Source of the DNA: Pelagibacteraceae bacterium AG-319-F18
Lineage (GTDB): Bacteria > Pseudomonadota > Alphaproteobacteria > Pelagibacterales > Pelagibacteraceae
DNA: 64,000 bases
Assembly: GCA_003283905.1 (NCBI GenBank)
Contig: QBXA01000003.1
Coordinates: 1 to 64,000, forward strand
Reading direction: 5' to 3'
Shown: positions 1 to 64,000 of the stretch, piece after piece
How positions within the stretch are numbered: position 1 is the stretch's first letter
Layout: each line of letters opens with the position of its first letter
The notes under the pieces: generated by a model
Told to the model about the DNA's origin: nothing
The model's database searches: none
Seen by the model: the letters and a program-made list of their open reading frames with translations, nothing else
Made by a program: the position numbers and the translations under genes

Positions 1-832
1 GCTTAACAAATACAGTTGATCCTTCTATCACTAATTGATTAAGAGCAGCTTGACGATCTGCGATATTTGTAATTAAAGCTAATTTTCCTGAATTAAATTT
101 TTCGACTAAATTAATAAACCAATCTGTTGTTTGAAGATCCACTTCGTATGGTGCAGGTCTCTTAAGGCCAATTACATTTTTAACACCTCTTGTTAACCAA
201 TCTTCATGTTTAATTATTGCAATAACAATTTCGGAAATAAGCAGTGTTGCAATCGCTAAATAGTCAGCCCTAAGTCCTAAGGCAACTTTTCCAACTACAA
301 AAGCTAAACCTGCTGCAAAGAAAGCTCCGACTACCCATGAAAAAATAATTGGCAACCCTAAACCTCCCAAAAAACCTGTTTTAGCAGGATTAACTGCTTC
401 AATAGCTTCAATTCCTGGTTCAGCAGTTATTCTAATAATTATAATTCCAGCAACAATAATTGCAGCAATTCCATAAGTTCTTAATTTTGATTTTTCAAAA
501 TTTTTTAAAATGAAACGAATAACTAAAACCATTGCTATAATTAGCCATAAGCACATTAATATATCAAAACCTCCTGCACGCCAGGCTTCTTGAATAGGAT
601 CAACAGATATTAAAACTGCTGCCAACCCCCCAAGAGCAGTGTATCCCATAATTCCAAAGTTAATTAATCCAGCATAACCCCATTGAATATTAGCTCCCAT
701 TGTCATCACTGCAGAAATTAAGCACATATTAAATATTGATAAGGCTATATTCCATGATTGAAAAATTCCTACTAGAATTATTAAAACCATCATTATGCTA
801 TAAGCAGCAATTACATTTAAATTCTTTCTCAC
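1..832 (-). CDS. livM: Liv-type ABC transporter permease, LivM family (partial, runs off left edge)
   Basis: Membrane permease of a branched-chain/polar amino acid type (HAAT) ABC importer. I translated it by hand: 277 codons are present and the C-terminus lies outside the window. Several hydrophobic helices are visible, with LivM-family signatures INFGIMGYTALGG near residue 55 and GLRADYLAIATL further on. The start is a GTG whose last two bases lie in the TGA stop of the upstream LivH gene (GTGA overlap). AAAGGG lies about 8 bases before it as a ribosome binding site. It is the last visible gene of the second Liv set. Substrate unknown. Confidence 0.85.
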   Translation of the reverse strand, partial: MRKNLNVIAAYSIMMVLIILVGIFQSWNIALSIFNMCLISAVMTMGANIQWGYAGLINFGIMGYTALGGLAAVLISVDPIQEAWRAGGFDILMCLWLIIAMVLVIRFILKNFEKSKLRTYGIAAIIVAGIIIIRITAEPGIEAIEAVNPAKTGFLGGLGLPIIFSWVVGAFFAAGLAFVVGKVALGLRADYLAIATLLISEIVIAIIKHEDWLTRGVKNVIGLKRPAPYEVDLQTTDWFINLVEKFNSGKLALITNIADRQAALNQLVIEGSTVFVK

Positions 833-1839
833 AACACTTTCCCTTTAAATATTCCCGAAGGTCTATACAGTAGCACTATGACCAATATTGAAAATGAGAC
901 CGCAAATTTATAATCCGTAGATAAAAGCTGAACCAAGCTTTCAGGCTCCATACTCTCGGGCAAAATATACATAAAGAATTTTTTATAAGCATAAGTTAAA
1001 AATATTTCAGAAAACGCAATAACATATCCTCCTAAAAATGCTCCAAATGGGTTTCCTATTCCTCCCACTATTGCAGCAGCAAATATTGGAAGCATATTAT
1101 TAAAGTAAGTGAAAGGCTTAAAGCTTTTATCTAATCCATACAAAACTCCCCCTATTGTTGCTAAAATTCCAGCTATTATCCAAGTAATCATAACAATTCT
1201 TTTTGGATCAATTCCTGAAAGCAATGCCAAGTCTTCATTATCAGAATAAGCTTTCATACTTTTTCCAGTTTTCGTTTTATTTAAAAACCAAAATAACAAT
1301 GAAACTATTACGATAGTTACAAATATAGTTAACACTTGTGTAGACTTAATAGCCAAACCTTCATTTAGACCTGTCATTTCTTTAAATTCTCTTGCTTTAA
1401 TAATAAATTTTTGTCCATCAAAGAACCTTTGGTCTGCTGGTCCAATTATAATCCTTACTACTGCTTGAGTTACAAACATTACACCAATACTTACCATAGC
1501 AAGTTGAACTGGAGGGCTTTTGTTTACTCTATAATATCTAAAAACAAACTTATCGATGAAAAGCATGTAAGCAATCATAAACATAATTGCAAATGGAATT
1601 GCTACTAGTGCCGTGGGCAAAACTCCCAATGAAAAACCTAATGATTGCAGATACCATGTAAATAAAATTGTAACCATTGTTCCAAATGACATCATGTCTC
1701 CTGTTGCAAAGTTAGCAAATCTTAAAATACCATAAATTAATGTAACAAAAATTGCACCAAGTGCTAATTGAGATCCATAAGATAGTGCAGGAATAAATAT
1801 ATAATTTAATAAAAGTATAATTGAATTCAAAATATCCAT
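829..1839 (-). CDS. livH: Liv-type ABC transporter permease, LivH family
   Basis: Inner-membrane permease that should pair with the LivM protein encoded just downstream to form the channel of an amino acid-type ABC importer. The sequence is mostly hydrophobic helices and carries the family's early motif RFANFATGD, the counterpart of NxAHGE in LivH. I place the start at the ATG at 1839, with AGGTGG 5 bases upstream and a single base after the LivF stop; a GTG at 1848 in the same frame is the alternative and would overlap LivF by 8 bases. About 336 residues, slightly longer than typical LivH. The transported substrate cannot be read from the sequence. Confidence 0.88.
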   Translation of the reverse strand: MDILNSIILLLNYIFIPALSYGSQLALGAIFVTLIYGILRFANFATGDMMSFGTMVTILFTWYLQSLGFSLGVLPTALVAIPFAIMFMIAYMLFIDKFVFRYYRVNKSPPVQLAMVSIGVMFVTQAVVRIIIGPADQRFFDGQKFIIKAREFKEMTGLNEGLAIKSTQVLTIFVTIVIVSLLFWFLNKTKTGKSMKAYSDNEDLALLSGIDPKRIVMITWIIAGILATIGGVLYGLDKSFKPFTYFNNMLPIFAAAIVGGIGNPFGAFLGGYVIAFSEIFLTYAYKKFFMYILPESMEPESLVQLLSTDYKFAVSFSILVIVLLYRPSGIFKGKVL

Positions 1840-1840
1840 A

Positions 1841-2548
1841 TCATCCACCTAAAAAAGAGCTTCTTACTCTTGGATTGTTTAATAATTCTTGACCAGTGCC
1901 TGAATAACGATTTTCTCCAGTTACTAAGACATATCCTCTATCAGAAATATTTAAAGCTTGTTTAGCATTTTGCTCTACCATTAAAATTGCAACATTAGTT
2001 CTTTTAACTTTTACTATGTGATCAAATAATTCATCCATAACGATAGGAGAAACTCCAGCTGTAGGCTCGTCTAACATCAATACGGTTGGTTTAATCATCA
2101 AAGCCCTACCCAAAGCAACCTGTTGTCTTTGACCACCAGATAATTCACCAACTAATTGAGATCTTTTTTCTTTTAAGACAGGAAATAAATTATAAATTTC
2201 TTCTATTGTATCTTTAATTTCGTCATTAATAAGAAAGGCACCCATTTCTAAATTTTCCTCAACAGTCATTCCTGCAAAAACATTTTTTGTTTGTGGTACA
2301 AAAGAAATTCCTTTTTTAACTCTATCCTGAGGAGATAATTTTGAGATATCTTCACCATCAATTTTTACTGATCCTGATTTTAAATTAAGAAGACCCAACA
2401 TAGCTTTCATCGCTGTAGATTTTCCTGCTCCATTTGGTCCAAGAATTGAAACTATTTCACCTTTATCAACATCTACTGTACAAGAATTTATGATATCAGG
2501 CCCATTACCATAACCACCTGTCATTCCAATTCCTTCAAAATAAGCCAT
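1841..2548 (-). CDS. livF: Liv-type ABC transporter ATPase, LivF family
   Basis: Cytoplasmic ATPase of the second Liv transporter, 235 residues, the usual LivF length. It shows Walker A GPNGAGKST near residue 38, the Q-loop region FVPQTKNVF, the ABC signature LSGGQRQQ near 136, Walker B VLMLDEPTAG near 157 and the switch region VEQNA. The LivF-type ending with FLGG is present. Its ATG shares one base with the TAA of livG (TAATG), indicating translational coupling, and the next gene starts one base after its stop. No substrate-binding protein for this set is in the window. Confidence 0.92.
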   Translation of the reverse strand: MAYFEGIGMTGGYGNGPDIINSCTVDVDKGEIVSILGPNGAGKSTAMKAMLGLLNLKSGSVKIDGEDISKLSPQDRVKKGISFVPQTKNVFAGMTVEENLEMGAFLINDEIKDTIEEIYNLFPVLKEKRSQLVGELSGGQRQQVALGRALMIKPTVLMLDEPTAGVSPIVMDELFDHIVKVKRTNVAILMVEQNAKQALNISDRGYVLVTGENRYSGTGQELLNNPRVRSSFLGG

Positions 2549-3336
2549 TAATTTGCACCCTTAAGTTTTGAACCTCTGCCCAAGTAACTTTCTATTACTT
2601 TTTCATCTTTTTTGGCATCTTCAACCGATCCTTCAAATAAAACTGAACCTTCGGCCATTACAATAACAGGATCACACAATCTACCAATGAAATCCATGTC
2701 ATGTTCAATCATACAGAATGTGTACCCTTTCTCTTTATTAAGTTTTTCAATTGCAGTTCCAAGATCTTTAAGTAAAGTTCGGTTAACACCAGCACCTACC
2801 TCATCAAGTAATACTAATTTAGCATCCACCATCATAGTTCTGCCAAGCTCTAATAGTTTTTTTTGTCCACCTGATAAATTTCCAGCTAGTTCGTTTGATA
2901 AATGTCCTAGATTTAAAAAATCTACAACTTCTTTTGCTTTTTCCTTTACAGTAACTTCCTCTTCAGCAACTAGTTTTGGTTTTAATAATGCTGTCATTAA
3001 TTTTTCACCAGATTGATTTCCAGGGACCATCATCAAATTTTCTAGTACAGATAAATTTGAAAATTCATGTGCAATTTGAAAAGTTCTAAGCAAGCCTTTT
3101 GAAAATAATTCATAAGATGGAACATCGGTAATATTTTCTTGATCAAAAGTTACATTACCACTTGATGATTTTAAATTACCAGCAATTAAATTAAACAAAG
3201 TAGTTTTACCAGATCCGTTGGGGCCAATAATTCCTGTTATAGTTCCTCTTTTAACATTTAGAGAACAATCCGAAACAGCAGCTAATCCACCAAAATATTT
3301 AGATAGATTGTTTATTTCTAAAATATTTCCAGACAT
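2548..3336 (-). CDS. livG: Liv-type ABC transporter ATPase, LivG family
   Basis: The second ATPase partner of this importer, 262 residues. Walker A GPNGSGKTT lies near residue 37, the signature LSGGQKK near 153 and the H-loop IEHDMDF near 215, all LivG-type. The Walker B segment reads LLDEVGAG, with valine where most LivG proteins have proline; the catalytic DE is intact, so I expect it to be active. It starts 5 bases after the ProC-like gene ends, so the reductase and this transporter are probably one transcript. Confidence 0.92.
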   Translation of the reverse strand: MSGNILEINNLSKYFGGLAAVSDCSLNVKRGTITGIIGPNGSGKTTLFNLIAGNLKSSSGNVTFDQENITDVPSYELFSKGLLRTFQIAHEFSNLSVLENLMMVPGNQSGEKLMTALLKPKLVAEEEVTVKEKAKEVVDFLNLGHLSNELAGNLSGGQKKLLELGRTMMVDAKLVLLDEVGAGVNRTLLKDLGTAIEKLNKEKGYTFCMIEHDMDFIGRLCDPVIVMAEGSVLFEGSVEDAKKDEKVIESYLGRGSKLKGAN

Positions 3337-3341
3337 TTAAT

Positions 3342-4109
3342 TTATTTATTAAGTCTTTTGTGAATAATATTTAATGTCTTTTCTAATGATTTATAAAATC
3401 CTGCTTTAGTTAATTCTCTTACACCTTGCTCGTTAAGACCTTTAGGAGTTTGGGAATCTTTTACTAAATGTTTTAAATCTTTTTTTGAATTAACAACTGC
3501 GTCTTCTGACAAAGCCAGAAATAAAGATGTAATATATTGTTGAGCATTATTTTTTTTAACTCCACGCTTAACTAACCAATTAGTCATTACTCTTAACAAT
3601 TCATAAAACGGTGCCATCATTCCAGAAGTAGACCAAAAATTGATAGATAATTTTTCTTTTTTAATCTCTACAGTAGTTCCTAATTGATTAAAGAATTTTT
3701 TTACTTTTAAATTAGGTGGGCAAATAGGCACTGGTCCTTTTCTTAAGGATATTGGTGGCAAGGGTATTGCTCTCACAATTTTTGCTTTAACTTTAATAGC
3801 TTTTTTTAATTGGGATAAAGTTATTGTCGAAATAAAACTAATAATAGTTTGTCTAGACTTAAATTTTAAATCTTTAATAATCCTTTCACCTACTGTTGGT
3901 GTAACCGATAAAAATACCCAATCACATTTATCAATTATTTGCTGATTATCTTTAGCAATAATTATCTTTTTAAATTTTCTTCTTAAAGTTTGGGCAATTT
4001 TTTTATTTCTTTGGGAAATTATAATTTTTTTACATTTAATTTTAGATGTACAGATTCCAGTAATTACTGAAGATGCAATTTTTCCTGTACCGATAAATCC
4101 TAAATTCAT
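3342..4109 (-). CDS. Divergent pyrroline-5-carboxylate reductase (ProC)-like oxidoreductase
   Basis: A 255-residue NAD(P)-dependent reductase of the ProC fold. The N-terminal Rossmann motif GFIGTGKIASSV starts at residue 4. The positions that normally carry the ProC motifs are altered: SVTP replaces AVKP, RAIPLPP replaces RxMPNTP near residue 114, and TPKGLNEQG replaces SPGGTTE near 222. Classical ProC makes proline from pyrroline-5-carboxylate; the changed substrate-side motifs argue that this paralogue may use another cyclic imine or related substrate. It sits between glaH and a Liv transporter, which suggests amino acid catabolism. Fold assignment is firm, substrate unknown. Confidence 0.7.
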   Translation of the reverse strand: MNLGFIGTGKIASSVITGICTSKIKCKKIIISQRNKKIAQTLRRKFKKIIIAKDNQQIIDKCDWVFLSVTPTVGERIIKDLKFKSRQTIISFISTITLSQLKKAIKVKAKIVRAIPLPPISLRKGPVPICPPNLKVKKFFNQLGTTVEIKKEKLSINFWSTSGMMAPFYELLRVMTNWLVKRGVKKNNAQQYITSLFLALSEDAVVNSKKDLKHLVKDSQTPKGLNEQGVRELTKAGFYKSLEKTLNIIHKRLNK

Positions 4110-4142
4110 AAATTTTGATTACTTTATATTGAATATATTGAA

Positions 4143-5054
4143 TTAATTAATAAAAAAAGAACCTCTAATTCTTAACAATTCTCTACTTAAATCCTGGTTT
4201 TCCTTAAAAGGTTTTCTTCCATGTAGCCAGAAATAATTATTAGCCATTATAGACCTTCCAACAGGTAATTTTGTGATAATTTTATTTTTACTTTCCTCCA
4301 AACCGTCTGACAATCTTTGTAAAAAATTTCCCTGATTCATATTTTTTGGTTCTGGAAACTGATCTATATAAGATATTTTTGATCTACCTTTTTCATCAGA
4401 TGAAAAAACAGGGTGTTCAACTTTATAATCTACATTTTTACTTTTTGGCGATCCCCATGTAAAATTTTGTTTACCTACTGGGTCATTAAATAAATCCTCA
4501 CAGTGCTCCCAATCATCAAGATGCAACATTGTAGTTTCACCACCCTCTACATTTTGTTCATTTATTTTAGTCATAATCAACCAATCAGTTACTTCTTTTA
4601 CATAAGTTCCATCTGTGTGCAGGTCCATGTTTCTATAGGCTTTTCTTAAATATGAGTCACTTTTATCCTCATGTTTAACTTCAAACCTCGCATAGTAGTT
4701 GCCAGTCATTGAATCATGATTTGGAATTCCAATCAAATGAGCAATGGCAGTAGAAAGTTTTACTAAAAATTTATCATTAATCTTTGATGAGATATTTTTA
4801 GGACCAATTGTAAAACATCCTGTAGATCTATCTCTTAATATCTTATTCATTAATTCACTTAACTTATTATTAGTTAAATCATCTAAACTTTTTGCAATAG
4901 TAAATCTAGTAAATGGTTTTAGTTCCAATGCTGTTAAATCAAATTTATTAAAAGGAAAAATTAATTTTTTTATGATCTCATCATCTAAATTAATATTAAT
5001 TATTCGTTTTGATTTTTCATGTTCTTGTATTTCAAGACCAGCTATATTTTGCAT
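4143..5054 (-). CDS. glaH: Glutarate 2-hydroxylase (CsiD/GlaH family Fe(II)/2-oxoglutarate dioxygenase)
   Basis: GlaH hydroxylates glutarate to L-2-hydroxyglutarate with 2-oxoglutarate and Fe(II), a step in lysine-to-succinate breakdown in E. coli. The 303-residue protein matches GlaH over nearly its whole length by eye: AIAHLIG, YYARF, DSYLR, LHTDGTYV, LHLDDWEH, SKNV, HPVF, YIDQF and FWLHGR all recur. The likely iron ligands are H146 and D148 (HTD) and H278 (LHGR); the C-terminal RELLRIRG holds candidate 2-oxoglutarate-binding arginines. The usual partner LhgO is not adjacent. The gene lies between azlD and the ProC-like reductase, inside a run of amino acid transport genes. Confidence 0.88.
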   Translation of the reverse strand: MQNIAGLEIQEHEKSKRIININLDDEIIKKLIFPFNKFDLTALELKPFTRFTIAKSLDDLTNNKLSELMNKILRDRSTGCFTIGPKNISSKINDKFLVKLSTAIAHLIGIPNHDSMTGNYYARFEVKHEDKSDSYLRKAYRNMDLHTDGTYVKEVTDWLIMTKINEQNVEGGETTMLHLDDWEHCEDLFNDPVGKQNFTWGSPKSKNVDYKVEHPVFSSDEKGRSKISYIDQFPEPKNMNQGNFLQRLSDGLEESKNKIITKLPVGRSIMANNYFWLHGRKPFKENQDLSRELLRIRGSFFIN

Positions 5055-5094
5055 AACAAATTTTAAGTTAACTTTATGAATAAATCAATTTTAT

Positions 5095-5418
5095 TTAAAA
5101 ATAATTATTTAAAATTGCCATACATACAGCAGAGAAAATAGTTGGATATACGTAGTTTTTTTTTGAAACAAAAAAAACAATTAAAGACAAAATTACAACA
5201 GCAAATCTACTCATGTAGCTAGCATCTGACAAAACTCCTACAGGAAAAATAATAGTTCTAGCTATTAAGGCTGCTAAAGTCGCATAAGCTAAACAATTAA
5301 ACCATTTAAATAATTTTGATGTTTCTTTTATTCCTTCCGAGCTTACTGCACCTAAAAATCTTGATAGAAAAGTTGCAAATGAAGTCACAAGAATTGCATA
5401 AACTATATTAGCTGACAT
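5095..5418 (-). CDS. azlD: AzlD-type small subunit of a branched-chain amino acid exporter
   Basis: A 107-residue membrane protein with about four hydrophobic segments, the normal size and pattern for AzlD. It overlaps the end of the AzlC gene by 11 bases, the standard arrangement for this two-protein system, in which AzlC and AzlD together export branched-chain and related amino acids. Its place between a Liv importer and glaH suggests control of internal amino acid levels. The assignment rests on size, topology and the AzlC partner rather than on sharp motifs. Confidence 0.8.
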   Translation of the reverse strand: MSANIVYAILVTSFATFLSRFLGAVSSEGIKETSKLFKWFNCLAYATLAALIARTIIFPVGVLSDASYMSRFAVVILSLIVFFVSKKNYVYPTIFSAVCMAILNNYF

Positions 5419-6112
5419 TTAACTCTCCTACAAAGTATGCAATTGTACCACCAACTACTCCACCTAATAAAATTGACCATTCTGGTGATAAAAAATAAAA
5501 AATTGGTCCTAATATTGCTCCAAGTAAAACTGATAAGGAAATTTGTATAGTTTTAGAAGCACCAACCATCATACATAAAAAATAAATAGGATTTAAAATT
5601 GCTAATCCCATCATCAAATCTTTATTTAGAAACTCTGAAGAAAAAAAACCAATAAAAGTACCTATTACCGCTATACTCCAAGTAGCACTGCCAATTCCAA
5701 TCCAGTAATCAATTCTTTGCTCTTTTGGTATAGATTTATAGTTACTCTTCATGATTAACCAAGCTGATACAGCAATAAAATGACAGGAAAAATAATATTT
5801 CCACTTAGGCTGATCTTTATGCATCATTAATGGAAACAAAGATACCGCCATCGGATAGAGACGTGCATTAACAAACCAAACAGCTAAAAAAATATTTAAT
5901 AAAGATGCACCCACTAGTAATGACTCGGCCATTACCAAAGATCCAGGTAAAGCATAAGTCAACATTGTAGAGAAAATACTTTCTTGGATATTAAAACCTA
6001 AATTTTTAAGCAAAGCTCCAATTGCAATGAAACAACAGCCTAAAGCTATTGCTGGACTATCATGAGCTAAAATAGATTTATATCCTTTAAAAAAAAATTC
6101 TCTATTAATCAT
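5408..6112 (-). CDS. azlC: AzlC-type large subunit of a branched-chain amino acid exporter
   Basis: A 234-residue inner-membrane protein, multi-helix, of the AzlC family. Recognisable family features are the early small-residue helix with SPAIALGCCF, the segment NARLYPMAVSL near residue 82 and WKYYFSCHFIAVSAW near 104. It should act with AzlD, encoded directly downstream with an 11-base overlap, as a proton-coupled amino acid exporter. Its start shares one base with the stop of the upstream LivF gene, so importer and exporter genes are translationally linked. Confidence 0.85.
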   Translation of the reverse strand: MINREFFFKGYKSILAHDSPAIALGCCFIAIGALLKNLGFNIQESIFSTMLTYALPGSLVMAESLLVGASLLNIFLAVWFVNARLYPMAVSLFPLMMHKDQPKWKYYFSCHFIAVSAWLIMKSNYKSIPKEQRIDYWIGIGSATWSIAVIGTFIGFFSSEFLNKDLMMGLAILNPIYFLCMMVGASKTIQISLSVLLGAILGPIFYFLSPEWSILLGGVVGGTIAYFVGELNVS

Positions 6113-6897
6113 TAACCACCAAGGAATAGTCTACCTACATCAGAGTTTTGAAGTAAATCTTCCCCTTTTCCAGCTATTGCTGTTTGTCCAGATACTAAAA
6201 CATATCCGATGTCTGCAAATTCTAATCCTTTTTTGGCATTTTGTTCAACTAATATAATAGTTTTTTTTTCATTCTCTTGAAGATCTCTTAAAATTTCAAA
6301 AACCATATCAATATATCTTGGCTCTAAACCAATCGAAGGTTCGTCAACCAATAATATAGATGGTTTCATAACAAGTGCTCTTGATATTTCTAACAATCTT
6401 CTTTCTCCACCAGATAGAACTTTTGCTGGTTGAGTTCTTCTATTTCTTAATCTTTCATATTTTTCAAAAATTCTCTCTGCTTCCTCATAAGACTCATCTG
6501 TTTTATCTTTTGTGTAACCTCCCATTAATAAATTTTCCTCTACTGTCATGTCGGGAAAAACAGAGTTGTCTTGCAATATATACGCGATCCCAACTGATTT
6601 TAATTTTTCTGCTGGAGATAAATTTGTAATTTCTTTTCCTTCTATATCTATCTGACCTGAAAATATATTTGTGAAACCATATATTGAATGAAGAATAGTT
6701 GATTTGCCTGCACCATTAGGTCCTATCAAACAAAGTGACTGAGCCTTATTCACAAATAAATCAAAATTATGAAGAATTTCCATCTTTCCATAACCTGCAT
6801 TTAAGTCTTTAATTGTTAAATGTATTTCATCAGGAGATAATTTTTTCAAATCATCTACGGTTGGAGCTTTACCTAAAACTTCATATTGATTTGACAT
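6112..6897 (-). CDS. livF: Liv-type ABC transporter ATPase, LivF family (upstream set)
   Basis: ATPase of the complete Liv transporter, 261 residues. It carries an N-terminal extension of about 25 residues (to DEIHLTIKDL) not seen in the second LivF at 1841-2548. Walker A GPNGAGKST is near residue 60, signature LSGGERR near 163, Walker B LLVDEPSIGL near 182, followed by VEQNAKKGL and the terminal FLGG. It starts one base inside the stop of livG and shares one base with azlC. The acidic/lysine-rich extension has no function I can assign. Confidence 0.92.
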   Translation of the reverse strand: MSNQYEVLGKAPTVDDLKKLSPDEIHLTIKDLNAGYGKMEILHNFDLFVNKAQSLCLIGPNGAGKSTILHSIYGFTNIFSGQIDIEGKEITNLSPAEKLKSVGIAYILQDNSVFPDMTVEENLLMGGYTKDKTDESYEEAERIFEKYERLRNRRTQPAKVLSGGERRLLEISRALVMKPSILLVDEPSIGLEPRYIDMVFEILRDLQENEKKTIILVEQNAKKGLEFADIGYVLVSGQTAIAGKGEDLLQNSDVGRLFLGG

Positions 6898-7637
6898 TAT
6901 TGTGCTCCTAAATAAGCATCAATCACACGCTTATCATTTTTAATTTCTTCTGGTGAACCATTTGCAAGCATTTTTCCATGTGCTAAACAAAAAATGTTTT
7001 CTGCTAATTGCATGATTACCCTCATATTGTGTTCGATTACTAAAAGTGTTATCCCAAAATCTTGATTCACTTTAATTAATCTATCAATAATTCCATTTAT
7101 TAGTGTTGGATTAATTCCGGCTGTGGGTTCATCTAATAGCAACATTTCAGGTTCATTCATTAATGCCATTGCAAGTTCTAATAACTTTTGTTGGCCAAAG
7201 GAAAGGTCTCCTGCTCTAAGTTTTCTTTTTTGAAATAACCCTACAAAATTCAGTAAATTTTCAGCTTTTTCTGTTAATTCCTGTGGAATTTTTGAAAATA
7301 TTTTCATTAAATTTGCGTCACTACCTTTGTGACTAATAAGCATATTTTCTATACAGTTAAGTTTTCCATAAATTCTCGTTTGCTGAAATGTTCTTAGCAA
7401 GCCTAGTTTAGCAATAACTGGAACTGGGAGTTCTGAAACTTCTTTTGCATTAAATTTTATTGATCCATTGTCTATTGGATAAGTTCCAACTATCGAGTTA
7501 AATAAAGTAGTTTTACCTGATCCATTAGGACCAATTAATCCAACTATTTTGCCTTTTTCAACTTTCATCGAAATGTCAACGTTAGCTTTAACACCGCCAA
7601 ATGATTTGTTTACATTATTGACTTCTAAAATGCTCAT
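6897..7637 (-). CDS. livG: Liv-type ABC transporter ATPase, LivG family (upstream set)
   Basis: 246-residue ATPase partner of the LivF protein encoded directly downstream. Walker A GPNGSGKTT near residue 37, LSFGQQKLLEL as the signature near 144 (F replaces the usual G in LSGGQ), Walker B LLLDEPTAGI near 165 and IEHNMRV near 201. The LSFGQ form occurs within the LivG family, so I do not read it as inactivation. It overlaps livM by 4 bases. Confidence 0.92.
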   Translation of the reverse strand: MSILEVNNVNKSFGGVKANVDISMKVEKGKIVGLIGPNGSGKTTLFNSIVGTYPIDNGSIKFNAKEVSELPVPVIAKLGLLRTFQQTRIYGKLNCIENMLISHKGSDANLMKIFSKIPQELTEKAENLLNFVGLFQKRKLRAGDLSFGQQKLLELAMALMNEPEMLLLDEPTAGINPTLINGIIDRLIKVNQDFGITLLVIEHNMRVIMQLAENIFCLAHGKMLANGSPEEIKNDKRVIDAYLGAQ

Positions 7638-8686
7638 TTAAGTTCTACCTGTGCTTTACGATCTTTTTCATCAACTATTTCGCCAAATCTCTCTGGATAT
7701 TTTTCTCTTAACCATCCCATAATTCCTTCTGGGAAATAAATTACAATTACAACAATTAAAACTCCTAGAGCAACATACTGCCAACCTAAGAAGAAAGTCC
7801 AAAAACCCTCTTTAAATATATGAAATACAGTTGCACCAATAATTGGACCCCAAAGTGTTCCTTTGCCACCCAATATTGCCATCAAAACCATAAATACTCC
7901 CATCTCTCTTCCATCAAATGCAACATCCGTAGAATCAATGTATCCAACTAAGCCTCCCATTATTCCACCAGCCAAACCACAAAAGAAAGCTGATATCATC
8001 CAGCCAATAATTTTATATTTCATTGTTTCAATGCCCATCGCCTCAGCTTTATCCTCATTATCTCTTATTGCATTAAGTATTAATTTAAATCTCGTAGAAT
8101 AAATTGAACGAACTGCAATAAATGTCAGAACTAAAGTAAAGAAACTTAGGAAATAAAAAAACTCCCCTCTTGCCTCTAAACTTCCAATGTTGGGAAAAGG
8201 CGGAGTTGTAAATCCCTGTCCCGCTCCAATTATTTCTATTCCTCCTGAAATTTCACCTGCAGCTACTCCTAAACCTAATGTACAAATTGCAAAATAATGT
8301 CCTCTTAGACCTAAAATAGAATATCCAATCAAACCTGCAACAATAGTTGGAACTACCGCAGCAACAACTAATCCAACAGCCATCCCTTGAAAAAACTGAA
8401 CTGGTGTATGAACAAATGTTTTTTCACCACCGCTTTCAGTCCATTCTGCTAGTGGAAAAAACATACCTACTTGTACAGAAGCACAAAGGTACATTCCAAG
8501 ACCATAGAATAGAATATTACCAAATGAATTATATCCCATCTCACCACCTTGAATGTTCCAAGTTATTGCTAAAACAATTAAGACACAAAGAATTGATAAT
8601 TGAACCTTAAACGCAGGAAATATAAATGGAGCAGCTAATCCAAAAATTAAAATAGCAGCATATAAAATTAAGTTATTTTTACTCAT
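7634..8686 (-). CDS. livM: Liv-type ABC transporter permease, LivM family (upstream set)
   Basis: 350-residue inner-membrane permease with many hydrophobic helices. LivM-family marks include GEMGYNSFGN near residue 48, the segment SILGLRGHYFAICTLGLG near 124 and NEDKAEAMGI near 212, the cytoplasmic loop that contacts the ATPases. The C-terminal tail after residue 330 is charged and cytoplasmic. It lies 7 bases after livH and overlaps livG by 4, completing the E. coli-like order livH-livM-livG-livF. Confidence 0.9.
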   Translation of the reverse strand: MSKNNLILYAAILIFGLAAPFIFPAFKVQLSILCVLIVLAITWNIQGGEMGYNSFGNILFYGLGMYLCASVQVGMFFPLAEWTESGGEKTFVHTPVQFFQGMAVGLVVAAVVPTIVAGLIGYSILGLRGHYFAICTLGLGVAAGEISGGIEIIGAGQGFTTPPFPNIGSLEARGEFFYFLSFFTLVLTFIAVRSIYSTRFKLILNAIRDNEDKAEAMGIETMKYKIIGWMISAFFCGLAGGIMGGLVGYIDSTDVAFDGREMGVFMVLMAILGGKGTLWGPIIGATVFHIFKEGFWTFFLGWQYVALGVLIVVIVIYFPEGIMGWLREKYPERFGEIVDEKDRKAQVELK

Positions 8687-8693
8687 TTTTTTA

Positions 8694-9587
8694 TCATTTT
8701 AAATATTCTCTTTTTTTTGATAGTTTAAACCTTCTGTAAACTAGGATTAAAACTAGAAGTAAAAATACTGATCCAATCCTAAATTCTGTTCCTAAAATAT
8801 AATCTGCAAACTCTTCAAATACTCCTAAGCCCATTCCTGACATTGCAACACCAGGTAAATTTCCAAGACCTGCAACAATTACAATCATGAAGGATCTAAT
8901 CGTATAAGGAAGTCCCATATATGGGTGGATTGTGAAAGTTATAGATACCAATGCACCAGCAACACCACAAAGAGCAGCATTTATACCAAAAGTAGCTGCA
9001 TAAACTTTTTCTGTATCTACGCCTAAAATCTTTGCAGCTCGTGCATTTTGAGCTGTTGCTCTTATTGCACGACCAAGCTTAGATTTTTTCATGTAAATAA
9101 CTAAGCAAACTGCAAATAAAATACTTATAAATGCAGAAAATATTTTTGAATTTGGCAATACAACATTGCTATCAAACAACATAGTTGTTCCGTAACCAGA
9201 GTTTGCAAGAACTACGTCTGCACCAAATGCAAAGTTCATTAATTGCATGAAAAGAATACTTATTCCAAAAGTCGCTAAAATAGAGATAAACAAATCTCTA
9301 TCCACCACTTTATTAATTACAAGTTTATAAATTCCTATACCAACAAAATACATTATGATTGGAGCAACAATAACTCCCCATGCAGGATGTATTCCATAAA
9401 GATACATAAAGTATGCAATGTATCCTCCTAAAATAACCAGATCGCCTTGCGCAATATTTATGATATTCATTACTCCCCATTGAAGAGCCATACCATAAGC
9501 AATTAATGCAAATAAAATTCCAAGAAGAATACCGTCCAAACAAGCTTGAACAGTTATCATTGGGTATTGAAATACAAGAAAATCCAT
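8694..9587 (-). CDS. livH: Liv-type ABC transporter permease, LivH family (upstream set)
   Basis: 297-residue permease; pairs with the LivM protein encoded next. Marks of the family are WGVMNIINIAQGD near residue 32 and the coupling-loop segment LGRAIRATAQNARAAKILGVD near 171, including the alanine-rich stretch that contacts the ATPase. It is the first gene after the binding-protein gene, from which it is separated by a GC-rich hairpin, so its mRNA level is probably lower than that of the binding protein. Confidence 0.9.
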   Translation of the reverse strand: MDFLVFQYPMITVQACLDGILLGILFALIAYGMALQWGVMNIINIAQGDLVILGGYIAYFMYLYGIHPAWGVIVAPIIMYFVGIGIYKLVINKVVDRDLFISILATFGISILFMQLMNFAFGADVVLANSGYGTTMLFDSNVVLPNSKIFSAFISILFAVCLVIYMKKSKLGRAIRATAQNARAAKILGVDTEKVYAATFGINAALCGVAGALVSITFTIHPYMGLPYTIRSFMIVIVAGLGNLPGVAMSGMGLGVFEEFADYILGTEFRIGSVFLLLVLILVYRRFKLSKKREYLK

Positions 9588-9606
9588 AAAACTTTTTGGG
9601 TTATAT

Positions 9607-9636
9607 AAAAAAAAGCCCCCTATTACTAGGGGGCTT
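9607..9636 (-). terminator. Terminator-like hairpin between binding protein and livH
   Basis: Read on the minus strand, an 8-base stem AAGCCCCC pairs with GGGGGCTT around an 8-base loop and is followed by a run of eight T. It lies just after the binding-protein stop codon and before livH. It has the form of an intrinsic terminator; in this position it is likely leaky, and it may also protect the binding-protein mRNA from 3' decay. Confidence 0.8.
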
Positions 9637-9648
9637 GATTATTTTATT

Positions 9649-10887
9649 TTATCTTTCAGACCACTTTGGCACAGGATGTATCAACTTAGCTGAAGCCCAT
9701 TTTAGAGGAGCAACAACTTTGTTTTCACATTTTCCTGCAGCATCACACATAACTTGGAATAATACCATTGGCTTAGAGACATTTTGACCGCCTGGAGCAA
9801 ATTTTATATTTCCATAAAAAGTTTGCATATCAGTAGCAGCAAGAGCATCTCTTACTTTCTTTTGATCGAAAGAATTTGCTCTTTCAAAAGCATCTTTGAA
9901 AACCAATAAAGCAGCTGAAGATTCTGCTGCTTGATATGGAGGTGCATATCCAAACATTTTGTTAAAATCTGCATCATATGTCATACCATCTTTAAAGAAG
10001 TTATCTTTATAAGTTAGTGTTTTGTGCCATTGAGAAGCACATAAAGCATATTGAGAATTTTTACCATGTTGTTTAGATAGTTTCGCAGCATCACAGTGTG
10101 TCATTGCTAACATTGGAACATCAACTTTCATCTCAGCGATTTGTCTGATTGCAGTTAATGCACCTTTAGTATGACCCGATACTACTAAAACATCTGGCTT
10201 CATTTGTTTAACTTTTACTAAAGTTGCTGCCATGTCATTTAGTTCTTTTGGCAATTTATCGTCAATAACCTTTGTAGAACCAGTTTCTTTAATAGCATCC
10301 AAAATACCTAATCTAACATCTTGTGAAAAAGCATCTTGTTCAAAAGCCATTGCAACTTTAACTCCTTTGCCGCCATTTAATTCAACAGCAGTTTTAATTG
10401 CTACATCAAGATATAAGTTAGCTGGAGCCAATACTGCAAAGAGATATTTGTATCCTTTTGTAAACAAAGATCTAGAAGCACCATTCGCTTCTACCATTGG
10501 AACACCATATTTTTCGGTAACTGGAGCCATAGCTTTAGTTAATCCTGAGCTGTATGGTCCAAGCATGAATTGAACACCATCTTGGCTTATTAATCTTTCT
10601 GCTAGTTGAGCTGCTCTTTTTGGGTTTGATTCATCGTCATAGTATATGATTTCAAACTTATAAGTTTTTCCACCAACTTTAATACCACCCATGCTATTAA
10701 TTCTATCAACGGCCATGTTATAACCATTTTGAGTATGAACACCATTAGAAGAGTATTTACCAGTTAGTGAAACAGCAGCACCTAAAACAATCTTATTTCC
10801 AACAACTTTTGCAAAAGAAGTTGCTGACATAGAGAATAAAATTGCTACTGCAGAAATAAAACTTAATATTATTTTAGTTAATCTCAT
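9649..10887 (-). CDS. Periplasmic substrate-binding protein of the Liv-type transporter
   Basis: 412-residue binding protein of the LivK / Peripla_BP_6 type. A Sec signal peptide covers residues 1-26 (ends SFA, cleavage before KVVGN). The mature part opens with IVLGAAVSLTGKYSS, typical for this family's ligand site, followed by NGYNMAVDRIN and later YDDESNPKRAAQLAERLI. It captures the solute in the periplasm and delivers it to LivH/LivM. The ligand could be a branched-chain or other amino acid, an amide or a related compound; I cannot choose. A ribosome binding site AAAGGAAA precedes the ATG and a promoter candidate lies about 60 bases upstream. Confidence 0.9.
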   Translation of the reverse strand: MRLTKIILSFISAVAILFSMSATSFAKVVGNKIVLGAAVSLTGKYSSNGVHTQNGYNMAVDRINSMGGIKVGGKTYKFEIIYYDDESNPKRAAQLAERLISQDGVQFMLGPYSSGLTKAMAPVTEKYGVPMVEANGASRSLFTKGYKYLFAVLAPANLYLDVAIKTAVELNGGKGVKVAMAFEQDAFSQDVRLGILDAIKETGSTKVIDDKLPKELNDMAATLVKVKQMKPDVLVVSGHTKGALTAIRQIAEMKVDVPMLAMTHCDAAKLSKQHGKNSQYALCASQWHKTLTYKDNFFKDGMTYDADFNKMFGYAPPYQAAESSAALLVFKDAFERANSFDQKKVRDALAATDMQTFYGNIKFAPGGQNVSKPMVLFQVMCDAAGKCENKVVAPLKWASAKLIHPVPKWSER

Positions 10888-10943
10888 TTTTATTTCCTTT
10901 AGTTATTAATTAATTAATTGTTGTTTGATTAAACTATTATTTG

Positions 10944-10972
10944 ATTAAAAAAACAACATACTGATTGTGCAA
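10944..10972 (-). promoter_or_regulatory. Candidate sigma-70 promoter of the liv/azl/glaH gene run
   Basis: On the minus strand TTGCAC (-35) is followed after 17 bases by TTTAAT (-10), upstream of the binding-protein gene, giving a leader of about 50 bases with a good AAAGGA ribosome binding site. In AT-rich DNA chance matches are common, but spacing and position are both right. As most gene gaps downstream are short, this could drive up to 13 genes. Confidence 0.5.
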
Positions 10973-10989
10973 TTGACGCATGCTAAATA

Positions 10990-11604
10990 TTAATATTGCT
11001 GAGTAATTAAGATAATTATTGCTATTGTAATTAAAACACACGCTGAAATTGTGTTTATTATTTTAGGATTAGCTTTTAACCAAACTATTAATTTATTTGC
11101 AAGAATTGCATAAGCAATAAGAGATAAAAAATCTAAAACAACATAAGTTGTAATTAAAATTAAGAATTGAATAATATAATTAGAATTAAAATCTATAAAC
11201 TGAGGAAAAATAAAAGGAAAAAACATCCAAGCCTTTGGACTTGTTCCAGCAACTAAAAATCCATCTTTAAAAAAAGAAAATAAACTTTTTGATGAAATAT
11301 TATCCGAACTTACATCCTTAGGTTTTGATTTGTAAAGATCGTACGCAAGATATAAAATATAAATTACCCCAACCCATTTAAAAATATTTAAAAAGTTTGG
11401 ATTATCAGAAAAAAAAGAGCCTATTACAAAAATTACTAAGGTTGCTTGAATAAAGTTTGCAGTAATATCTCCTAATGCGGTCCAAATACATTTTTTAACA
11501 CCATAATTCATAGAATAAGAAATGATCACAATTCGAGGTGTTCCAGGAGTTATAAATAAAAACAGTATTATTTGTAAAAATAGGAAATAATTTAAGGGGT
11601 ACAT
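10990..11604 (-). CDS. LysE/RhtB family amino acid exporter
   Basis: 204-residue inner-membrane protein with about six hydrophobic segments. The family hallmark is the N-terminal ITPGTPRIVIISYSMNYG, corresponding to PGP-x-x-x-V and G-x-x-x-G of LysE/RhtB proteins, and later GTSPKAWMFF near residue 118, which matches the second conserved block. It should export an amino acid or a derivative. Its start codon lies 9 bases after an inverted repeat that could fold in its leader; no clear ribosome binding site is visible. Confidence 0.85.
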   Translation of the reverse strand: MYPLNYFLFLQIILFLFITPGTPRIVIISYSMNYGVKKCIWTALGDITANFIQATLVIFVIGSFFSDNPNFLNIFKWVGVIYILYLAYDLYKSKPKDVSSDNISSKSLFSFFKDGFLVAGTSPKAWMFFPFIFPQFIDFNSNYIIQFLILITTYVVLDFLSLIAYAILANKLIVWLKANPKIINTISACVLITIAIIILITQQY

Positions 11605-11613
11605 TTTAAGGAA

Positions 11614-11660
11614 GATAGTCCAAAAAAACCGGGAGCTAAAGATGGCTAAGATGGACTATC
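11614..11660. promoter_or_regulatory. Perfect 9-base inverted repeat in the lysE / DUF2805 divergent spacer
   Basis: GATAGTCCA at 11614-11622 and TGGACTATC at 11652-11660 are exact inverted repeats enclosing 29 bases. On the minus strand the enclosed part contains CATCTTAGC and CATCTTTAGC in tandem, then CCCGG and a T run. The outer stem ends 9 bases before the lysE ATG, and the element is 64 bases before the plus-strand gene. It may be a leader RNA fold or an operator. No known riboswitch was recognised. Confidence 0.5.
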
Positions 11661-11724
11661 AAATATCATAATATCATGTTCTAAAAAAAATGCATTAATC
11701 TTTTTTTTTAAATATAAAGGGTTT

Positions 11725-12021
11725 ATGAAAAAAAAAAGTCACACCCTCATAACTAAGGTTAAAAATCCAGAGCCAAATGTAGATGACCCAGATTGGATAA
11801 TTTGGGCTGCCTGGGCTGATCGGATCACTTTTGAGGAAATAGAAAAAAAGACTGGTAAGACAGAATCTGAAGTTATTAAGGTTATGCGAAGATCTGTAAA
11901 TCCTACTTCCTTCAGATTGTGGAGAAAAAGAATAAATCAAAAAAGTATAAAACACAGAAAAAAATTTGAATATTCTAGAAAAGAAATAACTAGTAAAATT
12001 AAAAAAGGTGATTATTTATAA
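11725..12021 (+). CDS. DUF2805 / TIGR03643 family small protein
   Basis: 98-residue basic protein of unknown function. It shows the family pattern: a helix-turn-helix-like stretch IIWAAWADRITFEEIEKKTG (residues 25-44), then SEVIKVMRR and SFRLWRKR, then KHRKKF. The arrangement resembles a small DNA-binding domain, but its role is not established. Only three bases separate it from grxC, so the two are co-transcribed; the pairing suggests a redox-related setting but proves nothing. Confidence 0.8.
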   Translation: MKKKSHTLITKVKNPEPNVDDPDWIIWAAWADRITFEEIEKKTGKTESEVIKVMRRSVNPTSFRLWRKRINQKSIKHRKKFEYSRKEITSKIKKGDYL

Positions 12022-12024
12022 GTC

Positions 12025-12279
12025 ATGAAATCAATTACCATTTATACAGGACCTCTTTGTAATTACTGTGATGCAGCAAAAAGATTATTAACTAGAAATA
12101 ATGCGCCTTATAATGAAATTAATATTGCAACTGTTGATGGTGCTATGGATGAGATGATTAAAAAAGCTAATGGTAAAAGAACAATTCCTCAAATATTTTT
12201 TGATGATGAACACATTGGTGGTTACGATGAAGTTAGAGCTTTAGAAAAAGAAAATAAGCTTCAAGATCTTTTAAAATAA
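12025..12279 (+). CDS. grxC: Glutaredoxin 3
   Basis: 84-residue glutaredoxin, the usual length. The dithiol active site CNYC is at residues 12-15; the cis-proline TIP motif (RTIPQIF) and the glutathione-binding GGYDEVR follow in the expected order. It reduces protein disulfides or mixed disulfides with glutathione in the cytoplasm. It ends 2 bases from the stop codon of the convergent exported-protein gene, with no terminator between. Confidence 0.95.
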   Translation: MKSITIYTGPLCNYCDAAKRLLTRNNAPYNEINIATVDGAMDEMIKKANGKRTIPQIFFDDEHIGGYDEVRALEKENKLQDLLK

Positions 12280-12281
12280 AA

Positions 12282-13010
12282 TTAATCTATAACTGTTGCA
12301 GTAACGTCAGGTTTTGCTCCATATAAACCTTGTGAAGCTCCAATAGTAGCCGCACAACCTCCTGATGTCCCAACATAACCTAAAGCACCAGATGTTCCAA
12401 ATGCAAGTTTAAGCGAAGGTATTTTTCCAGTTTTAAGCTGTATTGCTTTTGTAAAAGCTCCTCTATATTGAAAATATTCGTCAGTAGCATTTACTACTCC
12501 ATCGGCCTGGGCTGTTCCAGTTCCATCACCTGCACTAATACTATTTATTTCATCTCCTAAACCGCTACCAACCATTGCCATATACATTGTGACTTCAGCT
12601 AAATCACCAGAAGAAGTGCTTCCAACTGTATTTTTAGCAATATTACCACTATTAGATACCGTGTAGCAAGTTTGTGAGCCATCGCTAACAGAACCTTTAA
12701 TGGTAACTGCTCTTTTCATTGTAACTTGATAGTAAGTATAAGTTTTACCAAACGCAAGTTTTGTAAAATCTCCATAACTTGCTGCGGCAACTCCTGCTGA
12801 AGTACTTGCAATATCTATTAATCCTGAGTCACCTGAGCCTACTACTAAAGGATTTAAACAGTTGGCAGTAGTACTGCCAGTTTCACACAATTCTAAATAT
12901 GTCATTGTAATTTTGTAAGAAGTTGCTTCGCCTGCAGTTTGCACAGCAAAAGCACTTTTTGTAATTAATATTGAGAATATCAAAAATAGTATTAATTTAA
13001 TTTTTTTCAT
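12282..13010 (-). CDS. Exported protein of unknown function, partner of the inverse autotransporter barrel
   Basis: 242 residues with a clear Sec signal peptide (residues 1-22, lysines then a hydrophobic core, ending SAFA before VQTAGE). The mature part is rich in Gly, Ser, Thr and Ala, predicted mainly beta, with four cysteines (near residues 42, 50, 118 and 219) that could form two disulfides. Segments such as SYKITMTYLELCETG and TYTYYQVTMKRA look like beta strands. I recognise no domain. The gene begins 2 bases after the stop of the barrel gene, so the two are almost certainly co-translated; it may be a cell-surface or periplasmic partner, or the cargo, of that barrel. Confidence 0.75.
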   Translation of the reverse strand: MKKIKLILFLIFSILITKSAFAVQTAGEATSYKITMTYLELCETGSTTANCLNPLVVGSGDSGLIDIASTSAGVAAASYGDFTKLAFGKTYTYYQVTMKRAVTIKGSVSDGSQTCYTVSNSGNIAKNTVGSTSSGDLAEVTMYMAMVGSGLGDEINSISAGDGTGTAQADGVVNATDEYFQYRGAFTKAIQLKTGKIPSLKLAFGTSGALGYVGTSGGCAATIGASQGLYGAKPDVTATVID

Positions 13011-13012
13011 AA

Positions 13013-13855
13013 TTATTTACTTGTTATAATAATTGATCCTTGTACTTCTATAGTCAAATTATTATTTCTTTTAACCTTTTCTTTTAATTTTTTTTGAACA
13101 TTTTCTTTTTCAAATGCCACGTTTGAGAATCCATCTTTCATTGATTTTCCATCTCCTCTAGGGGGATAAACAAAAGTTAATTTAGAAGTAAATTCGTCAT
13201 CTACCCCTGAATTATCACTCATATCATTTTTAAGTTCTAACTGAACAGACGGTGATAAATATGCTTCTAACGCTAAACTATTTCCTTCTGTATCACTAGA
13301 AGCTTTTTCGTTTTCCCATGAATAATTTTCCCAATTAATTTTTGCCCATGGAGCATAAGGTATTTGTGAGGCAAGATTGATTGTATAGCCTGTTAAGACT
13401 TGCTCTTCAGTACTTTTGTGAACTTCCATATTGGTAATTTTATGATAACTATTTGCGGTAAGATCAAGATTGGCACCTTTTAACTCAAAACCAACACTAC
13501 CTCTTTGATGTCCTGCGTTAAAATCATTATCTAAAAATAAATTGACACCTACAACATTAGATTTGTCGTGAGACAATTTTCTATAGCCAAGTCCTATATT
13601 TCCAATTAGTCTATTATGTCCATTTGTTTCTTGAGTATGTAAACTAAACTGAGTAAATAAATTTGAATTGTTAGTTGATTCAATATCCCTCAAAGCTAAA
13701 ATTTCAATATCAGGATTGTCATCTTCATTAATTTGAATTGAAGCCTCTGTTAAACCTTCACCTGGTATTAAATTATTAAAAAATTCTGATACATCTTTTG
13801 CATAAGAATTTGAAAAAAATAATAAAACAAAGATATAAATAAATAATCTTTTCAT
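13013..13855 (-). CDS. Inverse autotransporter (intimin/invasin-type) beta-barrel without a passenger
   Basis: 280 residues. The signal peptide is residues 1-19 (ends SYA before KDVSEF). From about residue 65 the sequence follows the inverse-autotransporter barrel pattern: FTQFSLHTQ, NIGLGYRKL, VGVNLFLDND, HQRGSVGFELKG, LTANSYHKI. It ends with EKVKRNNNLTIEV, which resembles the RNNNIVLEY segment closing the barrel-and-linker region in intimin and invasin. In those proteins a long Ig-like passenger follows; here the protein stops about 10 residues later. It should insert in the outer membrane. An exported protein of unknown function is encoded 2 bases downstream. Confidence 0.78.
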   Translation of the reverse strand: MKRLFIYIFVLLFFSNSYAKDVSEFFNNLIPGEGLTEASIQINEDDNPDIEILALRDIESTNNSNLFTQFSLHTQETNGHNRLIGNIGLGYRKLSHDKSNVVGVNLFLDNDFNAGHQRGSVGFELKGANLDLTANSYHKITNMEVHKSTEEQVLTGYTINLASQIPYAPWAKINWENYSWENEKASSDTEGNSLALEAYLSPSVQLELKNDMSDNSGVDDEFTSKLTFVYPPRGDGKSMKDGFSNVAFEKENVQKKLKEKVKRNNNLTIEVQGSIIITSK

Positions 13856-13905
13856 AACAAATTAAAAAATAAATTACCTTTATAAAAAAGTAAAGAGAAA
13901 CAAAT

Positions 13906-14280
13906 TCAACTTTTAGGCTTAAAAATCAAGCAAACACCATTATTACAATATCTTTTTCCTGTTGGTTCTGGTCCATCTTCAAATATATGGCCATGATGAC
14001 CTCCACATTTTTTACAATGATATTCTGTTCTAGCATAACCCATCAAATGATCTGTTTTTGTTTCAAATACATCTGGCAGAGACTCATAAAATGAAGGCCA
14101 TCCAGATCCACTTTCATACTTTGTTTTAGAATCAAATAATTTTTCTCCGCAATTAGCACAATGAAAACTTCCTTCTCTTTTTTCATGATTTAATTCACTT
14201 GTACCAGCCATTTCGGTTCCATCTTCAAATAAAACTACTTTTTGTTCTTTAGTTAAATTTGGGTTAATTTTTTTAGTCAT
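13906..14280 (-). CDS. msrB: Peptide-methionine (R)-S-oxide reductase
   Basis: 124-residue MsrB, which repairs the R form of oxidised methionine. It has two zinc-binding CxxC pairs (C41/C44 and C89/C92), the SGSGWPSF block at 58-65, and GGHHGHIFEDGP before the catalytic cysteine C112 in KRYCNN. A further cysteine at 117 is unusual but not a substitute for the catalytic one. No signal peptide is seen, so it is probably cytoplasmic. It lies 50 bases upstream of the barrel gene. Confidence 0.95.
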   Translation of the reverse strand: MTKKINPNLTKEQKVVLFEDGTEMAGTSELNHEKREGSFHCANCGEKLFDSKTKYESGSGWPSFYESLPDVFETKTDHLMGYARTEYHCKKCGGHHGHIFEDGPEPTGKRYCNNGVCLIFKPKS

Positions 14281-14282
14281 AT

Positions 14283-15233
14283 CTATTTTAAAACTCTTAT
14301 TGGTTTACCATTTACACAAGCTTCTAGATCTTCGATCATTTGATTATAGAAAATATTGTAATTTTCTGCAGTTACGTAACCAATATGTGGGGTTAATAAT
14401 GCATTTGGTAAAAATCTTAATTTATTATTTTCTGGTAAAGGTTCTTTTTCATAAACATCAAGACCAGCTCCCGCAATTACATTTGTTGATAATGCTATAA
14501 TTAAATCATCTTCATTAATAATTGGTCCTCTTGAAGTGTTAATTAAAAATGCTGTTTTTTTCATTTTATCTAGTTCTTTTAATGTAATGCAGTCTTTATA
14601 TCTTTCTCCACCTTGTACGTGGATTGAAACAACATCAGAATTTTGTATCAAATCATCTTTACTGCATGGTAAAACATCAAGTTCTTTACATGTATCTAAA
14701 TTTAGATTTTCACTCCAAGCCATAACTTGCATCCCAAAAGCTTTACCTATTTTAACCACTTGCGACCCTACTCTTCCAAGGCCAATTAAACCTAAAACTT
14801 TACCTTTCAATTCAACACCAATAGTAGTTTGCCAATATCCCTGATACATATTATCAAATTCTTCTTTAAAATTTCTAGCCAAACCTAAAATAAGAGCCCA
14901 AGTTAACTCGGGAGTTGGATTGATATTTATTTCTGTTCCACAAACAATAATTTTTCTTTTTTTTGCAGCCTCAAGATCAATGGATTTATTTCTCAATCCA
15001 CTAGTAATTATAAATTTTAAGTCATTTAAATTATCTATTAAATTTTTCGATATAGGAGTTCTCTCTCTCATAATCAAAAGAGCTTCAAAGTCTGCTAATT
15101 GTTCAATTGTATCAGCCTCATCTAAAAAAGGTTCACTAAAAATTTTAAATTCATATTTTCCTGATAATTTTTCTAAATTTACCAATTGATGAGAAACATT
15201 TTGATAATCGTCTAATATTGCAACTTTAAGCAT
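14283..15233 (-). CDS. D-isomer-specific 2-hydroxyacid dehydrogenase
   Basis: 316 residues from the ATG at 15233, which overlaps the stop of the EamA gene (ATGCTTAA); an upstream ATG at 15284 would extend it back into that gene and adds nothing family-like. The NAD-binding motif GLGRVG is at 151-156. The catalytic triad of the family is present: R235 (NTSRGP), E264 (VYEKEP) and H283 (LTPHIG). It interconverts a 2-oxo acid and a D-2-hydroxy acid; related enzymes include glyoxylate/hydroxypyruvate reductase and phosphoglycerate dehydrogenase, but no regulatory ACT domain is present. Exact substrate unknown. Confidence 0.85.
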   Translation of the reverse strand: MLKVAILDDYQNVSHQLVNLEKLSGKYEFKIFSEPFLDEADTIEQLADFEALLIMRERTPISKNLIDNLNDLKFIITSGLRNKSIDLEAAKKRKIIVCGTEININPTPELTWALILGLARNFKEEFDNMYQGYWQTTIGVELKGKVLGLIGLGRVGSQVVKIGKAFGMQVMAWSENLNLDTCKELDVLPCSKDDLIQNSDVVSIHVQGGERYKDCITLKELDKMKKTAFLINTSRGPIINEDDLIIALSTNVIAGAGLDVYEKEPLPENNKLRFLPNALLTPHIGYVTAENYNIFYNQMIEDLEACVNGKPIRVLK

Positions 15234-16128
15234 TTTTAACTTTCTTATTTGATAATAAAATTCCTGAAATAATAAAACAAGCACCTAAGATATGATAAAA
15301 CATAAATTTTTCATTAAAAAAAATCATGGCCATTATGGCACTTATGATTGGCATCAAATGTAAAAACACACCAGATCGATTTGCTCCTATCATAGATATA
15401 CCTTTAATCCATAATATAAATGAAGCTAAACCAGGAAGCAAAACAACATATGATAAAATTAAAATGAATGGTATATCAAGGTTAATTCTAAAGCCAACTT
15501 GATACTCAATGAAATAAACTGGGATTAAAAAAATTAAACCAAAAGAAATAACTACTTGCAGTAAGCTAATTTGAGACAATTCATATTTTTGTCTTTTTAA
15601 TAAAGTTGAGTATAGCGCCCAAGAAAACATAGCGACTACCATTGTGATATCGCCCTTATTAAAATCTAAATTTTTTAAAATTTGAAAATTAGCTTTAGTA
15701 ATAATGATAGTTACACCTAAAAATGAAAGTATTACACCAATTATTTGAAATACATTTGTTTTTTCGATTTTTAAAATCGATGAAAAAAACATAATCATTA
15801 CTGGAATTGTGGATATCATCAAAACTCCACTTATAACCTGAGTAAAATTTAACGAATAATAAACAATAGAATTAAAAATTGTGATGCTCGTGACACCTAA
15901 AACTATAAATAATTTATAATTTTGAACTATATATTTTTTTTTTTTAATAATTTCAGGAAGAGTAAATGGTGCTAGAATTAACCAAGCAAAAAACCAACGA
16001 TAAAAATTAAGAGAAAATGGAGGCACTTCATAAAGACTTGCAAATTTTCCAACAATAAAATTACCTGCCCAAAAAGTAACTGTTAATAATAAAAAAATAT
16101 AAGCAAGAAAGTTAGATTCTTTTTTCAC
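15226..16128 (-). CDS. EamA/DMT superfamily transporter
   Basis: 300-residue inner-membrane protein with about ten hydrophobic helices in two EamA repeats. The first repeat shows FWAGNFIVGK near residue 20 and NFYRWFFAW near 44; the second begins near residue 155 with MVVAMFSWALYSTL and ends with FFNEKFMFYHILGACFIISG. Such proteins usually export amino acids or other metabolites. It overlaps the dehydrogenase gene by 8 bases and abuts the DadA-like gene, suggesting one unit for amino or oxo acid turnover. Confidence 0.88.
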   Translation of the reverse strand: MKKESNFLAYIFLLLTVTFWAGNFIVGKFASLYEVPPFSLNFYRWFFAWLILAPFTLPEIIKKKKYIVQNYKLFIVLGVTSITIFNSIVYYSLNFTQVISGVLMISTIPVMIMFFSSILKIEKTNVFQIIGVILSFLGVTIIITKANFQILKNLDFNKGDITMVVAMFSWALYSTLLKRQKYELSQISLLQVVISFGLIFLIPVYFIEYQVGFRINLDIPFILILSYVVLLPGLASFILWIKGISMIGANRSGVFLHLMPIISAIMAMIFFNEKFMFYHILGACFIISGILLSNKKVKNA

Positions 16129-17370
16129 CTAACTAAATCTTAATGAGCTATATGGATCTAAATTTAAATTAGTATTCTCTTTAGCTATCATTCCAGCAAT
16201 AATCTTCCCAGATATTGGACCCAATGTCCATCCTAAATGATGATGACCAAAACAATAAAAAACATTTTTATGATTTTTTGATGGTCCCATTACAGGAAGA
16301 AAATCAGGTAAAGATGGTCTAAAACCCAACCACTCATCCTCATGGTTTGGCAAATCACCAAGCATATATTTTGCATTATTTATTAAATTTCTAATTCTTG
16401 ATTTAGATAATGGATTTTCAAGTCCACCAAACTCAACCGTTCCAACCACTCTTAAACCTTGTTCCATAGGAGTAATTCCAAAGCCACGATTTGAAAAAAT
16501 TACCGGTCTGCTTAGTAAATGGTCACAATTCTTAAAGTGAACATGATATCCTCTTTCTGTATCTAGAGGTATTTTTTCACCCAAGTTATCAGTTAACTTT
16601 TTAGAAAATGCTCCACAAGCTATTACTACTTTATCAAATACATAATTCTGTGTTTCAGTTTTAAAAATTGGTTTTTCATCATCAAAACTAATATCTTTAA
16701 TATTTACTTTATTAAATTTTCCACCTTTTTTTATAAAAAGATCAAATAATTTAAGAAGAATTTTTTTTGGATTACGAGCATGTCTTGCGTAAGGATAATA
16801 AACACCAGCATGATAAAATGGTTTAATATGAGGTTCAAGGTCATGAATTTCAGCCTTGTTTACCAATTGTTGTTTAACACCTAATTCCTCTCTAACTCGA
16901 ATTTCTAATTCTCTACTTTTTAAATTTTTTTCATTCCAAATATATAGAGTTCCTTTATTTTCAACTAAGCCATCTAAATCTATTTCATCAAACAATTCTT
17001 CATAAGCAGGTAAAGCTAAATCCAAAATTTGATGCATATTTTTTGCAGTGTGCATCATTTTCTTTGTAGTTGAATTCATAATAAATTTTAAAAACCAAGG
17101 AATCATTTTTGGAACATAATTCCATTTTAACGCAAGTGGTCCTGAGGAATTTAATAGCATTGATGGCACATCTGCCAAAACATCAGGTCTATTAAGAGGA
17201 ACTGAAGCATACGGAGAAAAATGTCCCGCATTTCCATAAGATGCTGCCTGACTTCCTGGATTATCTCGATCAAAGATAGTTACATTAAAACCTTTTTTTT
17301 GAAGAAATAGTGCATTTGATACACCCTGTATTCCTGCTCCTACTATTCCTACTTTAAGATCTTTATTCAT
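16129..17370 (-). CDS. DadA-like FAD-dependent amino acid dehydrogenase
   Basis: FAD-dependent oxidoreductase of the DAO family, 413 residues from the ATG at 17370. The frame stays open back to 17472, into rodA, but the dinucleotide motif VGIVGAGIQGVSNALFL sits at its normal N-terminal place with this start. DadA-type features are SYGNAGHFSPYA near residue 45, WFLKF, TERGYH near 279 and the C-terminal FGHHHLGWTLGPISG. DadA proteins oxidise D-amino acids to 2-oxo acids and pass electrons to quinones. The adjacent transporter and hydroxyacid dehydrogenase fit an amino/oxo acid pathway; substrate unproven. Confidence 0.82.
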   Translation of the reverse strand: MNKDLKVGIVGAGIQGVSNALFLQKKGFNVTIFDRDNPGSQAASYGNAGHFSPYASVPLNRPDVLADVPSMLLNSSGPLALKWNYVPKMIPWFLKFIMNSTTKKMMHTAKNMHQILDLALPAYEELFDEIDLDGLVENKGTLYIWNEKNLKSRELEIRVREELGVKQQLVNKAEIHDLEPHIKPFYHAGVYYPYARHARNPKKILLKLFDLFIKKGGKFNKVNIKDISFDDEKPIFKTETQNYVFDKVVIACGAFSKKLTDNLGEKIPLDTERGYHVHFKNCDHLLSRPVIFSNRGFGITPMEQGLRVVGTVEFGGLENPLSKSRIRNLINNAKYMLGDLPNHEDEWLGFRPSLPDFLPVMGPSKNHKNVFYCFGHHHLGWTLGPISGKIIAGMIAKENTNLNLDPYSSLRFS

Positions 17371-17437
17371 AAAAATTGTTATACAAGTAAAAGTTAAAAT
17401 ATAAGAGTGACAAATTATGCAAATTTTAATTTGTTTT

Positions 17438-18562
17438 TTATGAAATAATTTGTTTGTGATTGATTTTCGCACTTAATACAATACCAAAACCAATCATGGT
17501 TGCGAGCATCGAGGACCCTCCATAAGACATTATCGGAAGTGGAGAGCCAACTATTGGGAGTAGACCCAAAACCATTGATAAATTTACAACTATGTAAATA
17601 AAGATTGCGAAAGCATATCCAAAGCAAAATAGTCTAGCAAAATTACTCCTTGAGATTGATCCTATCCTGATAATTCTAAAAATTATTATTGAATACAATA
17701 ACAAAAGACCAATAGAACCTATAAATCCAAATTCCTCAGAAAATAAAGTAAAAATAAAATCTGTATGTTTTTCTGGTAAAAAGTCTAAATAACTCTGAGT
17801 TCCTTTTAAAAAACCTTTGCCCTCAAAACCTCCTGAACCTATTGCTATTTTGGATTGTATAATTTGATACCCGGCTCCTAAAGGATCTCTGTCTGGATCT
17901 AAAAAGGTTAGTATTCTTAATTTCTGATAGGGTTTTAAGAATGAGATTATAAAAGGAAGTGAAATCAAAAAAGCAATAAAAGAATAAATAAAATATTTAA
18001 TTTTTACACCACCTAACCACAAAATGATTAATCCACTTGAGGCTATCAATATTGAAGTACCCAAATCAGGTTGAGAAATTACAAATATAATAGGAACCAA
18101 AATAATTGATAAAACTACAACTATACTTGTTAAAGAATTTACGTTTTCAATTTTTAATCTATGATAATATTTTGCAAGACACAAAATAATTGCTACTTTC
18201 ATTAATTCTGAAGGTTGAAGTACAAATAAATATGCATCCAACCATCTTTGTGATCCTGAAGATTTAATTCCAAAAAAAGAAACCCAAATTAACAACAAAA
18301 TTACTAAAAAGTAAAATACATATGAAAAATTATGCCAAAATTTTAAGTTAAAGAAAGCAATAAATATCATTAATGGAAAAAAAACAGAGAGTTTAACAAA
18401 ATGATTTTTTGTATGAAAAAGAATTTCACCTCCATCTGTAGAATACATTACAAATACACTTACTATTGAAAGAAGAATGACTGAGGTTACTAAAATGTAA
18501 TCTAAATTTTTTATTTTTTCAAATAATGTAATCTCGTTATTCAATCTGTCATTTTGAAACAT
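17438..18562 (-). CDS. rodA: Rod-shape peptidoglycan glycosyltransferase RodA
   Basis: 374-residue SEDS-family membrane protein with about ten helices; polymerises lipid II into glycan strands in the elongasome with PBP2. Family marks are SGSQRWL near residue 98, LQPSELMKVA near 113, GKGFLKGTQSYLDFLPEKHTDFIF near 238 (only part quoted here as a motif region) and PIMSYGGSSM near the C-terminus. It begins directly after the mrdA stop, in the order mreB-mreC-mreD-mrdA-rodA. Confidence 0.95.
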   Translation of the reverse strand: MFQNDRLNNEITLFEKIKNLDYILVTSVILLSIVSVFVMYSTDGGEILFHTKNHFVKLSVFFPLMIFIAFFNLKFWHNFSYVFYFLVILLLIWVSFFGIKSSGSQRWLDAYLFVLQPSELMKVAIILCLAKYYHRLKIENVNSLTSIVVVLSIILVPIIFVISQPDLGTSILIASSGLIILWLGGVKIKYFIYSFIAFLISLPFIISFLKPYQKLRILTFLDPDRDPLGAGYQIIQSKIAIGSGGFEGKGFLKGTQSYLDFLPEKHTDFIFTLFSEEFGFIGSIGLLLLYSIIIFRIIRIGSISRSNFARLFCFGYAFAIFIYIVVNLSMVLGLLPIVGSPLPIMSYGGSSMLATMIGFGIVLSAKINHKQIIS

Positions 18563-20485
18563 TTAAATCGTGATCCTCTCAAAATTTGATTGTTTATTTC
18601 TTAAATCATGCCTATCAATTATTAATTTAAATAATTTTTTTGCTATAGGTGCGGCTGTTCTACTACCAGAACCACCATGTTCAACAATGATACTGAGTGC
18701 ATATCTTGGATTAATATAAGGTCCATAAGCAACATATAAAGCATGATCTCTATCTTTGTATGGTATTTGTTCTAATTCTAAATCTAATTCACGCTCTCTT
18801 TTGCTAATTCTTTTTACTTGAGCTGTTCCTGTTTTTCCTGCGAATTGATATCTAGGGTCGTCAATTCTTGATCTGTAAGAAGTTCCAAATCTTTCATTTG
18901 TAGAACTGAACATTGCTTCTTGAACTATCTTAATATTTTTTTTGTCTTTAAATAATTTTTTGTCTTTAAATGACTTAGTTTCAGTGTCATATAACAATCC
19001 TTTCTCCATTGACTGTTTTGCTTCCTCAAAAGATAATGGATTATTGTCTACAATTATTTTTGGTTTTATTGCATAACCACCATTTGCAATTTGTGCTGTC
19101 ATCATACAAAGTTGTAAAGGAGTAGATTGTATATACCCTTGACCAATGCCTGTTATGAGTGTTTCTCCTAGCACCCAGCCTTTACCAAGATTATTTTTTT
19201 TCCATTTTGTATTAGGAAATAATCCTTTTTTTTCTATATCAAAATATTCACCAAGAACTTTTTTTCCTAAACCAAACTTTTCAGCAGTATTATTTAATCT
19301 ATCAACACCCAGCAATCTCGAAACTTCATAAAAATAAGTATCACAAGATTGTTTCATTGCATTTTTTAAACTTACCCAGCCATGCCCTTTCTCTTTCCAG
19401 CAATGAAATGTTTGTCCATACAATTCCATTTTACCCGTACATTTGACTTTGAACTTTGTATTGATAACATTATTTTCTAAAGCTGATAGCGCAACGATTG
19501 GCTTTATCGTAGATCCTGGAGAGTAGAGACCAGAAAGAGTTTTATTTACTAAAGGTTTAAGTGGATTATTTCTTATTAATTGCCACTCATCTTGACTTAT
19601 TCCAAAAAGAAACAAATTTGGATCATAAGAAGGTGAGGAATACATAGCAATAATATCTCCAGTATAAATATCCATTACACTTATGGACCCTGCTTTTCCT
19701 TTTAGTAATCCCCCACAAGCTTTTTGTATTTCAGTATCAACTGTTAAACGTATTTTTAATCCCTGTTCTCCTTTTTGATGTTCAAGTTGATTAATTCTTT
19801 TACCATAAGCATTAACTTCATACCGTTGAATAGCATTTGTGCCTATCAAATGATTTTCAAGTCTTTTTTCCAATCCTAATTTTCCGATTTTCATTCCTGG
19901 AACAAATCTTTCCTGAACAACTTCATTTTCTAAAATTTCTTTTTCGTTAGGCTGACTGACATACCCAAGAACATGTGTATATGCTTCTTTAAAGGGATAA
20001 TTTCTAGAAATAGTCATGACTGGTTTAACACCAATTAAGTCATATAAATAATTATTGATTTTTACAAATTGACTCCAGCTTAAATTTTCAGAAACAATTA
20101 TGCTATCCCAAGGCTTTAGTTCAGCTTTTAACTTATTAATTCGTTGAATTTTTTTATCGCTTAATTCTAAAAGATTTTTTAATCTCAACAATAAATAATT
20201 AAAATTCTCAACTTGCTCAGGAATTATATGCAATTGATAAACTTTTAAATTTCCAGCAATTACATTACCGAAATAGTCAACTATGTCTCCTCTAGTTGGA
20301 GGTAATTTCCACTCTCTAATTCTATTTTTATCAGAAAGTGTAAGATATTTTTTATTCTCATTAATTTGAAGAGAAAATAGGCGAGCAACGATACCTGCAA
20401 AAACAACTATTTTAGCTGCTCCAATTATAAACATTCTTCTATTTATAACATCTGTTTTTCTGATTCCTGGTTTCGATTTAATCAT
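18563..20485 (-). CDS. mrdA: Penicillin-binding protein 2 (elongasome transpeptidase)
   Basis: 640-residue class B PBP that cross-links peptidoglycan during elongation. One N-terminal membrane segment (about residues 18-38), a non-catalytic dimerisation domain including REWKLPPTRGDIVD, then the transpeptidase domain. Active-site motifs are STIK at 325-328, SCD at 380-382 (SxD, as in PBP2) and KTG at 551-553. It overlaps mreD by 8 bases and abuts rodA, its partner enzyme. Confidence 0.96.
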   Translation of the reverse strand: MIKSKPGIRKTDVINRRMFIIGAAKIVVFAGIVARLFSLQINENKKYLTLSDKNRIREWKLPPTRGDIVDYFGNVIAGNLKVYQLHIIPEQVENFNYLLLRLKNLLELSDKKIQRINKLKAELKPWDSIIVSENLSWSQFVKINNYLYDLIGVKPVMTISRNYPFKEAYTHVLGYVSQPNEKEILENEVVQERFVPGMKIGKLGLEKRLENHLIGTNAIQRYEVNAYGKRINQLEHQKGEQGLKIRLTVDTEIQKACGGLLKGKAGSISVMDIYTGDIIAMYSSPSYDPNLFLFGISQDEWQLIRNNPLKPLVNKTLSGLYSPGSTIKPIVALSALENNVINTKFKVKCTGKMELYGQTFHCWKEKGHGWVSLKNAMKQSCDTYFYEVSRLLGVDRLNNTAEKFGLGKKVLGEYFDIEKKGLFPNTKWKKNNLGKGWVLGETLITGIGQGYIQSTPLQLCMMTAQIANGGYAIKPKIIVDNNPLSFEEAKQSMEKGLLYDTETKSFKDKKLFKDKKNIKIVQEAMFSSTNERFGTSYRSRIDDPRYQFAGKTGTAQVKRISKRERELDLELEQIPYKDRDHALYVAYGPYINPRYALSIIVEHGGSGSRTAAPIAKKLFKLIIDRHDLRNKQSNFERITI

Positions 20486-20996
20486 TTTGCTGAATTGAAA
20501 TTCTCTGATTCAAAAAATTAAAAACAACAAAAAATATTGGATAAAATAAAAAAGTGAATCCTGAATTAATCAAGTAATTCATATGATCAACTGTTATCAA
20601 AAATATTAAATCTAAAACTAATACTTGAATTGAGTTTATTAATAAAATTGTAAATAACAACGATATCCAATCTTTAATAAAATTTGGAGATAAAGTTATA
20701 TCTCTAATATAGGCAGTTACAGAACATAGAAGTAAATAACAAAAACTACTAATTCCTATTGGTATTCCAATTACTACATCATTAATTATACCTGCAAAAA
20801 AAATTGCAAGATAACTTAGATGGTCTGGGTTTCTTAATGTCCAAAAAAAAATTAATATATGTACAAAATTGAATGAAAAATATTCAAGTTTTAAATAATT
20901 AAAATCAAATTCATTAAAAACTGAAAAAAAAAGCATAAGTATTGGAAGGTAAGATAAAAAAATTTTTAAAAATGAACTTTTATTCAATGACGACAT
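20478..20996 (-). CDS. mreD: Rod shape-determining protein MreD
   Basis: 172-residue hydrophobic protein with about five membrane segments, the usual size for MreD. Sequence conservation in this family is weak; FFAGIINDVVIGIPIG near residue 66 corresponds to the conserved small-D-x-x-x-G-x-P-x-G stretch. The call is made secure by position: its start shares one base with the mreC stop and its end overlaps mrdA. It is a membrane scaffold of the elongation machinery. Confidence 0.9.
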   Translation of the reverse strand: MSSLNKSSFLKIFLSYLPILMLFFSVFNEFDFNYLKLEYFSFNFVHILIFFWTLRNPDHLSYLAIFFAGIINDVVIGIPIGISSFCYLLLCSVTAYIRDITLSPNFIKDWISLLFTILLINSIQVLVLDLIFLITVDHMNYLINSGFTFLFYPIFFVVFNFLNQRISIQQND

Positions 20997-21844
20997 TATT
21001 TCTTGCTACCTATTTTGTAAGAAGTTATTTTTACATAATTAAGCTGTGTAAAATCTGAAAAAAAGTTTATTTTTCCATTTGAACCTATAGATATTTTCCC
21101 AATCGGGATACCAGGCTTAAATAACCCGCCAAGACCTGATGAGTAAGCTATTATTTCACTTTCATTCAAATTTTTTTCAATTTCATCTTGAGTGTGTTCA
21201 ATTATTCCATAATTACTTCCAGTTCCAGAGATTACAGCCTGGATGTCATTAGGAGCTAAAACAGATGGTATTTTACTGTTAAGATCGGATAATAATAATG
21301 CCCTCGAATTAGTATAATTAACCTCTATGATTTGTCCAACAAGGTAAACCCCATCCACAATTGCCATTCCGATTTTAACATTGTCTTTTGAACCTTTATT
21401 TAAAACAACTGATTTTAGATATGGGCTTTCTTTGTCAATTAAAACTTTTGCAAATATTTCTTTTGTTTCGATATTTTCATCAATCAATGATCTTAATTTT
21501 TTATTTTCTATTTTTAAAAAATCATTTGTTAATTGTTTTTGTTTTAAATTTTCTAATTCTATTTTTGTTGCTTTGTGCGTTTTATACAATCTCATATGCT
21601 GATCAAAGTCTTTTTTTAAACTTTTTATGTAATTTTCTGGAGCAGATATTAAAGTTGAAGATCTATATATCGCCTCATTAATACTTAATTTAACAATTTG
21701 AATAGCTTTAAAATTAAAATTACTTAATACAATTACAATAAAAGATGAAAAAATTAAGGTTAATAACGAAAATTTTTGTTTATCTTTTTTTTTTAAAAAA
21801 GCTGACCGAATGGCAATTACAAAATCATCCCTGCTTGAAGCCAT
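20996..21844 (-). CDS. mreC: Rod shape-determining protein MreC
   Basis: 282 residues: a basic cytoplasmic N-terminus, one membrane segment (about residues 25-45), a coiled-coil stretch to about 120 (FDQHMRLYKTHKATKIELEN region), then the periplasmic beta domain with LNKGSKDNVKIGMAIVDG and SGLGGLFKPGIPIG. MreC links the MreB filament to the periplasmic synthases. It starts 5 bases after the mreB stop. Confidence 0.94.
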   Translation of the reverse strand: MASSRDDFVIAIRSAFLKKKDKQKFSLLTLIFSSFIVIVLSNFNFKAIQIVKLSINEAIYRSSTLISAPENYIKSLKKDFDQHMRLYKTHKATKIELENLKQKQLTNDFLKIENKKLRSLIDENIETKEIFAKVLIDKESPYLKSVVLNKGSKDNVKIGMAIVDGVYLVGQIIEVNYTNSRALLLSDLNSKIPSVLAPNDIQAVISGTGSNYGIIEHTQDEIEKNLNESEIIAYSSGLGGLFKPGIPIGKISIGSNGKINFFSDFTQLNYVKITSYKIGSKK

Positions 21845-21849
21845 TGATC

Positions 21850-24457
<2,608 letters not shown>

Positions 24458-24479
24458 AACTTAAATTTTTTGAAAATGT

Positions 24480-24507
24480 ATAATACAATCTATAAGAGAG
24501 AATGCAA
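24480..24507 (-). promoter_or_regulatory. Candidate sigma-70 promoter of leuA
   Basis: On the minus strand TTGCAT (-35), 16 bases, then TATTAT (-10), with the leuA ATG about 22 bases further. The expected leader is about 16 bases and has no ribosome binding site. It lies in a 100-base gene-free gap. A second TATAAT-like box lies at 24541-24546 without a convincing -35 partner. Confidence 0.5.
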
Positions 24508-24558
24508 AATAATAAGTAAAATTAATCTTAAAATCCGTCCATTATAGGGGCTTCAAAA

Positions 24559-26241
24559 TTAATTATAAATAGACTCAATTTTTGGCATTAGATGCAAAAG
24601 TTCTTTAGTATAATTATGTTGTGGTTCCAAAAACAATTTTTCTGTATTTGAAACTTCACATAATTTACCATCTTTTAACACTCCAATTCTATCACACATT
24701 TGTCTAACAACTGGTAAATCATGGCTTATAAATAATATTGTTAAATTAAGCTGTTCCTGAAGATCTTTTAATAAGTTTAATATTTGAGCTTGAATACTCA
24801 CATCTAAAGCAGACGTAGGTTCATCACAAACAAGAAGTCTTGGTTGTGTGGCTAAGGCTCTTGCAATAGATATTCTTTGTCTTTGACCACCAGAAAATTC
24901 ATGTGGATAGCGATCTACTGAATTTTGTATTAGCTCAACTGACTCTAGTAAATCAAAAACATAATTATCTAAATCTTTTCTACTTATAGAAGGATTGTGA
25001 AGTTTAATTGGTTCTGAAACTATATCTTTAACTTTTAATCTTCCATTTAAAGATGAGTAAGGATCTTGAAATATCATTTGTATTTGTTTTCTAAATTTCA
25101 TCATTTCTAAATTTTTCTTAATTTTTGTAATACAAATATTATCAAAGAAAATATCTCCAGAACTAGGTTTAAATAAATTTACAATCATTTTTGCTATGGT
25201 AGACTTTCCACTACCACTCTCACCTACCAATCCAAATGTTTCACCTTGTTTAATATAAAACGAAACATCATTAACTGCCATTATTGAATTTTTAGAACTT
25301 TCAGTAAAAAAATTATCATCAAAACTTTTACTAAGATTTTTCACCTGAACTAAGTCTTGTTTCACAATTTCTTTCTTAGTCCATCTATTTAATATTTTTA
25401 AATTATTTTCTTTATTATTTTTATTTTCTTTTTCTATAATTACAAATCTAGATATTTTTTTATTTGTTGGAGGAACAGAACTAACTAAACTTTTAGTATA
25501 ACTTTCTTTGGGATTAGTTAATATTTCTTTAGTAACACCAATTTCTACTAATTTTCCACTTTTCATTACGGCTACTCTATCCGCTGTCTCTGCTATCACT
25601 CCCATATCATGAGTAATTAAAATTGCAGCTAGATTTCTTTCTTTAGTTAATCTTTTAATTAAATCAAGAATTTGTGATTGAATAGAAACATCTAAAGCAG
25701 TAGTTGGTTCATCTGCAATTAAAAGTTCAGGTTCACAACATAAAGCAAGTGAAATTACCACTCTCTGTCTCATTCCTCCTGAAAATTGATGTGGGTAGTT
25801 ATCAAATCTACTTTCAGCATCTTTAATTCCAACTTCTTTTAACAAATTTATTGATCTATTTTTTGCTTCTTCATTACTTAAATCAAGATGAGTTTGAATA
25901 GTTTCAATTAACTGTTCACCAATTGTAAGTATAGGATTAAGAGAAGTTTGAGGATCTTGAAATATCAGTCCAATTTTTTTACCTCTATATTTAATAATAT
26001 TTTTAGGATCTTCATGAATATTTATATCTCCTAATATAACCGAACCACTTGAAACTTTACCTGGTTCATCAATTAAATTGATTATTGCATTTCCTACTGT
26101 ACTTTTTCCTGATCCTGACTCGCCAACTAACCCTAATATTTCACCTTTATTTACTTCAATATTTACATTTTTGGCCGCATAAACAGTTTCTTTTCTCATT
26201 TGATAATCGACACTTAAATTATTTATTTTAAGGAAACTCAT
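24559..26241 (-). CDS. Peptide-type ABC transporter, fused double ATPase
   Basis: 560-residue protein with two complete ABC ATPase domains of the oligopeptide/dipeptide type in one chain, as in GsiA and YejF. First domain: GESGSGKST near residue 36, FSGGMRQR near 147, LLIADEPTTALD near 171. Second domain: GESGSGKST near 340, FSGGQRQR near 450, LLVCDEPTSALD near 475. A lysine/asparagine-rich linker (around 270-285) joins them. It overlaps the DppC-type permease gene by 4 bases and closes the four-gene transporter unit. Confidence 0.92.
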   Translation of the reverse strand: MSFLKINNLSVDYQMRKETVYAAKNVNIEVNKGEILGLVGESGSGKSTVGNAIINLIDEPGKVSSGSVILGDINIHEDPKNIIKYRGKKIGLIFQDPQTSLNPILTIGEQLIETIQTHLDLSNEEAKNRSINLLKEVGIKDAESRFDNYPHQFSGGMRQRVVISLALCCEPELLIADEPTTALDVSIQSQILDLIKRLTKERNLAAILITHDMGVIAETADRVAVMKSGKLVEIGVTKEILTNPKESYTKSLVSSVPPTNKKISRFVIIEKENKNNKENNLKILNRWTKKEIVKQDLVQVKNLSKSFDDNFFTESSKNSIMAVNDVSFYIKQGETFGLVGESGSGKSTIAKMIVNLFKPSSGDIFFDNICITKIKKNLEMMKFRKQIQMIFQDPYSSLNGRLKVKDIVSEPIKLHNPSISRKDLDNYVFDLLESVELIQNSVDRYPHEFSGGQRQRISIARALATQPRLLVCDEPTSALDVSIQAQILNLLKDLQEQLNLTILFISHDLPVVRQMCDRIGVLKDGKLCEVSNTEKLFLEPQHNYTKELLHLMPKIESIYN

Positions 26242-27176
26242 TTATTCAATTTTGGGTTAAGAGTATCTCTCATCCAATCCCCTAATAAATTAATTGAGAA
26301 TGCTAGTATAACTAAAAAAATTGCTGGAAAAAAAGTAATCCACCACTCACCCGAAAATAAGAAATCATTACCAAGTCTAATTAGTGTTCCTAATGATGGG
26401 GTGGTAGGTGGCACACCAACACCTAAAAAGCTTAATGTTGACTCAGCAATAATTGCAAGTGCTAGTCCTATAGTTCCAATTACTAATACTGGGCGCAAAA
26501 TATTTGGTAAAATATGTTTAAACATAATTACTATATTTGAAACTCCAATTATAGTTGATGCTGAAACATAATCTTTATTTTTTTCTACTAGAGTAGCAGC
26601 TCTTGAAACTCTTGCAAATTGAGGCCACTCTGAAATTCCAATTGCAAATATCAAAACATAAATTGCCATCTCATCATGCATCTCTCTTGTAATTAATCCT
26701 CTTGCTATCCCATCAACTAAAAGAGCCATTAGAATACTTGGTACTGTTAATTGAACATCAGTTAATCTCATTACAATCATCTCATATTTTCCACCAAAAT
26801 ATCCCGCAGTTAACCCTAAGCCAACACCTAATATCAAACTAAATATGATTGCTGAAAAACCAACAATTAATGAAATTCTAGAACCATAAAGAATTGTTGA
26901 TAACATATCTCTTCCTTGACCATCTGTTCCTAAAATAAATTTTGCCAAACCTTCTTCAGTCCATGATGGAGGAGTAAATGCATCCATTAAAGATAAAGAA
27001 GATGGATCAAAAGGGTTGTAGGGTGTAACTAACTCCACAAAAAATGAACAAAAGAATATTATAAATAAAATTATTGAAGATATAATTGCTGTTGGAGATT
27101 TAATAAAACTATAATAAATATCACTATCTTTAATTCTGCCCCAGGCGCTAAGAGTATTGTTATCCACTTGAAACAT
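26238..27176 (-). CDS. Peptide-type ABC transporter permease, DppC/OppC family
   Basis: 312 residues. An N-terminal membrane helix (about 30-52), then the PNPFDPSSLSL-type periplasmic segment with LGTDGQGRDMLSTILYGSRISL, the standard DppC signature near 92. The EAA loop region around ISEWPQFARVSRAATL (residue 187 on) contacts the ATPase. It overlaps the DppB-type gene by 17 bases and the ATPase gene by 4, so the three are tightly coupled. Confidence 0.92.
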   Translation of the reverse strand: MFQVDNNTLSAWGRIKDSDIYYSFIKSPTAIISSIILFIIFFCSFFVELVTPYNPFDPSSLSLMDAFTPPSWTEEGLAKFILGTDGQGRDMLSTILYGSRISLIVGFSAIIFSLILGVGLGLTAGYFGGKYEMIVMRLTDVQLTVPSILMALLVDGIARGLITREMHDEMAIYVLIFAIGISEWPQFARVSRAATLVEKNKDYVSASTIIGVSNIVIMFKHILPNILRPVLVIGTIGLALAIIAESTLSFLGVGVPPTTPSLGTLIRLGNDFLFSGEWWITFFPAIFLVILAFSINLLGDWMRDTLNPKLNK

Positions 27177-28143
27177 CTCCTTTAACTCTAATTCTTGGAT
27201 CTATAAAATAATATAAAATATCTACTATAAAATTAATCATTACAAAGACAAAAGCTATAAAAACTAAATAAGCAGACATAATAGGAATATCTACAAATTG
27301 TACAGCTTGAATAAATAAAAATCCCATTCCTGGCCATTGAAAAACTGTTTCGGTAATTATTGAAAATGCAATAAGTGTTCCAATATTAATTCCAGCAATA
27401 GTTATTACAGGGATTAAGCCATTTTTTAATGCATGTTTATATTTTATACTTTTTTCACTTATTCCTCTTGCTCTTGCAAATTTAATATAATCAGTTTGTA
27501 AAATCTCCATCATTTCAGCTCGCACAAGTCTAATTATATATGTCATTTGAAAAAGGCTAAGAGTAACTGAAGGAAGTATAATTGCTTTTAACCCAGAGAT
27601 AGTTAGAAATCCTGTAGTCCAAAATCCCAAATCAACTACCTCGCCTCTTCCAAAAGATGGTAATATTCCTAAAATTACTGAAAAAAGATAAATAAATAAT
27701 ATACCAATAACGAATGTGGGGAGCGATACTCCGAGCAATGATACCGCTAAAATGATATCACTTAAAAAACCTTTCCTATTTATTCCTGTATAAACTCCTA
27801 ATAATGTCCCAGAAATAAGAGCAATTAGTGCTGAAATTACCACAAGCTCAATGGTTGCAGGCATTCTTTCTGTTATTAATTCTGAAACAGGTCTTCTTAA
27901 TTGATAAGAAATTCCAAATTCTCCCTTAGACGCATTTACTACAAATCTAGTAAATTGAATATGAATAGGATCCATTAAACCTAAAGTTTCTCTAATTTCT
28001 GCTCTTTCTTCATCAGATGTTTCTTCTCCAACCATGTTATTTATTGGATCTCCTACAAAATTAAATAAAGAAAAAGATACGAAGGCAACGACTAACATTA
28101 CCAAGGCAGACTGAAATAATCTTTTGAAAAAGTATTTTATCAA
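27160..28143 (-). CDS. Peptide-type ABC transporter permease, DppB/OppB family
   Basis: 327 residues with six or so membrane helices. Family marks: the N-terminal FKRLFQSALVMLVVAFVSF helix, GEFGISYQLRRPVSELI near 73, SLLGVSLPTFVIGIL near 136 and the coupling loop YIKFARARGISEKSIKYKHALKNG near 219 (quoted in part as a region). Partner of the DppC-type permease. It follows the binding-protein gene after a GC-rich hairpin. Confidence 0.92.
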   Translation of the reverse strand: MIKYFFKRLFQSALVMLVVAFVSFSLFNFVGDPINNMVGEETSDEERAEIRETLGLMDPIHIQFTRFVVNASKGEFGISYQLRRPVSELITERMPATIELVVISALIALISGTLLGVYTGINRKGFLSDIILAVSLLGVSLPTFVIGILFIYLFSVILGILPSFGRGEVVDLGFWTTGFLTISGLKAIILPSVTLSLFQMTYIIRLVRAEMMEILQTDYIKFARARGISEKSIKYKHALKNGLIPVITIAGINIGTLIAFSIITETVFQWPGMGFLFIQAVQFVDIPIMSAYLVFIAFVFVMINFIVDILYYFIDPRIRVKGDVSSG

Positions 28144-28165
28144 TTTATGAAAATTATTAAATTAC

Positions 28166-28189
28166 AAGCCCCCAATATTTAGGGGGCTT
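28166..28189 (-). terminator. GC-rich hairpin between peptide-binding protein and permease
   Basis: AAGCCCCC pairs with GGGGGCTT around an 8-base loop, the same stem and the same loop length as the hairpin at 9613-9636. On the minus strand the following bases are GTAATTTAATAATTTT, a broken U tract, so it is probably a weak terminator or an mRNA-stabilising hairpin rather than a complete stop. Confidence 0.65.
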
Positions 28190-28202
28190 ATAAAAAATTT
28201 AT

Positions 28203-29765
28203 TTAATTAAAGTTAGCAGTTCTGAATAACGGTTCGTTATTCGGTCTGATAGGTACATTAATTCCACTTTTAGACGCCCAAGAAATTACTTGGTGGTGAA
28301 GAGGAAGATAAGAAATATCATCTTTCACAATTTTCCAAGCTTTTGCAATTGCAGCATTCCTTTTGTCTAGGTCAACTTCACCTTCCATAACTCTGATTGC
28401 AGCATCAACTTCTGAGTTACTAAAGTTAACTTTATTCCAGCTAGCACCACTTTCATATAAATAATGAAAAACATAGTGACTATCTAAAGTAGGAACACCC
28501 CAACCAAGCATATAAAAATCACCTTGGTTATCTTTAAGTTCTTTAAAGTGCTTACTCTTAGTTTGAGCAAATAGATTTACATTAACGCCTATTTTACCTA
28601 ACATTCCAACAACAGCTGTGCAAATAGCTTCGTCATTTACATATCTATCATTTGGACATCTTAGCTCAATATTAAAACCATCAGGATAACCTGCTTCAGC
28701 TAATAGTTTTTTTGCAGCATCAACATCGTAAGGTAATCTTTTATCAAGATCTGTAGTATAACCGTTTACTCCTGGAAAAGTTATTATTCCAGCAGGTTCA
28801 CTTAAACCTCTCATAACTTTTTTCTTGATAGCTTCAATATCTATCGCTTGATAAAAAGCTTGTCTTACTTCTTTTTTCTTAAATGGATTGTCACCAGTAT
28901 TACCTGATCTCAATTTATCTACAGCTTGGTCCATTCCAAGAAAAATTGTTCTCATCTGTGGTGTGCTTTCTACTTTATGTCCTGAAGAAGATCCAATACG
29001 TTTTAAATCCTGAACAGGTGCATCTGTAACTAAATCAATTTCTCCAGATAACAAAGCTGCAACTCTAGTAGCTGCATTTTTAATTGGAAGTAATTCAATT
29101 TGAGTTACTTTCTTGTCTTTCATTTCACCCCACCAATGTTTATTTTTTTTAAACACTGTTTTTGTATTAGGTTCTCTTAAAGTTATTTTAAAAGGTCCAG
29201 TTCCCATAGCATTAGTTGCTGAAAAAGTTTCTTGGCTAGCATCCCAATTTTGTGGAGACATCGCAAAGTTTTCTTCAGACCATTTCTTAGACATTATAAA
29301 AATGTTAGACAATTGGTTTAAAAGAATTGGATTTGGCTTACTTGTTGTTATTTTAACTGAATAATCACCAGCAGCTTCAACACCTGATACTGTGCTGATA
29401 TATTCTTTAAAATCCGATGTTCTTTGTTTAGCTCTTAATATACTGAAAACAACATCTTCAGACGTCATTTTAGAACCATCAGAAAATTTAACATCCTCTC
29501 TTAAAGTAAAAATCCATGTATTTGGATCTGTAGCTTTCCATTTTGTAGCTAACGCAGGTCCTATTTTCATATCCAAACCTCTTTGAACAAGTGCTTCGTA
29601 TACTTGCCTAGAGACCTGAGTAGTTGGGCCTTCGTTTTGTGCGTGTGGATCTAGTGTAAGACTATCTCCTTGCATAGACCACTTTATAGTTTTTGCCCAT
29701 GCTGAAGAAAATCCAAATACTAAAACCAAAGATAATAGTATTCTAATTAAGTTTTTTATCTTCAT
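28203..29765 (-). CDS. Peptide-type ABC transporter substrate-binding protein (SBP_bac_5 family)
   Basis: 520-residue periplasmic binding protein. Signal peptide 1-24 (ends SAWA before KTIKWS). The mature part opens with the family pattern LDPHAQNEGPTTQVSRQVYEALV, then VKFSDGSKMTSEDVVFSI near 92, GTGPFKI near 192 and PYDVDAAKKLLAEAGYPDGF near 348 (region only). Such proteins bind di- or oligopeptides, but also opines, glutathione and other solutes. Strong ribosome binding site GAGGGGA before the ATG. The neighbouring ilv and leu genes suggest peptides as an alternative amino acid source, which is an inference. Confidence 0.92.
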   Translation of the reverse strand: MKIKNLIRILLSLVLVFGFSSAWAKTIKWSMQGDSLTLDPHAQNEGPTTQVSRQVYEALVQRGLDMKIGPALATKWKATDPNTWIFTLREDVKFSDGSKMTSEDVVFSILRAKQRTSDFKEYISTVSGVEAAGDYSVKITTSKPNPILLNQLSNIFIMSKKWSEENFAMSPQNWDASQETFSATNAMGTGPFKITLREPNTKTVFKKNKHWWGEMKDKKVTQIELLPIKNAATRVAALLSGEIDLVTDAPVQDLKRIGSSSGHKVESTPQMRTIFLGMDQAVDKLRSGNTGDNPFKKKEVRQAFYQAIDIEAIKKKVMRGLSEPAGIITFPGVNGYTTDLDKRLPYDVDAAKKLLAEAGYPDGFNIELRCPNDRYVNDEAICTAVVGMLGKIGVNVNLFAQTKSKHFKELKDNQGDFYMLGWGVPTLDSHYVFHYLYESGASWNKVNFSNSEVDAAIRVMEGEVDLDKRNAAIAKAWKIVKDDISYLPLHHQVISWASKSGINVPIRPNNEPLFRTANFN

Positions 29766-29846
29766 TATTCCCCTCTTTTTTAAATTTATTTAAAAAAGTA
29801 TAGGTGAAATAATTCGATTATTATAGTTATAATTTTCAGCTAAAAT

Positions 29847-30884
<1,038 letters not shown>

Positions 30885-30888
30885 TTAA

Positions 30889-31437
30889 TTAGTTAAATAT
30901 TCCAGCGCCTCTAGTCATTGCAACCGCTCCAGTTCTTGAGACACTTATAAGACCGTGCGATTTTAAATTTTTTGTCATTTTATCTATTTCTTTTCTCATT
31001 GCAGTTATTTGAATTACAGCAGATTTATTTGTCTGATCTAATATAACTGGATTAAATTTTTTACAAACATTTAAAACTTTTTTAATTTTAGAAGAATTTC
31101 CTACAATTTTAAACAATGCCATCTCTTTAAAAATTACATTTTTATCTTCTCTTTTAAAATTAGCAACTTTATGAACTGGAACTAATTTTTTTAATTGTAA
31201 TACTATTTGCTTAATAACCTCTGGAGTTCCTGTGGTTACAATAGTAATTCTTGAAAGGTTTTCTTTTTGATCAACTTCTGCAACTGTAAGAGATTCTATA
31301 TTATATCCTCTACCAGAAAAAAGACCTACTACTCGTGACAAAACACTTGCTTCATTATCCACCCAAACAACTAATATATGGGTTTCTAACTTACCAATTT
31401 TACTTGGAATACTGTAAGCTGATTTAGATTTTGCCAT
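30889..31437 (-). CDS. ilvN: Acetolactate synthase small (regulatory) subunit
   Basis: 182 residues, the long IlvH-like form with an N-terminal ACT domain and a C-terminal half. The ACT start is HILVVWVDNEASVLSRVVGLFSGRGYNIESL (from residue 19; region only), where branched-chain amino acids give feedback inhibition. It starts directly after the ilvB stop and activates that subunit. Could equally be named ilvH. Confidence 0.95.
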   Translation of the reverse strand: MAKSKSAYSIPSKIGKLETHILVVWVDNEASVLSRVVGLFSGRGYNIESLTVAEVDQKENLSRITIVTTGTPEVIKQIVLQLKKLVPVHKVANFKREDKNVIFKEMALFKIVGNSSKIKKVLNVCKKFNPVILDQTNKSAVIQITAMRKEIDKMTKNLKSHGLISVSRTGAVAMTRGAGIFN

Positions 31438-33204
31438 TTAAACTAATGCCTTCCCTTTGCCTGTAATTTTGTTTTCTTCTTGATCTTTTGGACCTAACAA
31501 CATTTGATTGTGAGGTTTTCCTGATGGAATCATTGGAAAACAATTTTCTGCTTGATCTACATGACAATCAAAAATCACTGGTTTGTCTACATTTATCATT
31601 TCTTGAATTTTTTCATCCAATTCATCTGGATTTTTTGCTCTAACACCAACACACCCATAAGCCTCTGCTAATTTTACAAAATCAGGCAAAGCTTCTGTGT
31701 AACTTTCAGAATAATTTTTTTCATGAAGCAATTCCTGCCATTGTCTAACCATGCCCATATACTGATTATTTAAAATAAAGATTTTAATAGGTAGATTATA
31801 TTGAACAGCTGTAGACATCTCTTGCATTGTCATCAAAATTGATGCTTCTCCAGCAATATCAACGACTAATTTTTTTGGATGAGCTAATTGTACTCCCACC
31901 GCAGCTGGCAAACCATAACCCATGGTACCAAGACCACCTGAAGTCATCCATCTATTTGGTTTATTAAATTTATAGTGTTGTGCAGCCCACATTTGGTGCT
32001 GACCAACTTCTGTTGTAATAAAAGTATCTTGATTTTTAGTTAATTCATAAAGTCTTTGAACAGCATGTTGTGGCTTAATTATTTTATCACTATTAATAAA
32101 GTTTAAAGATTGTTTTGTTCTCCATTTTTGTATTTGTTGCCACCATTTTGAAATTTTTTGTTTATTTGATTTTTCTAAATTTAAATTTTTCTTTTTTAAA
32201 GTTTTAGTAGTTGATTTGATAACATCGGTTACGTCTCCAACAATTGCTAAATCTACTTTTATAATTTTATTTATTGATGAGGGATCAATATCAATATGTA
32301 CTTTTTTTGATTTGGGAGAGAACTCATCAATTTTACCGGTAATACGATCATCAAATCTAGCACCAATATTAATTAATAAGTCACAATCGTGCATGGCATT
32401 ATTAGCTTCGTAAGTACCATGCATTCCAAGCATTCCTAAAAATTGATTGTCATCTCCAGGATAAGAACCGAGACCCTGAAGAGTTGAAGTGATTGGAAAA
32501 CCAGTTAATGCAACTAATTCTCTTAAAAGTTCGCTTGCCTTTGGTCCCGAGTTTACAACACCACCTCCTGTATAAAAAATTGGTTTTGAAGCTTTGTTCA
32601 TTAACTCAATTAATTGATCAATGTCTATTTGATTAAATCTATTTTTATTTTTAATTTCTATTTTTTTTTCTTTTTTTAGAGAAACATATTTGGCTTTTGC
32701 AAACTGAATGTCTTTTGGAATATCTACTAGTACAGGTCCAGGTCGACCAGTAGTTGCAACCTCGAATGCTTGATGTATTGTTCTTTGAAGATCCTTAACA
32801 TCTTTTACTAACCAATTATGTTTTGTGCAAGGTCTTGTAATTCCAGTTGTATCACATTCCTGAAATGCATCTGTTCCAATTAAATGAGTTGGTACTTGTC
32901 CTGAAATACAAACTAATGGCACCGAGTCCATATATGCATCTGTTAATGCGGTAACAACATTCGTTGCACCAGGTCCAGAGGTAACTAAAACAACTCCAGG
33001 CTTACCAGAAGATCTTGCATAGCCTTCCGCTGCATGACCGGCTCCTTGTTCATGTCTTACTAAAATATGTTTTACTGAAGAATGATTTTTAAGCTCATCA
33101 TAAATTGGAAGAACTGCTCCACCGGGATAACCAAAAATATGTTTTACTTTTTGCTCTTCAAGGCATTTAAATAAAATTTCTGCTCCAGTATATAATTTTG
33201 GCAT
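31438..33204 (-). CDS. ilvB: Acetolactate synthase large (catalytic) subunit
   Basis: 588-residue thiamine-diphosphate enzyme making acetolactate or acetohydroxybutyrate. Catalytic glutamate in RHEQGAGHAAEGYAR near residue 50; FAD-domain and the ThDP-binding GDV-type region with DIAGEASILM near 457 and NNQYMGMVRQWQ near 484. The ATG has no ribosome binding site, and a promoter candidate places the transcript start at or next to the ATG. First gene of ilvB-ilvN-ilvC; ilvI is an equivalent name. Confidence 0.96.
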   Translation of the reverse strand: MPKLYTGAEILFKCLEEQKVKHIFGYPGGAVLPIYDELKNHSSVKHILVRHEQGAGHAAEGYARSSGKPGVVLVTSGPGATNVVTALTDAYMDSVPLVCISGQVPTHLIGTDAFQECDTTGITRPCTKHNWLVKDVKDLQRTIHQAFEVATTGRPGPVLVDIPKDIQFAKAKYVSLKKEKKIEIKNKNRFNQIDIDQLIELMNKASKPIFYTGGGVVNSGPKASELLRELVALTGFPITSTLQGLGSYPGDDNQFLGMLGMHGTYEANNAMHDCDLLINIGARFDDRITGKIDEFSPKSKKVHIDIDPSSINKIIKVDLAIVGDVTDVIKSTTKTLKKKNLNLEKSNKQKISKWWQQIQKWRTKQSLNFINSDKIIKPQHAVQRLYELTKNQDTFITTEVGQHQMWAAQHYKFNKPNRWMTSGGLGTMGYGLPAAVGVQLAHPKKLVVDIAGEASILMTMQEMSTAVQYNLPIKIFILNNQYMGMVRQWQELLHEKNYSESYTEALPDFVKLAEAYGCVGVRAKNPDELDEKIQEMINVDKPVIFDCHVDQAENCFPMIPSGKPHNQMLLGPKDQEENKITGKGKALV

Positions 33205-33209
33205 TTCGC

Positions 33210-33239
33210 AATCTAGCTGAAGTTGTACTGATTGGTCAA
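33210..33239 (-). promoter_or_regulatory. Candidate promoter of ilvBNC
   Basis: Minus strand TTGACC (-35), 18 bases, TAGATT (-10), in the 48-base gap upstream of ilvB. The -35 is good, the -10 matches consensus at four of six positions. The expected transcript start falls within a base or two of the ilvB ATG, implying a leaderless or nearly leaderless mRNA. Confidence 0.4.
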
Positions 33240-33252
33240 GTTTTAGAATGAA

Positions 33253-34164
33253 TTATTTAATTTTTTTTAAAAATTTATTTAAATCTTGAGGTCGTAATTT
33301 TAACCAACTCGTCATGTTACCTCTAGCCCAAGTGCTTTGTCTTTTAGCGTATTGCCTAGTCTTTATTGATATTTTTTCAATAACATAACCCAAATCTTTT
33401 CTTTCTTGCAGATATTCTTTTATCTCATTGATGCCGATGGCTTTATTGACGCTCTTATCTTTCCTAACTTTTAATTTGATAAATTTTTTAACTTCTTTAA
33501 TTGCACCAATCTTAATCATTTGTTCGGTTCTTTTACTAATTTGTTGAATTAGGTCTTCACGTGGATAATCAATATAAATTTTTAAAAAATCATCTTTATT
33601 AAAATAAGATTTTGTATTTTCAAACCAATTATGAAGAGATTTTTTCGTAAATTGCTTTACCTCATAAGCTCTTATTGATCTTTGAGTATCTGTTGAATTA
33701 ATTTTTTCTTTTGATTTTGGATCAAGTTTTATAAGTTTTTGATAAAATTTCTTTTGACCTAATTTTTTATGTAAAGTTCTTATCTTATTTCTAAATTTAA
33801 TTGGAATATTTGGAATACTTATCAATCCATCAGTTAAAGTCTTAAAATATAATCCTGTTCCACCGACAAAAATTGGTGTTCTTTTTCTTCCTCTTACTTC
33901 CTGAATTTTTTTAATTGCATATTTCAACCAATCTCCTGTCGAAAAATTATTTCTAACACTTTGAAAGCCATACAAATGATGTTTTATTTTTTGATAGTCT
34001 TTAGGATCAGGGCGTGTAGATAAAATTTTTAATTCTTTGTAAACTTGCATGCTATCTGCATTAATAATTTCACCATTAATTTTTTTAGCAAGTTTAACTG
34101 AAAAATTAGATTTTCCTGAAGCTGTTGGTCCAGAAATCAAAATAATCTTGGACTTTAAATCCAT
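33253..34164 (-). CDS. miaA: tRNA dimethylallyltransferase
   Basis: 303 residues; adds the isopentenyl group to A37 of tRNAs reading UNN codons. The P-loop GPTASGKS is at 12-19, followed by INADSMQVYKEL (base-recognition Asp-Ser), TRPDPKD and GGTGLYFK near 101. The C-terminal KTRQYAKRQSTW matches the family's tRNA-contact segment. It lies 2 bases after the protease gene. Confidence 0.96.
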   Translation of the reverse strand: MDLKSKIILISGPTASGKSNFSVKLAKKINGEIINADSMQVYKELKILSTRPDPKDYQKIKHHLYGFQSVRNNFSTGDWLKYAIKKIQEVRGRKRTPIFVGGTGLYFKTLTDGLISIPNIPIKFRNKIRTLHKKLGQKKFYQKLIKLDPKSKEKINSTDTQRSIRAYEVKQFTKKSLHNWFENTKSYFNKDDFLKIYIDYPREDLIQQISKRTEQMIKIGAIKEVKKFIKLKVRKDKSVNKAIGINEIKEYLQERKDLGYVIEKISIKTRQYAKRQSTWARGNMTSWLKLRPQDLNKFLKKIK

Positions 34165-34166
34165 GA

Positions 34167-35579
34167 CTAATCTAATTTAACACCAATATATCTTCTTTGG
34201 TTTTGAGTATTATATATGGCAAGTAGTAATGTTTTTTGATTAGATTTTAAAACATCTTTTACTATTTTTTCTAAATCATTTACACTTCTTATTTTAGTTT
34301 TTTGTGCTTCAACAATTATACTATCGGGACTTATTGAATTAAGTAAGGGACTTGTATTGCCAATTTTTGTTACAATTAATCCTGAAGTTTGATTGGGAAG
34401 TTTTCTGGTCTTAATATCTTCTTTTGTTAACTTTCTAACTGTAATTTTTAAATCTTCTATAATTATATCTTTTGGATGTTCAGATTTTTTTTTACTTACT
34501 TTAAAATCATCTGAAGTTTCTAGCCTTCCTAATAAAACATTTTTTGTTAATTCTTTTTTATTTCTCCAAATTTTTACCTTAACGTTTTTACCAACCTCGG
34601 TTTTAGCAACAATAGTTGGAAGCTCTTTCATTTGTTGAATTTTTTTACCATTAAATTCTAAAATAATATCTCCAGCTTTAATTCCTGCTTTTTCTGAAGG
34701 ACTATTTTCTGCAACACTTGCAACTAATGCCCCTCTAGGCTCATCTAACTTTTCAACATCAGCAATTTCTTGCGTCACATCTTGTATTCTAACTCCTAAC
34801 CATCCTCTTTTAGTTTCTCCAAATTCAATTAGTTGACTAATAACAGTTTTTGCACTGTTGGAAGGTATTGAAAAACCGATTCCAATTGATCCATTTCTAC
34901 CAAGGATAGCTGTGTTAATTCCAATTACATTTCCTTTCATATTAAACAAAGGTCCTCCTGAGTTGCCGGAGTTAATTGATGCATCTGTTTGTATAAAATT
35001 CTCATATCTAGATAATCCAATTGATCTATTTCTTGCCGAAATAATTCCTGATGTAACAGTTCCACCTAAGCCAAAAGGGTTACCTATTGCAATAACCCAA
35101 TCACCTATTCTAGCTTTATCAGAATCGCCAAAAGCAACAGGCTTAAATTTTTCATCTGTTTCTAATTGTAATACTGCAATATCCATTAAAGGATCTGCTC
35201 CTAAAACTTTAGCTTTAAATTCCTGATTACCATTAACTCTTACAATAATATCTTCAGCATCCTGAATTACATGATTATTTGTAACAACAATTCCTTTTTC
35301 ATCAATAATGAAACCAGAGCCTAGAGCTACTGACTTTCTTTCTTGAGGTGTTCCAAATTCTTTAAACATATCTCCGAAAGGAGATCCTGGAGGGAATTCT
35401 AAACCAGGAAATGGATTGCTTCTAGTTACTACAGTTTGAGTAGTTGATATATTTACAACTGAAGGCATTAATCTTTCCGCAAGATCTGCAAAAGATGCCG
35501 GTACTGAATGTGAGTTTGAATGAAATGAAAAACTGAAAGTTAAAATTAACGTGAGAAATATAAGCTTAATTTTTTTCAT
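34167..35579 (-). CDS. Do-family (DegP/DegQ-like) periplasmic serine protease
   Basis: 470 residues. Signal peptide about 1-24; trypsin-like domain with catalytic triad H103 (NNHVIQDA), D133 (DPLMDIAV) and S207 (GNSGGPLF). The first PDZ domain starts near 260 (GWLGVRIQDV); a second, shorter PDZ-like domain covers the C-terminal 100 residues. It degrades or refolds damaged envelope proteins. Upstream lie a DUF2065 gene and hflK/hflC, so the set is an envelope quality-control block. DegP, DegQ and MucD cannot be separated by eye. Confidence 0.9.
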   Translation of the reverse strand: MKKIKLIFLTLILTFSFSFHSNSHSVPASFADLAERLMPSVVNISTTQTVVTRSNPFPGLEFPPGSPFGDMFKEFGTPQERKSVALGSGFIIDEKGIVVTNNHVIQDAEDIIVRVNGNQEFKAKVLGADPLMDIAVLQLETDEKFKPVAFGDSDKARIGDWVIAIGNPFGLGGTVTSGIISARNRSIGLSRYENFIQTDASINSGNSGGPLFNMKGNVIGINTAILGRNGSIGIGFSIPSNSAKTVISQLIEFGETKRGWLGVRIQDVTQEIADVEKLDEPRGALVASVAENSPSEKAGIKAGDIILEFNGKKIQQMKELPTIVAKTEVGKNVKVKIWRNKKELTKNVLLGRLETSDDFKVSKKKSEHPKDIIIEDLKITVRKLTKEDIKTRKLPNQTSGLIVTKIGNTSPLLNSISPDSIIVEAQKTKIRSVNDLEKIVKDVLKSNQKTLLLAIYNTQNQRRYIGVKLD

Positions 35580-35580
35580 A

Positions 35581-35766
35581 CTAACCTTTAATATAATAAA
35601 TAATTATAAATCCTATAATTGCAAAAATTAACCCACCCGATCTAAGTTGACTATCTTTTACAAGTTCTAATTTTTTTAACATACTTTTCATTTTTGATGG
35701 AAATATGGCATACAAAATTCCTTCTATAAAAAGAAAGAGACCAAATGCTATGATCAATTCTTTCAT
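35581..35766 (-). CDS. DUF2065 small membrane protein
   Basis: 61 residues with two hydrophobic helices separated by a short basic loop (FPSKMKSMLKKL). The size, the start with a helix ending in G-x-x-Y and the Q-L-R-x-x-G-L segment before the second helix match DUF2065. Family function unknown. In many proteobacteria it is found next to hflC, as here, so a role with HflKC or membrane proteolysis is plausible. Confidence 0.85.
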   Translation of the reverse strand: MKELIIAFGLFLFIEGILYAIFPSKMKSMLKKLELVKDSQLRSGGLIFAIIGFIIIYYIKG

Positions 35767-35776
35767 AATAAATAAG

Positions 35777-36646
35777 TTATTCTGATTTAGGTTTTATATT
35801 TCCAAAAAATTTAAAAAATTCACTGTCAGGGGATAAAATCAAAGATGTATCTCCACCAATTAAAGCAGTTTCGTATGCTTGCATTGCTCTATAAAAAGCA
35901 AAGAATTCAGGATCTCTTCCAAATGCTTCAGCAAAGATTTTGTTTCTTTCCCCATCGCCTTCTCCTTTCATAATTTCAGAGTCTTTATTTGCATTTGCTA
36001 AAATTACTGAAACTTTTTTATCAGCAGTTGAAGTAATGGTTACTGCCATCTCTGCACCTCTTGCTCTAAATTCTTTAGCTTCTCTCTCCCTTTCAGTCTG
36101 CATTCTTCGATAAATTGCTTCACTGTTTGCTTGAGGAAGATCTGCTCTTTTAATTCTTACATCTACAATTTTAATACCAAATTTTTGAGCTTCTGTATTT
36201 ACACCTTCTTGAATTAAAGACATTTGCTTTGACCTATCTTTTGATAGCAATGTTTGTAATTCTTGTTGTCCTAAAACATTTCTAATTCTAGAGTTAATAA
36301 TTGTTGATAATCTTGATCTAGCAACTCTTTCATTTCCTACAGATATATAAAATTTTAAAGGATCAATAATTTGAAATCTTGCAAAAGCATCAACTATTAA
36401 TCTTTTTTGATCAGATGCAATAACTTCAGCTGGTGGTGTATCTAAATTTAAAATCCGACTATCTAAAAAAACAACATTTTGAATAAAAGGAACTTTAAAA
36501 TTTAAACCAGGTTCGATAATAATTTTTTTAGGGTCACCAAACTGAAGAACAATTGCTTGATTAACTTCTTTAACAATAAATACTGAAAAGAAAACTAGAG
36601 CACCTAATACAGCTACTATTGGGAATAATATTTTTTGCGCTTTCAT
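35777..36646 (-). CDS. hflC: HflC, subunit of the FtsH-regulating SPFH complex
   Basis: 289 residues: one N-terminal membrane helix (about 7-27), then the SPFH/band-7 domain with VLQFGDPKKIIIEPGLNFKVPF and a helical C-terminal part rich in RMQTEREREAKEFRARGAE. With HflK it forms the large periplasmic cage around FtsH and modulates membrane protein degradation. It begins immediately after hflK ends. Confidence 0.95.
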   Translation of the reverse strand: MKAQKILFPIVAVLGALVFFSVFIVKEVNQAIVLQFGDPKKIIIEPGLNFKVPFIQNVVFLDSRILNLDTPPAEVIASDQKRLIVDAFARFQIIDPLKFYISVGNERVARSRLSTIINSRIRNVLGQQELQTLLSKDRSKQMSLIQEGVNTEAQKFGIKIVDVRIKRADLPQANSEAIYRRMQTEREREAKEFRARGAEMAVTITSTADKKVSVILANANKDSEIMKGEGDGERNKIFAEAFGRDPEFFAFYRAMQAYETALIGGDTSLILSPDSEFFKFFGNIKPKSE

Positions 36647-37747
36647 TTAATTACTTGCTTTCTTTTTTCCTAATTGAGGTAATGGCAAATAAGGAACGAC
36701 TCCTGAACCTGAATTTTTATCAATAATTACTTTATCTATGTCAGCTAAAACTTTTTCCATAGTTTCAAGATACATTCTGTCTTTAGTTACTTTTTTGGCT
36801 TTTACATACTCATTGTAAATAGATACAAATCTGCTAGCTTCACCCTCTGATGCGGCAACAACTCTTTGTTTGTATGCTTCTGCTGCTTGCATTATTTTTG
36901 CAGCTTCCCCTCTTGCTCTTGGGATAACATCGTTAGCATAAGCTTCAGCTTCATTTTTAGATCTTTCCATGTCAGCTCTTGCAGCTTGTACATCTCTAAA
37001 TGCATCAATAACTTGATCTGGTGGATCCGCTTTTTGAGTTTGTACTTGTGTAATTTGAATTCCGCTATTGTATTCGTCTAATATTGATTGAATAATATCT
37101 TGTGTTTCAATTTCAATTTTAGCTCTTCCTTCAGTTAAAATTGGCTGAATATCACTTTTGGCAATTACTTCTCTCATGGCTGTCTCTGCTGCTGCTTTTA
37201 CAGTTCCTTGAGGGTCTTGAATTTCAAATAAAAATTTTCCTGCATCTTTAATGACCCAAAATACTGAAAAGTCTATATTAACAATATTTTCATCACCTGT
37301 TAACATCAAGCTTTCCTGTGGAACATCTGCCACTCCGCCTCCTGTGGTGAAACCACTATCTCTTTCAGATCTGAAACCAATATCCATTCTATTAACTTTT
37401 GTAACTTTAGGGGTTTCAACTGTCTCTACTGGAAAAGGTATGTGATAGTTAAGACCAGGTTGAGTTGTTTTTACAAATTTACCAAATCTTAAAACTACCC
37501 CCTGTTCGTCGGGTAATACTCTATAAAGCCCACTTGCAAGCCATACAAAAAGTAAAATAATTAAAATTAAACCAATTGGTTTTCCGCCTGATTTACTTCC
37601 TCCAGGTAAAAATTTATTAATTTTGTTTTGAATATCTCTAATAATTGCATCTATGTCTGGTGGCTTTGGTCCTTTTCCTGAACCATTTCCTCCTCCTGGG
37701 GGTGAACCCCAAGGACTTCCACCTCTGCCTCTGAAATCGTCTGACAT
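36647..37747 (-). CDS. hflK: HflK, subunit of the FtsH-regulating SPFH complex
   Basis: 366 residues. A Gly/Pro/Ser-rich cytoplasmic N-terminus (GSPPGGGNGSGKG near 14), one membrane helix (about 58-74), then the SPFH domain with VVLRFGKFVKTTQPGLNYH and a coiled C-terminal part. Partner of HflC. Promoter candidate TTGTTT-16-TATATA lies so close that only about three bases of leader are expected; no ribosome binding site is visible before the ATG. Confidence 0.95.
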   Translation of the reverse strand: MSDDFRGRGGSPWGSPPGGGNGSGKGPKPPDIDAIIRDIQNKINKFLPGGSKSGGKPIGLILIILLFVWLASGLYRVLPDEQGVVLRFGKFVKTTQPGLNYHIPFPVETVETPKVTKVNRMDIGFRSERDSGFTTGGGVADVPQESLMLTGDENIVNIDFSVFWVIKDAGKFLFEIQDPQGTVKAAAETAMREVIAKSDIQPILTEGRAKIEIETQDIIQSILDEYNSGIQITQVQTQKADPPDQVIDAFRDVQAARADMERSKNEAEAYANDVIPRARGEAAKIMQAAEAYKQRVVAASEGEASRFVSIYNEYVKAKKVTKDRMYLETMEKVLADIDKVIIDKNSGSGVVPYLPLPQLGKKKASN

Positions 37748-37756
37748 ATGACAAAG

Positions 37757-37784
37757 TATATAGTGTTTTTATCGTAAAAAACAA
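37757..37784 (-). promoter_or_regulatory. Candidate promoter of hflK-hflC
   Basis: Minus strand TTGTTT (-35), 16 bases, TATATA (-10), in the 51-base divergent gap between hflK and mrp. The expected start site is about three bases before the hflK ATG. Moderate match only. Confidence 0.35.
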
Positions 37785-37798
37785 GTAATGATGAAAAT

Positions 37799-38623
37799 AT
37801 GACTGATAAAAAGCCAGAATTAAGTGACGCAATGAAAAAGAAGCTAGAGCCAAAGAAATTCACAAAAAATCCAATCTTAGGAACAAAATTTACAATAGCT
37901 ATTTCAAGTGCAAAAGGTGGGGTTGGAAAATCTACATTTGCAACAAATCTTGCTCTAGCTTTAAAACAAGTTGATTGCAAAGTTGGGTTGCTGGATGCTG
38001 ATATTTATGGTCCGTCAATTCCGAAGATGTTTGACATTAATGAAAAACCAAAAAGTGATGGTCAAAAATTAGATCCAATTACAAAGTATGACATTCAATG
38101 TATGTCCATCGGTTTTTTAGCAGATCAACAAACCCCTATGATTTGGCGTGGCCCTATGGTGACAAGTGCAATTAAAACTTTTACTCAAAAAGTTAATTGG
38201 AAAGATTTAGATTTTATAATCGTTGATATGCCCCCAGGAACTGGGGATACACAACTAACTTTTTCACAAGAAATTAAAATGGATGGAGCAATAATAATCT
38301 CAACGCCTCAAGAAGTGGCATTATTGGATGTAAAAAGAGGAATTAAAATGTTTGATAAGCTTGGGGTTAAAATCTTAGGTTTAGTAGATAATATGAGTTT
38401 TTTTACAGGAGATGATGGAAAGAAATATAAAATCTTTGGAGAAGGTGGAGTTAAAAAAACTGCACAAGAATTTCAAAAAGAATTCTTAGGAGAAATACCA
38501 ATTAATCCTGAAGTTGGAAAATGTGGAGATAAAGGAAAGCCTATCGTTGAGGCTAACCCTGATCATGAGATTTCTAAAATATATTTAAATTTTGCAAATA
38601 AAATTAAATCAACTTATCTTTAA
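37799..38623 (+). CDS. mrp: Mrp/ApbC-type P-loop ATPase (iron-sulfur carrier family)
   Basis: 274 residues. Deviant Walker [12 protein letters not shown] ends near residue 46; Walker B-type region [11 protein letters not shown] follows near 143. The family delivers Fe-S clusters to apoproteins. Two things differ from E. coli Mrp: the N-terminal MIP18-like domain is reduced to about 30 residues, and the CxxC that follows the NMS motif is absent (the segment reads [12 protein letters not shown]). Divergent from hflK and overlapping thyX tail-to-tail by 20 bases. Confidence 0.9.
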
Positions 38624-39551
38624 GATCAAAAGCAATCATTAATTCATTCCATTCTCTTTTTGAAAGTCCTGAACTATCAACATCAACATTTTCACCTTTA
38701 ATAAGTTTTTGTATAATTATTTTTCCTTTTGCAGAAACCTCAGTGCCTCCAACTCTATAATCCATAAATGCATCATAAGTAATTGGAACCCATTTTTTTA
38801 CAGTATCCAACATAATATCTGCATAAACTCTAATTTCATATTGTGCATGACTATCAGCTCTAAGTCTTAAAAAATTCATTAAATTTAATAAATCAGTTTT
38901 CCAGTACCACTGGGTATAAGTATTTAAAGTTAAATTCATTCTAGCTAGTTCTCTTGCTAACCCTTTTTTATTTTCTTCAATAGTTGAACCATCAAATCTT
39001 TCATTCAACATCGTTTCATAATTATCATAAGTTCTTTCAGCATCATTTTTTAAAAGTTCTAAAACTTCTTTGGCTTGCTCGCCTTCCAAAACATCTCCTC
39101 TACCTTGTCTGTTACTAGTAGATTGAGCTGCTAAATTATTCTGTGATGGCAAATAAAATTCTTTATCTAAAATTGAATACCTTGCAGAGTATTCATTGAC
39201 ATTTGCTGTTCTATGTCTGATCCATTGTCGTGCAATAAATATAGGAAGTTTGATGTGGTATTTTACTTCACACATTTCAAATGGCGTACTATGCCAATGT
39301 CTCATTAAATATTTAATTAAACCTTTGTCGGTTGAAACTTGCTTGGTTCCTTTACCGTAAGAAACTCTAGCTGACTGGACAATTGAAGTGTCATCACCCA
39401 TGTAATCAATTACTCTTACAAATCCGTGATCTAAAGCTGGAATTGCTTCATAGAGAATTTTTTCTAGCTCAGGGGCAGTAACTCTTTTGGTTTGGTTGCT
39501 TTGAGACTGTTGATTTTTTATCTCGTCTGATTGTTCTTTAGTTAATTTCAT
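38604..39551 (-). CDS. thyX: Flavin-dependent thymidylate synthase
   Basis: 315 residues; makes dTMP from dUMP with FAD and methylene-tetrahydrofolate. The ThyX signature RHRx7S is present (R112-H113-R114 ... S122 in [11 protein letters not shown]). I start it at the ATG at 39551; the frame stays open to 39674, but that part is antisense to the ssrA acceptor piece and not protein-like. ThyX proteins are usually 220-300 residues, so it is at the long end. No thyA appears in the window. Confidence 0.95.
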
Positions 39552-39604
39552 GATTGTTATTGAATCTGCTGTAATTACTTTTATATTAATAATGTTGGTT
39601 TTCC

Positions 39605-39860
39605 AACTATGACGATAAACGAATTTCGTAATAACCATTGCGGACGTGGGGGCAGTACCCACCACCTCCACCATTACAACTTATGGGGGTGAACTAGATT
39701 CGACGGATGACTAAAGGCTATTCTTTTGTTCGGAATTGTTCCACCGTAACGGGCTAATTTATAATTGCTAACGAAAGTTACGCACTTGCTGCCTAATTAA
39801 CTTTGTTAATTAAGTAGACGGGGTCCGGGGCACCTGGCAACAGAACGCCCCTTAATAACT
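39605..39860 (+). ncRNA. ssrA: Transfer-messenger RNA, circularly permuted two-piece form
   Basis: The acceptor piece comes first and ends with CCA at 39671-39673; its T stem is GTGGG/CCCAC. After an 11-base spacer the coding piece starts at 39685 with GGGGGTG, which pairs with CACCTCC to give a 7-base-pair acceptor stem with a G3:U70 pair, the alanine identity element. The D-arm region GATTCGACGG follows. The tag frame runs from the resume codon GCT at 39767 to TAA at 39794-39796 and reads ANESYALAA. A hairpin (39794-39801 with 39805-39812) and a GC-rich pseudoknot-like block to about 39851 come next. Ends are estimates. It rescues stalled ribosomes. Confidence 0.93.
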
Positions 39861-39898
39861 AATCCACGTTAATTCTATTATCTTTTCTTAATTTTAAG

Positions 39899-39920
39899 AG
39901 CAGACACTAAAGCAGACACT
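39899..39920. repeat. Short direct repeat after ssrA
   Basis: AGCAGACACT occurs at 39899-39908 and again at 39911-39920, followed by six T. It lies between the end of ssrA and the stop codon of the convergent methyltransferase gene. It does not fold as a terminator; function unknown. Confidence 0.6.
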
Positions 39921-39930
39921 TTTTTATCTA

Positions 39931-40695
39931 TTAATATTTGATAAATTTAGGTACATCAGGTTTACATATAAGTATCATCTCTCTAGGTACAGGATAATCA
40001 GTTGGAAAGTCATCAACACGATTAATAACCTTCTTGCTATCAAAATTAAAAGGTTCTTTAAATAAGTCAATGAGTCTATAATCAGCACTTTTAATATCCT
40101 TATTAACAAAATTTTTTTCAACTATGTGTGTTGTAGTTAAAAGATATTTATAGTTAGTATTTGCAATATTTTTTAAAAACTTATTAATATCATTATAAGA
40201 TAAGTGAAATAAACAATCTCTGACCATTAGTAAATCACAATCGGGTAATTTATCTTCACAGATGTTAGCAATGTCAAATTGAACTTTATCATTTCTATAA
40301 AGTGCATTATTATTTTTAATCAAACTATCAACAATATCAAAGCCGTAATATTCAATTTCAATCTCTGAAACAACAAACTTCATCCAATTAAAATCACCAC
40401 ATGGTGCATCTATCAATTTCTTAATTTGGTATTTGGGTAACACATCAATCATCCAATTTCTTAGTTTTTCTGTGTAATGAATTTCAGAGCCATTGCCACT
40501 TATTGACTCTTTGCTTTTCCAGTAATTTTTTTCATATATTAAATTAAAACGTTCTTTTAACGTACCTTTTTCTGTTATTAGGTTAATTTCAGCTATTTTT
40601 TTTTTTTGTTTAATTCTTTTTTTAAAAGTAGCAAACAAATAAATTATTATTAAAAGTACGGAAATTCCAATTAGTATTGTAAGATCTATATCCAT
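39931..40695 (-). CDS. Membrane-anchored class I SAM-dependent methyltransferase
   Basis: 254 residues. One N-terminal membrane helix (about residues 5-24) followed by a basic stretch KKRIKQKKK, so the catalytic part is probably cytoplasmic. Methyltransferase motif I is LIDAPCGDFNW near 93; motif II-like YYGFDIVD near 115; DLLMVRDCLFHL near 153 corresponds to motif IV. The substrate is unknown. It is followed, on its upstream side, by an acyltransferase gene 43 bases away, and both may modify surface sugars. Confidence 0.75.
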   Translation of the reverse strand: MDIDLTILIGISVLLIIIYLFATFKKRIKQKKKIAEINLITEKGTLKERFNLIYEKNYWKSKESISGNGSEIHYTEKLRNWMIDVLPKYQIKKLIDAPCGDFNWMKFVVSEIEIEYYGFDIVDSLIKNNNALYRNDKVQFDIANICEDKLPDCDLLMVRDCLFHLSYNDINKFLKNIANTNYKYLLTTTHIVEKNFVNKDIKSADYRLIDLFKEPFNFDSKKVINRVDDFPTDYPVPREMILICKPDVPKFIKY

Positions 40696-40738
40696 ATTAA
40701 TTTCTACCTTTCTCCATAACGTTATAATTTTTTTTATT

Positions 40739-42625
40739 TTAATCTATTAGAAACCAATTGGATGTATAAATTTTATTTCCCAAATATTTAGCTCCATATA
40801 ATGTATGATGATCAGAATCCCAATTGATTTTTTTATAATCATTTGTAAGAACATCACATCTTTTTTTAAGATGATCACATTGGTAAAAAGATTTGTCGAG
40901 CAATTTAATATTGTTATTTTTTGATAATTTGGCTAATTTTTTATTAATTTGATTATAGTTGGTATTGTTTTTTAAAAATAAATAATAATTCTTTTCTAAT
41001 TCAATTAACTGTTTTTTATTAGGTTTTATTTTATGTTTTATCATAAAAAAATCTAGATCTGTGAACCTGCTTCCATATAAATTAAATATTGGATTATTAG
41101 TGGTCAATACTATCTTTTTATTAGTATTTTTTTTTATAAATTTAATCATTTCTCTAACTTGATTAAATTCATTATCATCATAAAAAAAAGAAAAAATAAC
41201 TATGTCTGACTTGCTAATCAGCATATTTTCTTCAGAGTTTTTATTTTTTTCTTCTAAAATAATTTTATAATCATCTATTGATAGTGGTATAAACACATAG
41301 TTTGGGAATATTTCTGGATTTGTTTGGAATAATAAAGCAAAGTTACTAGCATGTGAGTCGCCAACTATAGTTATTATTTTTTTCTGGGCTATATTTCTTA
41401 AATCTATTTTATTTCTTTGTTCCCATTCAGAAATTTCCTTAAGGTAATAATTTTTATCTATACTTATGCCATCTATTATTGCTCTTTTAGGAAAACCTTT
41501 TTTAAAAATAAAAAAAGAATTAATAAATATAATTAAAAATATTAAAGAAAATAAAAAATAAAAAATTTTCAAAAAATTAAAATTTTTATCTCTAAATTTA
41601 TTTTCTATAAAAAAGTAAGTTAAAAAAGAAATTATAAATAGTAGTAATATAATAAATATTTCTGCTAATATTGATCCCTGTGCAAATGTATATCTATAAA
41701 AAGCAAAAATAGGATAGTGCCAAAGATATAAAGAATAAGATATTAAACCAATTCCGACAAATAATTTGGTTGAGAGAATCTTGGTTATAATTTCATCTCC
41801 ATGTGAAAACCAAATAATTAAACAAGTTCCTAAAATTGGACTTAGAGTATAAAATGATGGATGGTTCATCTTGTCATTAAAGAATAGAAAAGAATAACCT
41901 AATAATATTAATCCAATGGATGGAAGTATAAGATTTAATTTTCTATTTATACATCTATGACCCCATTTAACTTCAAAATATGCAAGAACTGAACCTGCAA
42001 TCAACTCCCACCCTCTAGTTGGCAACGTATAAAAAGTTAAAGAAGGGTAACTTTTACTTCCCCATTGAGCTAACCCAATGCTTAAAATAAATCCAATAAT
42101 TAATATTTGTATTAAGTATTTCCTAAAAAATTTAAATATAAATAATAAAAATATTGGGAATAAAATATAATATTGTTCTTCAACAGATAAAGACCAAGTA
42201 TGAAGAAAAGGTTTTAATAGAGCGCTTTCAGTAGCGTATTGTTGTCCTGAATAATGAAAATAAAAATTAGAACTAAATCCTAATGAGTATAGAATAGATT
42301 TTGAAAATTCAACCAAACTGCTTGGCATTAAATAAAACCAAGCAAATGGAAGTGATACTAATATTACTGTAAGGAGCGCAGGTAAAATTCTTCTGATCCT
42401 TCTTTCATAAAAATATTTGAAAGAAAAAGAACCTGTCTCAACTAATTCTTTAAAAATAATAGACGTTATAAGATAACCAGAGATAACAAAGAATATATCA
42501 ACTCCTATAAAACCACCTTCAAATAAATGATAGCCTAAAATATTTATTTGAGCGTGATAAATAATAACTGCACCAACAGCTACAGCTCTTAACCCATCTA
42601 TCTCTGGACGGTAAGTAAGTTTCAT
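40739..42625 (-). CDS. Acyltransferase-3 membrane protein with C-terminal SGNH domain (OatA/OafB-like)
   Basis: 628 residues. The N-terminal acyltransferase-3 domain has YRPEIDGLRAVAVGAVIIYHA with the catalytic-type H24, then RRIRRILPAL near 76, and HTWSLSVEEQYYILFP near 143, and about ten membrane helices to residue 375. The C-terminal 240 residues form an SGNH hydrolase-like domain: VGDSHASNF near 416 and the Asp-x-x-His pair in WDSDHHTL near 608. Such fusions O-acetylate peptidoglycan, lipopolysaccharide or other glycans at the cell surface. Confidence 0.9.
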   Translation of the reverse strand: MKLTYRPEIDGLRAVAVGAVIIYHAQINILGYHLFEGGFIGVDIFFVISGYLITSIIFKELVETGSFSFKYFYERRIRRILPALLTVILVSLPFAWFYLMPSSLVEFSKSILYSLGFSSNFYFHYSGQQYATESALLKPFLHTWSLSVEEQYYILFPIFLLFIFKFFRKYLIQILIIGFILSIGLAQWGSKSYPSLTFYTLPTRGWELIAGSVLAYFEVKWGHRCINRKLNLILPSIGLILLGYSFLFFNDKMNHPSFYTLSPILGTCLIIWFSHGDEIITKILSTKLFVGIGLISYSLYLWHYPIFAFYRYTFAQGSILAEIFIILLLFIISFLTYFFIENKFRDKNFNFLKIFYFLFSLIFLIIFINSFFIFKKGFPKRAIIDGISIDKNYYLKEISEWEQRNKIDLRNIAQKKIITIVGDSHASNFALLFQTNPEIFPNYVFIPLSIDDYKIILEEKNKNSEENMLISKSDIVIFSFFYDDNEFNQVREMIKFIKKNTNKKIVLTTNNPIFNLYGSRFTDLDFFMIKHKIKPNKKQLIELEKNYYLFLKNNTNYNQINKKLAKLSKNNNIKLLDKSFYQCDHLKKRCDVLTNDYKKINWDSDHHTLYGAKYLGNKIYTSNWFLID

Positions 42626-42726
42626 TAATAAATACTTACCATATAAAAATAATAAAAAAAATTATTAAGCTAAATAAATTTTTTTGATAAATTGAAAAAA
42701 CAATCTTTCCCTTTTTTTAATAAATA

Positions 42727-45384
42727 TTATTTTTTTAATTCAGCTTGAGCGGCTGCTAATCTAGCAATTGGAACTCTATAAGGTGAACAAGAAACATAAT
42801 TCAAACCTACTTTAGAGCAAAAATCTATACTTTTGGGATCACCTCCATGTTCACCACAAATTCCGAGTTTCAATTTTTTATTTTGACTTTTTCCTTTTTC
42901 AACAGCTATTTCAACTAAGTCTGCAACTCCATCATCTATTGATACAAATGGATCGATTGAAAATATTTTGTTATCCAAGTAATCATTTAAAAATTTACCA
43001 CTATCATCTCTGCTAATTCCAAAAGTTGTTTGTGTTAAATCGTTAGTTCCAAAACTAAAAAACTCAGCATGCTTAGCTATTTCTCTTGCTTTTATTGCTG
43101 CTCTTGGTAACTCAATCATTGTTCCAACCATAAATTCTACTTTAATCTTATTCTGTTTTTGAACCTCACTTGCAATATTTATTACTAAATCTTTCATTAT
43201 CTTGATTTCAGCTTCAGTAGAAACTAAAGGAATCATAATTTCTGGAAAAGCTGATTTTATTTTATTCTTTTTAAGTTCAGCTAAAGCCTCAAAAATAGCT
43301 CTACATTGCATTTCGTAAATCTCCGGAAATGATATCCCAAGTCTACAACCTCTATGCCCCAACATTGGGTTTTGTTCATGCAGCTCCTCTATTCTAGTTT
43401 CAACTTCTTTTATTGAAAGTCCTACTACATTTGCAACCTCATTAATTTCTTTTTTTGTTCTTGGTAAAAACTCATGAAGAGGAGGGTCTAACAACCTAAC
43501 GGTGACTGGTAGTTCGCTCATAATTTTAAAAATTTCTACAAAATCTTTTTTTTGATGCGGCAAAAGTTTTTCTAGTGCTTTTGCTCTGTCTTCTTTAGTT
43601 TTAGATAAAATCATTTCACGAACCGATAAGATTCTTTCCTCATCAAAAAACATATGCTCGGTTCTACACAGGCCAATACCTTCTGCTCCAAAATCTTTGG
43701 CTGTTTTAGTATCTTTGGGTGTTTCTGAATTAGTTCTAATATTTAATTTTCTAAAACTATCAGCCCATGACATTAATTTCGAAAAATCACCTGAAATTTC
43801 TGGTTTTACTGTTGCAACACTTCCCGATATAACTCGCCCTGTCGAACCATCAATTGTTATAACTTCACCTTCTTTAATTTCTAAAGAAGCAGTTTTGAAT
43901 GATTTGTTTTCATAATTAATATCAATTTCGCTAGAACCAGAAACACAAGGTCTTCCCATTCCTCGAGCTACAACAGCTGCATGACTTGTCATTCCTCCTC
44001 TTGCAGTCAAAATTCCTTTAGCTGCGTGCATTCCCTGTATATCTTCTGGTGATGTCTCTACTCTTACTAAAATTGTATCCTGCATCATTCCAGTTAGTCT
44101 TTCAGCTTCATCAGAAGTAAAAACAACTTTACCACTTGCCGCCCCTGGAGATGCTGGCAAACCATTTGCTATAACATTTATTGAACTTTTTTCATCTAAT
44201 GTAGGATGAAGCAAAGTGTCTAAGGAATTAGGGTCAATCCTTAGAACGGCTTCTTTTTTTGAAATTAATTTTTCTTTTACCATATCAACTGCGATCTTTA
44301 CTGCTGATTTAGCCGTTCTTTTTCCAGATCTAGTTTGAAGTATCCATAGTTTTTTATTTTCAACTGTGAATTCTACATCTTGCATGTCCTTATAATGTTT
44401 TTCTAATTTTTTTAAAATTTTGTGAAGCTGTTTGTAAACATTTGGCATAACTTCTTCCATTGAAAGAGCTTTTACTTTAGCCTGTTGTCTTGCTTTTTTA
44501 GTTATGTATTGTGGGGTTCTAGTACCAGCAACAACATCTTCACCTTGTGCATTAATTAGATATTCACCATAAATTTCATTTAGTCCATCAGAAGGATTTC
44601 TTGTAAACACAACTCCTGTAGCACAATCATCACCCATATTACCAAAAACCATTGACTGAACATTTACTGCTGTTCCCCATTCAGCTGGGATTTGATTTAA
44701 TTTTCTATAAACTTTTGCTCTATTGCTCTCCCAAGATAAAAAAACTGCACTAATCGCTCCTAGTAATTGCTGATAAACATCTTGAGGAAAATCTTTTTTA
44801 GTTTTTTCTTTAACTATTCTTTTAAAATCAACTATTAAACCATCCCAATCATTTTCATCAAGATCAGTGTCTAAAAGAACTCCTTTTGTAAGCTTATAAT
44901 TTTCAATTAATTCCTCAAAATGATAACCCTCAACTCCCATTACTACATTACCATACATTTGAATAAATCTTCTATAACTATCTTTAGCAAATCTTCCATT
45001 TGAAGTTTTTAAAGCTAAGGCATTTACAGTCTTATCGTTTAAACCTAGGTTTAAAATTGTATCCATCATTCCTGGCATAGATACTCTTGCTCCAGATCTT
45101 ACTGAAAGTAATAAAGGATTTTTCAAATCACCAAATTTTTTACCCACATCCTTTTCAATAATCTTTAATTCTTTTTTTATTTGAGCTACTAATTTTTTAT
45201 TCAATTTTTTTTTATCTTTATAAAAAAGGTCACATACTTTTGTTGAAATTGTAAATCCTGGTGGAACAGGTAAACCCATTCTTCCCATTTCAGATAAATT
45301 AACACCCTTACCACCTAAAAAATTTTTAGGGTATTTAATTTTTTTACTATCTTTAGATTTAAAATTTAAAATTAGTTTTTTCAT
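42727..45384 (-). CDS. ppdK: Pyruvate, phosphate dikinase
   Basis: 885 residues, full length for the family. Interconverts pyruvate + ATP + Pi and PEP + AMP + PPi. N-terminal ATP-grasp domain with GGKGVNLSEMGRMGLPVPPGF near 24 (region), central phosphohistidine domain with GGMTSHAAVVARGMGRPCV near 462, where the histidine carries phosphate, and C-terminal PEP/pyruvate barrel with the catalytic cysteine in GICGEHGGD near 843. The reversible, pyrophosphate-linked reaction saves energy in glycolysis or feeds gluconeogenesis. Its start overlaps the glyS stop by 4 bases. Confidence 0.97.
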   Translation of the reverse strand: MKKLILNFKSKDSKKIKYPKNFLGGKGVNLSEMGRMGLPVPPGFTISTKVCDLFYKDKKKLNKKLVAQIKKELKIIEKDVGKKFGDLKNPLLLSVRSGARVSMPGMMDTILNLGLNDKTVNALALKTSNGRFAKDSYRRFIQMYGNVVMGVEGYHFEELIENYKLTKGVLLDTDLDENDWDGLIVDFKRIVKEKTKKDFPQDVYQQLLGAISAVFLSWESNRAKVYRKLNQIPAEWGTAVNVQSMVFGNMGDDCATGVVFTRNPSDGLNEIYGEYLINAQGEDVVAGTRTPQYITKKARQQAKVKALSMEEVMPNVYKQLHKILKKLEKHYKDMQDVEFTVENKKLWILQTRSGKRTAKSAVKIAVDMVKEKLISKKEAVLRIDPNSLDTLLHPTLDEKSSINVIANGLPASPGAASGKVVFTSDEAERLTGMMQDTILVRVETSPEDIQGMHAAKGILTARGGMTSHAAVVARGMGRPCVSGSSEIDINYENKSFKTASLEIKEGEVITIDGSTGRVISGSVATVKPEISGDFSKLMSWADSFRKLNIRTNSETPKDTKTAKDFGAEGIGLCRTEHMFFDEERILSVREMILSKTKEDRAKALEKLLPHQKKDFVEIFKIMSELPVTVRLLDPPLHEFLPRTKKEINEVANVVGLSIKEVETRIEELHEQNPMLGHRGCRLGISFPEIYEMQCRAIFEALAELKKNKIKSAFPEIMIPLVSTEAEIKIMKDLVINIASEVQKQNKIKVEFMVGTMIELPRAAIKAREIAKHAEFFSFGTNDLTQTTFGISRDDSGKFLNDYLDNKIFSIDPFVSIDDGVADLVEIAVEKGKSQNKKLKLGICGEHGGDPKSIDFCSKVGLNYVSCSPYRVPIARLAAAQAELKK

Positions 45385-47450
45385 TGATGGGAATTGATTA
45401 AAGAAAAATTAACATAATAATCGAACGTTTTACATAACATTTGAATTAGTTCCAGTCTGTTTTTCTTAATTGCGAGGTCTTTCTCATTTACGATTACATT
45501 ATCGAAGAAATCAAAAACTACTTTTTTTGACTCAGCTAAATTAGTAAGTGATTGCTCAAAATTCTCGTCTCTATTGATACTTTGAAAATATTTTCTTAAT
45601 TCCTTAATCTTTTTAAATAAATTTTTTTCAAGTTCTGTTTTAAAAATACCAGGATCAGTTGTATTTGATATGTCAAGTTTATGCCCTTTTAATTCACTAT
45701 CCAATATATTTGATGCTCTTTTGTAGCTTGAGATAAGATCAATTCCATCTGGCTTATCAATAATTTTATTTAAAGTTTTAGCTTTACCAAAAATAACAAC
45801 CGATTGATCTAAATTAAAAGAATTTGTTGAAGCCTGAATAATATCATGACGTATTTTCTCTTCTTTCATGTAAAATTTTAATCTATCCATCAAAAAATCA
45901 GATAATTCTTTTTGTAAAAATTCATTTTTAAATTCAAAACCTTGATCTAAGTATAAACTTGATGAATAGCTAATTAAGTCTCTTATTTTAAAATCTTTTT
46001 TATTTTCAACTATTGTTTTTATTATTCCTAAAGCAAGTCTTCTTAAGGCAAATGGATCTTTAGAACTAGTTGGTTTTTGGTTTATTCCAAAAAATCCAAC
46101 AAGTGTGTCTATTTTATCAGCTAACGAAAGAGCAATACTATAAGGTTTCTTTGGTACTTTTGAGTTAAAGCCAGTAGGTAAATATTGCTCACTTATCGCA
46201 AGAGATATCTCTTTTTCAAAACCTTGCGCATCAGCAAAATAACTGCCCATAATTCCTTGAAGTTCTGGAAACTCTCCCACAAGTTCAGAAACCAAATCTA
46301 CTTTACAAATTGATGCTGACAATTCTACTTTTTCCTTGCTGATTAATAATTCATCTGAAAGCATTCCCCCAAGTTTTCTCATCCTTTGAACTTTATCAAA
46401 GTAAGTTCCTAATCCTTTAAAATAATTCATAGATTTTAATTTTGAAACTCTTTTGACTAAATTTTGAGATTTATCTTTCTTCCAGAAGAATTCGGCATCA
46501 CTCAATCTGGCTTCTACAACTCTTTCATTTCCTAATTTTATGAAACCTTTTGTGTCTTTTTTATTTGTTACAACTAAAAATTCATTTGTAATATTTCCTT
46601 TTTTATCAAAAGTTGGGAAATATTTTTGATGATGCTGCATAGTAATAATTAAAATTTCTTTTGGAATATTAAGAAATTTTCTATCAAATTGACATAATAT
46701 GACGTTTGGTTGATCTGTTAAACCTACAACTTCATCAAGTAGTTTTGGATTACTTTCAATCTTTATATTTTTCTTATTTGTAATTTCGTTTAATTTTCTT
46801 TCTATTAAATTTTTTCTTTTTTCATGATCAATAACAATATTTAATTTTTTAAAAAAATTACTGTATTCCTTAAAGTCATTAAATATTTTTTTCTTTTCCT
46901 CGTATTCTTTATCAATAAAAGTTGCGTTTGATGAAGCCAAGTGGTGAAAATCAAAAGTTAATTTTGTTTTATTAAATACTGCTAATATTGATTTTAATGG
47001 TCTACCCCAATTTAAATCAAACTCACCCCACTTCATTGATTTTTTCCACTGAATTTTTTGTAACACTAGAGGTACAAATTCTTCTAACAAGTCATGGGTA
47101 TTAAGTTTTTTTGACTTTGTCTTAAAAAAATAAAACTGCCCTTTGTCTATTTTTTTTTTAAAAAGATCTTTTTTGGATATGTTATTTGATCTAATAAAAC
47201 CTTCTAATGCTACTTCAGGAGCTTCTATATTAGGTCCTTTAATTTCTTCAGATTTAAAGATTATCTTTTTTTGTAGACCTTCAAATACAATTATTAATCT
47301 ATTGGGTGTTGAATATGATGAGCTTTTTTTAAAAGAAATAAATTTTTCATCAAATAATTTATTAAAACTTTCTAATAAATCTTCCCTCAAGTTCTTTTGA
47401 AGTGATGAGGGTATTTCCTCACTAAATAATTCTAAAAAAAAATCTGACAT
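45381..47450 (-). CDS. glyS: Glycyl-tRNA synthetase beta subunit
   Basis: 689 residues, the usual size for the beta chain of the bacterial alpha2-beta2 enzyme. Starts with the typical FFLELFSEEIPSSLQ; GRPLKSILAVF near 149 and VVTNKKDTKGF near 289 also recur in GlyS. It supplies tRNA binding to the catalytic alpha subunit. Adjacent to glyQ with no gap and overlapping ppdK by 4 bases. Confidence 0.96.
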   Translation of the reverse strand: MSDFFLELFSEEIPSSLQKNLREDLLESFNKLFDEKFISFKKSSSYSTPNRLIIVFEGLQKKIIFKSEEIKGPNIEAPEVALEGFIRSNNISKKDLFKKKIDKGQFYFFKTKSKKLNTHDLLEEFVPLVLQKIQWKKSMKWGEFDLNWGRPLKSILAVFNKTKLTFDFHHLASSNATFIDKEYEEKKKIFNDFKEYSNFFKKLNIVIDHEKRKNLIERKLNEITNKKNIKIESNPKLLDEVVGLTDQPNVILCQFDRKFLNIPKEILIITMQHHQKYFPTFDKKGNITNEFLVVTNKKDTKGFIKLGNERVVEARLSDAEFFWKKDKSQNLVKRVSKLKSMNYFKGLGTYFDKVQRMRKLGGMLSDELLISKEKVELSASICKVDLVSELVGEFPELQGIMGSYFADAQGFEKEISLAISEQYLPTGFNSKVPKKPYSIALSLADKIDTLVGFFGINQKPTSSKDPFALRRLALGIIKTIVENKKDFKIRDLISYSSSLYLDQGFEFKNEFLQKELSDFLMDRLKFYMKEEKIRHDIIQASTNSFNLDQSVVIFGKAKTLNKIIDKPDGIDLISSYKRASNILDSELKGHKLDISNTTDPGIFKTELEKNLFKKIKELRKYFQSINRDENFEQSLTNLAESKKVVFDFFDNVIVNEKDLAIKKNRLELIQMLCKTFDYYVNFSLINSHQ

Positions 47451-48356
47451 CTAGCTTTGACTGTCTAACCAAATTCCTGCAGCGGCTTTTGTAATATCTC
47501 TAATTCTGCCTATATATCTTGCTCTTTGCGCTACACTTATGGCTCCACGAGCATCTAAAACATTAAATACATGACTTGCTTTTAAACATTGATCATATGC
47601 AGGTAGTGATATTTTTTTTTCTACAAGAGATTTTGCTTCCAGTTCATGCATATCAAACATCTTTAATAAACTATCTATATTTGCATATTCAAAGTTATAT
47701 GCAGAAAATTCTTTTTCTGCTTGATGAAAGACATCTCGATACTTTACCCCCTCATCATTCCATAATAGATCGTAAACATTTTTTTGTTGTTGTGTAAACA
47801 TACATATTCTTTCTAAACCATAAGTAATTTCTACTGAAACAGGCTTGCATTCAAAGCCTGCCATTTGCTGAAAGTATGTAAATTGCGTTATTTCCATACC
47901 ATCACACCAAACTTCCCAACCTAAACCAGCCGCACCTAATGTTGGGCTTTCCCAATCATCTTCAGCAAATCTAATATCATGTTCATTATGATCAATCCCA
48001 ATGACTGATAAACTGTTAAGATATAATTTTTTTATATTATTTGGTGAAGGTTTTATCAAAACTTGAAATTGATAATAATGCTGTAATCTATTAGGATTGT
48101 CTCCATATCTTCCATCTGTAGGTCTTCTTGATGGCTGAACATAAGCAGCCTTCCAAGATTTTGAGCCCAATGATCTTAAAGTTGTTGCAGGATGAAATGT
48201 TCCCGCTCCAACCTCCATGTCATAAGGTTGTAAAATAATACATCCCTTTTTACTCCAAAATTTTTGAAGGTTTAAAATTGTTTCTTGAAATGATTGAATT
48301 TTTTGTTTTGGTTTTTTTGTTTTAGAAACCATATCTTTGCCAGATTGACCTTTCAT
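47451..48356 (-). CDS. glyQ: Glycyl-tRNA synthetase alpha subunit
   Basis: 301 residues; the catalytic class II alpha chain. [32 protein letters not shown] (from residue 33; region only) and [17 protein letters not shown] are near-invariant in GlyQ. Start choice is uncertain: the ATG at 48356 overlaps the peptidase gene by 35 bases, the ATG at 48332 (MVSKTKK) by 11; neither has a strong ribosome binding site, and the family's conserved part begins well after both. Confidence 0.96.
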
Positions 48357-49128
48357 CTAAAATGTTGGCTAATTGATCTACTTGATTGTTTGATGATGAA
48401 AGTTTTTGACTAAGCCAACCTTTGGTTTTTTCAAATTTTTTAACAACTACATCATCTCCAAATTTTTCTTTTAAAACTTGATGAGCATCCCCTATTCCAT
48501 CTATTAGTCCTAAATCTTTTGCTTTGCTACCTGACCAAAATTCTCCTGAAAAAAGTTCAATCTCAGATTTCTTTAATTTAGAACCTCTACTTTTTTCTAC
48601 TACGTCTATAAAATCTTTATGCAGATCTAATTGAATTCTTTTTAATCTTTCAATGTCCTCATTTTTTTCTTCTAGAAATGGATCTAATGTACTTTTGTTT
48701 TTACCAGCAGTATGAACTCTTCTTTCCACGCCAATTTTTTTTATTAATTCTGTAAATCCAAATGATGAATAGATCACTCCAATAGATCCAATAATTGAAC
48801 TTGAGTTTGCATAAATTTCATCGCCAGCACATGAAATAAGATAACCTCCAGATGCTGCTACATCTTCAGCAAATACAATTACTTTTTTTTTATTTTTTTT
48901 AGCTTCTTGTCTAATCAAACTATAAATTAAATGTGACTGAACAGGTGATCCACCAGGCGAATTAATAGTAATAGCAACACAAGCAGCTTTTTTTAATGAA
49001 AAAGCCTTTTTTATAAGCTCTTCTTGTCCAGCAAGATCAATTCCTTGTTTAAATTTTCCAGCATTTCCTATAACTCCACTTAACTTTATATGAGCTACTG
49101 TCTTTTTCTTTCTTAAAAAAGAAAACAT
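48322..49128 (-). CDS. sppA: S49-family (SppA/SohB-like) serine peptidase
   Basis: 268 residues, one peptidase domain. Nucleophile S93 in AASGGY; the general-base lysine is probably K143 or K145 in the AGKNKS segment. SPGGSP at 58-63 is the oxyanion-side family motif. The family cleaves leftover signal peptides. No N-terminal signal or membrane helix is evident (it begins MFSFLRKKK), so it may act from the cytoplasmic side or lie on the membrane. A promoter candidate and AAGGAA ribosome binding site precede it. Confidence 0.88.
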
Positions 49129-49168
49129 TGTTATTCCTTATAGAATTAATAATTGAATATATAGTCTA

Positions 49169-49196
49169 CTTATAATTGAAGAAATAGGTGCGTCAA
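49169..49196 (-). promoter_or_regulatory. Candidate promoter of the sppA-glyQ-glyS-ppdK run
   Basis: Minus strand TTGACG (-35), 16 bases, TATAAG (-10), then a leader of about 34 bases with AAGGAA before the sppA ATG. It lies in the 114-base divergent gap with ispB. Best-looking promoter in this half of the window. Confidence 0.5.
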
Positions 49197-49242
49197 TTGA
49201 TAAGTAATATATAAAACTTAATTATACTAATTTAAATTGATT

Positions 49243-50256
49243 ATGGGAACAGTAGTACAGCTTAAAAATCAGATAAACGATTCGTATTTTCAACTTAAAA
49301 ATTCTGTTGAAGACAAACTTGTTCTAACTGAAGAAAAAATAAAATCAAAATTAGCTAGTAATGTTGAATTGGTACAAAAAATGACCGACTATCATATTGA
49401 AACAGGAGGAAAAAGACTGCGAGCTCTTTTAACATTAGGAGCTGCAAAGCTGTGTGGGTATACTAAAGGTTCTAGAGATGTAAATCTTGCAGCTTGTGTA
49501 GAATTAATTCATAGCGCAACATTAATGCATGATGATGTAATTGATGAAGGTGCTGTAAGAAGAGGAAAAGAAACTCTAAATAAAGTCTGGGATAATCATT
49601 CGTCAGTTTTAATTGGGGATTACTTGTTAAGTAGATGTTTTGAAATGATGGTGGAAGATGGAAACTTAGAAATTTTAAAATTATTATCATCAACCTCTTC
49701 AAAGATTGCCCAAGGAGAAATCTTACAACTTCAGCATAAAGGCGAAGTTGACATGCTTGAAGAAACTTATTTAAAAATTATCTCAGCAAAAACTGCGGAG
49801 CTATTTGCGGCTGCAACAAAAGTAGGTGCAATTTTATCTGATACAGACACAAAAGAAAAAGATGCACTTGAATTTTATGGAAGAAATCTTGGGCTTACTT
49901 TTCAAATTGCTGATGATACTCTTGATTATAATTCTGATATTAAATTATTTGGAAAAAAGGTTGGTCAAGATTTTTTTGAAGGAAAAATAACATTGCCCGC
50001 AATCTTACTTTTTCAAAAAATAAACTTAAATGAAAAAAAATTGTTAGTTGAGCTATTTAATAAAGATACAAGAAATAACAATGACTTTAAAAAAGTAATT
50101 TCTCTAATAAAAAAATACAACATTATCGAAGAATGCTATCAAAAAGCTCAACATTACATTAATCTTGCCTCAAATTCTTTAACTGCATTTGAAGACTCTA
50201 AAGAAAAAGAAATTCTTAAAAGTCTAACTTCATTTAGTTTAAATAGAAATTTTTAA
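49243..50256 (+). CDS. ispB: Octaprenyl diphosphate synthase
   Basis: 337 residues from the ATG at 49243; a TTG two codons upstream is less likely. Chain-elongating trans-prenyltransferase that makes the ubiquinone side chain. First aspartate-rich motif HDDVIDEGAVRR near 90, second QIADDTLDY near 222; KRLRALL near 52 binds diphosphate. Spaced as in long-chain synthases, without the bulky residues of FPP synthase before the first motif (LIHSATLM). Its stop shares TTAA with the convergent pdxH stop. Confidence 0.93.
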   Translation: MGTVVQLKNQINDSYFQLKNSVEDKLVLTEEKIKSKLASNVELVQKMTDYHIETGGKRLRALLTLGAAKLCGYTKGSRDVNLAACVELIHSATLMHDDVIDEGAVRRGKETLNKVWDNHSSVLIGDYLLSRCFEMMVEDGNLEILKLLSSTSSKIAQGEILQLQHKGEVDMLEETYLKIISAKTAELFAAATKVGAILSDTDTKEKDALEFYGRNLGLTFQIADDTLDYNSDIKLFGKKVGQDFFEGKITLPAILLFQKINLNEKKLLVELFNKDTRNNNDFKKVISLIKKYNIIEECYQKAQHYINLASNSLTAFEDSKEKEILKSLTSFSLNRNF

Positions 50257-50879
50257 GGATTTAATAAAGATTTTATCCAATTGCCACTTTTGTCAGCAGT
50301 GTAGTTTAATCTTTCGTGAATTCTGTTCTCTCCATGTAACCAAAATTCAATTCTTGTTGGTGATAAATTCCAACCAGACCAATGTTTAGGTCTTGGTACA
50401 TTATTTTCATCATTAAATTTTTGTTTATACTCTTTAATTGAATTTGTAAGTTCATCCCTATTATTTAATTCTTTACTTTGTTTTGATGCCCAAGCGCCAA
50501 TTCTACTTTCATAATCTCTTGAATTGTAATATTGATCAGCAACTTTTTCATCTACCTGTGTTATCATTCCACTAATTCTTACTTGTCTTAAAAGGCTTTT
50601 CCAATGAAAGCACATTGCTGCTTTAGGATTCTCTTTTAATTCGTTCCCTTTTTGACTATTTAAATTGGTGTAAAATACAAATCCATTTTGGTTAAACCCT
50701 TTTAATAAAACCATTCTTACAGATGGGATATTATCCTTATTTGATGTCGCCAATGAAAGTGCGTTAGGATCGTTTGGTTCTGATTTTTTTGCTTCATCCA
50801 TCCATATTTTAAATAGCTGAATTGGATCATCTAGATCCAAAAAACTATTATTAAGGCCAAGTAAGTTTTTTTGATTCAT
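50253..50879 (-). CDS. pdxH: Pyridoxamine 5'-phosphate oxidase
   Basis: 208 residues; the FMN enzyme that produces pyridoxal 5'-phosphate. PSVRMVLLKGFNQNGFVFYTNLNSQKG (from about 53; region), AAMCFHWKSLLRQVRISG near 87 and the C-terminal RPKHWSGWNLSPTRIEFWL stretch match the family throughout. It supplies the cofactor used by many amino acid enzymes. Convergent with ispB, sharing the stop tetranucleotide. Confidence 0.96.
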   Translation of the reverse strand: MNQKNLLGLNNSFLDLDDPIQLFKIWMDEAKKSEPNDPNALSLATSNKDNIPSVRMVLLKGFNQNGFVFYTNLNSQKGNELKENPKAAMCFHWKSLLRQVRISGMITQVDEKVADQYYNSRDYESRIGAWASKQSKELNNRDELTNSIKEYKQKFNDENNVPRPKHWSGWNLSPTRIEFWLHGENRIHERLNYTADKSGNWIKSLLNP

Positions 50880-50912
50880 AATTTAAACAAAATAATCTAT
50901 ATAATATAAATA

Positions 50913-51995
50913 ATGTCATTTAATACTTTTGGAAAGTTATTTCGTTTCTCAACTTGGGGTGAATCTCATGGACCAGCTATTGGCTGTGTAGTTGATGGCT
51001 GCCCACCGAATATAAGCCTTAAAGAACAAGATATTCAGTTAGAACTAGATAAAAGAAAACCAGGTCAGTCAAAATTTACAACTCAAAGAAAAGAAGATGA
51101 TAAAGTTCAAATATTGTCTGGTGTGTTTGAGGGAAAAACCACCGGAACACCTATATCTCTTATTATTTACAACAAAGATATGAGGTCAAAAGATTATGGT
51201 AAAATAAAAGATAAATTTAGACCAGGTCACGCTGATTATACTTATTTTAAAAAATATGGAATAAGGGATTATAGAGGTGGTGGAAGATCTTCTGCAAGAG
51301 AAACAGCTGCTAGAGTTGCAGCAGGTGCGATAGCTAAATTAGTTTTACAAAAAAAATTAGGTAAAAAATTTAGAGTTATTGGTGCTGTTACTCAACTAGG
51401 AATATTGGGATGTGATACTAGTCAATGGAACGATCAAACAATTTATAAAAATCCTTTTTTCTGTCCCGATAAGTCTATGTTAAAACTTTGGGAAAAATAT
51501 TTATTGAGTGTTAGAAAATCTGGATCTTCCTGTGGTGCAGTAATTGAAATTAGAGCAAGAGGAATACCTGCAGGACTAGGTGCTCCGATTTATTCAAAAT
51601 TAGATTCCGATATAGCTTCAGGGTTAATGAGTATAAATGCCGTCAAAGGAGTAAATATTGGAGCTGGAATGAATTCAGCACAATTGAGTGGAGAACAAAA
51701 TTCAGATGAAATTTCTCAAAGAGGTAAAAAATTAAAATTTGACTCCAATAATGCTGGAGGGATTTTAGGTGGTATATCAAGTGGTCAAGAAATTATTGCT
51801 TCATTTGCTGTAAAACCTACATCATCAATTTTAACAACTAGAAAAACTATTAATAAATTTGGAAAAAATACAACTATATCAGTTAAAGGAAGACATGATC
51901 CTTGCGTAGGTATAAGAGCTGTTCCTATTGGTGAAGCTATGATGAATTGTGTTTTATTAGATCATTATTTAATGAATAAAGCTCAGTGTAGTTAA
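50913..51995 (+). CDS. aroC: Chorismate synthase
   Basis: 360 residues; last step to chorismate, FMNH2-dependent. The sequence opens with the family start [20 protein letters not shown], then RRGxx-type [44 protein letters not shown] (region from about 103) and ends with [17 protein letters not shown], all expected. Divergent from pdxH with a 33-base gap, and it ends 12 bases from the stop of dxs. Confidence 0.97.
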
Positions 51996-52007
51996 TTAAT
52001 ATAACTA

Positions 52008-53924
52008 TTAATTTTTTACTACTTTAATAGAATCTTTTGTAAACAAAACATCTAATATTTTTTTTGAAATTTGAGAAGCATTCAATCCTGCTAGCTCATA
52101 CATATTTTTTGGGTTATCTTGGTCAATAAAAATATCTGGCAACGTCATTGCTCTGAACTTTAAGCCTTTGTCAAATACTCCTTTTTCAGCAAGTAAATTT
52201 TTAACATGAGAGCCAAAACCACCTATCGATCCCTCTTCTATCGTGATCATTACCTCATGCTCTCTAGCACATTTTAAGATAAGTTTCTGATCTAGAGGTT
52301 TAGCAAATCTTGCGTCAACAATTGTAACTGATACACCTTTATTCTTTAATTCTTCAGCAGCCAACTTGCACTCTTCAAGTCTTGTTCCTAGACTTAAAAT
52401 GCAAGCCTGTTTTCCTTCTTGAACAACTTTTCCTTTTCCAATTTCAATCTTTTCATCAATTGAGGGTAGATCAAGCCCAACTCCTGTTCCTCGTGGATAT
52501 CTAATTGCACTTGGTTTGTCGTTGATATCAACTGAAGTATTTATCATTTTTACTAACTCAACTTCATCACTTGCTGCCATCACTATAAAATTGGGCAATG
52601 TTGATAAATAAGTAATATCAAATGAACCGGCATGCGTTGAGCCATCCGCACCAACTAAACCTGCTCTATCTATTGCAAATCTTACTGGTAGACTTTGAAT
52701 AGCTACATCATGAACAACCTGATCATAAGCTCTTTGTAAAAAAGTAGAGTAAATTGCAGCATAAGGCTTATAACCTTCAGTAGCTAAACCAGCGGCAAAA
52801 GTTACTGCATGTTGCTCAGCTATACCAACATCAAACATTCTTTTAGGAAATTCTTTTCCAAAAATATCCATACCTGTACCACTAGGCATTGCAGCTGTTA
52901 TTCCAACAATTTTACTATCTTTTTGAGCATGCTTAACTAACGTGTTAGCAAATATTTTTGTATATGTTGGAAGGTTACTGCCACTTTTAACCTGCTCACC
53001 TGTCTCAATATTGAATTTTGAAACACCATGATAATGGTCTGTTGCTTTTTCAGCATATGAATAGCCTTTTCCTTTTTGGGTTTTAATATGGATCATAATT
53101 GGACCTTCATGCTTAGAATCTCGTGCGTTTTTTAATATCGGAATAAGAGTTGTTAAATCATGGCCATCAATTGGACCTGCATAATAAAATCCTAATGAAC
53201 TAAATAAAGTACCTCCAGTAACTGCTGATCGCAGAAAATCTTCAGCTTTACCTGCTTTAGCGCTAAATCTTTTTGAAAACGCAGAAGCAATCAACTTAAA
53301 TGTTTCTCTGAGACTAAAATAAATTTTTCCAGTAAATAACTTCGCTAAATAAGTTCTCATAGCACCTACTGGTTTTGCAATTGACATATCGTTGTCATTT
53401 AAAACAACAATCATTTTTGTTTTTGAAGCTCCTGCATTGTTCATAGCCTCATAAGCCATCCCTGCACTAATTGCGCCATCTCCAATTACAGCTATTACAT
53501 TAGAGGATTTATTTGCTAATTTATTTGCTTCCGCTATTCCTAGAGCTGAAGATATAGACGTTGAGCTATGAGCAGCGCCAAAAGGATCGTATTCACTCTC
53601 TGATCTTTTTGTAAATCCTGACAACCCATTTCCTTGTCTTAAAGATCTAATCTTGCTTTTTCTTCCAGTTAAAATTTTATGTGGATAAGATTGATGTCCA
53701 ACATCCCAGATTAATTTATCATTAGGTGTATCAAAAACATAATGGAGAGCTACGGTCAGTTCGACAACACCTAAACCGGCTCCTAAATGTCCTCCAGTTT
53801 CAGATACCGCGCCAATCATCTCTTCTCTAACTTCGTCAGAGACTTTTTGTAAATCATGTTCTGATAGCTTTCTTAAGTCAGATGGAAAATTTATATCATT
53901 TAAAAATTTATAATTTTTCATCAT
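52008..53924 (-). CDS. dxs: 1-deoxy-D-xylulose-5-phosphate synthase
   Basis: 638-residue thiamine-diphosphate enzyme opening the MEP isoprenoid pathway. [17 protein letters not shown] near 40, ThDP motif [18 protein letters not shown] near 149, transketolase-type [13 protein letters not shown] near 365 and [15 protein letters not shown] near 413 are all in place. Overlaps ispA by 3 bases (ATGATG with the TGA), in the common order xseB-ispA-dxs. Confidence 0.97.
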
Positions 53925-54793
53925 CTATCTCTATTTAAAATATAATCTAATGTTTCTCTAATATTTTTAGATTTTGTACCATATTTATCTAATCTTTTAT
54001 TAGTTTTTAAGATAATCTTATCACAATATTTAATTGTATTCATATATCCCATCAAGCTTATAAGTGTTGCTTTACCTTTTTTTTTATCTTTTTCTGTTTT
54101 TTTTCCAGCTATTTTTGAACTACTCTTAAAATCAATTAAATCATCTGCTATTTGAAACAACAAACCAATATTAGAGCCAATATTCTCAAAAAATTTTATT
54201 TCATTAATATTTTTATTTTTAATGATTGCTGGGACCGCACAACAAAAACTGAATAATTTACCTGTTTTTTTTATTTCCATCTCTATAATTTTTTTTTTAG
54301 AAATTTTTTTTTTTTCATAACTTAAATCTAAGTATTGACCACCTGCTATACCTAAATGCCCTGAACATTCTGATAATTTTTTAATCAAATTTATTTGAAT
54401 TTTTTTTTTAATTTTTAAACTAGGACTAGCTAAAATTTCAAACGCCATTGTAAGTAAAGAATTTCCAGCAAGAACTGCTGTGGACTCTCCAAATTTAATG
54501 TGAGTCGAAGGTTTTCCTCTTCTCATTTTGTCATTATCCATGCATGGCAAATCATCATGTATTAAAGAATAAGCATGTATACACTCAATAGCTGCGCCGA
54601 TAGCAATTAATGTTTTATAATCTACTGATAATAATGAACCAATATCAACTAAAATTTTAGATCTTATTTTTTTTCCACCTGGAAATAGACCATACTTCAT
54701 TACGAGAATTAAATTAGAGTTTGTCTGTCTATTAAGAAATCTTTTTAAAAAATGATTTGTATCTTTTGCAATCCTATCAAGTTTGGTTTTCAT
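53921..54793 (-). CDS. ispA: Geranyl/farnesyl diphosphate synthase
   Basis: 290 residues. Short-chain trans-prenyltransferase: first aspartate-rich motif [18 protein letters not shown] near 79 with the two-residue insertion typical of bacterial FPP synthases, second QIADDLIDF near 216, and GKKIRSKIL near 38. Lies between xseB and dxs with 3-4 base overlaps on both sides, so the isoprenoid genes are translationally coupled. Confidence 0.95.
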
Positions 54794-55026
54794 TTTTTTT
54801 TAACTATTTCCTTAACTTTTTTATTAGTTTCTTCGCCTATAGATCTAAAATTTTTATGAAATTTTTTTTCGATAATATTATTTAACCTCAGTAATTGTTG
54901 ATAACTTTCAACAGAATTATTTAAATCTTTTTCATTTTCCAAAGACTCAATTATTTTATTTGCTTGATCTGTTAACTCTTCAAGCGAACTTGTATTATTA
55001 TCAGGTGGTAAAATTTTATCTTTCAT
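54790..55026 (-). CDS. xseB: Exodeoxyribonuclease VII small subunit
   Basis: 78-residue helical protein. The family core SLEELTDQANKIIESLEN-type stretch at residues 14-31 and a following coiled segment (VESYQQLLRLNNIIEKKF) fit XseB, and so does its usual position directly before ispA. It forms the stalk of exonuclease VII with XseA, which is not in the window. Confidence 0.88.
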   Translation of the reverse strand: MKDKILPPDNNTSSLEELTDQANKIIESLENEKDLNNSVESYQQLLRLNNIIEKKFHKNFRSIGEETNKKVKEIVKKK

Positions 55027-55046
55027 ATAATAATAATTACTAATAC

Positions 55047-55979
55047 ATGAAATCTATTCAATCAAATATCAAAAAAGCTAAGAAATATTTAGATAAAAAC
55101 CAGTGTGTAGCTGTCCCTACAGAAACTGTTTATGGATTGGCAGGAAATGCTTATTCGGGCCTATCTGTAAAAAAGATATTTAAGTTAAAAAAAAGACCTA
55201 TGAACAACCCATTAATTGTTCATTATTTTGATATTAATAAACTTAAAAAAGATTGTCATATTTCTGATAATTTTATTAAACTCTATGAAAAATTTTGTCC
55301 AGGACCAATTACATTTATTTTAAAATTAAAGCCAAAGTCTAAAATTTCAAAACTTGTTACCAATAAACAAAAAAGTCTAGCTGTTCGTTTTCCAAAACAC
55401 CCTATCTTCAGAAAACTGCTTAAAAGTTTGAGCTATCCATTAGCAGCTCCAAGCGCAAATATTTCAACAGGATTAAGTTCTGTTCAAGCATCTGATGTTA
55501 TTGAAGAATTTGGATCAAAAATAAAATATGTTTTAAACGGTGGCAAATGTCGAATAGGTGTAGAGTCAACGATTATTAATCTTTTAAAAAAACCAACAAT
55601 ACTTAGATTTGGGGGATTAGATATTTCAAAAATACAAAAAGTATTAAAGAAAAAAGTTTTAATTAAAACAAATTTAAAAAATAAAATTGCACCTGGTCAA
55701 TTTCCATTACACTACTCTCCTGGAATTCCGTTAAGAACTAATGTTAAAAAACCAAAAAAAAATGAAGCCTTTGTATTGATTAAAAAAAGAAAAACTTCTT
55801 TTAAGAATTACTACTATTTAAGTAAAAAAAATGATCTTCAGCAATCTGCTAAAAATCTATACTCATTATTGAGAACAATTAAAAAAGATGGTTATAAGTT
55901 GATTGCAATTGAAAAAATTCCAAATAAAGGAATTGGCAAAACAATAAACGATAGATTGAGCAGAGCCTCAAAATATTAA
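55047..55979 (+). CDS. tsaC: L-threonylcarbamoyladenylate synthase (Sua5-type)
   Basis: 310 residues: an N-terminal YrdC domain (PTETVYGLAGNA near 22, FKLKKRPMNNPLIVH near 46, SLAVRFPKHP near 111, AAPSANIS near 137) plus a C-terminal Sua5 domain introduced by the linker HYSPGIPL near 229. So it is the two-domain Sua5 type rather than the short E. coli TsaC. It makes threonylcarbamoyl-AMP for t6A37 of ANN-reading tRNAs. First gene of a plus-strand unit with an ABC exporter, which starts immediately after. Confidence 0.92.
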   Translation: MKSIQSNIKKAKKYLDKNQCVAVPTETVYGLAGNAYSGLSVKKIFKLKKRPMNNPLIVHYFDINKLKKDCHISDNFIKLYEKFCPGPITFILKLKPKSKISKLVTNKQKSLAVRFPKHPIFRKLLKSLSYPLAAPSANISTGLSSVQASDVIEEFGSKIKYVLNGGKCRIGVESTIINLLKKPTILRFGGLDISKIQKVLKKKVLIKTNLKNKIAPGQFPLHYSPGIPLRTNVKKPKKNEAFVLIKKRKTSFKNYYYLSKKNDLQQSAKNLYSLLRTIKKDGYKLIAIEKIPNKGIGKTINDRLSRASKY

Positions 55980-56717
55980 ATGACAAATTCAATTGAAGTA
56001 ATCAATTTATCAAAAAATTACAAGTCAAAAAAAGCTGTTAATAATATCAACTTTAAAATTAACGAAAACGAAATAGTTGGTTTGCTAGGACCAAATGGAT
56101 GTGGAAAAACTACAACCATAGGAATGATACTTGGATTATTGAAGCCGACTAGTGGTAAAATCTTAATTAATGGAGTGGATATTGAAAAAAATAAAATTTC
56201 TCTTCTTCATAAAATGAATTTTATTTCTCCTTATATAGAGTTACCAAAAAAACTTACTGTTAGACAAAATTTAGTAGTCTATGGAAAATTATATAATGTA
56301 AGCAACTTAAATGAACAAATTAACTATTTAGCTGAAAAATTAAGATTAACTGAACTTCTTAATAAATTAACAGGTGAACTTTCATCAGGTCAAAAAAATA
56401 GAGTTAGTTTAGCTAAAGCTTTAATTAATGATCCTTCAGTACTTTTACTAGATGAGCCCACAGCTTCTTTGGACCCTGAAACAGGAGATTTTGTTAGAAC
56501 TTTTTTAGAAAATTATAAAATAGAAAAAAATATATCTGTATTACTAGCTTCACATAATATGGATGAAGTTAAGAGATTATGTAATTCTGTTTTAATGATG
56601 AAAGATGGTATTATTGTAGATAGTGGAACTCCTAATCATCTAATTACAAAATATGGAAGAAAAAACTTAGAGGAAGTTTTTTTAGAACTTGTGAGAAATA
56701 AAAATGAATTTAACTAG
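55980..56717 (+). CDS. ABC-2 type exporter ATPase
   Basis: 245 residues. Walker A GPNGCGKTT near 37, signature LSSGQKNR near 133, Walker B VLLLDEPTASLD near 153, and the switch ASHNMDEV near 193. LSSGQ and the DrrA-like layout place it with exporters of antibiotics, lipids or polysaccharides. It overlaps the permease gene by 14 bases and follows tsaC without any gap. Substrate unknown. Confidence 0.88.
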   Translation: MTNSIEVINLSKNYKSKKAVNNINFKINENEIVGLLGPNGCGKTTTIGMILGLLKPTSGKILINGVDIEKNKISLLHKMNFISPYIELPKKLTVRQNLVVYGKLYNVSNLNEQINYLAEKLRLTELLNKLTGELSSGQKNRVSLAKALINDPSVLLLDEPTASLDPETGDFVRTFLENYKIEKNISVLLASHNMDEVKRLCNSVLMMKDGIIVDSGTPNHLITKYGRKNLEEVFLELVRNKNEFN

Positions 56718-57495
56718 AATTTATGGTCTTTTTTTAAGACACTTTTATTTAATAACAAGATCGTTTCCAAGAATATTAGATTTAATTTATTGGCCATCTA
56801 TTCAAATTACTCTTTGGGGTTTTATTTCAAATTTTTTTGCTGATCACAGCACCTACTATAATGGAGCTGTTGGAGTAATACTTTCTTGTGCAATTCTTTA
56901 CGACTTTTTGTTTAGAACTAGTATTGGGCTTAATATGTTGTTTTTAGAAGAAATATGGAGCAGAAATTTTACCAATTTATTCATTACTCCAATGAAAATT
57001 AGTGAAATTATTGTTTCACTAGTTTTTACTGCTTTAATTAGAGCGTTAATCGGATTAGTGCCTGCAATATTGCTAACATCTCCTATATTTGGAATTTCTT
57101 TATTAGATTTAGGCTTACCTTTAGCTTTTCTTTTTTTGAGTTTATATATTTTTGGTATTACACTTGGGTTATTTGTTTCTGCAGGGCTACTAAGATTTGG
57201 ACCTTCATTTGAAAATATTGCTTGGTCAACAATGTTTTTATTAGCGCCTTTTGGATGTATTTATTATCCAGTAGAAACTTTACCAGAAATTTTTCAATCA
57301 ATAGCTTATGCACTACCGCTAGTTTATATTTTTGAAGAAACAAGAAATATTCTAGTTAACCAATCTGTAAACTACAATAATATTATACAAGCTATATATT
57401 TGAATGCTTTATATTTATTTATAGCAATATCGGTGTTCTATTATGCTTTTGATAAAGCTAGGGAGAAAGGTACTTTAATTAATATTGGTGAATAA
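56704..57495 (+). CDS. ABC-2 type exporter permease
   Basis: 263 residues with about six membrane helices. IYWPSIQITLWGFISNFF near 26 and EEIWSRNFTNLFITPMKISEIIVS near 84 (region) match ABC-2 permeases; the FAPFGCIYYPVETLPE-like stretch near 181 corresponds to the conserved PxxxFPxxxLP helix of the family. Works with the ATPase encoded upstream, overlapping by 14 bases. Substrate unknown. Confidence 0.85.
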   Translation: MNLTRIYGLFLRHFYLITRSFPRILDLIYWPSIQITLWGFISNFFADHSTYYNGAVGVILSCAILYDFLFRTSIGLNMLFLEEIWSRNFTNLFITPMKISEIIVSLVFTALIRALIGLVPAILLTSPIFGISLLDLGLPLAFLFLSLYIFGITLGLFVSAGLLRFGPSFENIAWSTMFLLAPFGCIYYPVETLPEIFQSIAYALPLVYIFEETRNILVNQSVNYNNIIQAIYLNALYLFIAISVFYYAFDKAREKGTLINIGE

Positions 57496-57497
57496 AT

Positions 57498-57574
57498 TGG
57501 TGCGCCTGCTAGGAGTCGAACCCAGAACCTCCTGATCCGAAGTCAGGCGCTCTATCCAATTGAGCTACAAGCGC
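57498..57574 (-). tRNA. tRNA-Arg (anticodon UCG)
   Basis: 77 bases including an encoded CCA. Acceptor stem GCGCTTG/CAGGCGC (one G-U pair), D arm with AGCTCAATTGGATAGAGC, anticodon stem CCTGA/TCAGG with loop CTTCGGA, anticodon at 57538-57540, T arm CTGGG-TTCGACT-CCTAG-type with the standard TTCGA. Reads CGN arginine codons. It sits alone between two plus-strand genes on the opposite strand, 2 bases from the ABC permease stop. Confidence 0.96.
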
Positions 57575-57597
57575 ATATAGTATTAATATTACATTTT

Positions 57598-58578
57598 ATG
57601 AAAAAAAACATTAATTTTATAGTTGAAGAAAATGAAAATAATCTAAGAGTTGATGTATTAATCAATAAAAGAGAAGAATTGATTAGCAGAACTAGAATCA
57701 AAAATTTAATTATAAAAGAAAAACTTAAATTAAATGATGAAATTATTAATAGTCCTTCAAAAAAAGTTTTAACTGGAGATAAATTAAGCCTTAGCATACC
57801 AGAACCTCAGGAAGCTTCTTTAAAACCCTATGACTTTAAACTAGAAATAATTCATGAAGATGAGGATTTATTAGTAATCAATAAACCTGCTAAAATAATT
57901 ATGCACCCAGGTGCAGGAAATTATGACAAAACAATTGTCAATGCTTTAATGCATTATGATAAAAACTCACTATCAACTATTGGTGATGAACTTAGACCAG
58001 GGATTGTACATAGAATTGATAAAAATACTTCAGGTTTAGTAGTTATTGCAAAAAATAATGAAACACATGAAAACTTATCAAAACAATTTAGTGATCATAC
58101 AATCATAAGAGTTTATCAGCTTTTAATTTGGGGCAAACTAAGACCTTCATCTGGTAGAATTGACACTTTTATAACTCGAAGCTCAAAGAACAGACAATTA
58201 ATGGAAGTTAGTCGATCTAAAGGTAAACAGGCAATTACTAATTATAAAACTATAGAAATTTTTGAAAACGATAAAACACCAACATTAAGTTTAGTTGAGT
58301 GTAAATTAGAAACTGGAAGAACTCATCAAATTCGTGTTCATATGACTCATATGGGAAATAGTATTGTTGGAGATGATAAATATAAAAAAAAATATAAAAA
58401 ACTAAAAAATATTGATTTCGGATTAGAAAGTTTAATTTCTAAATTAAATAGACAATTTTTACATGCAAAAACTTTAGGCTTCATTCACCCTAAAACTAAT
58501 GAAGAAATGATTTTTTCCTCAATTTTGCCACAAGAGCTAAATAATTTATTAAAAATGCTTAGAAATACTAGCGAATAA
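57598..58578 (+). CDS. rluD: Large-subunit rRNA pseudouridine synthase, RluD-like
   Basis: 326 residues. N-terminal S4 RNA-binding domain (about 12-70), then the RsuA/RluA catalytic domain with HRIDKNTSGLVV and the catalytic aspartate D141, and TGRTHQIRVHM near 235. RluD modifies 23S rRNA helix 69; RluC and RluA share this layout, so the exact target is an inference. Confidence 0.85.
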   Translation: MKKNINFIVEENENNLRVDVLINKREELISRTRIKNLIIKEKLKLNDEIINSPSKKVLTGDKLSLSIPEPQEASLKPYDFKLEIIHEDEDLLVINKPAKIIMHPGAGNYDKTIVNALMHYDKNSLSTIGDELRPGIVHRIDKNTSGLVVIAKNNETHENLSKQFSDHTIIRVYQLLIWGKLRPSSGRIDTFITRSSKNRQLMEVSRSKGKQAITNYKTIEIFENDKTPTLSLVECKLETGRTHQIRVHMTHMGNSIVGDDKYKKKYKKLKNIDFGLESLISKLNRQFLHAKTLGFIHPKTNEEMIFSSILPQELNNLLKMLRNTSE

Positions 58579-58582
58579 ATCA

Positions 58583-58610
58583 TTGAAAATTTAATATAGT
58601 TAATTAAATA
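58583..58610 (+). promoter_or_regulatory. Candidate promoter of rpoH
   Basis: TTGAAA (-35), 16 bases, TAAATA (-10), in the 41-base gap between rluD and rpoH. The expected start lies only about three bases before the rpoH ATG. Weak -10; chance match possible. Confidence 0.3.
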
Positions 58611-58619
58611 ACTACTTCC

Positions 58620-59513
58620 ATGAACGCAACTTTTAACAGCAATGTGCCAGCTCTCTCAAATGAAGGTGGTCTGTCTGCATATTTAGAACAAATAAAAAAA
58701 TTTCCAATGCTAGCTGCAGAAGAAGAATACATGTTAGCAAAAAATTGGAAAACTACAGGAAATATTAAAGCAGCTGAAAAATTAGTAACGAGTCATTTAA
58801 GGCTAGTAGCTAAAATTGCAATGGGTTACAGAGGATATGGGCTACCTGTAAATGAAATGATTTCTGAGGGCAATGTTGGCTTGATGCAAGCTGTCAAAAA
58901 ATTTGAACCTGAAAAAGGTTTTAGATTAGCAACATACGCTATGTGGTGGATCAAAGCTTCTATCCAAGAATATATTTTAAGATCTTGGAGTTTAGTCAAA
59001 ATAGGAACAACTACAGCTCAAAAGAAATTATTTTTCAATCTTAAAAAAATAAAAAACCAAATTGCACCTCAAGCAGAGGGTGACTTAAGAGATGAGCATG
59101 TGAATGAAATAGCCAACAAATTAGATGTTAGTAAAGATGAAGTTGTTTCAATGAATAGAAGACTTTCAGGTAAAGAATTTTCATTAAATGCTCAAGTTGG
59201 TGAAGATGGAGATGAATGGCAAGATTGGTTAGTTGATAAAGAATTAGACCATGATTTAAAATTTGCGCAACAAGAAGAAATGGAACAAAGAAAAGATTTA
59301 TTAAAAAATTCAATCAAAGTCTTAAATGAAAGAGAAAGAGAAATTTTATATTCAAGAAGGTTAAATGATAATCCAACAACTTTGGAGGATTTAAGTAAAA
59401 AACATAAGATTAGTAGAGAAAGAGTAAGACAAATCGAAAATAAAGCGTTTGAGAAATTACAAAAGCAAATGCTTCTAATGGCAAAATCTAAAAATCTGTT
59501 ACCAGCAAATTAA
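58620..59513 (+). CDS. rpoH: Heat-shock sigma factor RpoH (sigma-32)
   Basis: 297 residues. Region 2 has [18 protein letters not shown] near 60, [35 protein letters not shown] (region from 81); the RpoH box [10 protein letters not shown] near 137 marks sigma-32 rather than RpoD. Region 4 ends with [16 protein letters not shown]. It directs transcription of chaperones and proteases. No ribosome binding site is seen before the ATG. Its TAA shares TTAA with the convergent purA stop. Confidence 0.95.
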
Positions 59514-60802
59514 ATATCAAAAGGATTTTCAACTAAAATAGTATCGTCTCTTTCTGGACTAGTTGATACACTTGAAACTTTAGCACCTATAAACTCTTCT
59601 ACTGCATAAATATATTTTTTTGCATTTTCAGGTAAAGCATCCATATCTTTAATACCATTAGTAGATGTTTTCCATCCAGGAAAGATTTTATATACCGGTT
59701 TTATTTTTAATTGATCTTCAACTGCTGCAGGTAAATAATCTATTTTTTTTCCATCAAGCTCATATTTAACACACATTTTAATTTCATCCAATTCATCAAG
59801 TACATCAAGTTTAGTAAGTGCTATACCATCTATGCCTGAAATTTTTATTGTTTGCCTAACCAATACTCCATCAAACCAACCACATCTTCTTTTTCTACTT
59901 GTTACAGTTCCAAACTCTTTTCCTCGAGTACCTAATAATTCTCCTACATCATCTGTTAATTCAGTTGGAAAAGGACCTTCTCCAACTCTTGTTGTGTAGG
60001 CTTTTGTAATCCCTAAAACATAATTAATTGAGTTTGGACCACATCCTGTGCCTGTTGCAGCACTAGATGCAACTGTGTTAGAAGATGTTACATAAGGGTA
60101 AGTGCCATGATCCACATCTAGTAAAATTCCCTGAGCACCTTCAAACAAAATTTTCTTTTTTTGTTTTTTAAACTCATCTATCTTAAGCCAAACTGGCTGA
60201 GAAAACTTTAATATTTGAGGTGCAATCTTTAATAGTTCTAATTTTAATTGCTCTTTTTCAAAAATTTTTTTTCCAAGACCTTTTCTGATTGCATTGTGAT
60301 GAACTAAAACAGACTCTAATCTTTGATCTAAGTTTTTTTCAGACCTAAGATCCATCACCCTAATAGATCTTCTTCCAACTTTATCCTCATATGCTGGGCC
60401 AATTCCTCTTCTAGTTGTTCCAATTTTACCTTTTCCTGCCGCATCCTCTCTAATTTCATCCATTTCCCTATGAAATGGCAAAATTAAATTTGCAGCCTCA
60501 GAAATAATAAAATTATTGATATTTACATCTACTCCTTTTGATTTTATTTCTTCAATTTCTTCCAATAATGCCCATGGATCAACTACAACTCCATTTCCTA
60601 TAATTGAAATTTTATTATTTCTTACAATTCCAGAAGGTAATAGTCTTAATTTATAAGTCACACCATCAATTACTAGTGTGTGACCTGCATTATGTCCTCC
60701 TTGAAATCTAATTACAACATCTGCTTGTTGTGAAAGCCAGTCTACAATTTTACCTTTTCCTTCATCACCCCACTGAGACCCAACTACAACTATATTTTTC
60801 AT
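59510..60802 (-). CDS. purA: Adenylosuccinate synthetase
   Basis: 430 residues; GTP-dependent first step from IMP to [19 protein letters not shown] at 8-23, GGHNAGHTL near 35, [14 protein letters not shown] near 128, [22 protein letters not shown] (region near 220) and [11 protein letters not shown] near 387 all match. Starts sharing one base with the thiD stop. Confidence 0.97.
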
Positions 60803-61614
60803 TACTTGAATTTTCTTTCTATATTGATTGTATGAAGATGATTAATTGGACCATGACCTTTTCCGTATTTAGGATTAGTTTTAATTCCAGAATTTACATA
60901 CTTAATGCCAAGCTCACAAGATTTCTTTATGGGTTTTCCACATGATAAAAATGTAGTGATTGCACTAGATAAAGTACAACCTGTTCCATGGGTATTTTTT
61001 GTTTTGTATCTTTTACTATTAAAAATTTTAATATCTGACTCTGAGACAAATATATCTTGGACTATCTTTGTTTTTAAATGTCCTCCTTTGATTAATACAC
61101 TATTTGCTCCAATTTCAATTAATTTATAAGCAGCAAAGATCATATCTTCTTTACATTTTATATTTGTATTAGTTAATATTTCAGCTTCAGGAATATTGGG
61201 AGTGATTAATGTTGCTTTTTTTACCAGCTTATCTATCAATAATTTAATTGCTTTATCATCTATTAATTTTGTTCCACCTTTTGCAACCATTACAGGATCA
61301 AGAACTATTTTTTTAACTTTAATAATTTTAAGAGAATTAATTACCGACTCAATTACTTTGGCAGAATGCAACATTCCAATCTTAATTGCATCAGGCATAA
61401 TATCTCTTGCAGTAAATAAAATTTGATTTGTAATTTCTTTTGGCAGAATTGGAACAATTGATTTAACTCCTAATGTGTTTTGAGCTGTAATAGCAGTAAT
61501 TGCTGTCATAGCATAAGAACCAAGCGCTGTAATAGTTTTGATGTCAGCTTGAATTCCAGCACCACCTGATGAGTCGGATCCTGCAATGATTAATACTTTG
61601 GAATTGGGCTTCAC
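60802..61614 (-). CDS. thiD: Hydroxymethylpyrimidine (phosphate) kinase
   Basis: 270 residues from the GTG at 61614, which overlaps the glmM stop (GTGA); an in-frame GTG at 61644 would add ten Tyr/Lys/Asn residues inside glmM and is less likely. [17 protein letters not shown] starts near residue 10; DPVMVAKGG near 116, [14 protein letters not shown] near 214 carries the anion hole and catalytic region. Phosphorylates HMP and HMP-P for thiamine synthesis or salvage; no thiC or thiE is in the window. Confidence 0.92.
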
Positions 61615-62942
61615 TTTATTTTTTTTGTAATAATATTTATACACTTTTCTAAAAGTTTTTTGTCTTCACTTTCGCCCATGACTCTTATTTTAGACTCAGT
61701 GCCAGACTCTCTTACCAATATTCTTCCATAACCTTTCATTAATTTTTCAGCTTTTTTTATAGATTTTTTAACATCTGAGTTTTTAAGTATAGATTTATCT
61801 TTTACTGAAATATTTTCTAAAATTTGTGGAGTTTTTTTAAAATTATTAAAAAAAGAACTAGCTTTTTTTCCTTTTCTTATTGCAAATAGCACTTCTAGAG
61901 CTACCAACAAACCATCTCCAGTTGTAGCAAATTTACCTAAAATAATATGTCCAGACTGCTCACCACCTAGATTAAAATTATTTTTTTGCATTTGTTTTTT
62001 TACATATCTATCTCCAACATTTGCTCTAATAAATTTTATTTTATTTGCTTCAAAAAATTTTTCCAAACCATAATTAGACATCAAAGTTCCAATAACTCCA
62101 CCTCTTAACATTTTTTTGTTTTTCCATCTTGTAGCTATTGCTGAAATTATTTGATCTCCATCAATTATATTTCCTACTTCATCGCTCATAATGATTCTAT
62201 CAGCATCACCATCTAAAGAAATACCAAGATGAGCTTTGTATTTTTTTACTGCAAATTTAATCTTATTAGGATGTGTCGAACCACAATTTTGATTAATATT
62301 TACTCCATTTGGATTAACACCAATAGCAATCACTTTTGCTCCTAAAGACTTCAGCAATTCTGGTCCAGCTTTATAACCTGCACCATTTGCACAATCGATT
62401 ACTATTCTTAGTCCTCTTAAATTAAATTCTTTCGGAAAATTTTTTTTTATTATTTTTAAATATTCTTTTGTCCCGCTCTCTAATCTTTTTACTCTACCTA
62501 ACTTTTCAGGACTAGAAAGATTTTTTGAAATTTTTTTATCTATTAATTTTTCAATTTTTTTTTCAATTTTGTCAGATAATTTCATTCCATCTGGACCAAA
62601 TAATTTTAAACCATTATCATTATGAGGATTATGAGAAGCAGTTATCATAATACCCATATTAGCTTTCATTGTTTTAGTTAACATGGCCAAACCATTTGTT
62701 GGCATAGGCCCAAATGTATAAACATGCATTCCGGCTGAAGCTAATCCTGAAACAAGCGCAGATTCTAAGGCATAACCAGATAGCCTTGTATCTTTAGCTA
62801 TAATCGCTATTTGTTTTCTTTTTTTTTGAGATTTAAAATATGTTCCTGATGCTAATCCAAACTTAAAAAACATATCACCATTAATATGCCTGCTATTAAT
62901 TGCACCTCTTATTCCATCAGTTCCAAAATATTTTTTTGACAT
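61611..62942 (-). CDS. glmM: Phosphoglucosamine mutase
   Basis: 443 residues; converts glucosamine-6-P to glucosamine-1-P for UDP-GlcNAc, cell-wall and lipid A synthesis. Starts KYFGTDGIRG; phosphoserine S103 in TASHNPHNDNG; magnesium loop LDGDADR near 240; sugar loop GGEQSGHI near 325; RESGTESKIRVM near the C-terminus binds phosphate. Two bases after folP, the usual partner position, and overlapping thiD. Confidence 0.97.
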   Translation of the reverse strand: MSKKYFGTDGIRGAINSRHINGDMFFKFGLASGTYFKSQKKRKQIAIIAKDTRLSGYALESALVSGLASAGMHVYTFGPMPTNGLAMLTKTMKANMGIMITASHNPHNDNGLKLFGPDGMKLSDKIEKKIEKLIDKKISKNLSSPEKLGRVKRLESGTKEYLKIIKKNFPKEFNLRGLRIVIDCANGAGYKAGPELLKSLGAKVIAIGVNPNGVNINQNCGSTHPNKIKFAVKKYKAHLGISLDGDADRIIMSDEVGNIIDGDQIISAIATRWKNKKMLRGGVIGTLMSNYGLEKFFEANKIKFIRANVGDRYVKKQMQKNNFNLGGEQSGHIILGKFATTGDGLLVALEVLFAIRKGKKASSFFNNFKKTPQILENISVKDKSILKNSDVKKSIKKAEKLMKGYGRILVRESGTESKIRVMGESEDKKLLEKCINIITKKIK

Positions 62943-62944
62943 TA

Positions 62945-63994
62945 TTATTTTATCATTTCTTTAAAGACTTTTACGCCCTGAAGCAATTCATTTACATCAT
63001 GAATTCTTAAAATTTGAACACCTTGCATCATTAGATAAATTGAAGATGCAACTGTTCCTCCTATTCTGCTTTTAGTGTCATTTTTTCCCACTATTTCTTT
63101 AATAAATCTTTTTCTTGAATTACCAACAAGTATAGGAAAACCAAGTGAATGGAAAATGGAAATATTACTAATTAGATTAATATTATGGTTTAAATTTTTT
63201 CCAAAACCTATACCTGGATCAATAATTATATTGTTATGTTGAATACCTATTTTTCTTAAAAATTTTATTTTATCTTCAAAAAAATCATAAATATCTAATA
63301 ATTCATTTTTATAACGCGGTTTAATTTGCATTTTTTCAGGTGTTCCTTGTGAATGCTGGATAACAAATGGAGTTTTATATTTTTTTAAAACATTAATAGT
63401 TTCAGAGTCATAATTTAATCCAGACACATCATTTATAATTTTAACACCATATTTAATTCCTTTTTTCATAACTTCAGATTTTCTGGTATCTAATGAAATT
63501 GGAATTTTTTTACCTATTGATTTAATAAGTTTTTCTATTCTTTTCCATTCTACTTCATTATCAATTGTTTTTGATCCCGGTCTTGTAGACTCCCCACCTA
63601 TATCAATAATATTTGCTCCTGAGTTAAACATCTTTAATGCATATTTTAAACCTTTATTACCTATATTAAATTTTCCTCCATCAGAAAAACTGTCTGGAGT
63701 AAGATTTAATACTCCCATTAAATTTGGCACTTTTAAAAAATTTAAATTTGCAAAATTTTTTTTTTTTGCTCTTATTTTTTTTAAATCTATTTTGATTTGT
63801 ACTCTTAATGATTTTGTTAAACTATTAATTTTTTTCACAGAAATTTTTTTTTTTAAAGTTCTTGATATTATTTCAATATGGTCAAACGAAATTTTTTTAT
63901 TTCCATTAAGGGGAATTGATTTATTGTTATTAACTAATAACTTGGACTCATTACCATAATAGAAATTACACGCTCTAGTGTAATATCTTTTCAT
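62945..63994 (-). CDS. folP: Dihydropteroate synthase with N-terminal extension
   Basis: 349 residues. The catalytic TIM barrel begins near residue 88 with LMGVLNLTPDSFSDGGKF; GANIIDIGGESTRPGS near 131, DTRKSEV near 165, IINDVSGL near 183, DPGIGFGKN near 257 and NSRKRF near 290 follow in order. The first 87 residues (with IPLNGNKKISFDHIEIISR) are not part of the barrel; similar extensions occur in alphaproteobacterial enzymes. AGAGAA lies 6 bases or less before the ATG, at the window edge. Makes dihydropteroate for folate. Confidence 0.94.
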   Translation of the reverse strand: MKRYYTRACNFYYGNESKLLVNNNKSIPLNGNKKISFDHIEIISRTLKKKISVKKINSLTKSLRVQIKIDLKKIRAKKKNFANLNFLKVPNLMGVLNLTPDSFSDGGKFNIGNKGLKYALKMFNSGANIIDIGGESTRPGSKTIDNEVEWKRIEKLIKSIGKKIPISLDTRKSEVMKKGIKYGVKIINDVSGLNYDSETINVLKKYKTPFVIQHSQGTPEKMQIKPRYKNELLDIYDFFEDKIKFLRKIGIQHNNIIIDPGIGFGKNLNHNINLISNISIFHSLGFPILVGNSRKRFIKEIVGKNDTKSRIGGTVASSIYLMMQGVQILRIHDVNELLQGVKVFKEMIK

Positions 63995-64000
63995 TTCTCT

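Follow-up and report, generated by a model that had tools for sequence, protein, structure and literature searches.

We identified a locus in a SAR11 genome at which two gene blocks probably meet. Block A, livKHMGF1-azlCD-glaH, would be an inherited unit for uptake and oxidation of a small compound, and block B would start with a proline-synthesis gene, proC2, followed by a second Liv-type transporter. The window, which is the whole stretch of DNA analysed, comprises 64,000 nucleotides (C3:1-64000) of a genome of 1.13 Mb with a completeness of 79.6%.

Gene content of the locus

Two open reading frames (ORFs) on the minus strand, 3342-4109 and 4143-5054, coincide exactly with the positions given in a sequence-only reading of this DNA, which had placed glaH and a ProC-like reductase gene with a Liv-type ABC gene set on either side; domain profiles and gene order agree with this placement (Table 1). 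All of the top 80 GlaH matches among named genomes come from Pelagibacterales or Pelagibacteraceae (SAR11). A Pfam scan of nine proteins confirmed AzlD, AzlC, LivH1, LivK1, LivH2, LivF2 and the LysE-type protein, and livG1, livF1, livM1, livG2 and livM2 were named by eye and from the conserved gene order. The Liv set of block A is composed of two permeases, two ATPases and a type I binding protein, of which LivH1 and LivK1 were assigned by Pfam and the rest by eye. The livM2 gene of block B is cut at base 1 by the start of the contig. A strong terminator-like hairpin is located in the gap between livK1 and livH1 and may possibly set a high ratio of binding protein to permease.

Table 1. Features of the two gene blocks and their surroundings, listed from upstream to downstream on the minus strand.
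Feature	Position	Strand	Evidence
lysE/rhtB-type exporter beside block A	10990..11604	-	PF01810, 83.3 bits
livK1, periplasmic binding protein, block A	9649..10887	-	PF13458, 169.3 bits
Terminator-like hairpin, livK1/livH1 gap	9613..9636	-	Consensus scan: 10 pairs, 6 of them G-C, then T run
livH1, permease, block A	8694..9587	-	PF02653, 120.2 bits
livM1, permease, block A	7634..8686	-	ORF, conserved order, by eye
livG1, ABC ATPase, block A	6897..7637	-	ORF, conserved order, by eye
livF1, ABC ATPase, block A	6112..6897	-	ORF, conserved order, by eye
azlC, block A	5408..6112	-	PF03591, 78 bits; overlaps azlD, abuts livF1
azlD, small subunit of AzlCD-type amino-acid exporter, block A	5095..5418	-	PF05437, 51.6 bits; adjoins glaH in 80/80 loci
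glaH (csiD family), candidate Fe(II)/2-oxoglutarate-dependent glutarate 2-hydroxylase	4143..5054	-	PF08943, 459 bits; NF002814, 453.5 bits; ligand residues
proC2, PRK06476-type pyrroline-5-carboxylate reductase, start of block B	3342..4109	-	NF005063, 334.8 bits
livG2, ABC ATPase, block B	2548..3336	-	ORF, by eye; adjoins proC2 in 79/79 loci
livF2, ABC ATPase, block B	1841..2548	-	PF00005, 118.9 bits
livH2, permease, block B	829..1848	-	PF02653, 114.3 bits
livM2, permease, block B	2..832	-	Open-ended ORF, by eye

Two secreted-looking ORFs (12282-13855) are found between a small gene (11725-12021) and msrB. They match their counterparts in relatives at about 28-44%, compared to about 74-92% for the flanking lysE, hyp98 and msrB in the relatives shown, which marks a fast-changing spot. 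A gene of the D-2-hydroxyacid dehydrogenase family lies near block A both in this genus (14283-15284 of the window) and in its sister genus (L178:10219-11160).

GlaH and the distribution of block A

The GlaH protein (303 aa) scores 459 bits with the CsiD domain model PF08943 (cut-off 27) and 453.5 bits with the NCBIfam equivalog model for glutarate dioxygenase GlaH (NF002814; cut-off 333), both well above what chance would give. In E. coli CsiD, His160, Asp162 and His292 bind Fe, Arg309 belongs to the 2-oxoglutarate site, and Arg311 and Gly163 bind glutarate, as described in a section of Knorr 2018 (PMC6265302). Using an offset of 14 taken from PDB matches, all six residues (H160, D162, G163, H292, R309, and R311 in E. 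coli numbering) were found in the window GlaH, and all six are among the 63 residues that are invariant in an alignment of 109 proteins. The alignment consists of 101 distinct Pelagibacteraceae proteins, two proteins of the sister genus and six proteins from the same phylum outside the class; rows with fewer than 280 aligned residues or with stops were dropped, and a distant copy from genome G171 was aligned and not counted. At seven positions, the 101 Pelagibacteraceae proteins are consistently different from the other eight; these include Q310 to I, located between the two arginines that act as ligands, and N142 to H. For ten out of ten GlaH pairs, the synonymous difference (0.23-0.66 per site) was much larger than the nonsynonymous difference (0.004-0.083), indicating that glaH is under purifying selection. 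With these scores and ligand residues, the window GlaH is a credible glutarate 2-hydroxylase, for which glutarate would be the substrate. In a midpoint-rooted tree of 40 GlaH rows, in which 31 of the 101 distinct Pelagibacteraceae rows were used and the position of long rows is unsure, the genus and the sister genus are joined with moderate support (85/90), separately from five of the six rows from outside the class.

Block A is largely kept or lost as one. Strong GlaH matches (E < 1e-80) were found in 44 of 73 genomes of the same genus, the own genome included, and in none of 48 genomes of another family; three of these strong matches end at contig ends, and a tally of 108/121 genomes takes in weak, partial matches as well. 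LivK1 (E <= 1e-60) was found in 41/73 and 0/48 genomes, respectively. Both proteins are present in 38 genus genomes, GlaH alone in 6, LivK1 alone in 3 and neither in 26, so that the two are concordant in 64 of the 73 genomes (Fisher p = 9e-11, a value that is not a true probability given the common descent of the genomes and the incompleteness of many). In five of the six genomes with GlaH only (G013, G029, G030, G065, and G068), the contig ends before livK1 is reached. A genuine exception is G007, in which glaH lies about 120 bases from hyp98 and the transporter and azlCD genes are missing between them. The genomes with LivK1 only are G020, in which livF1 directly precedes proC2 and livK1 is kept without azlCD-glaH, G028, and G038, in which the locus is cut at a contig end. 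Further deviations are the lack of azlCD in G066 and the position of glaH on a different contig in G071, where an outer-membrane-like ORF and a pentapeptide-like ORF (by eye) are found between azlD and proC2. Zinc-transporter-like genes and a PQQ-type dehydrogenase-like ORF (by eye; L138:7517-9486) are the neighbours of glaH in G071.

The 80 loci that gave the best GlaH matches are close relatives by construction, and in 72 of them the 13 core genes from livK1 to livM2 are all present in the conserved order. The neighbourhood, whose loss in close relatives the sequence-only reading had named as a ground against its proposal, is thus kept. The sister genus within the same family (G218 and G495) carries a complete lysE-livKHMGF1-azlCD-glaH run with identities to the window of 79-80% (LivK1), 56% (GlaH), and 42-43% (AzlC); neither proC2 nor a second Liv set was found within 18 kb around glaH in these two genomes. 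Downstream of glaH in G218, and overlapping it, is an msrA-like ORF (by eye). The position of lysE upstream of livK1 is found in the sister genus also, and some genomes keep lysE without block A; the lysE/rhtB-type exporter is not strictly linked to block A.

At E <= 1e-30, five GlaH carriers were found in a sample of 385 genomes of the class and eight in a sample of 398 genomes of the phylum. These counts include the own genome and SAR11 relatives, and statements on GlaH outside SAR11 rest on seven genomes. G171, a genome of 6.5 Mb from the same class, has two equally scoring, distant copies of the GlaH family (E 5e-57) near both ends of contig C4, at about 8 kb (L181) and about 557 kb (L169).

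Absence of LhgO and the compound handled by block A

The E. coli csiD(glaH)-lhgO-gab system, as presented in parts of Knorr 2018 (PMC6265302), contains a GlaH from the same family, whose ligand residues for Fe, 2-oxoglutarate and glutarate are the same as those found here. In contrast to E. coli, LhgO was not found in this genus, no gab genes are present at the locus, and a Liv-type ABC importer and AzlCD are found instead. The sequence-only reading had noted the lack of lhgO in the gene run and had proposed to look for it elsewhere in the genome. Neither the window nor the own genome (79.6% complete) was found to contain lhgO: the best own-genome match to the model of L-2-hydroxyglutarate oxidase (LhgO) had an E value of 1.3e-16 and lies in a frame of 811 aa. 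None of the 73 genus genomes had an LhgO match at E <= 1e-20. With the threshold set at E <= 10, the best matches in five genus genomes lay in frames of 810-827 aa and had E values from 3e-17 to 4e-16, and the single-contig genomes G012 and G417 gave no match better than 1e-16 (1.3e-16 in G417). The same model gave partial matches under the cut-off in 41 of the 48 genomes of the other family, and matches above the cut-off (313 and 312 bits), distant from glaH, in both genomes of the sister genus, indicating that the model works within the order. The pattern is explained most simply by a loss of LhgO within this genus. In the sample of 398 genomes, six GlaH genomes fall outside the class, which are probably gammaproteobacteria, and five of these have LhgO, scoring above the cut-off, directly beside glaH. 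No LhgO match better than 2.6e-12 was obtained for the out-of-class, GlaH-positive genome G573, and G171, with its distant GlaH, gave a partial match under the cut-off only. GlaH without LhgO is therefore not unique to SAR11, but the combination holds consistently across this genus. With no LhgO, the glutarate cycle stays open, and this makes a role of the locus in glutarate catabolism less convincing.

It is possible, though less likely than not, that livKHMGF1-azlCD-glaH is an unreported ABC-type system that takes up and oxidises glutarate or a C5 precursor, the L-2-hydroxyglutarate formed being disposed of in this genus by an unrecognised non-LhgO enzyme or by export. In the reading that we favour, the Liv1 ABC importer would bring in glutarate or a small glutarate-yielding compound, and GlaH would hydroxylate glutarate at C2 using 2-oxoglutarate and O2, giving L-2-hydroxyglutarate, succinate and CO2. 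AzlCD might export a by-product or an excess amino acid, and L-2-hydroxyglutarate would in this genus be handled by an enzyme other than LhgO. SAR11 bacteria rank among the most abundant cells of the ocean; if their GlaH makes L-2-hydroxyglutarate without LhgO to remove it, the pathway must be completed by an unknown enzyme, or else GlaH has a different role. The linkage of GlaH to Liv1 points to one particular binding protein as a target for ligand screens.

The sequences of known structure nearest to LivK1 are urea-type and Leu/Ile/Val-type binding proteins (E about 1e-19). Columns of LivK1 were read with a pocket motif that we take to be characteristic of amino-acid binders. F187 and H239 of LivK1 correspond to Tyr in all three aligned proteins (4gnr, 4n0q, and a second SAR11 binding protein). 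At M262-T263, two of the aligned proteins are acidic and the fragment of 4gnr ends before this site; LivK1 has an Asp shortly after it, at position 266, so that the register here is uncertain. F187, H239, T263, and H264 are invariant across 22 LivK1 sequences (21 of 44 distinct rows and the window). An AlphaFold model of LivK1 (22 close relatives) had a mean pLDDT of 52.1, which is too poor for a check of the pocket. The pocket columns appear unlike those of the aligned amino-acid binders and would suit a ligand that lacks an alpha-amino group. SAR11 binding proteins are reportedly the subject of a 2024 paper in Nature. The HTCC1062 homologue of LivK1 is presumably SAR11_1361, judged from the order of locus tags. 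SAR11_1361 is named livJ2 in a passage of PMC5069961.

Uptake and efflux of glutarate alongside its GlaH-dependent use have likewise been described in a bacterium, E. coli, for KgtP and YnfM (parts of PMC12622518), and according to the same source microbial glutarate uptake was unreported before its KgtP work. KgtP is probably proton-coupled (PMC12622518, in part), whereas the candidate importer at the SAR11 locus is an ABC system with a predicted ligand. An ABC importer for glutarate would be new, if shown.

A glutarate 2-hydroxylase within a SAR11 scheme is already known: the legend of Figure 1 in Noell 2021 (PMC8437039) has this enzyme and ygaF in a scheme for polyamines, and passages of the text describe uptake of cadaverine and a likely route through lysine degradation. 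Applied to the present genome, PotABCD would import cadaverine, multifunctional aminotransferases would lead to glutarate, GlaH and a YgaF-like enzyme would act next, and Liv1 and AzlCD would be unrelated amino-acid transporters. We consider this route rather doubtful as an explanation for the locus. The own genome (79.6% complete) has one class III aminotransferase, which is of the ArgD type; this fits the multifunctional-enzyme proposal in the same parts of Noell 2021, the legend of which lists gabT as acetylornithine aminotransferase. With this single ArgD-type enzyme, a dedicated source of glutarate is not evident. Three class III aminotransferase matches were found in G012 and two each in G417, G218, and G495; the second one in G012 is of the AptA type and lies beside a taurine-binding-protein-like ORF (by eye), and the third is partly matched. 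The result for LhgO (0/73) argues against the cadaverine route, as it means that no orthologue of the ygaF step in the scheme as seen in the parts of Noell 2021 was found in the genus at E <= 1e-20. GlaH moreover travels with Liv1, which that scheme does not need. In the portions of open-licence literature covered by searches for SAR11 or Pelagibacter with glutarate, csiD or L-2-hydroxyglutarate, Noell 2021 was the sole relevant paper found, and the module boundaries, the linkage to Liv and AzlCD and the absence of LhgO were not found in this literature, most subscription papers being outside its scope.

It is unlikely that GlaH of this genus shifted to another substrate, brought in by Liv1, a change that would account for how LhgO could be lost. 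Such a shift would agree with the lack of LhgO in this genus and its presence in the sister genus, and with the seven consistent changes in GlaH, Q310 to I and N142 to H included. However, the six ligand residues known from E. coli are invariant and the equivalog score is well over the cut-off; seven changes are few, and their location in the pocket is unsupported by structure.

Replacement of LhgO by another 2-hydroxyacid dehydrogenase, such as a member of the malate/L-lactate dehydrogenase family (Ldh_2), is quite improbable. Some Ldh_2 family members reduce 2-oxoglutarate, and Ldh_2 matches are present in 62 of the 73 genus genomes, with one in the own genome. However, neither of the two Ldh_2 paralogue groups was associated with GlaH (p = 0.79 and 0.15; this test omits the fragments in G017, G050, and G057 and a weak second match in G072), which leaves the family unsupported by co-occurrence as a partner of GlaH. 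Two Ldh_2 proteins that were scanned stayed under every curated cut-off, the closest being that of sulfolactate dehydrogenase. The D-2-hydroxyacid dehydrogenase-family gene at 14283-15284 was dropped as a candidate, as it is present in the GlaH-less loci L121, L123, L125, and L131 too and the family is D-specific.

ProC2 and block B

ProC2 (255 aa) matches the NF005063/PRK06476 model for pyrroline-5-carboxylate reductase over its whole length with 334.8 bits (cut-off 254) and stays under the cut-off of the canonical proC model TIGR00112 (96.7 vs 196.75 bits). Its earlier description as a divergent ProC-like reductase is therefore fair. Compared to PRK06476-type reductases (NF005063), no difference is apparent in this full-length protein above the equivalog cut-off, and only its position beside block A is unusual. 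A search with the proC model (E <= 1e-10) gave exactly one match in 56 of the 73 genus genomes, none of them above the canonical cut-off, and one match in 41 of the 48 genomes of the other family, which was above the cut-off in 35. ProC2 is the only proC match at this threshold in the own genome, which also has proB (present in 62/73 genus genomes overall).

Sixteen genus genomes have ProC2 and lack GlaH. In 11 of these, proC2 is adjacent to livG2, and in 14 it is located at most 1.5 kb from lysE, hyp98 or msrB. Fifteen of the sixteen stretches are without any block A gene (the one in G057 ends just past proC2), and the sixteenth, in G020, has livF1. As ProC2 is kept without block A, is the sole proC match and occurs together with proB, it most likely functions in proline synthesis. 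On the simplest interpretation, ProC2, the only candidate found for a pyrroline-5-carboxylate reductase, would serve as the proline-synthesis enzyme of the genus. Outer-membrane-like proteins, a ROK-type kinase and a tripartite-type transporter (by eye) separate glaH and proC2 in six loci (L092, L139-L141, L143, and L144). The separation of the blocks in distant genomes indicates that A and B behave as separate units sharing one site, and GlaH and ProC2 are probably neighbours by position rather than by pathway.

The sequence-only reading had joined glaH, proC2 and both Liv importers into one catabolic module for lysine, pipecolate or glutarate, in which ProC2 reduces a cyclic imine of the pathway. 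This reading draws on the same-strand run with short gaps, on the adjacency of glaH and proC2 (gap <= 150 bases) in 78 of 79 loci of the best-80 GlaH set of close relatives, on the missed canonical proC cut-off, and on a GlaH-ProC2 correlation (p = 6e-4) that is weaker than that of GlaH with LivK1 and could be caused by uneven genome completeness, but it is highly improbable, as ProC2 occupies the same site in GlaH-less genomes, accompanies proB as the sole proC match, is missing from the 18 kb around glaH in the sister genus, and is separated from glaH by other genes in the six loci mentioned above. In the arrangement with two separate blocks, a second Liv-type binding protein, encoded nearby on the opposite strand in relatives, may serve the Liv transporter of block B.

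The stretch beside proC2 is suggestive of an insertion hotspot. Varied outer-membrane-like proteins of about 215-240 aa (by eye) are encoded beside proC2 in L092, L139, L140, L143, L144, L121, and L125, and a tripartite tricarboxylate-type transporter (by eye) is located between proC2 and glaH in G025 (L139:3716-6694).
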